49,505 nt of DNA, from NCBI RefSeq assembly GCF_002159915.1, contig NZ_NFJP01000028.1, forward strand, positions 1 to 49,505. Reading direction: 5' to 3'. Of the stretch, positions 1 to 49,505 are shown one piece after another (positions within the stretch are counted from its first letter, which is position 1; each line of letters begins with the position of its first letter). The DNA comes from Gordonibacter sp. An230 (GTDB lineage Bacteria > Actinomycetota > Coriobacteriia > Coriobacteriales > Eggerthellaceae). Under the pieces are notes generated by a model, which was given only the letters and a program-made list of their open reading frames with translations, was not told where the DNA came from and made no database searches. Position numbers and translations under genes: made by a program.

Positions 1-14
1 GAAAGGAGACTGTC

Positions 15-1163
15 ATGGCGAAGATAGTCAACTCGTGGAACGACTGGGATCCGCTGAAGCGCGTGATCGTCGGCCGCTGCGACAACTCGGTCATCCCGCC
101 CGAGGAGCCCGCCACCTCCGAGAAGGTGCCCGTGGACTCCGAGATGCGCGGCATGTGGGGCCTGCGCCCGCTGGCCACCGTCGAGCGCGGCAACGAGTGC
201 CTCGAGAACCTCGTCAAGATCCTCGAGGACCGCGGCGTGGTCGTCGACCGCCCGACGCCCCTGCAGTGGAACCAGGCCATCGGCACGCCGGACTTCCGCA
301 ACGACTCCATGATGACCTGCATGCCGCCCCGCGACATCCTGCTCACCATCGGCAGCGAGATCATGGCCTCCGCCAACTCCTTCCGCTGCCGCTACTTCGA
401 GTACCTGGCCTACTGGCCGCTCATGAAGCAGTACTTCGACGAGGACCCCGAGTTCAAGTGGACCCAGGCCCCCCGCCCGCGCCTGACCGACGCCTCCTAC
501 AAGCACAACTACTACGACGAGAAGATCTCGCTCGAGGAGCGGCTCGTCCGCACCGCCAACAAGGACTTCGTCACCACCGAGGTGGAGCCCATGTGGGACG
601 CCGCCGACGTGATGCGCATGGGCAAGGACCTGTTCATCCAGCACGGGCTCACCACCAACCGCACGGCCATGGACTGGTTCCAGCGCTACTACCCCGAGTA
701 CCGCGTGCACGCCGTGAACTTCCCCGGCGACCCCTACCCCATCCACATCGACGCCACCTTCGTGCCGCTGCGCCCGGGCCTGATCATCAACAACCCGCAC
801 CGCAAGCTCCCCGAGGAGCAGCGCGCCATCTTCGAGGCCAACGACTGGCAGATCGTCGAGGCCGCCCAGCCGGCCCACGACGAGCCGCCGGCGCTGTGCT
901 ACTCCTCGGTGTGGCTGTCCATGAACTGCCTCGTGCTCGACCCCAAGACCGTCATCGTGGAGGCCTCCGAGGTCTACCAGCAGGAGCAGATGGACAAGCT
1001 CGGCATGAACGTCATCCCCTGCGACCTGCGCGACGCCTACCCGTTCGGCGGCGGCCTGCACTGCTCCACGGCCGACGTCTACCGCGAGGGCGAGTGCCTC
1101 GACTACTTCCCGAACCGCGTCAAGGATCCCACCCTGGTGCGCCCGGAGATGTGGAACGACTAG
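15..1163 (+). CDS. Amidinotransferase, glycine/inosamine amidinotransferase family
   Basis: A 382-residue enzyme expected to move the amidino group of arginine onto an amine acceptor, as glycine amidinotransferase does when it makes guanidinoacetate and ornithine. The family's active site is visible: catalytic Cys350 in GGGLHCSTADV, His244 in the HIDATF motif and Asp195 in the WDAADV motif, in the same order as Asp254/His303/Cys407 of the human enzyme. An AAAGGAGA ribosome binding site sits just before the ATG. The gene starts a + strand cluster that also holds a creatininase and two transporters, suggesting guanidino-compound metabolism. The acceptor cannot be read from sequence; glycine is the default guess, and an inosamine or another amine is possible. 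Family assignment is firm, exact substrate is not. Confidence 0.9.
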   Translation: MAKIVNSWNDWDPLKRVIVGRCDNSVIPPEEPATSEKVPVDSEMRGMWGLRPLATVERGNECLENLVKILEDRGVVVDRPTPLQWNQAIGTPDFRNDSMMTCMPPRDILLTIGSEIMASANSFRCRYFEYLAYWPLMKQYFDEDPEFKWTQAPRPRLTDASYKHNYYDEKISLEERLVRTANKDFVTTEVEPMWDAADVMRMGKDLFIQHGLTTNRTAMDWFQRYYPEYRVHAVNFPGDPYPIHIDATFVPLRPGLIINNPHRKLPEEQRAIFEANDWQIVEAAQPAHDEPPALCYSSVWLSMNCLVLDPKTVIVEASEVYQQEQMDKLGMNVIPCDLRDAYPFGGGLHCSTADVYREGECLDYFPNRVKDPTLVRPEMWND

Positions 1164-1180
1164 CCGCGTAGCCCATTCGA

Positions 1181-1212
1181 GCGTTCGCGCGCCGAAAACG
1201 CCGCGCGAACGC
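1181..1212 (+). terminator. Hairpin after the amidinotransferase gene
   Basis: A perfect 11-bp inverted repeat (arms 1181-1191 and 1202-1212) encloses a 10-base loop 18 bases after the stop codon. There is no U-rich tail, so termination is plausible but not shown. The rest of the 274-base gap to the next gene shows no convincing ORF. Confidence 0.45.
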
Positions 1213-1437
1213 ATGTCATCGCCTCGTCCCGGAGAAACCCGTTTTGCCGTCCATCGGCGCTCCTTGCTCGGGATTCTCCGGGAACGGGCACACCCCCTAC
1301 GGTCATCTTGGTCATCCATGCGGCGCCGTGGCGCCCGCGTGATTCGTCGTACCCTTGAGCGCGTCCGCGAGTTCGGATCTGCGGAGTTGACGCGCATCCA
1401 GGACCCGGACGACGCGGCGCCGCCCAAGGAGGGATAC

Positions 1438-2520
1438 ATGAACGAGCAAGCGAAGTACAAGCTCAAGGGCTTCATCTTTATGTTCCTCTCGTCGTCGGCC
1501 ATGGGCGGCATCGGAGCGTTCGGACGCTACATCAACGCACCCGGCGACTTCATCTCGTTCGGCCGCAACTTCATCGGGTTCATCGCGCTCACCGTCATCT
1601 TCGCGGTGGCGGCGCGCGGCAACTTCAAGAAGCTCCGCGCGACGAAGCTCTCGCCCGCGATGGTGTTCTCGGGCATCTTCCTGGGTCTGCTGTCGGGCCT
1701 CTACGTGATCTCGACGCAGTACACGACGCTCGCGAACGCGTCGTTCCTCATCTACACCGGCCCCATCTACTCCACCGTCCTTGCAGCCATATTCCTCAAG
1801 GAGAAGCTCAACGGCAAGGGCATCGCCTGCATAGCGGCCGTGGTTTTGGGCATGCTGTTCATCGTGGGCATCATCACCCCGCAAGGGCTCACGCTCGACC
1901 TCGACCCGAAGTGGATGTTCGGCAACATGATCGGCCTTCTGTCCGGCGTGGCCTACGGCCTGTACCTGTTCATCGGCCGTTATCGCCAAGATTGCGACTC
2001 CAACGTGCGCTCCTGGTGGAACTTCCTGTTCGCGTCCGTCACCATCCTCGGCCTCATGGCTGTCGACAGCCTGCTCTCGGGCGGCCTCAAGTACACGGTC
2101 AAGGTGGACGGCGTGCAGCAGGTCGACGCAGCCGGCCAGATCATGACGGCCCCGTGGGACATCCTCACCATGGACGCCACGTCCTGGCTCGTGTGGATCG
2201 CCGCCGCGCTGATCACCGGCTTCGTGGCCTTCCACCTGCTGGCCTACGCCACCAAGATGCTCAAGGCCGGCGAGCTGGCCGCCATCTCCTACCAGGAGAC
2301 CATCATGGCGTCGCTTCTGGGCTTCGTCATGTTCAACGAGGTCCTCACGCCGCTGCAGCTGGTGGGCGGCGCGCTCATCATCGCGGGCGGCGTCTCGCAG
2401 ATAGTCTTCTCCACGAAGGCCGCCGGCAAGGCGGGCGAGAAGATCGAGAAGGAAGAGGAGATTCGCGAGAGCTTGCAAGCGCGTCTCGAGCGAGAAGAGG
2501 AAAAGGAAGCCCTGCGCTGA
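1438..2520 (+). CDS. EamA/DMT-family transporter
   Basis: A 360-residue membrane protein of the drug/metabolite transporter superfamily with about ten hydrophobic helices arranged as two EamA repeats. The second repeat contains the usual helix-helix pattern around YQETIMASLLGFVMFNE. It ends in a strongly charged ~35-residue cytoplasmic tail rich in Glu, Lys and Arg that may form a helix. The start is set at the ATG preceded by AAGGAGGG; an upstream in-frame ATG at 1213 would add 75 residues of non-membrane, low-quality sequence. It lies between the amidinotransferase and creatininase genes and may move a substrate or product of that pathway. Substrate unknown. Confidence 0.85.
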   Translation: MNEQAKYKLKGFIFMFLSSSAMGGIGAFGRYINAPGDFISFGRNFIGFIALTVIFAVAARGNFKKLRATKLSPAMVFSGIFLGLLSGLYVISTQYTTLANASFLIYTGPIYSTVLAAIFLKEKLNGKGIACIAAVVLGMLFIVGIITPQGLTLDLDPKWMFGNMIGLLSGVAYGLYLFIGRYRQDCDSNVRSWWNFLFASVTILGLMAVDSLLSGGLKYTVKVDGVQQVDAAGQIMTAPWDILTMDATSWLVWIAAALITGFVAFHLLAYATKMLKAGELAAISYQETIMASLLGFVMFNEVLTPLQLVGGALIIAGGVSQIVFSTKAAGKAGEKIEKEEEIRESLQARLEREEEKEALR

Positions 2521-2592
2521 AAAGGGGCCGGCGCGCGCTGATTGCCCCGCCGAAGGCGGTCGGCGCGCGCATGACGAGAGGAACGTGAACCC

Positions 2593-3151
2593 ATGAAGAT
2601 CACGAAGAGCCTGACCCACATCGTCACCGATCTGCAGCTCGAGCCCGCGCTGCGAGAAGACGAGCTGCACGCCGCGTTCGCGCGCAGGCCTCAAAGGCTT
2701 CCCCGCCGAACTCGACATCGCCGAGCGCACGGAAGACCATGTGCAGATGGCGTCTCTGGAAGCGCTGCTGGGGTTCGCGAGGGAATCGGGCGCCGCAGCC
2801 GTCACCTACGACGTGACGTACTTCCCGCACGCCGACGATGCCGAAGTCGACCGCCAGGCGGCGCTGCTCGCGCGCGACCTCGAAATCGACGCGGGAATCA
2901 TCCGAGAGCTGTGCGCCAGCGAGATCGCCGAGTACCTGAGCCTCGACGCGAAACGCGATCCGAACGCGCCCGTCCACAGCATCGTGGAAGCGTATGTGGG
3001 CGGCACGGCGTTCGCCTGGTACGGCATGAACGACTACCCGCGGCTCAGGCGCGTCATCTTGCGCCGTCTGGCGCGCGGAGGCGACCAAGCCCTCCGCTCC
3101 TTCGCGATGCGCGCGAGCAGAGCGCAGATGGAGCTCATGGAGGATCTCTGA
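2593..3151 (+). pseudogene. Unknown protein gene with a frameshift near 2686
   Basis: The ATG at 2593 has an AGAGGAACG ribosome binding site and reads MKITKSLTHIVTDLQ onward for about 31 residues. Protein-like sequence then continues one frame over (GLKGFPAELDIAERTEDHV and on) to a stop at 3149-3151. Dropping one base around 2680-2687 would give a single 185-residue acidic soluble protein ending in LMEDL. I recognise no domain. Its place between transporter and creatininase genes suggests it belongs to the same unit. The shift may be a real mutation, a sequencing error, or the downstream part may be translated from an internal GTG at 2741. Confidence 0.6.
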
Positions 3152-3241
3152 CCCCTCCCCCCTTTTTTCAGGAACACCATCCCGCCCGATCGTTCGGATC
3201 GGCGCATCCGGGCCCACCCGAACCTCAAAAGGAGCACGAAT

Positions 3242-4048
3242 ATGAAGCCTACCGTCTACATGGAAGAGATGGACGCGTTCACCTATCGCGAGAAGCTCGA
3301 GCGCGACGCGGTGGTGTTCGTTCCCGTCGGCGCGCTCGAGCAGCACGGCTCCCACATGGCCATGTGCGTGGACGCCGCGCTCACGAAAGCCATGGCGGGC
3401 GCGACCGCACGCGCCCTGACCGACTCGGACGAAGATGCGCTCGAGGGCATCGTGGCCGCCCCGATCAACTACGGCTACCGCTCGCAGCAGCGCTCGGGAG
3501 GCGGGTTCCACCTCTCCGGCACCACCAGCCTGCGCGGAAGCACGCTCATCGCGCTCGCGCGCGACATCGTGTTCAGCCTCGTGCGCCAAGGCGCGCGCAA
3601 GATCGTGCTCATGAACGGCCATTACGAGAACTACCAGTTCGTGTTCGAGGGAGCGCAGCTCGCCCTCGAGGACGCCCGCATGGAGGGGGCGGGCGACGCG
3701 AGGATACAGCTTCTGTCGTACTGGGACTTCGTGGACGACGACACCATAGCGAAGCTGTATCCAGACGGCTTCACCGGCTGGGACCTCGAGCACGCCGGCG
3801 TCATGGAGACGTCGCTCATGCTGCTGTTCTACCCCGACCTGGTGGACATGGGCAAGGTGGCAGGCCCGCTCTACGAGGGCCTGCCCGCCGAGCTGCCGAA
3901 CTACGACGTGCTGCCCATCGTCGCAGACTACACCCCGCCGTCGGGATGCCTGTCCTCGCCGAGCGCCTCGTCGCGCGAGAAAGGCATCGTCCTGCGCGAC
4001 GTGGCTGTCCGCAACATGGTGGACGCCATCCGCGCCGAATTCGCCTGA
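3242..4048 (+). CDS. crnA: Creatinine amidohydrolase (creatininase)
   Basis: A 268-residue metal-dependent amidohydrolase that interconverts creatinine and creatine. Ligands known from Pseudomonas creatininase line up: Glu33 and His35 in LEQHGSH, Asp44, and His127-Tyr128-Glu129 in MNGHYEN, matching Glu34, His36, Asp45, His120, Tyr121 and Glu122. The substrate-gate tryptophans also appear to be present (Trp161 in SYWDF, Trp180 before DLEHAG with His184). That argues for a true creatininase rather than the paralogous MftE or formamide-hydrolase branches. AAAGGAG precedes the ATG. A creatinase gene, needed to go on from creatine to sarcosine and urea, is not in the window. Confidence 0.85.
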   Translation: MKPTVYMEEMDAFTYREKLERDAVVFVPVGALEQHGSHMAMCVDAALTKAMAGATARALTDSDEDALEGIVAAPINYGYRSQQRSGGGFHLSGTTSLRGSTLIALARDIVFSLVRQGARKIVLMNGHYENYQFVFEGAQLALEDARMEGAGDARIQLLSYWDFVDDDTIAKLYPDGFTGWDLEHAGVMETSLMLLFYPDLVDMGKVAGPLYEGLPAELPNYDVLPIVADYTPPSGCLSSPSASSREKGIVLRDVAVRNMVDAIRAEFA

Positions 4049-4080
4049 GGGGATCGAGATCAAGGCATGTGACCGCATAC

Positions 4081-4118
4081 GGCCTTCTCGGATAGCGTCT
4101 CGAGAAGGCCGGTTTCTT
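4081..4118 (+). terminator. Perfect hairpin with T-containing tail after creatininase
   Basis: GGCCTTCTCG (4081-4090) pairs perfectly with CGAGAAGGCC (4101-4110), followed by GGTTTCTT. It ends the creatininase transcript or acts as an attenuator before the MFS gene. Confidence 0.65.
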
Positions 4119-4120
4119 AC

Positions 4121-4258
4121 GAGGAGGATCGCTTGGCCATGGACGGGCGAACGTCCCGCTTCCAGCGACCGCGGTGCGAGCGCGTCGGCATGTTCGCCCG
4201 TCCGACGAGGCGGCCCGCTTCCTCGGGGACCACCACGACATCCAATAGGGGGATCGTC
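4121..4258 (+). promoter_or_regulatory. Structured leader of the MFS gene with a second start signal
   Basis: A strong ribosome binding site GAGGAGG (4121-4127) lies 5 bases before TTG 4133 and 11 before ATG 4139. Both are in frame with the transporter and would add ~40 unusual residues. Perfect 12-bp arms 4141-4152 and 4192-4203 enclose a 39-base loop with an inner imperfect stem. The presumed true start at 4259 has its own GGGGG (4248-4252). The fold could govern which start is used or couple expression to a ligand; this is inference. Confidence 0.45.
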
Positions 4259-5572
4259 ATGAGCACACCGTCAACCGCGCCGACCAAGGCCAAAGTGCCG
4301 TTCAAAGTCGCCTTGTCGTCGTTTCTGGGCAACTTCATCGAATGGTTCGACTACGCAACCTACACCTACTTCGCCATCACCATCGGCATCGTGTTCTTCC
4401 CCGAATCGGAGGTCAACTCCACGTTGCTCTCCTTCGCGGTGTTCGCGCTGTCCTTCGTGTTCCGTCCGCTGGGAGCGTCGTTTTGGGGAAGCATGGGCGA
4501 CAAGAAGGGCCGCAAGTGGTCGCTGTCCATATCCATCTTCCTGATGACGGGCGCGGCCTTTCTGATAGGCTGCCTGCCCGGATACGCGACCATCGGCATC
4601 GCCGCGCCCATCCTGCTCGTGATCTTGCGCAGCGTCCAAGGATTCTCGGCCGCCGGCGAGTACTCGGGGGCCGCGGTGTTCTTGGCCGAGTACGCCCCGA
4701 AGGACCATCGCGGCAAGTACTGCTCTCTCGTGCCGGCCTCCACGGCCACGGGCCTTCTGGCGGGCTCCACCGCCGCGCTCGTCATCAAGGCGCTCCTCCC
4801 CGAGGCCGACATGGTGGCCTGGGGCTGGCGCATCCCGTTTCTTCTGGCCGGTCCTTTGGGCCTCATCGCGCACTACATCCGCACGAAGCTCGAGGACTCG
4901 CCCACCTACCAGCAGCTCACCGACAACGGCGCCGACCGGTCCAAAGAGGCGGCAAGGCCCACGCGCCTCGTGTTCAAGAAGTACCGCAAGCGCCTGGTGT
5001 CCAGCATCGCGGCCACCATGGTGAACTCGGTGGGCTTCTACCTGGTGCTCACCTACCTGCCCACCTACCTGACGGCTTACGCCGGCATGGAGGCGGCGCC
5101 CGCCCAGGCGGCCACGGACATCGCGCTGCTCGCCTATATCTTCATCGTGTTCGGGGCGGGCAAGGTGTCCGACATCGTGGGCCGCAAGAAGATGATGCTC
5201 GGCGCGTGCGCGGCGTTCATCGTGCTGAGCGTGCCCTCGTTCATGATGCTCGATTCGGCCCAGCTCCCCATCGTCATAGCCGCCGAGCTCATCATGTGCG
5301 TGACGCTGTCCATCAACGACGCCAACATCGCCTGCTATCAGGCAGAGATGTTCCCCACCGAGGTGCGCTACACCGGCGCGGCGCTGGGCTCGAACATCGC
5401 CTACGTCATATTCGGCGGCACGGCGTCCATGGTGGCCACGGCGCTCATCGACGCCACCGGCAACAGCCTGATGCCCGCGTTCTACATGATGGCCATCTGC
5501 CTGGTGGCCGGCATCATCCTGCTGTTCACCGCACGCGAGTACGGCCACGTCGAGCTGGAGGACGTCAAGTAG
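4259..5572 (+). CDS. MFS transporter, metabolite:H+ symporter (ProP/ShiA-like) family
   Basis: A 437-residue, 12-helix symporter. The NFIEWFDYATYTYFA opening in helix 1 and the MGDKKGRK loop (MFS motif A) between helices 2 and 3 are typical of the MHS group, whose members carry proline, betaine, citrate, shikimate and similar small solutes. RSVQGFSAAGEYSGAA is the conserved helix 4-5 stretch. I chose the ATG at 4259 because family members begin shortly before helix 1; an upstream in-frame start is possible. Being next to creatininase and the amidinotransferase, it may import creatinine, creatine or another guanidino compound. That substrate is inferred from context only. Confidence 0.85.
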   Translation: MSTPSTAPTKAKVPFKVALSSFLGNFIEWFDYATYTYFAITIGIVFFPESEVNSTLLSFAVFALSFVFRPLGASFWGSMGDKKGRKWSLSISIFLMTGAAFLIGCLPGYATIGIAAPILLVILRSVQGFSAAGEYSGAAVFLAEYAPKDHRGKYCSLVPASTATGLLAGSTAALVIKALLPEADMVAWGWRIPFLLAGPLGLIAHYIRTKLEDSPTYQQLTDNGADRSKEAARPTRLVFKKYRKRLVSSIAATMVNSVGFYLVLTYLPTYLTAYAGMEAAPAQAATDIALLAYIFIVFGAGKVSDIVGRKKMMLGACAAFIVLSVPSFMMLDSAQLPIVIAAELIMCVTLSINDANIACYQAEMFPTEVRYTGAALGSNIAYVIFGGTASMVATALIDATGNSLMPAFYMMAICLVAGIILLFTAREYGHVELEDVK

Positions 5573-5773
5573 CGCGGCGATCGGCTGCGCAGAACGCAGA
5601 GCGAAGCGTCCGGCGCACGCAGCGAAAGGCGCGTGCCGGACACTCGAGAACGCATGCCTTTCGCGAAAGATCCGGGTCCGCTCCTCGGATGCCTGCGCGA
5701 TCGAGACGATATCCCCATCCCCACCCCAATCGCCCGCCGGCTTCCCGCAGCGAGGCGGCAAATCCGGCGCTTT

Positions 5774-5918
5774 TTTGCGTTTGGTGAACGGTTCGGAGGG
5801 CCGTGGAGGGACAGCGGGCAGGGGCCGAAAAGGAAAAGCCCAGGTGACATCATTCCACGCGCACGCAATAACGCCCGAAGCGCCTTCCAATGCGGCAAAA
5901 CCGTTCACCAAACGCAAA
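5774..5918. repeat. 145-bp element flanked by 20-bp perfect inverted repeats
   Basis: The left arm 5774-5793 is the exact reverse complement of the right arm 5899-5918; the shared core is GTTTGGTGAACGGTT. The 105-bp interior has no ORF. No clear target-site duplication flanks it. It could be a MITE-like mobile remnant, or paired operator sites for one regulator. Confidence 0.55.
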
Positions 5919-5939
5919 TTCTCATCCTCGAAGGACGAA

Positions 5940-6010
5940 GCCTGTGCCAAACCGCCTTCGGCACAGGCCGGCCCGGCCCGGCCTGTGCGGCTCCGGCGGA
6001 GCCGCACAGG
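5940..6010. repeat. Two tandem hairpins sharing a GCCTGTGC arm
   Basis: Hairpin 1 has a perfect 9-bp stem (5940-5948 with 5960-5968) and an 11-base loop. Hairpin 2 has a perfect 13-bp stem (5982-5994 with 5998-6010) and a 3-base loop. Both begin with CCTGTGC and end with GCACAGG. This looks like a REP-type intergenic repeat or tandem terminators; the tail GTTCTT after the second is only weakly U-rich. Confidence 0.55.
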
Positions 6011-6307
6011 GTTCTTCGCCCAGCAGGGGATCTTCCGCGGCGCATGACCGCAAAGGGCCTGGATTCAAGATCAGGCGAACGCGGGCTCGCATCGACGGCG
6101 GTTCGACATGGACGAGCGGATCCGCGCCGATCGGCCTCCGATTCTTACGGCCCGCGCGGACGGTTGCCCTCCGTTGCCTCAAGGCGGGCCAGACGCGCCG
6201 GGCGCCATCGCGGACGCCATGCGAGAGAGCACCGCCCGCAACAGGTCTCGATCGCCCGCGCAACGGCTCGGTGCGCGCGGTTGCCCTTCGCCTTGGCGCA
6301 TGGTCTG

Positions 6308-6580
6308 ATGCGGGCCATGGCGTTCAAGAAGACATATGTCGAAGTGACGGCCCGCATCGACGAGGATGGGCGCATCACGCCGCTGTCCGTTAGATGGCGC
6401 GACGGACGCGTGTTCGAGATCGACCGCGTCGTCGATGTCGTGCGCCGGACATCGCAGCACGTCGGAGGCACCGGCGTGCGCTACGTCGTCTCCATACAGG
6501 GCCGTGAGAAGAAGCTGTTCTTCGAGGATCCTCGCTGGTTCGTCGAGGAAGTGGTCGCAAGCGACGGAAGCCCGGATTAA
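6308..6580 (+). CDS. Small uncharacterised protein
   Basis: A 90-residue protein (87 if started at ATG 6317). Its pattern is strand-rich: an N-terminal KKTYVEVTARIDEDG strand-turn, then PLSVRWRDGRVFEIDRVVDV, a VRYVVSIQGREKKLFFED pair, and a RWFVEE end. This resembles small single-domain hypothetical proteins of actinobacteria and clostridia (possibly the DUF6504 type), but I cannot confirm that. No good ribosome binding site is seen at either start, which lowers confidence in the exact 5' end. A much longer in-frame extension to 5633 is rejected because it runs through repeats and low-quality sequence. Confidence 0.6.
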   Translation: MRAMAFKKTYVEVTARIDEDGRITPLSVRWRDGRVFEIDRVVDVVRRTSQHVGGTGVRYVVSIQGREKKLFFEDPRWFVEEVVASDGSPD

Positions 6581-6662
6581 CGAAATGCCGACCCATCTGG
6601 GACGTTGCGCAGCCGTCACCCAGAATAACGACGGCCACGCCCGAAATGTCCCCCGTTCACGG

Positions 6663-6668
6663 TATACT
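6663..6668 (+). promoter_or_regulatory. Probable -10 box of the CmpB-like gene
   Basis: TATACT lies 47 bases before the start codon in otherwise GC-rich DNA. No -35 close to consensus stands 16-18 bases upstream, so the promoter is only partly supported. Confidence 0.4.
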
Positions 6669-6715
6669 GATGACTCATCGTCGAACAGGCAGAAGGCATA
6701 CAAGGAGAAGGACGC

Positions 6716-7906
6716 ATGGCAGAGCACGACAGCGCTGCGGAAAGCGAGATCGTTCGCCGCAGGATCCCGTTGCCCTTGAAGGTGTTCGGAATGCTGTGCG
6801 TCGTCAGCGGCGCGGCTATCGCCTTGGTGCTCGCGCTCGTCGTCGTGGGGATGGCGCTCGTGATCAAATCCGGCGAGCTCACCGGCGATCTGTCCACTGC
6901 CACGCTCGTCATCTTCGCGGCCCAAACCGTGCTCATGACCATCCTCGCCGCGCTCTTCGCCGTGCTGGGCGTGCGCCTCTTGCGCGACAAACGGCGCGGA
7001 GCGGCCCAGCTCACCGAGGTCATGATCGTCATCCTCATACTTGTGGCGCTCTGCGACATGATGCTGGGCGGCCTCACTCCCGACCTCGTGCCCTACGGCG
7101 TGGTGCTCGTGGTGCTCATCGCGCTGCAAAGCTACGTCGACCCGTCGCTTTCCGAGGAACGCGAGCTGCAGCGCATGCTGCGCGACATGGAGACGCGCGA
7201 GCAGGCCGAAGACGGCACGCTTGGCCGCGACGAGACGGGCAAAGGGTTCATCGCCCTCAACTTCTTCAACCTTTTCTGGATCTTCGTCGTATGCTGCGTG
7301 CTGGGCCTCATCATCGAGACGGTCTACCACTTCGTCGTGGTCGAACCCGGCCACTATCAAGATCGCGCAGGGCTGCTGTTCGGGCCGTTCTCGCCCATCT
7401 ACGGGTTCGGTGCGGTGCTCATGACGGTGGCGCTCAACCGCTTCCACGACAAGAACGTCATCCTGATCTTCCTGGTGAGCGCGGTCATCGGCGGGGCGTT
7501 CGAATACCTGACCAGTTGGTTCATGCAGTTCGCCTTCGGCATTGTGGCCTGGGACTACTCGGGCACGTTCCTGTCCATCGACGGGCGCACCAACGGCATG
7601 TTCATGGCCATGTGGGGCGTGCTGGGCGTGGTGTGGATCAAGCTGTGCCTGCCCTGGATGCTGAAGCTGGTGAACCTCATCCCTTGGAACTGGCGTTATG
7701 CGGTGACCGCGGTGTGCGCAGCGCTCATGATCGCGGACGGCGTCCTCACGTTGCTCGCGCTCGACTGCTGGTACCAGCGGGAGGCCGGCCGCACCCCCGA
7801 CAACGCCATCGAGGAATTCTGCGCCGACCATTTCGACAACGCCTACATGGCGCAGCGCTTCCAGTCCATGTCCATCGATCCCGGCAACGCCACGCGCGCG
7901 AACTGA
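6716..7906 (+). CDS. Putative ABC-transporter permease of the CmpB family (PF06541)
   Basis: A 396-residue integral membrane protein. Residues ~20-140 form four hydrophobic helices of no clear family. After a charged linker with KGFIALNFFNLFWIF, residues ~175-360 match the CmpB-type pattern, including the LLFGPFSPIYGFGAVL stretch and a final long helix. These proteins are annotated as ABC permeases by similarity, but no ATPase gene is adjacent and their substrate is unknown. AAGGAGAAGG precedes the ATG. It is followed by a 378-base gap before the DNA-repair pair, so it is probably transcribed alone. Confidence 0.75.
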   Translation: MAEHDSAAESEIVRRRIPLPLKVFGMLCVVSGAAIALVLALVVVGMALVIKSGELTGDLSTATLVIFAAQTVLMTILAALFAVLGVRLLRDKRRGAAQLTEVMIVILILVALCDMMLGGLTPDLVPYGVVLVVLIALQSYVDPSLSEERELQRMLRDMETREQAEDGTLGRDETGKGFIALNFFNLFWIFVVCCVLGLIIETVYHFVVVEPGHYQDRAGLLFGPFSPIYGFGAVLMTVALNRFHDKNVILIFLVSAVIGGAFEYLTSWFMQFAFGIVAWDYSGTFLSIDGRTNGMFMAMWGVLGVVWIKLCLPWMLKLVNLIPWNWRYAVTAVCAALMIADGVLTLLALDCWYQREAGRTPDNAIEEFCADHFDNAYMAQRFQSMSIDPGNATRAN

Positions 7907-8284
7907 CCGTCGGCCCTCGGAAGGTCCGCGCCACCGCGCCATGGACCATGAAGGGCGGCCGAATGGCCGCATGTCGACCCCAACCGTTCGCAACGCCTTT
8001 CCATAGGCCCTCGACCCCGACATTTTAGAGCCTCTCGTCTTGCGCCGTCGAGAGGCCGCGCAAGGACGTCGTCATGCGACCCGTCCTCCTCGTCGACCCG
8101 CTTTCGGTCTTCGGGAAGCCAGTTGATGCGGCGGCGGCCTCCCGATTCGGAGCCCCGAGTAGCGCAAACGCCGATTCGACGCGCAAGCAGACGCAGGCCC
8201 AGACCTTGACAACGAACGTTCGTTTGTCTATTATAGGCGAACATATATTCTTACGAACATTTGATCTTGGGAACGGACGTGCGC
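7907..8284. other. 378-bp intergenic region before the radical SAM gene
   Basis: No coding sequence. It contains a perfect 8-bp hairpin (8030-8037 with 8049-8056), perhaps terminating the upstream gene, and the strong promoter with operator-like repeats at 8206-8266, described separately. Confidence 0.6.
8206..8266 (+). promoter_or_regulatory. Near-consensus promoter with SOS-like operator boxes
   Basis: TTGACA (8206-8211), a 17-base spacer and TATTAT (8229-8234) form a textbook vegetative promoter. The spacer contains a perfect 14-bp palindrome AACGAACGTTCGTT (8211-8224). Downstream lie GAACATATATTC (8239-8250) and GAACATTTGATC (8255-8266), each one base off the GAAC-N4-GTTC LexA box of Gram-positive bacteria. 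Boxes overlapping and following the start site would repress a gene. The promoter drives a predicted DNA-repair pair, so damage induction is a reasonable inference. Confidence 0.6.
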
Positions 8285-9814
8285 ATGGAGCTGCTCGACA
8301 AGCTGGAGATCCTCGCCGATGCGGCGAAGTACGACGTAGCATGCACCTCATCGGGAATCGACCGTGCAGCGCAGAAGGGCAAGCTGGGCAACACGCTTGC
8401 CGCCGGCTGCTGCCATAGCTTCTCGGCCGACGGGCGCTGCATCACACTGCTCAAGGTGCTCATGACGAACGTGTGCGTATACGATTGCGCCTACTGCGTG
8501 AACCGCGTCTCGAACGAGGTGCCTCGCGCGGCATTCACGCCCCGCGAACTGGCAGAGCTTACCATCGCGTTCTACCGACGCAACTACATCGAAGGGCTGT
8601 TCTTGAGCTCCGGGGTCATCCGCGACCCCGATCACACCACCGAGCTTATGGTGCGCACGCTCTCCCTTCTACGCAACGAGCACGGCTTTCGCGGGTACAT
8701 CCACGCGAAGGCCGTCCCTGGCACCTCTCCCGAGCTTATCGAGACGCTCGGGCATCTCGCAGACCGCCTGAGCGTGAACATGGAACTGCCTTCCCAAAGA
8801 AGCCTCGCCCTGCTTGCCCCCGAAAAGGACAAGCAGCGCATCGTCGCGCCCATGCGCCAGATACGAGACGGCATTGCCGAAGACCGCGAAACGCGCACCG
8901 CCATGCGCCGCGGAACCACCTATTTAGCGCAGAGGCGCCCCGTGCGCAAGGAGCGGGCCTTCGTGCCCGCCGGTCAGTCTACCCAGATGATCGTGGGAGC
9001 CACGCCCGAGAGCGACTTCCAGATACTCAACCTCTCGGCCGCGCTCTACCGCACGCTCTCGCTCAAGCGCGTGTTCTTCAGCGCCTACACGCCCGTGAAC
9101 GACGACGCGCGCCTGCCCGGCGCCGACGCCGTCCAGCTCGCCCGCGAGCACCGGCTCTACCAGGCGGACTGGCTTCTGCGCTTCTACCGCTTCGACGTCA
9201 CCGAGATCATCGACGAGGAGCACCCGTTTCTGGACCCCGAGGTGGACCCGAAGGCGAACTGGGCGCTCAACAACCTGGACTTCTTCCCCGTGGAGGTGAA
9301 CAAGGCGCCGCTCGAGGCGCTCTTGCGCGTGCCCGGCATCGGCGTGAAGGGGGCGCACGCCATCATGCGCGCCCGGCGCTCCACCACGCTCGGCGAGCGC
9401 GAGCTGCGCAAGCTGGGCATCGCCTACAAGCGGGCGCGCTTCTTCGTCACCTGCAACGGCAGCTACGCCGGCCAGGGGGCGGACTTCTCGCGCGAGGGGC
9501 TGCGCGCGCACCTGGCCGCCACGCCGAAGGGCGGCAACCACGGCCGCCGCGCGGACAAGGTCATCCCCGGCCAGCTGAGCCTGTTCGAGAGCGTGGAGAC
9601 GCCCGAGAAGGCCCGCATCGCCCCGGGCGCGGGAACCGACGGCGGAGAGCAACTGGGTATGAGGGCCGGGGGACGCCTGGGGGTCGGGGGGCGCCTGGGG
9701 GCCGGGCCCGCCGGACGACAAGACAGCGCGGCAAGTGGGCGGCATGTCGGAGGCGTCGACGGCGCGTTCGGCTGGCAGCACGCCCTCGAGCGCCCCGAGG
9801 CGGCGTGCGCATGA
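8285..9814 (+). CDS. Putative DNA modification/repair radical SAM protein (TIGR03916 type)
   Basis: A 509-residue radical SAM protein. Cys64, Cys68 and Cys71 in VCVYDCAYCVN are the CxxxCxxC ligands of the 4Fe-4S/SAM cluster. The N-terminal LADAAKYDVACTSSG opening and a helix-hairpin-helix near residues 343-362 (LLRVPGIGVKGAHAI) are hallmarks of the family linked to uracil-DNA-glycosylase-like proteins. The helix-hairpin-helix implies DNA contact. The C-terminal ~70 residues are Gly/Ala/Arg-rich and probably disordered. The start is the ATG at 8285, with no strong ribosome binding site; a TTG at 8261 is possible. It overlaps the next gene by ATGA, so the two are translated together. Biochemical function is not established for the family. 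Confidence 0.85.
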   Translation: MELLDKLEILADAAKYDVACTSSGIDRAAQKGKLGNTLAAGCCHSFSADGRCITLLKVLMTNVCVYDCAYCVNRVSNEVPRAAFTPRELAELTIAFYRRNYIEGLFLSSGVIRDPDHTTELMVRTLSLLRNEHGFRGYIHAKAVPGTSPELIETLGHLADRLSVNMELPSQRSLALLAPEKDKQRIVAPMRQIRDGIAEDRETRTAMRRGTTYLAQRRPVRKERAFVPAGQSTQMIVGATPESDFQILNLSAALYRTLSLKRVFFSAYTPVNDDARLPGADAVQLAREHRLYQADWLLRFYRFDVTEIIDEEHPFLDPEVDPKANWALNNLDFFPVEVNKAPLEALLRVPGIGVKGAHAIMRARRSTTLGERELRKLGIAYKRARFFVTCNGSYAGQGADFSREGLRAHLAATPKGGNHGRRADKVIPGQLSLFESVETPEKARIAPGAGTDGGEQLGMRAGGRLGVGGRLGAGPAGRQDSAASGRHVGGVDGAFGWQHALERPEAACA

Positions 9815-10911
9815 GCGCCGCCTACGGAACCGACAGCGAACGGCCTTCGGACGCTGCGGCGTCCGAGGCTGGCTCCGGCCGCGCGGCCGCCCCGGACAAG
9901 GAGGCGGATGGCCGCGCGACTGCTCCGGCTGCGAGGGGGGTGGAGCGGGAATCCGCCGCAGCCGGAGACGTCCCCTACGGACCGGCTACGCCGGAAGAGC
10001 CGCTCGCTGACGTGGCCTACGCCTACGACGGGACGCTGGAGGGCCTGCTCTCGGCGGTGTTCGAGGCGTACGACCGCCGGGAGGACCCGCAGGATGTCAC
10101 GGCCCAGGCCGCACTCCAGCCGCGCCTCGGGCAGACGGTGCGCTTCGTGGAGACGGACGTGGAGCGCGCCGTGCGCGTCCAGCGCGGCATCAAACGCGTC
10201 TGCGGCCACGCCGCCTACGACGCCGTCATGCGCGCCTCGCTCTCCGACGAGCCGAACGCCGGCACCGTCGTCTACCGCTTCGTGCGCTACGCCATGGCGG
10301 CCAAGCGCCCGCACGACTGCACGGGGTGCCGTCGGCGCGGCTCGTGCAGCGGGCCCATAGCCCCTTCGCGGCCCACCGACTCCCTCGGCTGCTCGGGCAA
10401 GGCGCGCGGCAGCGTGCTGAACGACCTGGCCCATCCTGCGGTGGAGCCCCTGCACCGCCTCGTGCGCTCCGTGGGCAACGAGCGCCACCACATGGTGCAG
10501 TTCCTGCGCTTCGAGCACCTGGAGAACGGCGTATGGCTCGCCCGATGCAACCCCAAGGCCTCGGTGGTGCCGCTGATCATGGACTGGTTCGCCGACCGTT
10601 TCAACACGCAGCCCTTCATCATCTACGACGAGGTGCACCGCCTGGCGGGCGTCTACGAGGGGCGCGACTGGTACCTCGTGCGCACCGACGGGCTGGACGT
10701 GCCCGACCGCGCCGCGGAGGAGGGCCTCATGCAGGCCGCCTGGAAGCGCTTCTACCGCACCGTCGCCGTGGAGGCCCGCTACAACCCGGAGCTCCGCCGC
10801 CAGTTCATGCCCAAGCGCCTGTGGAAGAACATCCTGGAGATGCACGAGGACCTCCCCGGCACCGAGCTCGCCCGTGCCGCCTCGCGAACCGAGCGCCTCT
10901 GGCGCGGCTGA
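9811..10911 (+). CDS. TIGR03915/DUF4130 DNA metabolism protein, partner of the radical SAM gene
   Basis: A 366-residue protein whose ATG overlaps the radical SAM stop codon. Residues 1-~70 are Ala/Glu/Gly-rich low complexity. A conserved core starts at YAYDGTLEGLLSAVFEAYDRRE and ends with the FIIYDEVHRLAGVYEG region and RLWKNILEMHE, as in DUF4130 proteins, which in other genomes are fused to or located beside UDG-family domains. An insertion around residues 168-200 has four cysteines (CTGCRRRGSC and one after TDSLG), which could bind a metal. There is no UDG domain here. Role: probably DNA damage processing together with the radical SAM enzyme. Confidence 0.8.
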   Translation: MSAAYGTDSERPSDAAASEAGSGRAAAPDKEADGRATAPAARGVERESAAAGDVPYGPATPEEPLADVAYAYDGTLEGLLSAVFEAYDRREDPQDVTAQAALQPRLGQTVRFVETDVERAVRVQRGIKRVCGHAAYDAVMRASLSDEPNAGTVVYRFVRYAMAAKRPHDCTGCRRRGSCSGPIAPSRPTDSLGCSGKARGSVLNDLAHPAVEPLHRLVRSVGNERHHMVQFLRFEHLENGVWLARCNPKASVVPLIMDWFADRFNTQPFIIYDEVHRLAGVYEGRDWYLVRTDGLDVPDRAAEEGLMQAAWKRFYRTVAVEARYNPELRRQFMPKRLWKNILEMHEDLPGTELARAASRTERLWRG

Positions 10912-11119
10912 TGGAGGGATGGTTCGCGAGTTCCCTCAGAACCAGCGAACCGCTATCATGGAAGTCGACGAGAGAACCGCACGAAAACGCGTCAAAAACC
11001 GCGAGGCTCAGATCAGCCAGAGGTCGCTCCGTGGGACAAGGACAGGGTCTTTGCCCCACGCTTAACCCGGCAGAGACGACAAGACGGACCTTTTGACACA
11101 ACCTCAAGGAGGAGGAGAC

Positions 11120-12250
11120 ATGGAACCGGCCAAGGTGTACTTCACAGACTTCCGCACGCAGGCGTTCGGCGACGGGCTGCCCACGAAGCTGAAGAAGCTC
11201 GTCCGCCGCGCGGGCATCGCGGATTTAGACCTCGACGGCAAGTTCGTGGCCGTCAAGCTGCACTTCGGCGAGCTGGGCAACGTGAGCTACCTGCGCCCCA
11301 ACTACGCGCGCGCCCTCGTGGACGTGGTGAAGGAACTCGGCGGCAAGCCGTTCCTCACCGACTGCAACACCATGTACCCCGGCAGCCGCAAGAACGCTCT
11401 CGAGCATCTGGAGTGCGCGTGGGAGAACGGCTTCACGCCGCTCACGGCGGGCTGCCCCATCCTCATCGGCGACGGCCTGAAGGGCACCGACGACGTGGAG
11501 GTGCCGGTTGCGGGCGGCGAGTACGTGAAGACGGCGAAGATCGGCCGCGCCGTCATGGACGCCGATGTGTTCGTGAGCCTCACGCACTTCAAGGGCCACG
11601 AGCTCACCGGGTTCGGCGGCGCCATCAAGAACATCGGCATGGGCTGCGGCTCGCGCGCCGGCAAGACCGAGCAGCACAGCAACGGCCAGCCCGAGATCGA
11701 CGCGGAGAAGTGCCGCGGCTGCAAGAAATGCCTGCCCGAGTGCGCGAACGGCGGCCTCGTGTTCGACGAGGCCGCCCGGAAGATGGGCGTGGACAAGGCG
11801 CGTTGCGTAGGCTGCGGACGATGCCTGGGCGCCTGCAATTTCGACGCCATCGGCTTTGCGCAGGACGCCGCCAACGCCGACCTCAACCGCCGCATGGCCG
11901 AGTACGCGAAGGCCGTCGTGGACAGCCGGCCGCAGTTCCACGTGTCGCTCGTGGTGGATGTGTCGCCCCACTGCGACTGCCATGCCGAGAACGACGCCCC
12001 CATCCTACCGAACCTGGGCATGTTCGCCTCCACCGACCCGCTCGCCCTCGACCAGGCCTGCGTAGACGCTTGCCTGGCCGCCTCCCCCCTCCCCGGCAGC
12101 AAGCTCTCCGACAACCTGGCCACGCCCGGCTTCGTGCCCTCAGGCGACCACTTCACGAACTCCACCCCCGAATCGGAATGGCGCACCTGCCTTGAGCACG
12201 CCGAGAAGATCGGCCTGGGAACCAGGGACTACGAGCTGGTGAGGATGTAA
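11120..12250 (+). CDS. DUF362 protein with 2x[4Fe-4S] ferredoxin domain
   Basis: A 376-residue cytoplasmic Fe-S protein. The N-terminal DUF362 part (KVYFTDFRTQ, VAVKLHFGE, and the THFKGHELTGFGGAIKNIGMG motif near residues 155-175) is followed by two cluster motifs, CRGCKKCLPEC at ~198 and CVGCGRCLGAC at ~231. The C-terminal part carries HCDCHAEND and LGMFASTDPLALDQAC, also typical. AAGGAGGAGGAGAC precedes the ATG chosen. Reaction unknown; such proteins are often seen with anaerobic redox enzymes. It is monocistronic by spacing, 208 bases after the previous gene. Confidence 0.85.
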   Translation: MEPAKVYFTDFRTQAFGDGLPTKLKKLVRRAGIADLDLDGKFVAVKLHFGELGNVSYLRPNYARALVDVVKELGGKPFLTDCNTMYPGSRKNALEHLECAWENGFTPLTAGCPILIGDGLKGTDDVEVPVAGGEYVKTAKIGRAVMDADVFVSLTHFKGHELTGFGGAIKNIGMGCGSRAGKTEQHSNGQPEIDAEKCRGCKKCLPECANGGLVFDEAARKMGVDKARCVGCGRCLGACNFDAIGFAQDAANADLNRRMAEYAKAVVDSRPQFHVSLVVDVSPHCDCHAENDAPILPNLGMFASTDPLALDQACVDACLAASPLPGSKLSDNLATPGFVPSGDHFTNSTPESEWRTCLEHAEKIGLGTRDYELVRM

Positions 12251-12282
12251 GCATCTCCCGATTGGCGCAGCAAGTCAACGAG

Positions 12283-12383
12283 AAGCCCCCTGATTCCCAA
12301 GGTTGGCGCCTCATGCGGCAGAGCGCGCTTCGGTACGCGCCGGCAAGCATGAAAGAGCCGAGATTCGGAATCAGGGGGGGCTT
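12283..12383. terminator. Long imperfect inverted repeat between convergent genes
   Basis: AAGCCCCCTGATTCC (12283-12297) pairs with 12367-12383, which carries two extra G in a seven-G run. The ~70-base loop contains further GC-rich pairing. It lies between the DUF362 gene and the convergent radical SAM gene, so it may terminate both. Confidence 0.5.
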
Positions 12384-12427
12384 AACAGCGTCGGCATGCT
12401 CCGCAGGCTGCAGGCACGCGGACCATC

Positions 12428-13444
12428 CTACACCCCCGTCAGGTCGAACGGGGGGATGAAGCTCTCCTCGGCCGCGCCGCCCTCCTGCCAGAAGTAGTCC
12501 TCCACGCCCAGCGCATCGGCGTAGTCGAGCAGGCGCTCGTAGTCCTCGTCCGGCACGCGGAGGGCGAGCTCCGGGCTGCGGCGCAGCGCCGCCGCGGCAC
12601 GCCCGTCGCCTGCGGCGGCGGCATCGGCCAGAACCGGCGTGTACTGGTTCATCAGCGACAGCAGCACCTCGTCGCCGAAACGCTCGTGCACGAGGCGCAC
12701 CACGCGCTTCGAGTCCTCGAGCGCCCCCGGCAGCATGAGGTGGCGCACCACGACGCCGCGAACCAACCGCGACATGCCGTCCACCTCGTCGAACGATGGC
12801 GAGCCCACCTCGTCCACCATGGCCTCGAGAGCCCGGAGCGCCACCTCCGGGTAGTCCGACGCATGTGAATAGCACACCGCCAAGGCGTTGTCGGCATACT
12901 TGAAGTCGGAGAGGTACACATCCACCGTGCCAGCATTCGCCCGCACGGCCTCCACCGTCTCGTACCCCGAGGTGTTCCACACAACGGGCAGCGCAAGGCC
13001 ACCCGCCCGCGCTGCAGCCACCGCGGCACGAACCTCGACGGCGTAATGCGTGGGCGTGACGAGGTTCACATTGAGCGCGCCTTGCGCCGCAAGCTCCAGA
13101 AGCATCTCGGAGAGCCGCTCCACACCCACCTCTGCACCCGCCTCCCCTACGGCGATGGGGGCGTTTTGACAATAGACGCAGCGAAGCGGGCAGTGCGCGA
13201 AGAACACCGCACCGCTGCCACGCTTGCCGCTTATCGGAGGCTCCTCCCAAAAATGAAGCGCAGCACGCGCCACGACAAGCTCCCGTCCCGCTCCGCACAC
13301 TCCGCGCTCCCCCGCCGCTCGGTCGGCGCCGCATCGACGCGGGCAAAGGTCGCACTTCGAACGGGTCCCGGTCACGACGAGACCACCGGCCCCGAAAAAC
13401 CGACATGGGCGACTACGGCTTCCGAATGCCCAAATGGGAAGCAT
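12428..13444 (-). CDS. Radical SAM protein, pyruvate formate-lyase activase-related (COG1313 type)
   Basis: A 338-residue protein with CPLRCVYCQN (Cys85, 89, 92), the radical SAM CxxxCxxC site. It is preceded by an N-terminal CDLCPRRCG...GVCG zinc- or Fe-S-like motif typical of the PflX/COG1313 group. The VVWNTSGYE, DVYLSDFKYAD and VRHLMLPG stretches also fit that group. The target protein is unknown. The start is uncertain: ATG 13444 has no clear ribosome binding site, and a GTG at 13375 directly before the cysteine motif would give the usual family N-terminus. Downstream it faces the DUF362 gene; upstream lies a 135-base gap from the 6PGDH-like gene. Confidence 0.8.
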   Translation of the reverse strand: MLPIWAFGSRSRPCRFFGAGGLVVTGTRSKCDLCPRRCGADRAAGERGVCGAGRELVVARAALHFWEEPPISGKRGSGAVFFAHCPLRCVYCQNAPIAVGEAGAEVGVERLSEMLLELAAQGALNVNLVTPTHYAVEVRAAVAAARAGGLALPVVWNTSGYETVEAVRANAGTVDVYLSDFKYADNALAVCYSHASDYPEVALRALEAMVDEVGSPSFDEVDGMSRLVRGVVVRHLMLPGALEDSKRVVRLVHERFGDEVLLSLMNQYTPVLADAAAAGDGRAAAALRRSPELALRVPDEDYERLLDYADALGVEDYFWQEGGAAEESFIPPFDLTGV

Positions 13445-13579
13445 GCGACGCAAACCCTGAACGCAAGGGCGGAGGCGACCACCGCAAAGCCCCGAGGCGA
13501 GGGCGAAACCGGACGCCCGCCAATTAGCAAGCGCGAACCGAAAGCCCCGTCGAACGCCCCCATTTCCGGCGGATGGGGC

Positions 13580-14578
13580 TCAGTTCGCCGAGTACGCACC
13601 GTAGCCGGGGTAGTCGGGGTAGTCGCGATAGCCGCCGTGCGAATGACCGCACCCGCCCGCATCGCCGTCGTCTCCAAAGCCGTCACCGTCCGATTCGTAT
13701 CCTTCGCCCCCTTCTCCGAAAGCCGCCTCGGCGCGCGTCCAATCGAGACCCTGCTCGGCGCAGGCCGACTCCTCTCCGTACACGAGCGCAAGCGCCGAGG
13801 GCGCCTTGTCCGATCCGCCGATGACGGCGAGCAGCTCGAGCAGATGCAGGCACGCCTCGGCCTGGGGTAGGATGAGATCGGCGTCGTCTGCCGCCGTGAG
13901 CGCCGCCGACAGCTCGGCCATGAACATCTCCACCGTGTAGTCACCGCCGAATCGGCCTTCTCCAACAGCCGCCAGCACGCTCTCGGCCAAAGGGGAGACG
14001 GAACCGACGCGCAGGATGTCCTGGCCGAACGACGGCGCGGAGCGCCGAACCGCGCGATAGAGCGCATCGGCTTCGATGGCGGACACGATCTGCGCCATCG
14101 TCTGCAACGTCCATGCGGCGCGCGCGAGCTGCCCCGCACCAGCGCCGCCCATGTCCCGCACCGTGCCCGCAACGGCCTCGAGCACGGGACGCGCCGCGGC
14201 AAGCGCGTCCTCATCGCCCGCCGCGAAGCACACAAGGTTCTCCTTGTCGGCGAACGCATCGGCACGAACGGGATCAACCACCGCGAGCGGCGCCTCCACC
14301 GCCACCAGATCGCTCACCGTGGCCACCGCGCCGAGCTCGCGCGCGAAGCTCGGCGTGGACGGGGACAGATCAACGAGCAGCGTTCCCTTCGCCGCAATCT
14401 GCACCAGGCCGTCCTCGTCGAAGTATACGTCCTCGAGCGCGGTCTGCGACGTGCAGTACGTCACCACCGTCCCTGCGTCCCCGGCGTCCTTTGCGCGCAC
14501 GTAGCCCAACGCGACGAGGCGCTCCTCCACCATCGAGCCCACCGTCTCGTTCCCCACGAATGCGAACGATTCCCTCAT
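13580..14578 (-). CDS. 6-phosphogluconate/hydroxyisobutyrate dehydrogenase-like protein, probably degenerate
   Basis: A 332-residue protein with an N-terminal Rossmann-like fold (FAFVGNETVGSMVEERL, with GTLLVDLSPSTPSFAREL as the substrate-loop region) and an all-helical C-terminal domain. Two key features are altered. The glycine-rich nucleotide loop is GNETVG rather than GxGxxG, and the position of the catalytic Lys in GxxGxGxxxK is Arg in GGAGAGQLARAAW. The last ~45 residues are a Gly/Asp/Tyr/His tail with CGHSHGGY that is foreign to the family and may bind metal. It may therefore be a binding protein rather than a dehydrogenase. It follows two degV genes on the same strand with 23 bases between. 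Confidence 0.65.
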   Translation of the reverse strand: MRESFAFVGNETVGSMVEERLVALGYVRAKDAGDAGTVVTYCTSQTALEDVYFDEDGLVQIAAKGTLLVDLSPSTPSFARELGAVATVSDLVAVEAPLAVVDPVRADAFADKENLVCFAAGDEDALAAARPVLEAVAGTVRDMGGAGAGQLARAAWTLQTMAQIVSAIEADALYRAVRRSAPSFGQDILRVGSVSPLAESVLAAVGEGRFGGDYTVEMFMAELSAALTAADDADLILPQAEACLHLLELLAVIGGSDKAPSALALVYGEESACAEQGLDWTRAEAAFGEGGEGYESDGDGFGDDGDAGGCGHSHGGYRDYPDYPGYGAYSAN

Positions 14579-14601
14579 CTGCGAACCTTTCCGTCGTCAG
14601 C

Positions 14602-15531
14602 CTACTCCGCTCCCCTGACCCGCTTCGCGATGCGGTCGGCAACGGACAGCTCCTCGCGCTTGTCGCCGCCCCAGAACACCACGGCGATCATGCCCGGCCC
14701 CACATGGCTGCCGATAACCGGTCCGATGCTGCTCTCCAGAAACAGGATGGAGTCATCCTCCTTCGACAGCGCTTCCTTCAACCGGTCGGCGTCCTTCTCG
14801 CAATCGGCGTTTCCGATGACCACATGCTTGCCCGGACCCTCCTTCGCGGCGCGTTTGCGATAGTACTCAGCCAGCTGCTTGAGGCCCTTCTTTCGCCCGC
14901 GCGCCACACCCGACAACGCGAGTTTGCCATCAACCCCGATGGTGAGCAGCGGCTTCACGTCCAGCTTCGAGCCCGCATACGCCACCGAGGCGGGAATGCG
15001 CCCCCCGCGGCGCAGCGCCTCGAGGTCATCCACCATAAACTCCGCATCCACAAAGAAACGCGCCTCCTCGGCCCACCGCGCCAGCTCGGCAGCCGTCATC
15101 CCCCCGTCGCGCTGTCGGATGGCCTCGTACACCAGAAGCGCCTCGGCCACAGACGCCAACCGCGTGTCCACGAGGTGCAGCTCGGCATCCGGGTGCTTGT
15201 CCAGCATTTCGTCGCGCACGAGCGCCGCCACGTCGTAGCTGCCCGAAAGCCCGCTCGAGAACACGAGGGCCACGGTGGGCACGCCGCTCTCGATAGCCCG
15301 CCCGAACACCTCCCGATACACATGCATCGGCACCTGCGAGGTGGTTGGCTGCTCTCCTTCGCGCATGGCCTGGAAAAACTCACGCGCCGACGTGGAGCGG
15401 TACAGATCGTCCGAACGCTCCCCCTCGCTTGTGACGTAAGGGAATTCGACGAGCTCGACACCCTCTCGATCCACTACCTCGAAAGGCAGGTCGCAACAGG
15501 AGTCTATGATGAGATTGCAGCGGTGCGCCAT
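14602..15531 (-). CDS. DegV family fatty-acid-binding protein
   Basis: A 309-residue DegV protein, the family that binds a fatty acid chain and in Gram-positive bacteria hands it to fatty acid kinase (FakB role). Visible signatures are NLIIDSCCDLP at the N-terminus, TTSQVP near residue 63, VFSSGLSGSYD and the SHVGPGMIAVVF end. AGAGAGGG precedes the ATG. It stands directly after another degV gene with a 28-base gap; tandem degV copies suggest preference for different acyl chains. No fakA-like kinase lies in the window. Confidence 0.9.
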   Translation of the reverse strand: MAHRCNLIIDSCCDLPFEVVDREGVELVEFPYVTSEGERSDDLYRSTSAREFFQAMREGEQPTTSQVPMHVYREVFGRAIESGVPTVALVFSSGLSGSYDVAALVRDEMLDKHPDAELHLVDTRLASVAEALLVYEAIRQRDGGMTAAELARWAEEARFFVDAEFMVDDLEALRRGGRIPASVAYAGSKLDVKPLLTIGVDGKLALSGVARGRKKGLKQLAEYYRKRAAKEGPGKHVVIGNADCEKDADRLKEALSKEDDSILFLESSIGPVIGSHVGPGMIAVVFWGGDKREELSVADRIAKRVRGAE

Positions 15532-15559
15532 GAAACGACCCTCTCTTCTCGAACCGACG

Positions 15560-16462
15560 CTACGACGCGCAGACGCGCGAGCGCGCGGGCACGGTCAGCT
15601 TGCCCGCCACGGCGCTCGCGCACTCGTAAGCGATGCCCACGGCCGGCCCCACATGCAGCCCGATGACGGGGCTCACGGGAAGCACCCTCACCCTGCGGCC
15701 GATCAGCGGCTCGACAACCTCGCGCGCCCACGCCAGCGCCGGAGCCTTGTCACCGATGTAGTGCACCACCACGCGCTTGAGACCGAACTTCTCGATATCG
15801 GCCCTGAACGAGGACGCTATGCGCTCGAGCGCCTTCTTGCGCGTGCGCACCTTCGCGAGGGTGGCGGCAGTCCCATCGACGACGGTGAGCACGGGCGCGA
15901 GCTGGATGAGGTTGCCCAGAAGCGCCGCCGCACCGCCGATGCGCCCACCCTTCTGGAGAAACGTAAGCGTCTCGGGGGCGAACAGGAAACGCGTCCGCTC
16001 CATGCCCTCGAGCACGGCGGACAGGCATCCCGAAAGGCCTTCGCCCGCATCGCGTGCCTCCACGCCGTCGAAGACGGGCCATGCCTCGTCGTAGCCGCAC
16101 GAGGACGAGTCGACGATGGCGTACGAGAAGTCGATGTTGCGCGCCTTCACCGCACGCGCGGCGCGCACCGCACCGTCGAACGTGCCCGAAAGCCCCGAGG
16201 AGATGAACACGCCGAGCACCTCGTCGCCAGCGCGCGCCGCATCCTCGAACACCGACTCGAGCGCATGCTGCGACGGCTGGCTCGACGTGGGAATATCGTC
16301 AACCATGCCGTAGATGTCGGCGTAGAACGCGTCGAGGTCCATCTCGGCGTCGGCTAGCTCCTCCCTTCCACGGTTCACGTACAGCGTGACGACCTCGATG
16401 CCGGCCTCGCGCGCCTCGTCTGCGGGGATGGAGGCCACCGAATCGGTGATTATCCTGACCAT
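15560..16462 (-). CDS. DegV family fatty-acid-binding protein
   Basis: A 300-residue second DegV protein with MVRIITDSVASIP, TSSQPSQ, FISSGLSGTFDGAV and the LHVGPAVGIAYE end. The ATG at 16462 is chosen for its AAGGAAGG ribosome binding site and family-typical N-terminus; a start at 16537 would add 25 unrelated residues. It lies 74 bases after pncB and just before the other degV gene, so the pair is probably cotranscribed. It differs enough from its neighbour that recent duplication is unlikely. Confidence 0.9.
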   Translation of the reverse strand: MVRIITDSVASIPADEAREAGIEVVTLYVNRGREELADAEMDLDAFYADIYGMVDDIPTSSQPSQHALESVFEDAARAGDEVLGVFISSGLSGTFDGAVRAARAVKARNIDFSYAIVDSSSCGYDEAWPVFDGVEARDAGEGLSGCLSAVLEGMERTRFLFAPETLTFLQKGGRIGGAAALLGNLIQLAPVLTVVDGTAATLAKVRTRKKALERIASSFRADIEKFGLKRVVVHYIGDKAPALAWAREVVEPLIGRRVRVLPVSPVIGLHVGPAVGIAYECASAVAGKLTVPARSRVCAS

Positions 16463-16536
16463 GTCGTCCTTCCTTGCTTCCTGGGCGCACGTCGCGCCAG
16501 CCGCCTGCCCTTCGGATGCCCCGAGAGCCTTCCACA

Positions 16537-17991
16537 CTACGCGATGCCGCGCAACCGCACAACCAAATCGCGGCGGCGCTCGAAAAGACCATATTCGAGC
16601 CCGACGGGATAGGTGTGCGGATTCAGCATGCGTTTCTGGCTCTCATCGAGCGTCGAAAGCCCCTCCCGCGTCCGCTCGCGCGCGGCCAGCGCATCGCGCA
16701 GCTCGGGCGCGAGAACCGTCTCGCCCGCGCGAGCGAGCGGTTCGAGCAACGTCTCGAAACACAGGCCCGAGAGGTTTTTCTGACGCAGGTCGTCAGCCGG
16801 ATCCACGATCGTCTCGCACCGCGCACCTGCGTTCACGTCGTACACCATATCGCCGGCAAGCCTTCCGCTGTCGCAGTAGAAATAGCGCCGCACGTCCAGC
16901 ACGCCGGGAGTCGAGAGCTTCGCAGCCGATCCCGAGATCTTCAGACGGTCGACCCATGACGCGTCTCCGGGACCGCGCGTGGCGGAGAGTTTGTAGACGC
17001 CGCCAAGCGTAGGCTGGTCGTAGGCGCACGCAAGCTTCGTGCCCACCCCCCACGAGTCGACTTTGGCCCCCTCGTCCCGGATGGACTGGATGGTGTACTC
17101 ATCCAGGTCGTTGGACAGCACGATGCTGCAGTCCGCAAGGCCCGCCTCGTCGAGCATGCGCCGCGCCGTCCTCGCAAGCCACGAAAGGTCGCCGGAGTCG
17201 ATGCGGATGCCCGCCAAGCGCTCGCCGCGCGCGCGCATCTCGAGCCCCACCTCGATGGCGTTCGCGATGCCCTGTTCCACGTCGTAGGTGTCCACGAGCA
17301 GCACGCAGTTGTTCGGGAACGCACGGGCGTAGGCGCGAAAAGCAGACAGCTCGTCAGGGAACGACATCACCCACGAGTGCGCGTGCGTGCCCGACACGGG
17401 GAGGCCGAAGAGCTTGCCGGCCAGAACGTTTGAGGTGGACGCGCAGCCGCCCACGATGGCTGCGCGGCTCGCCCACACGCCGCCAGCCGCCCCCTGGGCC
17501 CGGCGCAAACCGAACTCCGCAACGGGCGATTGGGCCGCCAAGCACACGCGCGCGGCCTTCGTGGCGATGAGCGTCTGGAAGTTCACGCAGTTCAAAAGCG
17601 CCGTCTCGATGAGCTGGCAATCGGCAATGGGACCCGTCACGCGCACGATGGGCTCATGCGGGAACACCACCGTGCCCTCGGGCACGGCATCGATGTCCAC
17701 GGCAAGCCGAAACGTCCGCAAATGCTCGAGGAACGCTGGTTTGAACAGAGGACCGCCGCCGGGAGCGTCGAGAGAGGCGAGATAGGCGAGGTCGTCGTCG
17801 GAGAACGCGAACGACTCCACGATCTCGGCGAGCTGCGCCATGCCGCACGCGACGGCGAAGCCCCCTTTGAACGGATAGTCGCGGAAGTACATGTGGAAAC
17901 ACGCCCGCGTGTCGCGCTGGCCGCACTCCCAATAACCCTGCGCCATCGTGAGCTGGTACAGATCGGTGAGCAGCTCGTAGTCAAGCTTCAT
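16537..17991 (-). CDS. pncB: Nicotinate phosphoribosyltransferase
   Basis: A 484-residue enzyme that joins nicotinate to PRPP with ATP to form nicotinate mononucleotide, the Preiss-Handler entry into NAD. LLTDLYQLTMAQGYW at the N-terminus, FGLRRAQG, SGTHAHSWVMSF and the IRIDSGDLSWLA and GVGTKLACAYDQP stretches are all diagnostic. The length suits the longer bacterial form. Its ATG follows the ricT stop by three bases, with a GAGGGGG signal inside the ricT end, so the two are translationally linked. Confidence 0.93.
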   Translation of the reverse strand: MKLDYELLTDLYQLTMAQGYWECGQRDTRACFHMYFRDYPFKGGFAVACGMAQLAEIVESFAFSDDDLAYLASLDAPGGGPLFKPAFLEHLRTFRLAVDIDAVPEGTVVFPHEPIVRVTGPIADCQLIETALLNCVNFQTLIATKAARVCLAAQSPVAEFGLRRAQGAAGGVWASRAAIVGGCASTSNVLAGKLFGLPVSGTHAHSWVMSFPDELSAFRAYARAFPNNCVLLVDTYDVEQGIANAIEVGLEMRARGERLAGIRIDSGDLSWLARTARRMLDEAGLADCSIVLSNDLDEYTIQSIRDEGAKVDSWGVGTKLACAYDQPTLGGVYKLSATRGPGDASWVDRLKISGSAAKLSTPGVLDVRRYFYCDSGRLAGDMVYDVNAGARCETIVDPADDLRQKNLSGLCFETLLEPLARAGETVLAPELRDALAARERTREGLSTLDESQKRMLNPHTYPVGLEYGLFERRRDLVVRLRGIA

Positions 17992-17994
17992 CGG

Positions 17995-19476
17995 CTACGC
18001 CCCCTCGCCCGCACCGCCGACGCCCGGCGCATCCGAGCCGCCAGCCTTATGGCTGCGGCGCCGCGCACGGCGATGCCCCTCGTCGGCCCCCGCCTGGCGT
18101 TCTTGGCGCTCGGGGCGCGGCTTCCGCCCGGCTCGCTCCTGCCTCAACCCCGACGAGCGCTGGCCCGGACGCGGACCCCCCTGCTTCGATGCCCCCTGCG
18201 GGGTCCGCTGCTTCGAAGCGCCCTGCCCCTGCCGTTTCGGAGCGTCGGACGAACGGACCTGCTGGCGCCCCTTTCCGCCCGCCGAGCCCGAGCGCTTCTT
18301 CTGCTGGGAACTCTGGCCGCCCTTCGCAGGCGCCGCGCCCTGCTGCTTCTGGGGCTTCTGCTGCTTCGCACGCTTGCGCGCTTCGCCTTCGGCGGACGCG
18401 CCTTCGCCGCCCACCTTAGTCGAGCGGCGGCGACGGGGCTTGCGCCCGGACGCCTGCTGCCCCTCGGCCGAGCCGCGCGCGCCGCAGCCGTCCGGGCGCT
18501 GTCCCCCGCGGCCCGTGCGCCGCACCGCGCCGGGATCGGCCAGTTTGTCTGCGCCGGTGAGTTGCGAAGCGGCGAAGATGGAGCTCTCGCCCACCGCGCC
18601 TGCCGCCGTGCGCGCGCTCGCGACCTCCCAAGCCCTCTCGCCCACCGCCTTCGGGCGCGCCGATCCTTCCTCGGGCGGCTCGAAGTCGGCGAGCGGCACC
18701 CTCACAGGCTTCTCGCCCTCCACCTTGAGCGACACCGTCTCGCGCGGCACGTCGAGATCGACCACTTTCGCCGGGCCAGCAGGCGTGTCCACGGTCGAGT
18801 TCTGCTTGGGCGCACGGCTCTTGAAGTCCTTGTACGCCTCGAACTCGTAGCGCAAACAGCACATGAGCCGCCCGCACACGCCCGAAATCTTTTGGGGGTT
18901 GAGCGAGAGGTCCTGCTCTTTGGCCATACGGATGGACACGGGGCAGAACTCGCCGCCCAAGCGCTTGCAGCACAGCTCTTGGCCGCAGTGGCCGAGACCG
19001 CCCACCATGCGCGCCTCGTCGCGCACGCCGATCTGTCGCATGTCGATGCGCACATGGAAGCGCGCCGCCAGCTTGCGCACGAGCTCGCGGAAGTCCACGC
19101 GCTCTTCGGCCTCGAAGTAGAACACCGCCTTGTCGCCGTCGAGCAGGTACTCCACCGACACCGGACGCATGTCGGCGCCCGTCTCGGCGACCATCTCCTT
19201 GAACACGGGCAGCGCTTCGCGCGATTTGCGCTCCATCTCGGCGGCCCGTTTCTCGTCCTCGGGGGTGGCGAGGCGCTTGACGGGCTTGAGCGGCGTCTTG
19301 AGCCTCTTCACCTTGGCGGCGTCGGCCTCGAACACCTCACCGGCGGCACGGCCGAACTCGGTGCCGCGAGCGGTGGACACCACAAGACCGTCCCCGGTCT
19401 TGATGTCGAGCTCTCCGGCATCGAACCAGAGCGTCTTGGGGTTGTAATACAGGTTCACGGGAGCTATCCGAGCCAT
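17995..19476 (-). CDS. ricT: PSP1-domain protein, RicT/YaaT-like, with long basic tail
   Basis: A 493-residue protein. Residues 1-~270 match the PSP1/RicT family, including the cysteine cluster GHCGQELCCKRLGGEFCPVS and SGVCGRLMCCLRYE. In Bacillus RicT joins RicA and RicF in an Fe-S complex that helps RNase Y mature mRNAs. Residues ~290-493 are a low-complexity Gln/Gly/Lys/Arg/Ser tail, likely disordered and perhaps RNA-binding, not part of the usual ~275-residue protein. It sits directly after holB (17-base gap), the gene order tmk-holB-yaaT also seen in Bacillus. AGGAGGG precedes the ATG. Confidence 0.9.
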   Translation of the reverse strand: MARIAPVNLYYNPKTLWFDAGELDIKTGDGLVVSTARGTEFGRAAGEVFEADAAKVKRLKTPLKPVKRLATPEDEKRAAEMERKSREALPVFKEMVAETGADMRPVSVEYLLDGDKAVFYFEAEERVDFRELVRKLAARFHVRIDMRQIGVRDEARMVGGLGHCGQELCCKRLGGEFCPVSIRMAKEQDLSLNPQKISGVCGRLMCCLRYEFEAYKDFKSRAPKQNSTVDTPAGPAKVVDLDVPRETVSLKVEGEKPVRVPLADFEPPEEGSARPKAVGERAWEVASARTAAGAVGESSIFAASQLTGADKLADPGAVRRTGRGGQRPDGCGARGSAEGQQASGRKPRRRRSTKVGGEGASAEGEARKRAKQQKPQKQQGAAPAKGGQSSQQKKRSGSAGGKGRQQVRSSDAPKRQGQGASKQRTPQGASKQGGPRPGQRSSGLRQERAGRKPRPERQERQAGADEGHRRARRRSHKAGGSDAPGVGGAGEGA

Positions 19477-19493
19477 CGGGCGGCCCTCCTCGT

Positions 19494-20669
19494 CTATCTC
19501 GACCCGCGCGCAAGGGCGGGGGGCGTCGTTTCGTACAGAAGGTCGCGCACCTCCATCAGAAGCGCGTCGACGCAGGTTTCAGGAGACACATTATACGAGA
19601 TCGCCTCATCGCAGCGGCGCACAGCCGCGAGCGCGGCGGCGGCGCGCGCCTCGTCGGTCGATGCCGCCGCTTCGCGGATATCCGCGAGCACATCGGTGTT
19701 GATCACGAGCTCGGGAGCCTCGGCGCACGTCGCCGCGACATCGCGCAGCCACGAGCGAACGATGGCGGCAAGCTGGCGCAGCGACTCGAGCGTCTTGGCC
19801 GTGAGCTGGCGTTTGTTGCGCGCCTCTATCTGGCGGATGGCCGACTTCGCCAAAAAGTCGGCGTTCTCGGCCAGTTCCTGCTCCTGCTCGGCGCGCACGA
19901 CGTCGAGCGGAGCCTTTGACAGGGTCAGAAGCTCGCTCGCGAAGCCCAGAACATCCCAGTCGTCGGCGGTGCGCAGGCACGCGAGCACCTCGAGCACGCG
20001 CGTCCGGAACGCCCGCCGCTCGTTCGAGCGAAGGAACTCCACCGCGCGCGTGATCGAGCCATCGCACGCAGCGAGCGCTACGCGCGACAATTCGGGCGAA
20101 GCCCCGGAGTTCTGCGCAATGATGCCCGCGGCCTCGGCGGGCGGGATGAAGCGGAACGGCACCACCTGGCAGCGCGACACGATGGTGGGCAGCACGCTCT
20201 CGCGCGTGCGGCCCAAGAGCACGAGCACCACGTCGGCCGGAGGCTCCTCGAGCGTCTTGAGGAAAGCGTTTGCGGCCTGCACGCCGAGCAGATCAACCCT
20301 GTCGAGGATGTAGACCTTGCGCGCCGCCTGAATGGGCGCGAGAGCCGTGTCGGCAACGATGTCGCGGATCTGCTCGACGAGGTAGCCGCCCGCCCCTTCG
20401 GGAGCGAAGAAGCGCACGTCGGGATGCTTGCGCCGCATAACGCGCCGACAGGCGTCGCATGCGCCGCACTCGCCTCCGCGCGGTCCGCCGGGACCCTTCG
20501 GGCAGAGGACGGCCTGCGCGAAGGCGTAGGCTGCGAGCGTCTTGTTCGAACCGGCGGGACCCGTGAACAGGTAGGCGTGGCTCACCCTGTCTTGCGCCAC
20601 GGTGGCACGGAGGAACTCGCGCACCTTCGGCTGCCCAAGGATGTTCTCGAACGCGTCGGACACGGACAT
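19494..20669 (-). CDS. holB: DNA polymerase III delta' subunit
   Basis: A 391-residue clamp-loader subunit. It has the ILGQPKVREFL start, a Walker A region GPAGSNKT near residue 37, four zinc-binding cysteines (Cys56, 68, 71, 74), LLGVQAANAFLKTLEEPP, and sensor 1 in TIVSRCQV. The Gly before the Walker Lys is Asn, suggesting weak or no ATP binding, as is common in delta'. The ATG at 20669 overlaps the tmk stop codon by one base (TGATG) and is preceded by GAGGGTGAGGG. The C-terminal part is helical. Confidence 0.9.
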   Translation of the reverse strand: MSVSDAFENILGQPKVREFLRATVAQDRVSHAYLFTGPAGSNKTLAAYAFAQAVLCPKGPGGPRGGECGACDACRRVMRRKHPDVRFFAPEGAGGYLVEQIRDIVADTALAPIQAARKVYILDRVDLLGVQAANAFLKTLEEPPADVVLVLLGRTRESVLPTIVSRCQVVPFRFIPPAEAAGIIAQNSGASPELSRVALAACDGSITRAVEFLRSNERRAFRTRVLEVLACLRTADDWDVLGFASELLTLSKAPLDVVRAEQEQELAENADFLAKSAIRQIEARNKRQLTAKTLESLRQLAAIVRSWLRDVAATCAEAPELVINTDVLADIREAAASTDEARAAAALAAVRRCDEAISYNVSPETCVDALLMEVRDLLYETTPPALARGSR

Positions 20670-21397
20670 CACGCCCTCACCCTCGAGCGCTTCGCATCGA
20701 GCCGCCCGAAGAAGGCGGGGTCGGACTCGTCGAGACCCTCCATCCACGGGAACAGGTCGGAAAGCTCGGCGAACACCGCAGCCGCCGTGCGCGATTTGCG
20801 CCTGTCCGACGCAACGACGCGGACGCGCTCGGGATCGTCACGGGCGATCTCGAGAAACGCGTCGTTCACCCGAGCATGGAATCCCTCGCCAGCGCGCTCG
20901 AGGCGATCGGCTCCGCGATGCGTCGCGCGCGCGAGGCCCGTGCGTGCATCGGAGCCGGCGACGAGCAGGATGGTGCGGTCGGGCACGATGCCCTGGCAGG
21001 CGAACGCGTTCGCCTCGTCGACGAATTCGCGCGACAAGCCGCGTCCGTAGCCTTGGTAGGCCACGGTGGAATCGGTGAAGCGGTCGCAGAGCACCACCGC
21101 GCCGCGCTCGAGCGCGGGCCTGACCACTTCGGAGACGATCTGAGCCCGCGCTGCCTCGTAGAGCAGAAGCTCGGCCTCGTCGGACAGGGCCGTGTTGCGC
21201 GGGTCGAGCAGAACGCCGCGCAGCTGCTCGCCGATCACGGTCCCACCTGGCTCGCGAAGGCGCACCACCTCGCGGCCGTGCCGTTCGAGAGCCTCGGACA
21301 AGAAGCGGATGTGCGTCGTCTTGCCGGCGCCCTCGCCGCCTTCGAACGTGATGAAGATGCCGCAGGGGGCATCGGGTTGCTGCTGGTCCTGTGTCAC
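20669..21397 (-). CDS. tmk: Thymidylate kinase
   Basis: A 242-residue kinase that phosphorylates dTMP to dTDP. It has the P-loop FEGGEGAGKTT at residues 18-27, the LREPGGTVIGEQLR substrate loop, CDRFTDSTVAYQGYGR (DRF/DRY motif) and a lid region near ARATHRGADRLE. It starts at a GTG with AAGAGG seven bases upstream. The terminal ~30 residues are longer than usual. Coupled to holB downstream; ThyX at 46132-46812 supplies its substrate. Confidence 0.93.
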   Translation of the reverse strand: MTQDQQQPDAPCGIFITFEGGEGAGKTTHIRFLSEALERHGREVVRLREPGGTVIGEQLRGVLLDPRNTALSDEAELLLYEAARAQIVSEVVRPALERGAVVLCDRFTDSTVAYQGYGRGLSREFVDEANAFACQGIVPDRTILLVAGSDARTGLARATHRGADRLERAGEGFHARVNDAFLEIARDDPERVRVVASDRRKSRTAAAVFAELSDLFPWMEGLDESDPAFFGRLDAKRSRVRA

Positions 21398-21436
21398 AGA
21401 TGCCTCTTCGATCCTTCTCGCTTGAAACGGACGGGC

Positions 21437-22903
21437 TCACACGAGGTCGTGCACGTCGACGCCGTGCGCGTCGATGCCCACGAACACCGGAAAGTCCACG
21501 ACCTCGATACGCCGCAGCGCCTCCGTCCCCAGGTCGCCGTACGCCACCGTCTCCGATGATGCCACGCACCGGGCCAGAAGCGCCGCAGCGCCGCCGCTTG
21601 CCACGAAATAAACGGAACCTGACTCTCGGCACGCCTCGCGCACCTCGCCCCCTCGACGCCCCTTGCCCACCGTAGCCGCAACGCCCGCCCGGTAGAGCGC
21701 CGGTGCGGCGAAATCCATGCGGCTCGCCGTCGTGGGGCCGATCGCCCCGAAGGGCCGCCCGGCCGCCGCAGGCGTCGGACCCGCATAGAAGATCGCCTGG
21801 CCTTCGAGACCGTAGGGCAACCGACCGTCGCGGGCAAGCTCTTCAAGGAGGCGCACGTGGCCCGCATCGCGAAGCGTGTACAGCGTACCGTTGAGCAGGC
21901 ACGCCTCACCCGCCTTGAGTTCGGCAATCCGTTCGCGATCAAGCGGCAGGGAAAGGCGCGTCGGCTCCTTCCCTTCGCCCACAGGAGCGGCGGGCCACCC
22001 GCGCATCTCGCTCCGCGCCGAAGGGGGCGCGCAAGCCGCCTCGGCGATCGCCGCCCTCAAATCGATGGTCGCCCTCCGCGTCGCGCTGCACCCCATGTTG
22101 ACTGCCAGCGGCAACGCTGCGATGTGGCACGGCGCCGTGACCACGTGCACGGAAAGCGCGGTCGTGCGACCGCCCAAGCCCCCGGGGCCCACGCCCGTGG
22201 CGTTCACCGCCGCAAGCAGCTCCTCCTCGAGCGCCGCGGCGCGCGGGTCGGCCGACGGCTCGCCCACGGGGCGCATGAGCGCCCGCTTCGCGAGGCCGGC
22301 CACCTTGTCGAACGTGCCTCCTATGCCGACCCCGACCACAAGCGGCGGGCACGCGTTCGGACCCTTCTCGCGCACACAGCGCACGACCTCGTCGACGACG
22401 CCCCGCACGCCCGTTCCCGGCGCGAGCATGGCCACGCGGCTCGCGTTGTCCGACCCGCCCCCCTTGAGCATGACGTGCAGCCGCGCCGCGCCCGGCTCGT
22501 CCACAAATCGAACCTCGCAGAACGCCGGAGTGTTGTCGGTCGTGTTGGCGCGGTCGAGCGCGGCATCGCGCACGACCGAAGCGCGCAAACGCGCCTCGGC
22601 ATAGGCGCTCGCCACGGCCTCGTCCACCTCGGAGAACACGTCGCCGGGTACGAGCACGTCCGGCCCCGCCTCAAGGCACGCCCACACGGTGCCGGTGTCC
22701 TGGCAGACCGGCACGCGCTCGCACGCGGCGATGCGGGCGTTCTCGACCAGCTGATCGAGAACGGCGCGCCCGCGGAGATGGTTCTCCGCCTCTCGGGCGG
22801 CAACGAGCGCCGCCTCGACATCCAAGGGAAGCGCGCACGCGAGCCGCGGGATAGCCGCGCGAACCGCCTCTGCGACCTGTGTTTTCGTGACAATGGCATC
22901 CAT
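21437..22903 (-). CDS. Class I fumarate hydratase, alpha and beta domains fused
   Basis: A 488-residue Fe-S hydro-lyase that interconverts fumarate and malate (tartrate dehydratase is a close alternative). The alpha part carries the three cluster cysteines in VCQDTG, NACPPLVVGVGIGG and NMGCSATRRA. The beta part begins around residue 315 and has FYAGPTPAAAGRPFGAIGPTTASRMD-type sequence. The ATG at 22903 is only seven bases after a TATAAT box, so the mRNA may be leaderless. Thymidylate kinase follows after 39 bases. A second, split fumarase is encoded at 33325-34783. Confidence 0.88.
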   Translation of the reverse strand: MDAIVTKTQVAEAVRAAIPRLACALPLDVEAALVAAREAENHLRGRAVLDQLVENARIAACERVPVCQDTGTVWACLEAGPDVLVPGDVFSEVDEAVASAYAEARLRASVVRDAALDRANTTDNTPAFCEVRFVDEPGAARLHVMLKGGGSDNASRVAMLAPGTGVRGVVDEVVRCVREKGPNACPPLVVGVGIGGTFDKVAGLAKRALMRPVGEPSADPRAAALEEELLAAVNATGVGPGGLGGRTTALSVHVVTAPCHIAALPLAVNMGCSATRRATIDLRAAIAEAACAPPSARSEMRGWPAAPVGEGKEPTRLSLPLDRERIAELKAGEACLLNGTLYTLRDAGHVRLLEELARDGRLPYGLEGQAIFYAGPTPAAAGRPFGAIGPTTASRMDFAAPALYRAGVAATVGKGRRGGEVREACRESGSVYFVASGGAAALLARCVASSETVAYGDLGTEALRRIEVVDFPVFVGIDAHGVDVHDLV

Positions 22904-22910
22904 ACGCACG

Positions 22911-22916
22911 ATTATA
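22911..22916 (-). promoter_or_regulatory. TATAAT box seven bases before the fused fumarase start
   Basis: A perfect -10 hexamer on the - strand, with no clear -35. The start site would fall on or next to the ATG, giving a leaderless or nearly leaderless transcript. No ribosome binding site is visible between them, which agrees with that reading. Confidence 0.55.
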
Positions 22917-23050
22917 CCGCAAACGCCTCCCCAGAACGCGCGCGCATCCTGTGCGAGGCCGCAGCTGTGTCGCAAGTCGGCCCTTCCCCTATGGGCCAGA
23001 GCCGGGCTGGCGCGTCCCTCCTTGCGACCGCCCAGCCTGGTCCCGCGTCC

Positions 23051-23845
23051 TCACCTCACCACGAAATCGCCGGGTTTGCGCGGGGCCGTGCGCGCATAGG
23101 AGACGGCTGGATGCCCGAGCAGCATGCACACCTGCAGCGGCCTCTCGTCTGCACCGATGAACTCCCGCGCCTGCGCGATGCCCTCGACCGCGCGGCAGAG
23201 ATAGCCGTTGTAGAGCGCCCCCAGCCCCGCAGCCGCGGCCACCAGCTCCATGTTCTGGGCCGCGAGGCCCGCGTCGTCGGCGCGCTCAGCGGCCACGAAC
23301 AGCGCCGCAGGGGCGTTGCGGAACAAAAAGTCGCGCCCAGGGTCGCGCCGCACGTCGCGCGCGAACGCCCGGTAGGGCCCTGTCCAGCGCGGCTGCTCGC
23401 CCTCCGGCAGGGCGAGCAAACCGTCGATGCCGTCCCACACGATGCGCTTCAGCTCCCCCAGCCCGTCCTGCACGACGACGAAGCGGCACCCCTGCGCGTT
23501 CTTCGCCGTGGCCGTGTAGCGACCCGCCTCGAGCACGAGCGAGAGCGCCTCGTCGCCCACCCGCCGCGGAAGGTAGTCGCGAACGCTGCGCCGCGACTTG
23601 ACGGCGCGCAAAAGCGCGGCCGCGTCGATCGTCTCGGCCGCTGGCGCGGCGGGCTCCACGTCGGCCATGTCGAGGCAGGGGATGGACACCGCCTCCTCCG
23701 GGCAGACGGCCACGCAGTGCCCGCACAGGATGCAGCGCCCCCGCACGCGCGCGACGCCCGCCTCCACCCGCAGGTTCGAGCCCACGCAGTCCGCCGCGCA
23801 CCTGCCGCAGCCGACGCAGCGGCCCTCGTCCACCTCGATCAGCAT
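23051..23845 (-). CDS. Nitroreductase family protein with 2x[4Fe-4S] domain
   Basis: A 264-residue protein. Residues 1-~55 are a bacterial ferredoxin domain with CVGCGRCAADC and CILCGHCVAVCP. Residues ~75-264 are an FMN-binding nitroreductase domain with SRRSVRDYLPRRV and a GLGALYNGYLCRAVE helix. The ferredoxin part would feed electrons to the flavin. Its ATG lies inside the last codons of the malic enzyme gene (7-base overlap, GGAGGAG upstream), so the two are translationally coupled. The physiological substrate is unknown. Confidence 0.88.
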   Translation of the reverse strand: MLIEVDEGRCVGCGRCAADCVGSNLRVEAGVARVRGRCILCGHCVAVCPEEAVSIPCLDMADVEPAAPAAETIDAAALLRAVKSRRSVRDYLPRRVGDEALSLVLEAGRYTATAKNAQGCRFVVVQDGLGELKRIVWDGIDGLLALPEGEQPRWTGPYRAFARDVRRDPGRDFLFRNAPAALFVAAERADDAGLAAQNMELVAAAAGLGALYNGYLCRAVEGIAQAREFIGADERPLQVCMLLGHPAVSYARTAPRKPGDFVVR

Positions 23846-25017
23846 AGCTCCTCCCCGCGCTCGCGGGCGGCGCAGTCCCTCACGGCCTTCGCCACGCGCT
23901 CCACGGCGCGCGGGTCGAACGGCTCGGGCATGATGAAGTCCTCGCTCAGCTCCTCGTCGGAGACGAGGTCGGCCAGCGCCTGGGCGGCTGCGAGCTTCAT
24001 CTCCTCCGTGATGCGGCGGGCACGGCCCTCGAGCGCGCCCTTGAAGATGCCGGGGAACGCCACCACGTTGTTGATCTGGTTCGGGAAATCCGAACGACCT
24101 GTGCCCACCACGCGCGCGCCAGCGGCCTTGGCCGCATCCGGATATATCTCCGGTTCGGGATTGGCCATCGCGAAAACGACGGCATCGTCGTTCATGGAGC
24201 GCACCATGCTCGCGTCCACGATCCCGGGCGCGGACACGCCGACGAACACGTCGGCGCCCGCGAGCGCGTCGGCCAGCCCTCCCTCGGCGTCATCGGGGTT
24301 CGTCACCGCGAGCATAGCGCGCTGGGCTTCGTTGATGCCCTCGGAACGCGAGTTGATGATGCCGCAGCGATCAACGAGCACCAGGTGGCCGAATCCGTAG
24401 CTCGAAAGCAGCTTCGCGATGGCGATGCCGGCAGACCCCGCGCCGTTGACCACCACACGGCACTCCTCCTTGCGCTTGCCCGTCAGGCGCAACGCGTTGA
24501 TGACGCCCGAGAGCACGACTATGGCGGTGCCGTGCTGGTCGTCGTGAAACACGGGGATGTCAAGCGCCTCGACAAGGCGCCGCTCCACCTCGAAGCAGCG
24601 CGGTGCGGAGATGTCCTCCAGGTTGATGCCCCCGAACGCAGGCGCGATGCGGATCACCGTCTCGACGATCTCGTCCACATCCTTCGTGTCCAGGCAGACG
24701 GGAACGGCATTCACCCCTCCGAACGCCTTGAACAGCGCGCACTTGCCCTCCATGACGGGCAGGGCGGCGAGCGGCCCGATGTCGCCAAGCCCCAAAACGG
24801 CACTGCCATCGCTGACCACGGCCACCGTGTTCGCCTTCATCGTGTAGTCGTAGGCCGCTTTTGGATCGGCCGCGATAGCCCGGCAGGGTTCGGCCACGCC
24901 GGGGGTGTAGGCGAGCGCCAAGTCCTCGCGGGTGGCGATCCTCATCTTGGGGACGGTCTCCAGCTTGCCGCGCCATTGGCGATGCAGGCGCAGCGCCTCT
25001 TCCTTGTTCTCCATCAT
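23839..25017 (-). CDS. NAD(P)-dependent malic enzyme
   Basis: A 392-residue, short bacterial malic enzyme that decarboxylates malate to pyruvate. Visible are LAYTPGVAEPCRAI with the catalytic Tyr, the catalytic Lys region YDYTMKANTVAVVSDG, VFHDDQHGTAIVV for metal binding, VVVNGAGSAGIAIA for the dinucleotide and SDFPNQINNV. The ATG at 25017 has GAGG seven bases upstream; a GTG at 25029 is an alternative. A TATAAT box lies about 35 bases upstream. With the two fumarases it links the C4 acid pool to pyruvate. Confidence 0.9.
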   Translation of the reverse strand: MMENKEEALRLHRQWRGKLETVPKMRIATREDLALAYTPGVAEPCRAIAADPKAAYDYTMKANTVAVVSDGSAVLGLGDIGPLAALPVMEGKCALFKAFGGVNAVPVCLDTKDVDEIVETVIRIAPAFGGINLEDISAPRCFEVERRLVEALDIPVFHDDQHGTAIVVLSGVINALRLTGKRKEECRVVVNGAGSAGIAIAKLLSSYGFGHLVLVDRCGIINSRSEGINEAQRAMLAVTNPDDAEGGLADALAGADVFVGVSAPGIVDASMVRSMNDDAVVFAMANPEPEIYPDAAKAAGARVVGTGRSDFPNQINNVVAFPGIFKGALEGRARRITEEMKLAAAQALADLVSDEELSEDFIMPEPFDPRAVERVAKAVRDCAARERGEELC

Positions 25018-25050
25018 CGTTCCTCGCACTCGGTTCGGTCATTCCACGCA

Positions 25051-25056
25051 ATTATA
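25051..25056 (-). promoter_or_regulatory. TATAAT -10 box of the malic enzyme gene
   Basis: A perfect -10 hexamer on the - strand in the divergent region between malic enzyme and the universal stress protein. No good -35 is seen. The predicted leader is short, about 27 bases. Confidence 0.5.
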
Positions 25057-25149
25057 TACCTGCCGTCGCGATTACACCCCTCGGGGGCGTATCGCCGGGA
25101 CGACGCGCATGGTAAACCGTGATGCGAGAATCAAGGAGAGGAGCGAACC

Positions 25150-25611
25150 ATGGGCATCGGAGGCCGCCGCGTCTTCGCGGCACTCGACGAGACGCCGGCG
25201 CGCGAAGCTGTAGCACGAGCCGCGTTGGAACTGGCCGAGGATAGCGGCGGACACCTGCTGTTCGGCCACATTGCAGACGCCCTTTCCCGCGAGGCGGCGA
25301 TGACCGACCTCGAAGCGCTTCGACGTTCGGCGGAGGAGCGCCTCGAGCACCATCTGGCAGACGTGCTGAAGGCCGCCAGAGGCAGCCGGAGGCTCGCATC
25401 GTTTGAGTTGATCGTGGAAGCGGGACCAGCCGCGCAGACGGTCGTGAGGTCGCTCATGCTTCCGTTCGAACCCGACCTGGTCGTGTGCGGGCGCTGCAGG
25501 GAGGCGCGCCTGCACTGCCGCATCGCCACGGGCGTGGGGGCCGCCCTCCTTCGCGCCGCCCCGTGCAGCGTCCTGATCGTCGAAGGGGCCCGCCGGAACG
25601 GACGGGCCTAG
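25150..25611 (+). CDS. Universal stress protein (UspA family)
   Basis: A 153-residue single-domain protein. It opens with the family's first strand (RRVFAALDETPAREAVARAAL) and ends with the strand SVLIVE. The ATP-binding G-2x-G-9x-G(S/T) loop is not clearly kept: the region reads VVCGRCREARLHCRIATGVGAALL. It may therefore be a non-ATP-binding member. AAGGAGAGGAG precedes the ATG. Its stop overlaps by four bases the stop of the convergent LuxR gene. Confidence 0.75.
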   Translation: MGIGGRRVFAALDETPAREAVARAALELAEDSGGHLLFGHIADALSREAAMTDLEALRRSAEERLEHHLADVLKAARGSRRLASFELIVEAGPAAQTVVRSLMLPFEPDLVVCGRCREARLHCRIATGVGAALLRAAPCSVLIVEGARRNGRA

Positions 25612-27200
25612 GACAGCTGGCGGGCCTCCTCGACGATGCTGATGACGTCTTGGCGACTATGGGCATCGAGCTTGGTGTACATGTGGCGTATGTGCATCTT
25701 GAGCGTGTTGCGCGATATGCACAGCGTCTCGCCCATGTAGGGCATGTCGCGGCCCCGCGCCATCAATTCGAGCACCTCTCGCTCGCGCGCGGTCAGGCGG
25801 TACATGTCGGCGACGGCGTCGCACGGTTCGACCCAGTAGCGCCGGTCGATGTCGGCCTCGTTCTCCGAGCGCGAAACGTCCGCAGGGCGCCCCTCCCCGC
25901 AGTCGGCGTCCTTCGGGGCGGGGCAGCTCGCACCACGCGCGTCGGAGACGACGACGGAAGGCGAGAGGAACGGAACCTGCAGCTGGGGAGACGAGCCCAG
26001 TTGAGCAACGAGCAGCAGCACGTACGCGAGCACCACCACAAGGCCGCTCGCATGCAGCGTGTCCTGGAGCGACGGCCCCAGGATCATGCCGACGCCCACC
26101 ACGACCGCCGTGCCCGCAAGATGCCCGACCACCGCCACCAGGCGCGCCGCCGAGGCGGCGACGAACGCGTCGGTGCTGTTGCGGGCGACCCAGACCACGA
26201 GGGACCACATGACCACCTCGAACAGCGCGGTCCCCAGGCCGCACAGAACCTCGGAGGCGCCCGGCGCGGCCACGGACAGCACCGGCTGCAGCAGTATGCC
26301 CGCCGTGGCGAACAGGAGCGCTCCGTAGAAGACGTGCTCGGTACGCAGGTCCTTCCAGAGAAGCGCCGCGGCCAGAAGCGCGACGAGGGCGACAAGCGAA
26401 GCAGGATCGGCATGGGGGTCGACACCCGCGGCCGAGCCTGTCGCAAGCCCGTTGCGCAAAAAGCCCAGCATCACGGCCGACAGCACGATGGCGACCGCGT
26501 AACCCGGCGTGAGCACCTTCGACAGCGGGCGCTTCACCACGCCGGGCGCGGCGAAGGCGGTTCCGTGCGCCCGGGGGGACGCACGGCGAAAGACCGCTCG
26601 GAGCGAAAGCTCCGTCCCCGCCATGCAAAGGGCGATCGAACACACGAGCAGAAGCCCCGCCGCGCCAACGGCTCCGATGGTTCCCAGAAGACACGCCACG
26701 CCCGCCTGCGACAACGTCGAGTACAGCGCGAAAGCGCCGAGCATGCCCAGAGCGCACGCGCGCATCACGGCTGTTCGGTCGAGCAGCGCGAAGGCGCACG
26801 CCAGCCAGACGCTCACCGGGGCTCCAACGAACTTGGTGAGCGAAAGCCCCGCCAGACCGATCAGCCGCCGATCGGCACAGTCGGCCGGAAGCTGCGGAAG
26901 GACGGCCAGAACCACGAGCGCGCCCGCCGCGAACATCGCCAAGCCGAGCACCGAGCACGCACCGAGAAACAGGCGCACATCGATCCTGCGGCAGCGCGCG
27001 ATCCGGCACGCGACGATGAACAGCGCGACATACATGAGCAGCGAGCAGACGCGCATGCACAGAACCGGGTTCTCAAGCCCGCTCGCCTCGAGCACCTCCC
27101 TGTCGCCGAGCCAGATTCCCCCGAACATGCACGATAGCCCGACCGCGGAGCACGAGAACGCCACCCTCCGGCCTCGGCGGGCCGCCCCGGAGGCCTTCAA
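25608..27200 (-). CDS. Membrane-anchored LuxR-family transcriptional regulator
   Basis: A 530-residue protein with about twelve hydrophobic helices over residues 1-~390, a ~75-residue linker and a C-terminal LuxR helix-turn-helix (LTAREREVLELMARG...ISRNTLKMHIRHMYTKL, ~467-525). This layout, an MFS-like sensor joined to a LuxR DNA-binding domain, is abundant in Eggerthella and relatives and often sits beside respiratory operons. The likely start is a TTG at 27200 preceded by GGGAGAG and overlapping the DUF1847 stop (TTGA). It probably senses a small molecule at the membrane and controls neighbouring genes, such as the dicarboxylate operon just upstream; target and ligand are inferred. Confidence 0.85.
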   Translation of the reverse strand: MKASGAARRGRRVAFSCSAVGLSCMFGGIWLGDREVLEASGLENPVLCMRVCSLLMYVALFIVACRIARCRRIDVRLFLGACSVLGLAMFAAGALVVLAVLPQLPADCADRRLIGLAGLSLTKFVGAPVSVWLACAFALLDRTAVMRACALGMLGAFALYSTLSQAGVACLLGTIGAVGAAGLLLVCSIALCMAGTELSLRAVFRRASPRAHGTAFAAPGVVKRPLSKVLTPGYAVAIVLSAVMLGFLRNGLATGSAAGVDPHADPASLVALVALLAAALLWKDLRTEHVFYGALLFATAGILLQPVLSVAAPGASEVLCGLGTALFEVVMWSLVVWVARNSTDAFVAASAARLVAVVGHLAGTAVVVGVGMILGPSLQDTLHASGLVVVLAYVLLLVAQLGSSPQLQVPFLSPSVVVSDARGASCPAPKDADCGEGRPADVSRSENEADIDRRYWVEPCDAVADMYRLTAREREVLELMARGRDMPYMGETLCISRNTLKMHIRHMYTKLDAHSRQDVISIVEEARQLS

Positions 27201-27886
27201 CGTGCTCTCCCGCCCCTGCGGAGCCCCGCATCGGACGAGAAGGACGGATCGAGAGCCTCCGGAAGATCCATCCTATGCACCCGGTGAAACGCCCCCTCGT
27301 GCTGGTACACGGGGGCCAGAGGGTTGTGCCCCGTCATGCGGTCCTTCACGACCAAGCACGTCGCCGGAGCGTCGGAGTGCCGGAAGAACAGCGAGTCGTG
27401 CCCTACGCACAGGCCCACGACCACATTGAGATCGGTTCCCTCGGCGTTGAGCAGCTGCGCCTGTCCCACGGGGTCGCATAGCGCGCTCGCCATGCCCGGA
27501 AGGACGTCGCACGCCTCCGGAACGCCCAACGCCTCGCGGGGCAGCGCGCCCGCCTTGCACATGACCGACGACACCGCGAACCCGTTGTCGCGCAGGATGT
27601 CGCAGAACGCCCGCGCCTCCCTCGCCAAGGTGATGCAGAACGCCACGCCGATGCGCCGCGCGCCTGCGCGGGCGGCGTAGAGCATAACCTCCTCCACGCG
27701 CGTCGCCCACCCGTAGCCATCGCGCGTCGCCACGTGGGACGCCGCCGAAACGAGCAGGTCGTCTCCTTCGTAAGCCCGCGCGGCGCGCCTGCGCGCGTCG
27801 GCATCGCGCGTCGGGCAGACCTCGGGCAACCCTTCGACCGAGGCTGATGCGCACGTCCGGCGCGCGCACCGATCACAGTACAGCAT
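27197..27886 (-). CDS. DUF1847 metal-binding-type protein
   Basis: A 229-residue cysteine-rich soluble protein. The N-terminus CDRCARRTC is followed by CPTRD, and later GVAFCITLAREAR, VMCKAG, MTGHNPLAPVY and a LCVGHDSLFFRHSD stretch, all typical of DUF1847. AGGGGAGAGG precedes the ATG at 27886; a start at 27931 adds residues with no support. It is cotranscribed with the LuxR gene. Function is unknown; the cysteines suggest zinc or Fe-S binding. Confidence 0.8.
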   Translation of the reverse strand: MLYCDRCARRTCASASVEGLPEVCPTRDADARRRAARAYEGDDLLVSAASHVATRDGYGWATRVEEVMLYAARAGARRIGVAFCITLAREARAFCDILRDNGFAVSSVMCKAGALPREALGVPEACDVLPGMASALCDPVGQAQLLNAEGTDLNVVVGLCVGHDSLFFRHSDAPATCLVVKDRMTGHNPLAPVYQHEGAFHRVHRMDLPEALDPSFSSDAGLRRGGRAR

Positions 27887-27909
27887 CCTCTCCCCTTTCG
27901 TGAGCGGAT

Positions 27910-27981
27910 GCGGGCCTGACCGCGCCCGCACCAGTGCGGCCAGGCCCGCATCCGGACCCTCCCGAAGCCGCAGGAGGGTCC
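27910..27981. terminator. Two strong hairpins between larA-like gene and DUF1847
   Basis: GGACCCTCC (27954-27962) pairs perfectly with GGAGGGTCC (27973-27981). A second stem of at least 12 perfect pairs joins GATGCGGGCCTG with CAGGCCCGCATC, from about 27908 to 27952. Neither has a U tract. They could partly terminate the long operon or fold the leader of DUF1847. Confidence 0.5.
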
Positions 27982-27997
27982 GTTCGCCGATCCAGCG

Positions 27998-29248
27998 CTA
28001 CCCGGCCAACTTCGGCAGCGTGGAGCCGCCGTAGGGCATGGCGAGCACGCTGGCGTCCGGCCCCATCTTCTCCATGGCGGCGGCGTAGGCGTCGGACAGC
28101 GTGGAGAACGGGGTGAAGAACAGGCTGCTCACCAACTTCGGATCGAGGTCCGACACGAGATAGACATCGGCGTGCTCCATGACCATGGCGATGGCTGCCG
28201 CCTTGTGGCCTCCCAGCTTGAAATCCGCCTGCACCCAATCGATGAGGTCGCGGGGACGTTTCGCGCGCATCATCCAATCCTCGAAAGTCTTGTTGCCCAG
28301 ACCCTCAGCGCACGACCCCACGAGTATGACCACGCCGCCCTCGGCAACGACATGCTTGGCGTTGTCGAGGGCCTTCTGGGTCTGGTAGAGGTTGAGATCC
28401 TTCGGCGCTCCGCCTTGGGACACGATGACGACGTCGGCACGGCGCGGCACCTCCACGCGATAAAGCGAATCGAGGAAGCGGCATCCCTCGCGATGCGCCC
28501 GCACGAGGTCGCCGGCCACCGCCTTGACGATTCGCTTGCGCTCGTCGAGCACGACGTTCAGCAAAAAATCGCAGCCCACCATTGCCGCGGCCTCCTCGAT
28601 GTCCTGGCGCACCGGATTGTCGTCCAGGTTGCCGGCGCAGGAGCGGGGATCGACCATCTTCGTATGGTTGGCCTGTATGGCCTCGCGCGTGGACACGCCC
28701 GGCATGAGGGCCTTCGCCCCTCCCGAGTATCCGGCGAAGTAGTGGTACTCGATGTTGCCCAGGCAGATGCGGCGGTCGGCATTGGCCACGACGTCCACGA
28801 TATCCACGGGCGTGCCGGCCTTCGTCCGACCCACGTGCACGCACGACGACGGGTCGCCGTCGATGCAGCGGATCTCGCGCCACGCGCGCTCGCCCGCCAG
28901 ATGGCGACGCTCCTCCTCGGTGTGGAAGCGATGGCTGCCCAGGGCGAACACGAGCGTGACGTCGGCGGGATCGACGCCGGCGCCGTAGAGCTCATCCAGA
29001 AGCACGGGCATGATGGCGTACGTGGGCAGCGGGCGCGTGATGTCGCTCGCGATGACGGCGATGCGCTCTCCCGGCCCCACGATGTCGCGCAACCGGGGCG
29101 TGCCGATAGGATTCTCGAGCGCCCGAACCACCTCATCGGCCCCAATCAGGCCAAACTCGACGCGGTTGGGCGCGAGCACCCCCATAAGGTTGCCGTCGGG
29201 CACCTCGACAGACTGCGTGCCCGCGCCGAAACCGACTTCGACGATCAT
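27998..29248 (-). CDS. LarA-family nickel-pincer racemase/epimerase
   Basis: A 416-residue protein of the lactate racemase family. It keeps residues that hold or use the nickel-pincer cofactor in Lactobacillus LarA: His106 and Arg107 in ALGSHRFH, His169 and Lys179 in EYHYFAGYSGGAKALMPG, and His195 in ANHTKM. The lysine is the cofactor attachment site. The family includes enzymes that racemise or epimerise many 2-hydroxy acids, so malate or lactate are candidates here. AAAGGAGTGAAGG precedes the ATG. The cofactor-making larB, larC and larE genes are not in the window. It lies 15 bases after the small unknown gene of the fumarate reductase operon. Confidence 0.85.
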   Translation of the reverse strand: MIVEVGFGAGTQSVEVPDGNLMGVLAPNRVEFGLIGADEVVRALENPIGTPRLRDIVGPGERIAVIASDITRPLPTYAIMPVLLDELYGAGVDPADVTLVFALGSHRFHTEEERRHLAGERAWREIRCIDGDPSSCVHVGRTKAGTPVDIVDVVANADRRICLGNIEYHYFAGYSGGAKALMPGVSTREAIQANHTKMVDPRSCAGNLDDNPVRQDIEEAAAMVGCDFLLNVVLDERKRIVKAVAGDLVRAHREGCRFLDSLYRVEVPRRADVVIVSQGGAPKDLNLYQTQKALDNAKHVVAEGGVVILVGSCAEGLGNKTFEDWMMRAKRPRDLIDWVQADFKLGGHKAAAIAMVMEHADVYLVSDLDPKLVSSLFFTPFSTLSDAYAAAMEKMGPDASVLAMPYGGSTLPKLAG

Positions 29249-29263
29249 CCTTCACTCCTTTCG

Positions 29264-29773
29264 TCATGCGCGTCTCGCGCGCGAAAACCAGCCGTCGCTC
29301 GCCAAGCGTTGCAACGCGGCCCGCTCGGCCGCATGGCGGTACTCGGGAACCGCCATACACTCCATGAACTGAGAAACGACCTCGGGAAACTCCTCCAAGC
29401 CCTCCTTCCATTCCACACCGTCTGCGCCCTCTTCGGCCCGCCCGGCCGCCACCCGTGCCCAAAGACCGTCCCCATCGGCCTGGAAATAGCCCGTCACGGC
29501 GGCCGCCCCGACCGGAAACGGCTCGTCGGAGGCGTACAGGGTGCCGGTCACGGACTCTTCGTCGGAGAGCGCGTCGTGCATCCAGTCCTCGTCGACGGGC
29601 ACGGCGTACAGGGCCGATCCGGAACGCCCCACGAGCCTCATCCTCTGCTCGAGCACGAGCTCGCCGGCGAGGGAGCCGGCCGCTGCGGCGTCCGCGACCG
29701 GCTCCCCCTCCTCCTCCATGCGGCGGCGCAGCTCCTCGATGCGCGCAAGCGCATCGGCCGCAACGTCGCTCAT
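29264..29773 (-). CDS. Uncharacterised small acidic protein in the fumarate reductase operon
   Basis: A 169-residue protein I do not recognise. It starts with a helical, charged stretch (ALARIEELRRRMEEEGE). The middle resembles a beta-rich segment, and the end is helical (EVVSQFMECMAVPEYRHAAERAAL). No signal peptide, membrane helix or cysteine pair is seen. Its ATG overlaps the SdhE stop by four bases and its stop is next to the larA-like ribosome binding site, so it is embedded in the operon. It might be an assembly or accessory factor. A longer reading in this frame back to 30574 is a shadow of the SdhE gene. Confidence 0.7.
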   Translation of the reverse strand: MSDVAADALARIEELRRRMEEEGEPVADAAAAGSLAGELVLEQRMRLVGRSGSALYAVPVDEDWMHDALSDEESVTGTLYASDEPFPVGAAAVTGYFQADGDGLWARVAAGRAEEGADGVEWKEGLEEFPEVVSQFMECMAVPEYRHAAERAALQRLASDGWFSRARRA

Positions 29774-30657
29774 GCCAGCTTCCTCTCCAGCATGGACGCG
29801 GCCTTCACCACATGGCGGTCGATGGCCATCTCCTTCGGCGTGAAGCCGAGCGCCAGCCCCACGAGCTGCGGCAGGTGCAAGACGGGCATGGTGATGTCCG
29901 CGTCGAAGCGCTTCTGGGAGTCGACCTGCCACATGTCGATGGCCATATGGCACAAGGGACAGGGCGTGACCAGGCAATCGGCTCCCGCCGAGCGCGCAGT
30001 GAGGCAGCTCACGCCATTCGAGGCGAGCGCCTCGCGCTCCGCAGGGTAGATGGCGTGGAACCCGCAGCACGCCAGGCGCTGCTCGAAGTCCACGTTGCGC
30101 GCGCCGAGCGCCTCGGCGAGCATCTCCATGGAACGGGGATTGCGCGGGTTCTCGAAGCCCATGATGTCGGGCGGCATGAGAATGTGGCACCCGTAGAAGT
30201 TGGCCACGCTCAGGCTCGAGAGGGGCCGCTTCACGCGCTTTCTGAGGTTGTCGAGCCCGTAGTCCTGCACGAGCGCCCACAGGTAGTGGGTGATCTCGCA
30301 AGCGCCCTCGTACCTCAGCCCCATGGGGGCGAGCGCCTCGTTCACCTTGGCGCGCAGCTCCTCGTCTTCGTCGAGGCGTTTCTTGGCCGTGCGCAGCATG
30401 AGCGTGCAGGTGTTGCACACGGTGAGCATCTTGTCGAAGCCCGCCTTCTCGGCGAGCGCGATGTTGCGCGCGTTGATGGCGACGCCCAGGAAATCGTCGA
30501 TGTCCTGGATCTGGGCGGCGCCGCAGCACGTCCAGCCGGGCACCTCCGCAAGCTCGATGCCGAGGGCCTTGCAAGTTTTCTCCGTGGACACCTTCAGCTC
30601 GCCGGCCGCAGACTCAAGCGTGCACCCCGGGAAGAACGCGTAGCGAAGCTTCGCCAT
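29770..30657 (-). CDS. HdrB/SdhE-type subunit of fumarate reductase/succinate dehydrogenase
   Basis: A 295-residue protein with two CCG domains, the cysteine motifs of heterodisulfide reductase subunit B and SdhE. The first runs from FFPGC through GWTCCGAAQ to CNTC, the second from NFYGC through LACCGFHA to CPLC. In class E succinate/fumarate oxidoreductases this subunit replaces heme-b membrane anchors and passes electrons between quinone and the Fe-S subunit, probably as a peripheral membrane protein. It lies immediately after frdB and before a small unknown gene it overlaps. Confidence 0.88.
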   Translation of the reverse strand: MAKLRYAFFPGCTLESAAGELKVSTEKTCKALGIELAEVPGWTCCGAAQIQDIDDFLGVAINARNIALAEKAGFDKMLTVCNTCTLMLRTAKKRLDEDEELRAKVNEALAPMGLRYEGACEITHYLWALVQDYGLDNLRKRVKRPLSSLSVANFYGCHILMPPDIMGFENPRNPRSMEMLAEALGARNVDFEQRLACCGFHAIYPAEREALASNGVSCLTARSAGADCLVTPCPLCHMAIDMWQVDSQKRFDADITMPVLHLPQLVGLALGFTPKEMAIDRHVVKAASMLERKLA

Positions 30658-30658
30658 G

Positions 30659-31606
30659 CTAGGCCTCCTTTTCCATCTTCTGCGAGAACTCGTAGAGCCT
30701 GCGCACGCTCTCGATCCCCGGCACCGGCTTGGGGGCGTGCAGCGGGTTCATCTTGCCAGCCGCCACCATGCGGATCGCGAAGGGCGTGCGGTTGGCGACG
30801 GTCTTGGCCGGTCCCTCGGTGCGCAAGGCGAGCATCGTCTCGTTCAGAAGGCCGGTTGCGCGCACGTCGTCGTAGAACGAGAACGCGTGGCGCGCGCCCT
30901 CGCTCTTCGTCTCGCCGAGGGCGACGGCGCGGCGGCGCAAGTACGACACCTCGTCGGCCACGGGTATCTTCTTCGGGCACTTCGAGGAGCACTGCTCGCA
31001 GTGGATGCACTTCCACAGGTTGTTCTTCAACGCGGCCAAGACGCGCTTGCCGCGCTCGCCGTCGCGCGAGTCGCGCTCGAAGCGGTAGGCCTTGTTCATC
31101 ATGGCCGGCGGCAGGTACGTGCCGTCGTCGTAGGCGAGCTCGCGGCACTCCGACACGCACACGCCGCACAGGATGCAGTCGGCGGGCTTGGCTATCTTGC
31201 GGAAGTCGGCCTCGGACTGCAGATGGTCGCGCCGCTCCTTCGACGGGCACAGCCAGGCGTCCACCTTGCGCATGCCCTTCTCCACCGGGCCGAAGTCAAC
31301 CACGAGGTCGCGGACGACCGGGAAGTGGTTGAGCGGCTCCAGGTACAGCGTCGTGGTCTGGTAGGTGTCCAGAAGCGCGTCGAGCTGCGTCTCGCAGGCG
31401 AGAAACGCGCTGCCGTTCACCTGGACGGCGCAGCTGCCGCAGATGGCGGCGCGGCAGTTGCTCGTGAAGTTCAAGGTGGGGTCCTGCTCCTCGCGTATCT
31501 TCGTGAGACACCCCAGAAGCGTGCTCGTCTCGCGGGGGAGGCGGTACTCCTGGTTCCAGGTCCGCTCCCCGTCGAAACGCTTGATGTTGAAGGTGATCGT
31601 CTCCAT
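30659..31606 (-). CDS. frdB: Fumarate reductase/succinate dehydrogenase iron-sulfur subunit
   Basis: A 315-residue electron-transfer subunit. The [2Fe-2S] cysteines are in SNCRAAICGSCAVQV and the later LAC. The remaining clusters bind at CILCGVCVSEC and CIHCEQCSSKCPKKIP. Its ATG overlaps the frdA stop by one base (TGATG). The C-terminal ~70 residues extend beyond the ~240 of the common subunit, as in several SdhE-linked complexes. Electrons would pass from the SdhE subunit to the flavoprotein for fumarate reduction, or in reverse. Confidence 0.92.
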   Translation of the reverse strand: METITFNIKRFDGERTWNQEYRLPRETSTLLGCLTKIREEQDPTLNFTSNCRAAICGSCAVQVNGSAFLACETQLDALLDTYQTTTLYLEPLNHFPVVRDLVVDFGPVEKGMRKVDAWLCPSKERRDHLQSEADFRKIAKPADCILCGVCVSECRELAYDDGTYLPPAMMNKAYRFERDSRDGERGKRVLAALKNNLWKCIHCEQCSSKCPKKIPVADEVSYLRRRAVALGETKSEGARHAFSFYDDVRATGLLNETMLALRTEGPAKTVANRTPFAIRMVAAGKMNPLHAPKPVPGIESVRRLYEFSQKMEKEA

Positions 31607-33315
31607 CAGTACTTCCTCTCCTGCGGCTGGAACTTCGTGACGGCCACGGGGCGGTAGTCGACCGCGAAGGCGCCGCCGCCGAGGCCCACGAGCGTGTGTT
31701 TGAGGAAGTTCGCATCGTCGCGGGACGGGCAGTCCTGTCGCGAGTGCGCGCCGCGCGTCTCGGTGCGCGCACGGGCGCCCATGACCACGGTCTTGGCCAG
31801 TTGCAGCACGTTGCCCACCTCGACGTAGTTCATGAAGGCGGTGTTGTAGCGCCGCGACCCGTCGCCGATGACCACGTCGCGGTAGGCCTCCAGGCACTCG
31901 TCCACCACCTGCTCGGCCTCCTCCATGGAGGAGCCGTCGCGGAAGATGCCCACGCCGTCCCACATGGCCTTGGCCATGCGGTCGCGGATGCCGTACAGGC
32001 TCGCCCCTTCGCTCTTCGAGCGCAGGGCATCGAAGCGTTCGCTCCAGCGGGCCTCGAGCTCCTCCAGGCGGTCGGTGGCGCCCAGCTGCCGCCGATGGGC
32101 CGTCTGCGCCGCCGCCTTGCCGGCTTGGGTGCCGAAGAACACGACCTCGGACACCGAGTTGCCGCCAAGGCGGTTCGCGCCGTGCACCGAGATGCAGCTG
32201 CATTCGCCGGCAGCGTGCAGCCCGTCGATGGCCGTGCCGCACGTCTTGTAATCGATCACGTCGATGCCGCCCATCATGTAGTGGTTCGACGGGCGGATGG
32301 GCACAGGCTCTTCGATCATGTCGACGCCCTCGAAGTTCATGGCCAGTTCGCGCACCTGAGGAAGGCGCTCGAGGATCTTCTCGGCTCCGAGGTGGCGCAG
32401 GTCGATGAGCACGTAGCTCTTCATGCCCTCGCCGAACCCGCGCCCCTCCTTGATCTCCGTCTCGATGGAGCGCGACACGAGGTCGCGCGGACCGAGCTCC
32501 ATCTTGTCGGGCGCGTAGCGCTCCATGAAACGCTCGCCTTTGTTGTTGACGAGGATGCCGCCCTCGCCGCGCGCCGCCTCGGAAAGCAGCACGCCCGTGG
32601 AGGCCAGCCCGGTGGGATGGAACTGCACGAACTCGGGATCCTTCACGGGAATGCCCGCGCGCAGGCACGCTGCCACGCCGTCGCCGGTCATGTTCGTGGC
32701 GTTCGTGGTGCGCGTCCAGTAGACGCGGCCGAACCCGCCCGAGGCGATGACCACCGCGCGGGCGCGAAACGACACGATCTCGCCGTTTCGCAGGTCGATG
32801 GCCACGATCCCCTGCAGCTGGCCGTCTGCGGCCGCGATGTCGAGCAGGTTGAACTCCTCGAGGAAATGCACGCCGTTCTTCACGCAGTTCTCGTACAGGG
32901 CGTGCAGCACCACGTGCCCCGTCTTGTCGGCCGAGTAGCAGCACCGAGGGCTCGACGCGCCGCCGAACGGGCGCTGGGCGATGCGGCCCTTCTCGTCGCG
33001 CGAGTAGGGCACGCCCATCGACTCGAGCTCCAGCACAAGCTCCGGCATGCCGGATACGAAGAACTCCACGGCGTCCTGGTCGGCCAGGTAATCGCTGCCC
33101 TTGACCGTGTCGAAGAAGTGGCTTTCCACGGTGTCGCCCGGGTCGCGGTACGCGAGCGCCGCGTTCATGCCGCCCTGGGCGGCGCCGGTGTGGGAGCGGG
33201 TGGGGAACACCTTGGACAGGACGGCCACGCTCAGCGAAGGGTCCTTGCTGGCGTTGAGGGCGGCCGCCATGCCGGCGCCTCCCGCCCCCACGATGACGAT
33301 GTCGTACGTTTGCAT
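31606..33315 (-). CDS. frdA: Fumarate reductase/succinate dehydrogenase flavoprotein subunit
   Basis: A 569-residue cytoplasmic flavoprotein with no signal peptide. It has an FAD-binding GAGGAGMAAAL at residues 10-20, His42 in TRSHTGAAQGG for covalent FAD, the active-site QFHPTGL and SEAARGEGG motifs, HGANRLGGNSVSE, and HSRQDCPSRDD near the end. It is unlike the secreted, Tat-exported flavocytochrome reductases common in Eggerthellaceae, since it belongs to a soluble three-subunit A-B-E set. Preceded by fumB with nine bases between. Direction in the cell is inferred to be fumarate reduction because of the neighbouring fumarase and C4 transporter. Confidence 0.92.
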   Translation of the reverse strand: MQTYDIVIVGAGGAGMAAALNASKDPSLSVAVLSKVFPTRSHTGAAQGGMNAALAYRDPGDTVESHFFDTVKGSDYLADQDAVEFFVSGMPELVLELESMGVPYSRDEKGRIAQRPFGGASSPRCCYSADKTGHVVLHALYENCVKNGVHFLEEFNLLDIAAADGQLQGIVAIDLRNGEIVSFRARAVVIASGGFGRVYWTRTTNATNMTGDGVAACLRAGIPVKDPEFVQFHPTGLASTGVLLSEAARGEGGILVNNKGERFMERYAPDKMELGPRDLVSRSIETEIKEGRGFGEGMKSYVLIDLRHLGAEKILERLPQVRELAMNFEGVDMIEEPVPIRPSNHYMMGGIDVIDYKTCGTAIDGLHAAGECSCISVHGANRLGGNSVSEVVFFGTQAGKAAAQTAHRRQLGATDRLEELEARWSERFDALRSKSEGASLYGIRDRMAKAMWDGVGIFRDGSSMEEAEQVVDECLEAYRDVVIGDGSRRYNTAFMNYVEVGNVLQLAKTVVMGARARTETRGAHSRQDCPSRDDANFLKHTLVGLGGGAFAVDYRPVAVTKFQPQERKY

Positions 33316-33324
33316 CCCCGTCCC

Positions 33325-33885
33325 CTATTCGGCGATCTTGTACTGCTCGACGCCCTGCTCGTAGAGGTTGTTGCCCTCGGAGTCGATGGCCACGATGCAG
33401 GGGTAGTTCTCCACGCGCAGGCAGCGGATGGCCTCGGGGCCCAAGTCGTCGAACGCCACGACCTCGCATTCCTTGACGCTGTCGGCGATGAGCGCCGCCG
33501 CGCCGCCGATGGCCGCGAAGTACACCACGTTGTTCTTCACCATGGCGTCGACCACCTCCTTGGAGCGCGGGCCCTTGCCGATCATGCCCTTGAGCCCCTG
33601 CTCCATCATCGCGGGCGAGTACGCGTCCATGCGCCCGGAGGTCGTGGGGCCGCACGATCCGATGACGCGGCCGGGCTTGGCCGGCGTGGGGCCTGCGTAG
33701 TAGATGACCTGGCCCTGGAAGTCCACGGGCAGCCGCTCGCCCTTCTCGAGCATCTCGACCATGATCTTGTGGGCCGCGTCCCGCCCGGTGTAGATGACGC
33801 CCGTGACGTTGACCATGTCGCCGCACTTGAGCGACCTCACCACGTCGTCGGTGAGCGGAGTGACGACCTGCTTTGCTTCAGCCAT
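33325..33885 (-). CDS. Class I fumarate hydratase, beta subunit
   Basis: A 186-residue subunit of the split two-chain fumarase (or tartrate dehydratase). YYAGPTPAKPGRVIGSCGP, TTSGRMDAYSP and YFAAIGGAAALIA are the beta-domain signatures. AGAGGAGAG precedes the ATG at 33885. It works with the alpha subunit just upstream to supply fumarate from malate to the reductase encoded next. Confidence 0.92.
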   Translation of the reverse strand: MAEAKQVVTPLTDDVVRSLKCGDMVNVTGVIYTGRDAAHKIMVEMLEKGERLPVDFQGQVIYYAGPTPAKPGRVIGSCGPTTSGRMDAYSPAMMEQGLKGMIGKGPRSKEVVDAMVKNNVVYFAAIGGAAALIADSVKECEVVAFDDLGPEAIRCLRVENYPCIVAIDSEGNNLYEQGVEQYKIAE

Positions 33886-33937
33886 GATTTCTCTCCTCTT
33901 GTTCGAGCCTGTTCGGAAACCTCGTCGCGCGCCGCGC

Positions 33938-34783
33938 CTACAGCACGACCTCCTTATGGCGCGCAGCATGGCAGTTGAGCGTGACGGCCACGGGCATCGT
34001 GGCGATGTGGGTGGGATACGTCTCGATCTGCACTGCGAGCGCCGTGTTGCGCCCACCGAAGCCCTGCGGCCCCACGCCCGACCTGTTGATCTCCCTCAGA
34101 AGCTCGCGCTCGAGCTCGGCGTAGGCTGGATCGGGGTTCGGGGCGCCGGCCTCGCGGCGCAGCGCCACCTTCGACAAAAGCATGGCCTTGTCGGCGTTGC
34201 CGCCGATGCCCACGCCCACGATGGTCGGCGGGCAGGGATTGCCGCCGGCGCCCACCACCGCGTCGACGATGAAGCGCTTCACGCCCTCGAGGCCCTCGGC
34301 CGGCTTGAGCATCTTGAGCTTGCTCATGTTCTCGCTGCCGGCGCCCTTCGGCATGACGGTGATGCGCAGCTCGTCTCCCGCGACGAGCGTCGTGTACACG
34401 ATGGCCGGCGTGTTGTCGCCTGCGTTCTTGCGGTTGAGCACAGGGTCGATCACGGTTGACTTGCGCAGGTAGCCGTCGACGTAGCCTTCGGACACGCCTT
34501 TGTTGATGGCGTCTTCCAAAAGGCCTCCTACGATGTGCACGTCCTGGCCGATCTCCACGAACGCGATGACCATGCCGGTGTCCTGACACATGGGCGCCTC
34601 GTTCTCGCGGGCGATCTTCACGTTGCGGCACACCTTCTCCATGGCGTACCTGCCGAAGTCCGACTCCTCGGTCTGCGCGGCGTGCACGATGAGTTTCTCC
34701 ACGTCCACCGGCAGATCGCACGCTGCCTTGATGCAGAGGCGCTTCACTTCCGAGGTGATCTGCTCGACACCGATTTCCTTCAT
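33938..34783 (-). CDS. Class I fumarate hydratase, alpha subunit
   Basis: A 281-residue Fe-S subunit. The three cluster cysteines are in MCQDTG (Cys66), GGNPCPPTIVGVGIGG and TLNCHAARHKE. AAAGGAGAGAGG precedes the ATG. A longer reading to 34927 has no support. It sits 103 bases after the transporter gene and 52 before the beta subunit. Malate imported by the transporter would be dehydrated here. Confidence 0.92.
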   Translation of the reverse strand: MKEIGVEQITSEVKRLCIKAACDLPVDVEKLIVHAAQTEESDFGRYAMEKVCRNVKIARENEAPMCQDTGMVIAFVEIGQDVHIVGGLLEDAINKGVSEGYVDGYLRKSTVIDPVLNRKNAGDNTPAIVYTTLVAGDELRITVMPKGAGSENMSKLKMLKPAEGLEGVKRFIVDAVVGAGGNPCPPTIVGVGIGGNADKAMLLSKVALRREAGAPNPDPAYAELERELLREINRSGVGPQGFGGRNTALAVQIETYPTHIATMPVAVTLNCHAARHKEVVL

Positions 34784-34886
34784 GCCTCTCTCCTTTTCTC
34801 TCCGAAGATTCATCCGATGGCCTGCGGTCGAACCGGACGAAGCCCCCTTCCCAAAGCCCCGTCCGGCACTGCGCCCCGCAAGGTCG

Positions 34887-36365
34887 CTACCACAGGCCGA
34901 GCACCTTCCACCAGATGCCGCCGACAAGCATCCAAATGACGATGTTGACCACCGAGACGACGAACCCGGTCGACCACCACTTGCCCTGGGAAACGTAGCC
35001 CGGGCCGAAGAAGATGGGGGCGGGGCCGCACGCGTAGTGCGTGAGCGCGCCGTTCAGGTTGCTGAAGAAGCCCAAGATGAGCGCCGCAAGCATAGGGGGT
35101 GCGCCCGCCGCCACCGCCACGGTCAGGAAAGCCGCGTACATGGCGGTGACGTGCGCCGTCTGGCTGGCGAACAGGTAATGCGAGAAGTAGTACACAAGCC
35201 CTAGGACGAGCAGTGCGACGATCCAGTTCATGCCGCCCACCATGCCGCCCATGAGGTCGCCGAACCACGGGATCATGCCGAGGGTGTTGAGCTGCCCGGC
35301 CATCATCACCAGCGCGGAGAACCATACGAGCGTATCCCACGCGCCTTTCTCGCTTTTAACGTCGTCCCAGGTGAGCACGCCCGAAAGCAACAGCACGCCC
35401 AAACCGACGAAACCGGTGGTCGTGGCATCGAGGTCGATGCTCGAACCTGCGATCCACAGCACGAGCACGAGGACGAACACGACGATCATCTTCTTCTCGG
35501 GCAAGGTCATGGGGCCCATCTCGGCCAACTTGCCCCTGGCCATCTCGGACGCGTCGGGCGTCTCCTTGACCTCGGGAGAGCTAAGGCGGTAGATGACCGC
35601 CGGGACCACGATAAGCGAGATGACGCCGGGCACGATGGACGCCACAATCCAGCCGACCCAGGTGATCTCGATCCCCGCTGCCTCGGCCGCCAGTTGCACG
35701 ACCAGCGGGTTTGCGGCCATCGACGTCATGAACATGGCCGACGTGACCATGTCCACCTGATACGCCGTCAGATGCAGAAACGCGCCGATGCGGTTGGCGG
35801 TCCCGTCGTCGGGACGCGACTTGAACGTGTGAGACAGCGATTGGACGAGCGGGAACACGATGCCGCCGGCGCGGGCGGTGTTCGAGGGCATGGCCGGAGC
35901 CAGCACGAGGTCGGTGGCCGTCAGGGCGTAGGAAAGCCCGAGCGTCTTCTTTCCGAACTTGTTCACGAACAAGTAGGCGATGCGCGATCCCAGCCCCGTC
36001 TTGATGAAGCCGCGCGAGATGAAGAACGCGATGACGATGAGCCAGATCGTGGAGTTCGAAAACCCGGACAGCCCGTCGGCCAGGGATGTCACCCCGGTGA
36101 GCACGCACAGGGCGATGGCCACGATGGCGATAGCCCCCATGGGCATCGGCTTTATGATGAGCGCCACGATGGTCGCCACGAAGATGGCGAACAGATGCCA
36201 CGCCTGCACCTCGAGACCCGCAGGCACGGGGATGAACCAGATGGCGATGCCGACGAGCGCGGCCACGATCAGCTTGGGCCAGCTCACCTCCTTCTTCGGA
36301 TCCCCCTTCTTCTGCTTGGCCCTCGCTGCGGCGGTCTTTTGGCCAAACGACTTCGTTTCTGCCAT
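34887..36365 (-). CDS. DASS-family (CitT/SLC13) dicarboxylate transporter
   Basis: A 492-residue permease with a basic ~30-residue cytoplasmic N-terminus and about twelve helices. The two signature loops of the family are kept, PSNTARAGG in the first half and SQTAHVTAM in the second, which bind Na+ and carboxylate groups. Members exchange or symport malate, fumarate, succinate, 2-oxoglutarate or citrate. AGGAGAGAGG lies before the ATG. It is the first gene of the fumarase-fumarate reductase operon, so malate or fumarate import, or an exchange for succinate, is the likely role. Confidence 0.88.
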   Translation of the reverse strand: MAETKSFGQKTAAARAKQKKGDPKKEVSWPKLIVAALVGIAIWFIPVPAGLEVQAWHLFAIFVATIVALIIKPMPMGAIAIVAIALCVLTGVTSLADGLSGFSNSTIWLIVIAFFISRGFIKTGLGSRIAYLFVNKFGKKTLGLSYALTATDLVLAPAMPSNTARAGGIVFPLVQSLSHTFKSRPDDGTANRIGAFLHLTAYQVDMVTSAMFMTSMAANPLVVQLAAEAAGIEITWVGWIVASIVPGVISLIVVPAVIYRLSSPEVKETPDASEMARGKLAEMGPMTLPEKKMIVVFVLVLVLWIAGSSIDLDATTTGFVGLGVLLLSGVLTWDDVKSEKGAWDTLVWFSALVMMAGQLNTLGMIPWFGDLMGGMVGGMNWIVALLVLGLVYYFSHYLFASQTAHVTAMYAAFLTVAVAAGAPPMLAALILGFFSNLNGALTHYACGPAPIFFGPGYVSQGKWWSTGFVVSVVNIVIWMLVGGIWWKVLGLW

Positions 36366-36821
36366 GGGCCCTCTCCTCTCTCCTCGGGTACGCAGCGTTT
36401 CTCATCATGCGTTTCGAGAGCGCGGAGCGTCTACACCCCCGAGTGGCGTTTTGTGTGTTTTACCTGATGAAATAGGGTGTTATCCGCACAGGAGCGGAAG
36501 CCGGGAAAAGAAGGGGCGATTTTGCGAAAGACCCATGATGCAAGGCGCGACGAACGCGATCAAAAAAAGGAGGGGGGGGGGCAGGCGGCATGCCGGGTTG
36601 CGCCGACGCCGCTGCGGAAAGGGGCGGAGGAGGAAGCGCAAAAGAACGATCGGCGCGCTCCCGCTAAACCAACGGGACGGCAAGCGACTCTCGCGGGCGC
36701 AGCGGAGGTTCGCGACGAAGAGCGCAGGGGCGAAGGGCTCGATCATGCAAACGGCCCGGCGCGGCGAAGAGCCGCGACCGGGCCGAAGGCGTACAGGAAG
36801 GTCAGAGAGGGAGGAGGGGGG
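36366..36821. other. 456-bp region between topoisomerase and transporter genes
   Basis: The part next to the transporter should hold its promoter, but no hexamer pair is convincing. There is an A7-GG-A-G10 run at 36562-36581. A strong hairpin at 36752-36784 is listed separately. I see no gene. Confidence 0.55.
36752..36784 (-). terminator. Terminator of the topoisomerase gene
   Basis: CGGCCCGG plus GCGGC pairs with GCCGC and CCGGGCCG around a GAAGA loop, with a small internal mismatch. Read on the - strand it is followed by TTTGC, about 40 bases after the topoisomerase stop. Confidence 0.65.
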
Positions 36822-39395
36822 TTAGGATTTCCGAGGAGATGATTTGGCCGCCCCTCGGCCCCCTTTCGAGGACGCTTTCCCGGCCGGAGCCTTGCGCGAG
36901 CCGGCGCGCGCAGGCGCCGTCTTCCCGCCCGCCTTCTCGTTCTCGTCCTGAGCCTTGCCGGGACAGTCGAAGTTGGGGCAGAGCTTCCAAGGCCCACGCG
37001 CGGTGGTCACGATCACCATGGGTGCGCCGCAATGCTCGCACATCTCCCCTGCGGCCTCGAGTTTTCCATACTGGGGCAGCGGATAGCCCGTGCCGCACTC
37101 CTCGTAGTTCTCACAACGAATGAAGCGCTTCAGAGTGCGCGGGTTTTTCTGCGCCACGAGGTTCGCCTTCTTGCCGGCAGCCTTGCATGCGGGGCATTCG
37201 CCAACCACCACGTCGGGCTCCTTGTTCGTCGCGCAGTTCGGATCGATGCAGACGGTGCGCGGCTTGCTCCTGAAGGCCGTCACCTTCACCTGCGGCATGC
37301 CGCAGGCAGGGCACTTCTCCTCCACAGCCTCAACCTTGCCTTTGGGCAGCGGATAGGTGACGTCGCAATCGGGCCAGCCGGCGCAGCCGATGAACATGCC
37401 GCGCGTCTTCTGGCTCGCGCGCAGCTGCAAGTCCTTGCCGCACTTGGGGCACGGCCCCACGTAGGCGTCGGCCGCCACGGCGTCGGCGAGCGCGTCCTTC
37501 ACCTCCTCGGAGTGCGGAAGCAAGCTCGCCAGCTGTTCTGCGAGGAGGCTGCGCGACGTGGACACCACCTCGTCTTTGGTCGTGCGGCCCTCGGCGATGT
37601 TGTCCATCTCCTCCTCGAGCTCGGCCGTCATCTCGGGATGCGTGATGTGCGGCGCGAACTTATCGAGAGCGTCGCACACGGCCATGCCCAGCTGGCTTGG
37701 CTCGATAGGGTCGTTCTGGATGTACTTCACCGTGTAGAGGCGCTCGATGATGGCGTGGCGCGTGGACTTCGTGCCCAGGCCCAGCTTCTCCATCTCCTGG
37801 ATGAGCTTGCCCTGGCTGTAGCGCGCAGGCGGCTCGGTCTGCTTCTTCGTGCAGGTGGCGCCGTTGAACGTGATCGTCTCGCCTTCCGCGAGCGCGGGCA
37901 GCTGCTCGTCCTTCTTCAGACCGTAGGGGTAGATGGCGCGGAAGCCCGGGTGCACCAACACGTCGCCTTTGGCCTGAAATGGCTCGCCGTTCACGTCGAG
38001 CGACACCTTCGTGCCCTCGACGACGGCCGCCTCCGAAAGCGTCGCCAGAAAGCGCCGCGCGATGAGGTTGTACAGCTTGTAGTCGGCAGGGGCGAGGTCG
38101 TCGGGCGTGGCCTTGGCCGTGGGGTAGATGGGCGGATGGTCGGTCGTCTCCTTCTTGCCGCGCGTTGCCTTGAGTTTGCCTTTGGCCAGCAGCTCCTTGC
38201 AGTACGGCGCGTAAGCGGGGTTGCCGGCGATTGTGCGCACCGTCTCGGCGAGGTCGAGCGACGAGGGGTACACGGTGTTGTCCACGCGAGGATAGGAGAT
38301 GTAGCCGTCCATGTAGAGGCTCTCGGCGATGCGCATGGTGCGCGCCGGCGAGAGGCCCTCTGCGGATGCGGCCGCCATGAGCGAGGTGGTGTTGAAGGGT
38401 GCTGGCGGAGCCACCGTGCGCTTCTTCTTCTCGACGCCCGACACGCGGGCGGTGGTGGCTCCCTCCACGCGCGCCATGACCGCGCTTGCCTCGACCTCGG
38501 CCTTGAAGCGCGCCGTGGCATGCGGCGCCTCGAACGCGCCGGGGCCCTCGCCGGATGTGGGGCCCGTCTGCGCGTCGGCGTCGAATGCGCCCTTGATCAC
38601 CCAGTAGTCCTCCGGCTTGAACGCCAGCCGCTCGCGCTCGCGCGCCACGATGAGGGCGAGCGTGGGCGTCTGCACGCGACCGGACGAGCGCACGTTGCCG
38701 TAGCCCGCGAACTTCACGAGCGTGAGATAGCGCGTGAGCACCGCGCCCCAGATCAGATCGATGTCCTGACGGGATGCGCCGGCGCTTGCCAGGTTGTCGT
38801 CCACGTCCACGAGGTTGCCGAACGCGTGCGTTATCTCCTCCTTCGTGAACGCGGAGTACCGCGCGCGGGACACCGGCGCCTTCGGGTTCACCTCCCGGAT
38901 GCAGGAGAGCGCGTCCGAGCCGATGAGCTCGCCTTCCCGGTCGAAGTCGGTGGCGATGACCACGGAGTCGGCCTTCTTCGCAAGGTTCTTGAGGGAGCGG
39001 ATGATCTCCTTTTCCTTCGGCAGCTTCTTGATGGGAGCGTATACAAGATAGGGCAGCGCGTCCATCTTCCACGACTTGAGCTCAACGCCGTCCTCGGTGA
39101 AAGGCTTCTTCTTTTTGAACGGGGGCTTCGGCAGCGTGTCGGGCAACTCAGCGGGATACGTCTCGCCCTCCTCGGTGACGCCCTGCCAGCCACCGCGCTT
39201 CTTGTACACCATGGTCGGGGTGAAGTCGGGCTCCAGGATGTGGCCGCGCAAGCCGATGGTCACCCATTCCTCTCCGTCCACCTCGAAGCGGTATACGGGC
39301 GTGGAGTACACCTTGTCCGCCTTCGGCCTTTTCGCGCCCAAAAGATCGGCGATCTTCTGCGCCGCGTCGTTCTTCTCGGTTACCACCAGCTTCAC
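36822..39395 (-). CDS. topA: DNA topoisomerase I (type IA) with C-terminal zinc ribbons
   Basis: An 857-residue enzyme relaxing negative supercoils. The N-terminal TOPRIM domain (VVTEKNDAAQKIA and ATDFDREGELIG) is followed by the catalytic domain with the active-site Tyr in GYISYPRVDNTVYP and the GLGTKSTRHAIIERL motif. Several C-terminal CxxC zinc ribbons follow (CPKCGK, CPACGM, CPACKA, CEHCGAP), then a ~40-residue Lys/Ala/Gly tail. The domain sequence resembles the archaeal-type TopA (longer TOPRIM, FDREGE) rather than E. coli TopA. It starts at GTG 39395 behind AGGAGGG. Monocistronic. Confidence 0.93.
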   Translation of the reverse strand: MKLVVTEKNDAAQKIADLLGAKRPKADKVYSTPVYRFEVDGEEWVTIGLRGHILEPDFTPTMVYKKRGGWQGVTEEGETYPAELPDTLPKPPFKKKKPFTEDGVELKSWKMDALPYLVYAPIKKLPKEKEIIRSLKNLAKKADSVVIATDFDREGELIGSDALSCIREVNPKAPVSRARYSAFTKEEITHAFGNLVDVDDNLASAGASRQDIDLIWGAVLTRYLTLVKFAGYGNVRSSGRVQTPTLALIVARERERLAFKPEDYWVIKGAFDADAQTGPTSGEGPGAFEAPHATARFKAEVEASAVMARVEGATTARVSGVEKKKRTVAPPAPFNTTSLMAAASAEGLSPARTMRIAESLYMDGYISYPRVDNTVYPSSLDLAETVRTIAGNPAYAPYCKELLAKGKLKATRGKKETTDHPPIYPTAKATPDDLAPADYKLYNLIARRFLATLSEAAVVEGTKVSLDVNGEPFQAKGDVLVHPGFRAIYPYGLKKDEQLPALAEGETITFNGATCTKKQTEPPARYSQGKLIQEMEKLGLGTKSTRHAIIERLYTVKYIQNDPIEPSQLGMAVCDALDKFAPHITHPEMTAELEEEMDNIAEGRTTKDEVVSTSRSLLAEQLASLLPHSEEVKDALADAVAADAYVGPCPKCGKDLQLRASQKTRGMFIGCAGWPDCDVTYPLPKGKVEAVEEKCPACGMPQVKVTAFRSKPRTVCIDPNCATNKEPDVVVGECPACKAAGKKANLVAQKNPRTLKRFIRCENYEECGTGYPLPQYGKLEAAGEMCEHCGAPMVIVTTARGPWKLCPNFDCPGKAQDENEKAGGKTAPARAGSRKAPAGKASSKGGRGAAKSSPRKS

Positions 39396-39793
39396 GCCGT
39401 TCCCTCCTGTCCTTGCGGCCGACTCCCACGGCCCTATCGTTCACACGGCTGCCCCGATAGTTTATTAACGTGTGCGGGGATGGCGCGCATAAGCGCGCGC
39501 CGCGCCGTTTGCGCGCGGCAGACGTAAGCATACACGATTTTGCCCGGAAACGGCGGAAATTGGCTCAAGCCGGAAAAACGCGGTGCGCTGGCGCGGATTC
39601 CGAAGATCGGATGGTGATTTCGTAACCGTCCGCTGAAGATGCCGAGGGGTTTTTGCGCGGCAGCGCAGCATCAAGTAGGCTGGAAGGGAGGAAACGCAGT
39701 CCAAACATGCATTTCTTCGCAGCGGACGCGCGATGTCGCCGAAGCTCAACGGCTTCCCTGCGCAAATGCCCGGGACGGAAAGGAGATGCCGCC
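39396..39793. other. 398-bp divergent intergenic region
   Basis: It separates topA from the small exported-protein gene and should hold both promoters. An AT-rich patch GTTAATAAAC near 39460-39470 could be the topA -10. A 7-bp GC stem occupies 39499-39519. Nothing else is recognisable. Confidence 0.5.
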
Positions 39794-40264
39794 ATGAAGA
39801 AGGTGCTCGGAGCGCTCCTCGCGCTCGCGGTGATCGTCGTCGGAGCAACGGGCGTGCTCGCCCTGTCGGGATCGGGCGCGCTTCCTGGCCCGCTCTCGAA
39901 TGCCGTCGAAGGCGCAAAGGCGACGGCAACGAACGCCGCCATCGACGCCAGCGGGCTGAAAGACCGGGTGAAAGACGTGATCCAGGCGAATCGAGACGGC
40001 ATCGCCGCGGCCACCGGGCTGTACGGCGACGAGCTCGACGCGGCTATCGACGACCTCGCCATCGATAGCTGGAAGGCCGCGCCTCTGCCCGGCGACGCAC
40101 AGCCCGTCTCCACCCTCGACGGCGTCTACGCCGGCATTGAGGGCTCCATCACCACGTACGACGACCCAGGCTACATCACCGTCTCGGCCTACGGGCAGAA
40201 CGTCACCTTCGCCGTCCCCGAGAGCGCGCAGGCGTACCTGCCGTACCTGGCGCTCGCACAGTAG
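39794..40264 (+). CDS. Small exported protein of unknown function
   Basis: A 156-residue protein with a clear N-terminal signal (MKKVLGALLALAVIVVGATG), either cleaved or kept as an anchor; no lipobox cysteine. The mature part is acidic with a helical half (LKDRVKDVIQANRDGIAAATG) and a strand-rich half (GSITTYDDPGYITVSAYGQNV). No family recognised. AAAGGAGATG precedes the ATG. It stands alone between topA and the convergent amino acid ABC operon. Confidence 0.75.
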   Translation: MKKVLGALLALAVIVVGATGVLALSGSGALPGPLSNAVEGAKATATNAAIDASGLKDRVKDVIQANRDGIAAATGLYGDELDAAIDDLAIDSWKAAPLPGDAQPVSTLDGVYAGIEGSITTYDDPGYITVSAYGQNVTFAVPESAQAYLPYLALAQ

Positions 40265-40403
40265 GGGCTTCGAAGCGCCCGCATGGCAAAAAGGAGCATA
40301 TCCCCTTTCTCGATGAGGCGCGACCCTGCGAAACCTCCGAAAACGAGGCATCATCCCCATCTCCGTGCCGCCCCACCGTCACATCCGTCCCTTTGTCACG
40401 CCT

Positions 40404-41066
40404 CTAGGCCGTGCGCGCCTCCTTCAGGCGGCGCTGGTAGGCGCGCACGATCTGCGAGAGCGTGAAGCACACGACGAAGTAGATGAGCGCCATGATGCCG
40501 AAGATGGCGAAGATCTGCACCGTGGAGTTGTAGCTGTTCATGAGTATCATGCCGCGGCCCATGAGCTCCTGCAGCGCCATGGCGCCCCAGAGGTAACTCG
40601 TGTCCTTGATGGTGGTGACGAACTGCGACAGCAGTGCGGGCACCATGTTGCGCAGCGCCTGGGGCAGGATGATCAGCAGGTACGTCTGCATGGTGGAGAA
40701 GCCCTGCGACTTCGCGGCCTCGTACTGGCCGAACGGCACGCTCGCCAGGCCGCCGCGCACGATCTCGGCCACGCTCGCGCTGGTGAACAGCGTGAACGCG
40801 AGCACCGCGGCGCCGATGGGCGGCAGCTGCGCCACGAAGAACGTGAACATGATCCACAAAAGCAGCGGGGTGTTCTTGAACATCTCGACGTAGACCGTGG
40901 CCACGCCGCGCAGCACGCGGCTGTTCGACGTGCGCATGACCGAGATGACGGTGCCGAGCACCACCGAGCACAGGATAGCCAACGCGGATATCAGCAGCGT
41001 CATGCCCAGGCCCTGCAGCAGGAAGCGTATGTTCACCCAGGTGAATAGGGCGGCTATGTCGCTCAT
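40404..41066 (-). CDS. Polar amino acid ABC transporter permease
   Basis: A 220-residue inner-membrane permease of the HisMQ/GlnP type with five helices and the EAA loop EAAKSQGFSTMQTYLLIILPQALR near residues 118-140. It pairs with the upstream permease to form the channel. The ATG overlaps the end of that gene (41063-41066), with a GAGGGGAGGG signal. Last gene of a four-gene operon. Its regular length contrasts with its partner's. Confidence 0.9.
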   Translation of the reverse strand: MSDIAALFTWVNIRFLLQGLGMTLLISALAILCSVVLGTVISVMRTSNSRVLRGVATVYVEMFKNTPLLLWIMFTFFVAQLPPIGAAVLAFTLFTSASVAEIVRGGLASVPFGQYEAAKSQGFSTMQTYLLIILPQALRNMVPALLSQFVTTIKDTSYLWGAMALQELMGRGMILMNSYNSTVQIFAIFGIMALIYFVVCFTLSQIVRAYQRRLKEARTA

Positions 41067-42781
41067 TTGCCCTCCCCTCGCTTGTCTTTGCCAAGGCCCT
41101 CGAGGCCCTCGCGCCGCAGGCGCTCCATGCGCGCGGCGGCATCGTCGGCCGCGCGGGCGGCCATGCCGGCCAACGCCTCCATGTCCACGTCTTCGGGCAC
41201 GACCGTTTCCGGCCCGCTGGATTCCCTCGCCTCCTCGTCGCCGCTGCGACGCTCGCGGCGATCGTGGCGCGCGGCCGCATCCTCGCTCTCGGCATCGAAG
41301 TCGGCCTCGTCGTGCGGCGCGCGCACATGCGCGGCGCGCTCCGCGGGCGCGTCCAGCTCGCCGGACACGTAGTCGTTGTCGAGGAAGGCCTCCGCCCCCA
41401 GCTCGGCCTCGTCGTGCTCGTCGGAGCGCCGGCGGCTCGCTGCGGGCATGTCCTCTGCGCCGGCAGCCTCGGCCGGCGCGCGCTGCGCATCGGCCTCGAG
41501 CGCGCCGGCTGCGCCGTCGACGCGCTTGCGCACGTCGCGGGTGATGCGGTCGCTCGTGGCCGTCTCGGCCCGCGAGGCCAAGGCCTCGTCGGCCTCCGGC
41601 GAGCGCCTCGCTCCCAGGTCGCGCACGCCCTCGGCCACGGCATCCGGCGACGCGGGCGCTGCGGCGCCGGCCTCGGCCTTGCCGGCGACCGTGCTTTCCA
41701 CCCCGCGGCGCGCGACCGCGCGCCGCTCCAGGCGGCGGTGCGCCTTCACGCGCCCGGCCTTCGTGCGCATCACGCGCGCCGCGCAGGCCTCGTCGTCGCC
41801 GCATTCCTCGGCTATCTCCTGCGCTATCTCGCGGCCTATCTCGTCGGCGATCTCGGCGGCCACACGGCCGGTGAACGCCTGCTCCATCGGCCCGCGCTCG
41901 GCCGGGCCGTCCGCCTCGTCCCCCAGCACGTGCAGCGGGTGGCGCGGCGAGGGGGCCTGGCGCGCCGGGGCGATGTCCACCGTCTCGAACATGGTGCCCA
42001 CGCCGCCGGCTAGCGCGTCGGCCGCCGCGCGCCCGGTGATGTCGTGCGTGCCCGGCGTGACCTCGAGCGCGTCCTCGGCCAGCGCCTCGGTGGCATCGCC
42101 CGTGGCCAGATGCCTATGCGAGCGCGTGCGGCGCTCGAGGTACAGCGCCAGACGCGACAGCGGGAAGCAGATGACGAAGTACAGCAGCGCCGCCACCACG
42201 TACACGGGGCCGTAGTAGCTCGTGGCGCCGGCGAACGAGTTCGAGAAGTACATGAGCTCGCCGCCCGCGATGAGCGCCAGCACCGAGGTGTTCTTCACGA
42301 GGTTCGCCGCCTGCACGGCCAAGGGCGGCATGATGATGCGGATGGCCTGGGGCAGTATGATCACGAACATGGACTGCCAGTACGAGAAGCCCTGGCTCTT
42401 CGCCGCCTCGAACTGCCCGCGGTGGATGGACCCTATGCCGCTGCGCACCACCTCGGATATGTAGCCGCCGTGGTAGATGCCGATGGCCAGGACGCCGATC
42501 CAGAACGCGGCAAGCGAGAACCCCAGCAGCGGGAAGATGGCGTAGAACACGAACACCTGAAGAAGGAGCGGCACGTTCTGCACCACTTCCACGTACACGC
42601 GGGTCACCCAGCGCAGCGGCGCGATGCGCGACACGGACAGCACGCCGAACACGATGCCGAGCGCCAGCGCGATGACGAGCGCGAGCGCGGAGATGCCCAC
42701 CGTGGTGCCGAACGCGGCCAGGATGTCGGGCCAGCGCTCGAACAGCGCCTCCCATTTGTAGGGCGCGAAGATATCAAGCAT
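41063..42781 (-). CDS. Polar amino acid ABC permease with ~345-residue C-terminal extension
   Basis: A 572-residue protein. Residues 1-~225 are a complete HisMQ/GlnP-type permease with the EAA loop EAAKSQGFSYWQSMFVIILP. After helix 5 (ending LALYLERRTRSHRH) comes an unrelated hydrophilic region of about 345 residues rich in Ala, Glu, Asp and Arg, with helical stretches (AAEIADEIGREIAQEIAEE) and two nearby cysteines. It reads in one frame to the overlap with the next gene, so it is genuine coding sequence. It should be cytoplasmic. No known domain is recognisable; most of it is probably disordered. AAGGAGG precedes the ATG, which overlaps the binding-protein gene. Confidence 0.85.
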   Translation of the reverse strand: MLDIFAPYKWEALFERWPDILAAFGTTVGISALALVIALALGIVFGVLSVSRIAPLRWVTRVYVEVVQNVPLLLQVFVFYAIFPLLGFSLAAFWIGVLAIGIYHGGYISEVVRSGIGSIHRGQFEAAKSQGFSYWQSMFVIILPQAIRIIMPPLAVQAANLVKNTSVLALIAGGELMYFSNSFAGATSYYGPVYVVAALLYFVICFPLSRLALYLERRTRSHRHLATGDATEALAEDALEVTPGTHDITGRAAADALAGGVGTMFETVDIAPARQAPSPRHPLHVLGDEADGPAERGPMEQAFTGRVAAEIADEIGREIAQEIAEECGDDEACAARVMRTKAGRVKAHRRLERRAVARRGVESTVAGKAEAGAAAPASPDAVAEGVRDLGARRSPEADEALASRAETATSDRITRDVRKRVDGAAGALEADAQRAPAEAAGAEDMPAASRRRSDEHDEAELGAEAFLDNDYVSGELDAPAERAAHVRAPHDEADFDAESEDAAARHDRRERRSGDEEARESSGPETVVPEDVDMEALAGMAARAADDAAARMERLRREGLEGLGKDKRGEGK

Positions 42782-43742
42782 GGGACGCGCCTCCTTCGCT
42801 TCCGTCCGCGCCGGGCGCCTCGGTGGACAGGCCCCACCGCTCCTGCAACGCGGTCAGCGTGCCGTCATCCTGCATCGCGGCGATGGCCGCGTCGATCTGG
42901 TCGGCCAGCTGGGTGTTCGACTTCTTCGTGGCCACGCCGTACTCCTGCGGCGCGAACTGCGCGTCCAAGAGCATGGTGGAGTCGTCCACGTAGCCGTTCA
43001 AGATGGAGCGGTCCACCGAGAACGCATCAACGCGCCCGGTGACGAGCGCGATCTTGATCTCGGGATACGTCGAGTACTCGGCGAACTTCATATGGATGCC
43101 GATCTCGTCGCCCGCGGCGGTGAGCTTGTCGCGGGTCGTGGCCGACAGCGCCACGCCCACGGTCTTGCCGTCGAGGCCCGCCAGGTCGGTGATGCCGGAG
43201 GACCTCTTCACCAGCACGCCGATGTGGTCGGTGTAGTACGGGCGCGAGAAGTTGTAGCTCTTCTTGCGCGCCTCGGTGATGGTGAACGTGGCCAGCGTCG
43301 CGTCGAGCGTGCCGTTATCGAGCATCGCCCCGCGTGTGGTGACGTTCACGCCGGTCACCTTAAGCGCGTTCGGGTCTCCCTTGATGCGGCGGGCCAGCTC
43401 GCGCGCGATGTCCACCTCGAGCCCATCGATGTTGCCCGTCTCGGGGTTCTGGAAGCCGAAGCCCGGCACGTCGATCTTCGTGCCCACGCGCAGCACGTTC
43501 GGGTCTGCGGCGCAGCCCGAGAGGGCGAGCGGCCCGAAGAACGCGAACGAGGCACCCGCAAGACCCGCGAGACGCACGAACGAACGACGGGAGAACGAGG
43601 AGGCGGCAAGCCCGTCCTCCCCGCACATTTTCGCAGAAGGGACCGTCAACCCATGCATGCTGGATTCGATGCCGCTAAACGGATGCGCCGGCTCGCGAAC
43701 GCCGTGCACCCTGGGCTCCATCGCCTTATTCGCTCCGTTCAT
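42774..43742 (-). CDS. Amino acid ABC substrate-binding lipoprotein
   Basis: A 322-residue SBP_bac_3-type binding protein. FSRRSFVRLAGLAG is a twin-arginine-like motif leading into a hydrophobic segment ending in the lipobox LALSGC, so it is likely exported by Tat or Sec and lipid-anchored. Domain signatures include RVGTKIDVPGFGFQNP, GLEVDIARELARRI and the FSRPYYTDHIGVLV stretch. The start is uncertain; I use ATG 43742, ten bases after the ATPase stop, though GTG 43748 and later ATGs are possible. The ligand is a polar amino acid or similar. Confidence 0.87.
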   Translation of the reverse strand: MNGANKAMEPRVHGVREPAHPFSGIESSMHGLTVPSAKMCGEDGLAASSFSRRSFVRLAGLAGASFAFFGPLALSGCAADPNVLRVGTKIDVPGFGFQNPETGNIDGLEVDIARELARRIKGDPNALKVTGVNVTTRGAMLDNGTLDATLATFTITEARKKSYNFSRPYYTDHIGVLVKRSSGITDLAGLDGKTVGVALSATTRDKLTAAGDEIGIHMKFAEYSTYPEIKIALVTGRVDAFSVDRSILNGYVDDSTMLLDAQFAPQEYGVATKKSNTQLADQIDAAIAAMQDDGTLTALQERWGLSTEAPGADGSEGGASHA

Positions 43743-43752
43743 CCCCACAGCC

Positions 43753-44484
<732 letters not shown>

Positions 44485-44720
44485 GACGTGCGCCTCCCTG
44501 GGTTTCGAGGCCGTGATCGCCGGAGGGCGTCGTGGTCGGCCAGCATCGACAGAGCGCTCGGCCGAGTCCGGCCTCGCATCGACGCAAGCTTAGCATCCGC
44601 ATCGTCTTCCCAGGTGGCAAGCAGTTCACGAGTGTCTGACGGGATCGTTGAGAGCACGAAGCCTCGAATCGAGAGCCCGGCGGCGACGAAGACCGCGCCC
44701 GACCCGTTGAGCCAATGGCC

Positions 44721-46130
44721 CTACGCGACAGCAGGGGCCCTCTCTGATCCGTCCGTCGAAGCGCGCCCGACGACGCTCCCCTCTTCGGCGCGCTCGCGCT
44801 CGAGCACGCGCTCCATAGCGGCGATGGCGCACTCGATCTGCCCGTCGTCAGGCTCGTTCGTGGTCAGGTACTGCATCTGCATACCGGGCCACAGCACCAC
44901 CTTCACAAGCGGGTTCTCGGGACGGGTTCCCGCCCACTTCACGGTGATCTCGTAGGAGACACCGGCGATGACGGGCATGAGCAGGATGCGCGCGAGGATG
45001 ACGAGCAGAAGCTTCGGCGCCCCGTCCGGCACGCCCCACAGCTCGATGAGACCGTTGATGGGCGTGACCGTGTACACGAAGATGGCGATGATCATCACCA
45101 TGATGAGGAACGCCGTGCCGCAGCGCACGTGCAGCCGCGGGAAGCTGCGCGCGTTCTCGGGCGTGAGGGGAAGCCCGTGCTCGTAGCAGTGGATAGCCTT
45201 GTGCTCGGCGCCATGGTAGCCGAACATGCGCTTGATGTCGGACATGCGCCCGATGAGCCAGAGGTAGAGCACGAACACCCCCACGCGCAGAAGACCGTCC
45301 ACAACGTTCCACAGAAGCGTGTTCGAGTCGTACTCACCCACGATGAGATTCGTGAGAAAAGCCGGTGCCGCGATGAACAGCACCACGCCCAGCACGAGGC
45401 CGAGCGCCATGGAAACCGCCATCTCCCTCTTGCCGAACTCCGCCTCCCCAGATGCGTCGGACCCCTTCTCGGGCCGAGGCTCGGGCTCCTCGACCACTTC
45501 GAGCGCGCGCTGGGCGCCGAGCGCGTCGATCATCGTGTCAGGACGCCCGAAGTCGTCTTTCCAGGAGAAGGACGGGGACGTCGAAAGGGGCTGCGAAGGG
45601 GCCGCGCTCTCGTTCCCGTCGCCGACGCTCCCGCTCTTCGCGCCCGCAGGGGAGCGCTCGTCACCAGCGGCCTCAATCCTTGCGTCTGCGGAGGAACCCC
45701 CGTCGCCAGCGGCCTCGCTCTTCGCGCCCGCGGAGGGATCCCCATAACCAGCAAGCCCATCGGCGGGCGCAATGGGATGGGACGCAGGTTCGCCATCCGC
45801 AAGGACATGACCTGCGGGCTCGTCGGACTCCTCTTCTCCGAACGCATGCAGCGCCGCGATCTCGAGCGCCTTGTACCCCAGCACCAAAGACTCGACCATG
45901 GCGCGGCACCCGCGCACAAGCGGCCAGCGCAGCCAGCCCGCGCCGCCCTTCGGGCCGGGAAGGTCATGTTCCTCCACGTAGATGCCGCCGTTCGGCTCGC
46001 GCACGGCCACCGACCAGTTGCGCTTGCCGCGCATCATGACGCCTTCGATGAGCGCCTGGCCGCCGACGTGCGTCTTGAGCGCGCCGTCCTCAGAGAACGC
46101 GCGCGAAAGGTCGCTCTTCCGCCCGGCCAC
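44721..46130 (-). CDS. DUF1385 (YqhQ-like) membrane protein with internal repeat insert
   Basis: A 469-residue protein. VGGQALIEGVMMRGKRNWSVAVR at the N-terminus and YHGAEHKAIHCYEHGLPLTPENAR in the centre are diagnostic of DUF1385. About four membrane helices lie in the C-terminal half. Between residues ~105 and ~190 is a hydrophilic insert absent from the usual ~300-residue family member, containing three degenerate 14-residue repeats of the type SAGAKSEAAGDGGS. Start is GTG 46130 behind AGGAG and adjacent to the thyX stop codon. Function of the family is not established. Confidence 0.85.
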   Translation of the reverse strand: MAGRKSDLSRAFSEDGALKTHVGGQALIEGVMMRGKRNWSVAVREPNGGIYVEEHDLPGPKGGAGWLRWPLVRGCRAMVESLVLGYKALEIAALHAFGEEESDEPAGHVLADGEPASHPIAPADGLAGYGDPSAGAKSEAAGDGGSSADARIEAAGDERSPAGAKSGSVGDGNESAAPSQPLSTSPSFSWKDDFGRPDTMIDALGAQRALEVVEEPEPRPEKGSDASGEAEFGKREMAVSMALGLVLGVVLFIAAPAFLTNLIVGEYDSNTLLWNVVDGLLRVGVFVLYLWLIGRMSDIKRMFGYHGAEHKAIHCYEHGLPLTPENARSFPRLHVRCGTAFLIMVMIIAIFVYTVTPINGLIELWGVPDGAPKLLLVILARILLMPVIAGVSYEITVKWAGTRPENPLVKVVLWPGMQMQYLTTNEPDDGQIECAIAAMERVLERERAEEGSVVGRASTDGSERAPAVA

Positions 46131-46131
46131 G

Positions 46132-46812
46132 TCAGCTCCTCTTCACGCGCGGATACGGGTTTCCACACGTCATCTTCCCCTCAGGGCAAGTGCCGCGGAC
46201 GCACGGCGCGCCGGCGTCCATGAAGATGAACGGCGCCGTGGGCCGCGCCAACTCCAGCATGCGGTGCGCCATAGCGCGGATCTCCCATTGCGCACGGTTG
46301 CAGCAGCGCAAGGAGAAGAAGTGCAGCAGCTCGCGCACATTCATGGTGATGACGATCTTCGTCTCGGCCGCGTTAGGCAGAAGGTAGCGCGCGTCCTCTG
46401 CGGGCACGCCCATGTCCAGCAGCTTCTCGTACGCGGAGATGGCGGCCTCGATGGCCTCGTCGAACACCGCGCTCGCCTCTTCGCTCGCTGCAACGCTCTC
46501 GGGCTTCACCGTGGCCAGGCCGTCCGTGAACCTCACGTAGCGCTGGCTCTGCTGGTTGAAGCTGGCGATGCGGTGGCGCACCAGCTGGTGCGTGAGCGCG
46601 CGCGACACCCCGTCCACCGCAAAGGTGTAGCTCGCGTGCTCGAGCGTGGAGAAATGGCCGCTGCCCATGATGGTGGACAGCACGCTTCTCACGCGTTCCT
46701 CGGGCATCGTCTCCATGAGCTCGGCCGCGCCGACGGGCGCGTAGCACAGGCGCGCCGCCGTGGCGATCGCGCGCTCGGGGTCGGGCGTGTGGTACAGCAG
46801 TTCGACGTGCAT
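46132..46812 (-). CDS. thyX: Flavin-dependent thymidylate synthase
   Basis: A 226-residue FAD enzyme that methylates dUMP to dTMP using methylenetetrahydrofolate and NADPH. The ThyX motif RHRIASFNQQSQR occupies residues 79-91. LHFFSLRCCNRAQWEIR is the second conserved stretch. The ATG at 46812 has GAGGAG upstream and gives the normal length. Its stop is next to the DUF1385 start, so the two are cotranscribed. Confidence 0.95.
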   Translation of the reverse strand: MHVELLYHTPDPERAIATAARLCYAPVGAAELMETMPEERVRSVLSTIMGSGHFSTLEHASYTFAVDGVSRALTHQLVRHRIASFNQQSQRYVRFTDGLATVKPESVAASEEASAVFDEAIEAAISAYEKLLDMGVPAEDARYLLPNAAETKIVITMNVRELLHFFSLRCCNRAQWEIRAMAHRMLELARPTAPFIFMDAGAPCVRGTCPEGKMTCGNPYPRVKRS

Positions 46813-46925
46813 GGGATGGATGCTCCTCGTTTCGGAATAAATTCGATGGTTCGCGCGCACAAGGGCGCCGCCTTTCGCTACCATAGTAGCCGATGCCGGC
46901 AACCAGCGAAGCGAGAGGCCCTCCC

Positions 46926-47834
46926 ATGCCCGAAAACAACACGTCCGAACCCGCCGAGTTCCAGCTGACCGCCCGCGATTGGAACGACGAGTGGAAGCGG
47001 CTCCAGCAGAAGCGACGCCGATTCGACGACGCCGGCTACTGGGACAAGCGCGCCGCCACGTTCTCCACGAAAGACGCGCCGAACCCCTACGTCGAACGGT
47101 TCCTCGAACTGGCCGGGATCGAGCCGGGCGAGACGGTGTTCGACATGGGCTGCGGCACGGGCGCGCTGTCGGTGCCGCTCGGAAAGCAAGGCCATGAGGT
47201 GGTGGCGGCCGACTTCTCGCGCGGCATGCTCGACCAGCTGCGGGCGGCGCTTGACCGAGAGGACGTCCGCACCGTAACCCTCAAGCAAATGAGCTGGGAG
47301 GACGATTGGCCCAGCTTCGGCGTGCATCCCGGCTCGGCGGATGTCGCCATAGCCTCGCGCTCCGTGGCGACCGCCGACCTCAAAGACTCGCTTCTGCGCC
47401 TCACCGACGTGGCGCGCCGCCGCGTGTGCGTCACGCTCGCCACAGGCACCTCCCCGCGCACCGACGAGCGCATCCTCAACGCCATCGGCCTCAAAAGCGT
47501 GCTCGGCCGCGACTATCTTTACGCCTTCAATATCCTGGCGAACGAAGGGCTGCGCCCCGAGGTGGCCTACATCGACAGCGCGCGCACCGACACGTTCGAC
47601 TCCTCCGACGAGGCCTACGACGCGCTCGCCCGCATGGCGAACGACGCCACCGCAGCGCTCGTCGGCGAAAGGGAGCGCGCCGCGGCGCTCGTCCGCCTGC
47701 GCGCATGGCTCGCCGACAACCTCGTTCCCAACGAGCGCGCGGGACGGCCCGACAAGAAAGGCATCCCCGAAAAGGCCCTGCGTCTGCGCGAGCCGCGCAT
47801 CGTCACCTGGGCCTTCCTCGCTTGGGAGAAATAA
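46926..47834 (+). CDS. Class I SAM-dependent methyltransferase
   Basis: A 302-residue enzyme with the SAM-binding loop VFDMGCGTGALSVPLG near residue 75 and the acidic VVAADFS at the end of strand 2. The C-terminal half is a helical cap of unknown specificity. The ATG at 46926 is preferred over 46893 because GAGAGG stands eight bases upstream. It is divergent from thyX and alone in its transcript. The substrate cannot be told. Confidence 0.85.
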   Translation: MPENNTSEPAEFQLTARDWNDEWKRLQQKRRRFDDAGYWDKRAATFSTKDAPNPYVERFLELAGIEPGETVFDMGCGTGALSVPLGKQGHEVVAADFSRGMLDQLRAALDREDVRTVTLKQMSWEDDWPSFGVHPGSADVAIASRSVATADLKDSLLRLTDVARRRVCVTLATGTSPRTDERILNAIGLKSVLGRDYLYAFNILANEGLRPEVAYIDSARTDTFDSSDEAYDALARMANDATAALVGERERAAALVRLRAWLADNLVPNERAGRPDKKGIPEKALRLREPRIVTWAFLAWEK

Positions 47835-47835
47835 C

Positions 47836-47876
47836 GCGGGAGCAAGGCCGAGCCCAACGCCCGACCCCGCTCCCGC
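47836..47876. terminator. Bidirectional terminator between convergent genes
   Basis: GCGGGAGC (47836-47843) pairs perfectly with GCTCCCGC (47869-47876). On the - strand the stem is followed by GTTATTT. It separates the methyltransferase and flavin reductase genes, which converge. Confidence 0.6.
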
Positions 47877-47896
47877 ACGCGCGAAGCAAAGCGCCC

Positions 47897-48574
47897 CTAC
47901 AGCTCGATGCGCTCGAACATGTCCTTGCCCACCCCGCAGACAGGGCAGACGAAGTCGTCGGGCAGCTCGTCGGCGTACTCGATATGGCCGCACACCGTGC
48001 AACGCCAACCGAACCTCGGCTTCGACGCATCCGCGCCCGCAACGCCGCCCGCGTCCTCGGAGGGCTCCTCGGGCAGGAAACTCGACGCCTTCGGCGGGGT
48101 CTTGCCGCCCTTGACCAGGTGGTAGTGCGCGTAGGTCATCGGCTCGCCGTCGCACAGCGCCTCCGCCTCCTCCACTTCACCGACGTAGAGGACGTGCGTG
48201 CCGAGGTCCGCCGTCTGCACGACGCGCACGGAGAACCGTGCGACGCACTGCTCGGAGACGTAGGGGACGCCTGCCCCATCGACGCCCGTCTCGCATGCAG
48301 CCAGCTTGTCGACATCGAGGCTGCACCTAAAGCCGAACATGCCGATAAGCCCCATAGCGGCGTCCTGCGCCAAGCACGACACGGCGAACCGGCCCGAGTC
48401 GGCAATGACACCGGTGGTGGCGTTCTCCTTGTTTAGCGCCACGCTCACCTGCAATGGCGAAGACGTGACCTGCTGAAATGTATTGGCGACGCAGGCGGCT
48501 CGACGCTCGCCATCCGAAGCGGAAACGAGGTAGAGGCCGTAGCTCAAGCTGCGAAACGCGGTTTTGTCGATCAT
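47897..48574 (-). CDS. Flavin reductase-rubredoxin fusion protein
   Basis: A 225-residue protein. Residues 1-~155 are a flavin reductase-like FMN-binding domain ([39 protein letters not shown]). Residues ~185-225 are a rubredoxin with CTVCG and CPVCG iron ligands. The architecture matches the high-molecular-weight rubredoxin of Moorella, which passes electrons from NAD(P)H to a flavodiiron protein in oxygen or NO detoxification. AGAAGGG precedes the ATG. Its promoter carries a dyad described separately. No flavodiiron partner lies in the window. Confidence 0.88.
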
Positions 48575-48877
48575 GGGGCGCCCTTCTTTCGACGATTGCG
48601 ATTACCCGTCAAGATGATAGTAATTTCAATCATTTAGCTCAAGAGTCTAGAGGAGGGCAAAGCATTGTCTCGAATGACCCTCAACGTGAGGCTTTCCAGC
48701 AACGAAAGCGGCTACAGAGCTCCACGCCTCTGCCTCTGCCGCTTATTGCCATTTTGTATATATGCTCGCGACAAGAATCGATTCATTTTGAGCCCAGCCA
48801 AAGTCAACGGCAATGCATGGGCCCACGTTAAGCAAATCGGTCGATAGCATGCCATCGTTGATTGATCGAGGCTTGCC
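48575..48877. other. AT-richer gene-free region
   Basis: Apart from the promoter at 48614-48642 no feature is seen. Base composition drops clearly towards 50% G+C from about 48600 and stays low to about 49330, unlike the rest of the window. Short ORFs here have no coding character. Confidence 0.55.
48614..48642 (-). promoter_or_regulatory. Promoter with embedded dyad for the flavin reductase-rubredoxin gene
   Basis: On the - strand TTGAGC (48637-48642), a 17-base spacer and TATCAT (48614-48619) form a good promoter about 33 bases before the start codon. Spanning spacer and -10 is ATGAT-N-G-N-AATT-N-C-N-ATCAT (48614-48633), symmetrical at 8 of 10 pairs. A regulator bound there would block transcription. 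The identity of the regulator is unknown. Confidence 0.6.
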
Positions 48878-49192
48878 TTAATCAAAAACGAGCGTCGGAG
48901 GGCCAATCTTCTTAACGACAGGAGGCTCGAATCCGGCAACTTCAACGAACCCTTTATCGCAATCGATAGAAAGGATTCTCCCAGTAGCATGAATGATCGC
49001 CGTACCAGATCCTCCTCCCCAAAACCGTCATATGAAAAGAGGGCCCCCTTGCTCATTCGTCTCTAAATGCCTATCGTTAAAATCCACCTTTGCAGCTCCC
49101 TCGCAACATCCAGCAAGAACCAGCAGAAAGGCAAAACCGGTCGGCATCGCGCAGAAGGCACGTGTATTCGAACCGCTTAAAACTCTCACCAT
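48878..49192 (-). pseudogene. Putative small lipoprotein gene interrupted by an in-frame stop
   Basis: From ATG 49192 (or 49147) the - strand reads a signal sequence ending in the lipobox FAFLLVLAGC (Cys codon at 49106-49108), then 25 more residues to a TGA at 49028-49030. The same frame then runs on for 49 protein-like residues (RILSIDCDKGFVEVAGFEPP) to a TAA at 48878-48880. Joined, it would be a lipoprotein of about 90-105 residues. The TGA could be a mutation or a sequencing error. No family recognised. Confidence 0.45.
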
Positions 49193-49338
49193 GCCCCAAT
49201 CTACCCCCCCCCAAGACGATATGAGCAGGACATAAAAAGTTGGAAGCCCTTCCTGCATGCATATCCGCGGATTAGGCCGACAATGGAGGATGTCCAAACC
49301 GCCAGCGGCCACGCCGCATTCATGGAAGGGGCTTCCTT

Positions 49339-49505
49339 ATGGCCAATCCTATCACTTTCGTCGGACTCGACGTCCACGCCCGCTCGATCAAGGTATGCAC
49401 CTTCGCCCCGATGACGGGCGATACGGAAGAGACGAGCACCTTCCCTTTTCCGCAGCCCGCAGGTCGTCCAAAGCATGCGAAAAAAAAAGGGGGGGGGGGG
49501 GGCGA
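49339..49505 (+). mobile_element. IS110-family transposase, N-terminal fragment at the window edge
   Basis: From ATG 49339, with GAAGG upstream, the first ~35 residues read as an IS110 transposase, with FVGLDVHARSIKVCTFAP containing the first Asp of the DEDD catalytic set, then MTGDTEETSTF. After that the similarity to what I expect fades, and the reading enters A9 and G14 runs (49480-49502). The gene is cut by the window end, and the last bases may be an assembly artefact. The IS left end should lie shortly before 49339 but its boundary is not visible. Confidence 0.7.

Follow-up and report, generated by a model that had tools for sequence, protein, structure and literature searches.

Which process is served by a radical SAM protein and a DUF4130 protein encoded side by side, and when are their genes expressed? 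In the window, i.e. the whole 49.5-kb stretch of Gordonibacter sp. An230 DNA analysed here, the two genes overlap by 4 bases (ATGA), and curated profiles bore out their initial annotation: the first matches TIGR03916 with 601.7 bits (cut-off 343.5), the second both TIGR03915 (218.3, cut-off 112.25) and PF13566 (139.5, cut-off 27). The literature searched holds no reaction assigned to such a pair and names neither TIGR03915 nor TIGR03916. Judging from sequence, we consider this to be very likely a LexA-controlled DNA repair operon (Table 1).

Table 1. Features of the radical SAM/DUF4130 operon and its promoter, in window coordinates.
Feature	Position	Strand	Remarks
Promoter TTGACA-N17-TATTAT	8206..8234	+	TTGACA 8206-8211, TATTAT 8229-8234
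14-bp palindrome AACGAACGTTCGTT	8211..8224	.	perfect over 14 bp
Candidate LexA operator 1, ACGAACGTTCGTTTGT	8212..8227	.	in -35/-10 spacer; lexA-derived profile score 14.2
Candidate LexA operator 2, GCGAACATATATTCTT	8237..8252	.	over inferred transcription start; score 17.1
Candidate LexA operator 3, ACGAACATTTGATCTT	8253..8268	.	abuts operator 2, 16-bp spacing; score 17.3
Radical SAM protein, TIGR03916, 509 aa	8285..9814	+	ATG 8285; profile match
QLSLF, clamp-binding-type pentapeptide	9572..9586	+	residues 430-434 of radical SAM protein
DUF4130/TIGR03915 partner, 366 aa	9811..10911	+	start overlaps first gene's stop
Four-cysteine insert in DUF4130 protein	10306..10395	+	

The near-perfect promoter of the initial annotation was found as described, with TTGACA, 17 bases and TATTAT. 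It is the single exact match to TTGACA-N17-TATWAT in the window, where up to two mismatches yield three matches against 0.37 expected from shuffles, and a loose TTGA-type pattern recurs in 23 of 35 Coriobacteriia upstream regions (window counted in, as in the promoter counts below). The two near-LexA boxes downstream are likewise present, as GAAC-ATAT-ATTC (8239-8250) and GAAC-ATTT-GATC (8255-8266); the transcription start, beneath operator 2, was placed from the -10 element, and the 16-bp operator spacing is shared by relatives such as L003, L006, L007, L015, L019 and L020. The spacer palindrome stood only in part: the 14-bp repeat is real, whereas its reading as a GAACGTTC operator gives way to the better-fitting, offset GAAC-N4-GTTT of operator 1. 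Because its core CGAACGTTCG occurs in only 4 of 35 related promoters, the palindrome looks incidental and the offset site, recognised in 17 of the 35, is the better conserved element. The same counts bear on the idea that the boxes bind another regulator, e.g. a TetR-type repressor on the palindrome, and resemble LexA sites only partially. Symmetric overlapping sites are common for TetR-type repressors and this palindrome is perfect over its length, but with the LexA-spaced site so much more widespread, no regulator encoded by either of the two flanking genes scanned, and other LexA-class sites in front of the operon in Proteobacteria, we regard this explanation as highly improbable.

LexA control was assessed with a profile derived solely from the regions upstream of lexA in 31 Coriobacteriia genomes, among them that of the window; L018 was left out of the lexA search. 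The profile was used in place of the strict palindrome CGAACNNNNGTTCG because the latter shows no genome-wide enrichment (7 places vs 10 for the reversed pattern) and was rejected as a guide to the regulon; three of its seven loci (L075, L076, L078) have no site scoring at least 11 in the stretch scanned. The best three places of the profile in the entire window are the three boxes of this promoter, which supports the apparent SOS control put forward initially. Nor does the same genome have a differing LexA consensus: the upstream region of lexA carries GAACCTTTGTTC and GAACAAAAGTTC, and an opposite-strand promoter there shows the same arrangement (TTGACA-[box]-TATTAT-[box]); at recA, ACAAACATACGTTCGT lies between TTGACT and TATAAT, and at one Y-family polymerase gene ACGAACAAACGTTTTG directly follows TATACT, all in agreement with the operon, whose promoter thus contains a site fitting the genome's own LexA motif. 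No site scoring at least 11 was present in the stretches scanned at the other two of the three Y-family polymerase loci (L142, L143) and at the locus of another S24-type protein (L002). L096 offered only 34 bases for scanning and gave no site for that reason.

Conservation of the boxes is evident across related genomes. Of the 34 related Coriobacteriia loci, which are not independent samples, 32 have LexA-type sites ahead of the operon, with none at threshold in L021 and L024; the 8,304 bp upstream contain 55 sites, the remaining 326,818 bp of these loci 6. In loci of the same phylum but from outside the order to which the window belongs, the Coriobacteriia profile found none in 15 of 17 that could be judged (L202 begins inside the gene and is not judgeable). 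With a profile of their own, Firmicutes have such sites before the operon in 28 of 36 loci and lack them in eight (42 in 9,000 bp upstream vs 19 in 328,755 bp elsewhere), a count that leaves out L072, whose gene start is missing, and assigns five Coriobacteriia numbered among the Firmicutes loci to the Coriobacteriia. Three of the 27 Firmicutes lexA upstream regions contributed nothing to the profile for want of an adequate site. Among 30 Firmicutes genomes searched for lexA, the box is present in 22 of 25 with a lexA over the cut-off and in two of five without. Alphaproteobacteria carry GAAC-N7-GAAC before the operon in 11/11 loci, with one place elsewhere in those loci, and Caballeronia CTGT-N8-ACAG in 2/2. 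In three of three Bacteroidota loci, the motifs reported for that phylum (CTAA-N5-TTAG and GGA-N5-TCC) were absent within 200 bp. Four kinds of LexA-type motif are hence found before the operon in different groups, namely GAAC-N4-GTTC, GAAC-N4-GTTT, GAAC-N7-GAAC and CTGT-N8-ACAG. Because LexA-type sites precede the operon despite these group-to-group differences in motif, its predicted role in the damage response is hard to doubt.

How much of this is new? COG4277, which we take to be identical with TIGR03916, forms operons with the uracil-DNA glycosylase (UDG) family COG1573. According to PMC8565304 and the works cited there, such COG1573-COG4277 operons are under SOS control in Bacteroidetes, Verrucomicrobia and Alphaproteobacteria, and PMC3828012 likewise puts SOS control of this operon type in print for another phylum. 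The initial claim of direct support for a repair role is therefore only partly new. The likeness to the COG1573-COG4277 operons lies in the SOS control of presumably the same radical SAM family, with GAAC-N7-GAAC upstream in all the alphaproteobacterial loci; by contrast, the candidate LexA sites of the window are of the Gram-positive kind and three in number, and its DUF4130 partner lacks the UdgX domain. The pair CAC3343-CAC3344 of Clostridium acetobutylicum, described in PMC3828012, belongs to another phylum and may be a counterpart of ours.

TIGR03915 is fused to the UdgX domain (TIGR03914) in both alphaproteobacterial proteins scanned (Leisingera and Paracoccus); the partner in the window yielded TIGR03915 alone. 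The genome's single TIGR03914 match is on another contig, weak at 122.1 bits (cut-off 189.95) and has no LexA-type site scoring at least 11 at its locus, and we rejected it as a UDG partner. The main text of a UdgX paper (PMC10359453) makes no mention of operon, DUF, SOS or damage. The four-cysteine insert of the DUF4130 protein appears confined to Coriobacteriia in our alignment A1, where it is found in 16 of 26 rows from this class and in none of the 25 others. The structural model of this protein bears a weak likeness to the DHH folds of RecJ and Cdc45 (best Z 8.2, rmsd 5.3, 192 residues aligned), and the 50 structural matches listed are DHH-type by title or, for 11 replisome entries, by presumption. 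Foldseek gave a best E of 8.2e-4 with a TM-score of 0.26; its two matches under E 0.001 both stem from a single PAP phosphatase entry, with an rmsd exceeding 13 and TM-scores of about 0.25, and weaker ones include unrelated proteins. At the level of sequence profiles, DHH homology drew no support: hhalign against RecJ (16 rows), GdpP (9) and NrnA (3) returned a probability of 0.1 each, as for an unrelated radical SAM control, no DHH family is among the 16 Pfam families listed when 51 DUF4130 members were scanned with an E limit of 10, and the columns conserved in at least 60% of the 51-row alignment contain no D-H-H run.

The radical SAM protein carries the CX3CX2C triad at residues 64-71, with C64, C68 and C71 in 48/48 rows. 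Three further cysteines (20, 43 and 52) are invariant in 79/79 proteins, by a pattern set after inspection of the sequences. The helix-hairpin-helix anticipated in the initial annotation is backed by two results: profile comparison matched the ComEA-related protein 2duy (E 1.9e-4), and 76 of 79 proteins contain a hairpin pattern PGxG, here VPGIG from residue 349; Pfam at E 0.001 recognised the radical SAM domain alone and no helix-hairpin-helix entry. Close to the C-terminus, a clamp-type peptide is present in 52 of 77 proteins under strict scoring against 0.1 expected, with the frame-shifted reading L007 scored as a miss. The QLSLF of the window fits the consensus for sliding-clamp partners (QL[S/D]LF, PMC12309361; QxxLF). 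Its modelled residues have a pLDDT below 50, which only suggests an accessible tail. Together with the three cysteines, this peptide constitutes a new lead from the sequence.

These features also weigh on two further explanations that accept the SOS link. One holds that the pair is a specialised dimer repair enzyme resembling spore photoproduct lyase (SPL), without coupling to the replisome. Triad and DNA-binding hairpin would suit it, SplB is likewise a radical SAM enzyme acting on DNA, and PMC3765255 associates DUF4130 with SplB-like radical SAM photolyases, while PMC8565304 reports SplB as SOS-regulated in several species. However, the structural matches listed for the radical SAM fold are headed by lipoyl synthase, HydE and biotin synthase, at Z about 17; SPL does not appear there, an absence that decides nothing. 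The protein of the window appears to differ from SplB in its extra cysteines, its hairpin and the clamp-type peptide; to our knowledge, neither the extra invariant cysteines nor such a peptide are known for SPL, and we consider this explanation unlikely. The other holds that the pair acts by modifying DNA, or by maturing a different repair protein, and is simply induced alongside the SOS response. The NCBIfam name of TIGR03916, 'DNA modification/repair', and the biosynthetic nature of the nearest folds listed would agree with this, whereas the four kinds of LexA-type site in different groups, and a hairpin and clamp-type peptide pointing to DNA at forks, argue against it and leave it less likely still.

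We thus return to a LexA-controlled operon that, because of its three LexA-like sites and the apparent clamp-docking tag, probably takes part in the repair of damaged DNA. By analogy with established SOS biology, LexA dimers on the three 16-bp operators in spacer, start site and leader would block transcription in undamaged cells; upon damage, activated RecA would trigger LexA self-cleavage and both overlapping genes would be translated together. We infer that the helix-hairpin-helix may bring the radical SAM protein to DNA and its C-terminal peptide to the replication machinery, where a SAM-derived radical might reverse or trim a replication-blocking base lesion, while handling or presenting the DNA strand would fall to the DUF4130 protein. 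More tentatively, and as a possibility rather than an expectation, the enzyme could be LexA-induced, clamp-tethered via QLSLF and equipped with a second iron-sulphur cluster on C20/C43/C52, its catalytically silent RecJ/Cdc45-like partner holding the damaged single strand. SOS control tells when these genes act and not on which lesion; the clamp-type peptide and the extra cysteines bear on where the enzyme works and on its possible chemistry. If true, the more tentative reading would describe a radical repair system that is coupled to the replisome and differs from spore photoproduct lyase.

The radical SAM/DUF4130 operon is almost certainly under SOS control, as judged from the LexA-type sites of its own genome and those of its relatives. 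The near-perfect promoter and the gene pair described in the initial annotation were both found (see table), and the boxes described there as SOS-like agree in consensus with sites at the clear lexA (L001) and recA (L081) of the same 3.88-Mb genome. Gordonibacter supplies most of the best matches to the radical SAM gene, and the source is accordingly regarded as a gut bacterium of the Eggerthellaceae. The lexA upstream region contains GAACCTTTGTTC and GAACAAAAGTTC; recA has ACAAACATACGTTCGT (profile score 18.8). On the opposite strand of the lexA upstream (L001 1080-1240), a promoter of the form TTGACA-tgaacttttgttcgttc-TATTAT, followed by GCGAACAAAGGTTC, repeats the layout of the operon promoter with LexA boxes in matching places, and at a guess a short divergent yneA-like gene lies behind it. 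A symmetric 16-base profile was derived from 31 Coriobacteriia lexA upstreams including that of this genome (at most one mismatch to GAAC-N4-GTTC; 78 sites, 38 distinct; L096, too short, gave none), without any site from radical SAM promoters. It ranked the three promoter sites first in the window, the next places scoring 9.2 (overlapping the third-ranked site) and 7.2. Further strong LexA-type sites in the genome lie at L080 1500-1515 (17.2) and L077 1681-1696 (15.4).

Features of the operon in window coordinates
Feature	Position	Length	Remarks
Promoter TTGACA-N17-TATTAT	8206-8234		upstream of radical SAM gene
Predicted LexA operator 1	8212-8227		profile score 14.2
Predicted LexA operator 2	8237-8252		profile score 17.1
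Predicted LexA operator 3	8253-8268		profile score 17.3
Radical SAM protein (TIGR03916)	start ATG 8285	509 residues	start chosen as position used in relatives
DUF4130 protein (TIGR03915)		366 residues	ATG overlaps radical SAM gene stop by four bases
Four-cysteine insert in DUF4130 protein	10306-10395		residues 166-195

A 14-bp palindrome in the promoter spacer had also been highlighted. Its core, CGAACGTTCG, is present, but it recurs in only 4 of 35 Coriobacteriia promoters, against 17 of 35 with a recognisable GAAC/AAAC-N4-(G/A)TT(T/C)-type spacer element (window included in both counts). The functional spacer site would therefore most simply be the LexA-spaced element, offset from the palindrome.

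Among 34 related Coriobacteriia upstreams of at most 250 bp, 32 had a site scoring at least 11 and two (L021 and L024) had none at this threshold; a separate Firmicutes profile (22 distinct lexA-upstream sites, contributed by 24 of 27 upstreams) matched 28 of 36 radical SAM upstreams. Site counts were 55 in 8,304 bp versus 6 in the 326,818 bp forming the remainder of the same loci for Coriobacteriia, and 42 in 9,000 bp versus 19 in 328,755 bp elsewhere for Firmicutes, and are not probabilities because related sequences are counted as separate. The genomes of 30 of the 36 Firmicutes loci were searched for lexA: a box accompanied 22 of the 25 loci with lexA above the cut-off (in L048 and L054 the box only just passed the site threshold) and two of the five without, namely L060, whose genome yielded a fragment of lexA, and L063, which comes from a metagenome assembly. 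No box was found upstream of the other loci of this kind, L041, L042 and L061. Below the threshold, the lexA-bearing loci L031 and L058 have GTAC-N4-GTTC and GAAC-N4-GTTC, respectively, and L044, also with lexA, has neither. A phylum-wide draw of 296 genomes yielded TIGR03916 matches in 35 (27 over the cut-off), and 30 loci of this draw were compared with the Coriobacteriia profile, a score of 10 being the threshold. All 12 loci from the window's family and order (window and near-copies of earlier loci included) had a site within 250 bp; of 18 same-phylum loci outside the order (L202 not judgeable), two (L200 and L201) had a site and 15 had none, although this profile may not fit their LexA.

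Sites of other LexA classes precede proteobacterial copies of the operon. Plasmid records held 158 relatives, of which 16 were examined (11 alphaproteobacterial, two Caballeronia, three Bacteroidota). In both Caballeronia loci CTGT-N8-ACAG, the box recognised by LexA in Beta- and Gammaproteobacteria, begins 29 bases upstream. GAAC-N7-GAAC lies within 200 bp upstream in all 11 alphaproteobacterial loci and at one place elsewhere in them, on either strand; the alphaproteobacterial LexA motif is the direct repeat GTTC-N7-GTTC, according to PMC8565304. Neither motif reported for Bacteroidota was found in the three Bacteroidota loci.

Of the two genes that flank the operon, one encodes an ABC_trans_CmpB protein and the other a DUF362 protein containing ferredoxin motifs; both look unrelated to it. 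In Gordonibacter pamelaeae 7-10-1-b (L007 4998-7604) the radical SAM frame spans 868 residues and extends beyond the point where the partner begins, which looks like a frameshift or an error of sequencing. Annotated copies of the radical SAM gene also appear in the record of a large Acinetobacter plasmid and in those of 240-kb Acinetobacter phages (search listings H53, H66, H67), so that large mobile elements carry it too.

A good model was obtained for the radical SAM protein (pLDDT 82.9). Among the matches listed, lipoyl synthase, HydE and biotin synthase are nearest to its core (Z ~16-18, rmsd ~3, ~220 aligned). Besides the C64-C68-C71 triad, all 48 aligned proteins have cysteines 20, 43 and 52. 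A pattern designed around these three positions matched 79 of 79 proteins, which come from Coriobacteriia, Firmicutes, Proteobacteria and Bacteroidota; part of the pattern is missing in L200, a more distant same-phylum homologue. The three cysteines may carry a second cluster. The conserved part of the protein ends in QLSLF, found among 77 proteins in relaxed form in 65 and in strict form in 52, versus 0.1 expected from shuffled tails; the strict form never occurs in the first 385 residues, and the misses include the near variants QLRLF, QPRLF, QASLF, QLSLI and QLALI. Two Bacteroidota proteins (L220, L221) end instead in QLLLDF and QLILPF, which resemble hexapeptide clamp motifs. QL[S/D]LF is the usual clamp-binding pentapeptide, and that of PolC is QLSLF (PMC12309361). 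The radical SAM protein probably docks on the clamp, to go by this motif; among the papers listed by a literature search pairing clamp motif and radical SAM, none mentions radical SAM.

The scanned Leisingera and Paracoccus proteins combine TIGR03915 with a UdgX domain (TIGR03914) in a single fusion protein, and in Spirosoma and the window TIGR03915 stands without it; UdgX excises uracil and then bonds covalently to the resulting abasic site (PMC10359453). The DUF4130 protein was modelled with confidence (pLDDT 87.9). A first Foldseek pass gave two matches under E 0.001, both to one PAP phosphatase. In a second structural alignment, 39 of the 50 rows listed bore titles of DHH-type proteins (including RecJ, RecJ-Cdc45, Cdc45, DhhP, NanoRNase, family II pyrophosphatase and GdpP), all of which we take to be DHH-fold; in 11 replisome/CMG rows the matched chain is presumably Cdc45. 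The best DHH-type row among the matches listed (Z 8.2, rmsd 5.3, 192 residues) falls within the tool's uncertain range, profile comparison with DHH proteins found nothing, and no DHH motif is conserved in the DUF4130 alignment; the modelled likeness to the RecJ/Cdc45 fold may serve as a lead. The four-cysteine insert, present in 16 of 26 Coriobacteriia rows versus none of 25 others, is perhaps a metal or Fe-S loop; the Pfam NADH-G Fe-S region matched 4 of 51 members weakly (E 0.024 for the window, 0.0043 at best).

In earlier reports, SOS regulation was predicted for a COG1573-COG4277 base-excision operon in Bacteroidetes (PMC8565304, citing such reports for Verrucomicrobia and Alphaproteobacteria), LexA control was predicted for CAC3343-CAC3344 (PMC3828012), and a LexA-controlled radical SAM protein was listed for Streptomyces (PMC9380542). 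Judged by titles and abstract openings, none of the papers found on Eggerthella with LexA deals with the SOS response of this group. PMC3765255 predicts that DUF4130 is a mutagenesis-related enzyme and links it both to SplB-like proteins and to uracil DNA glycosylases. The role in DNA repair proposed for the operon in the initial annotation is highly likely.
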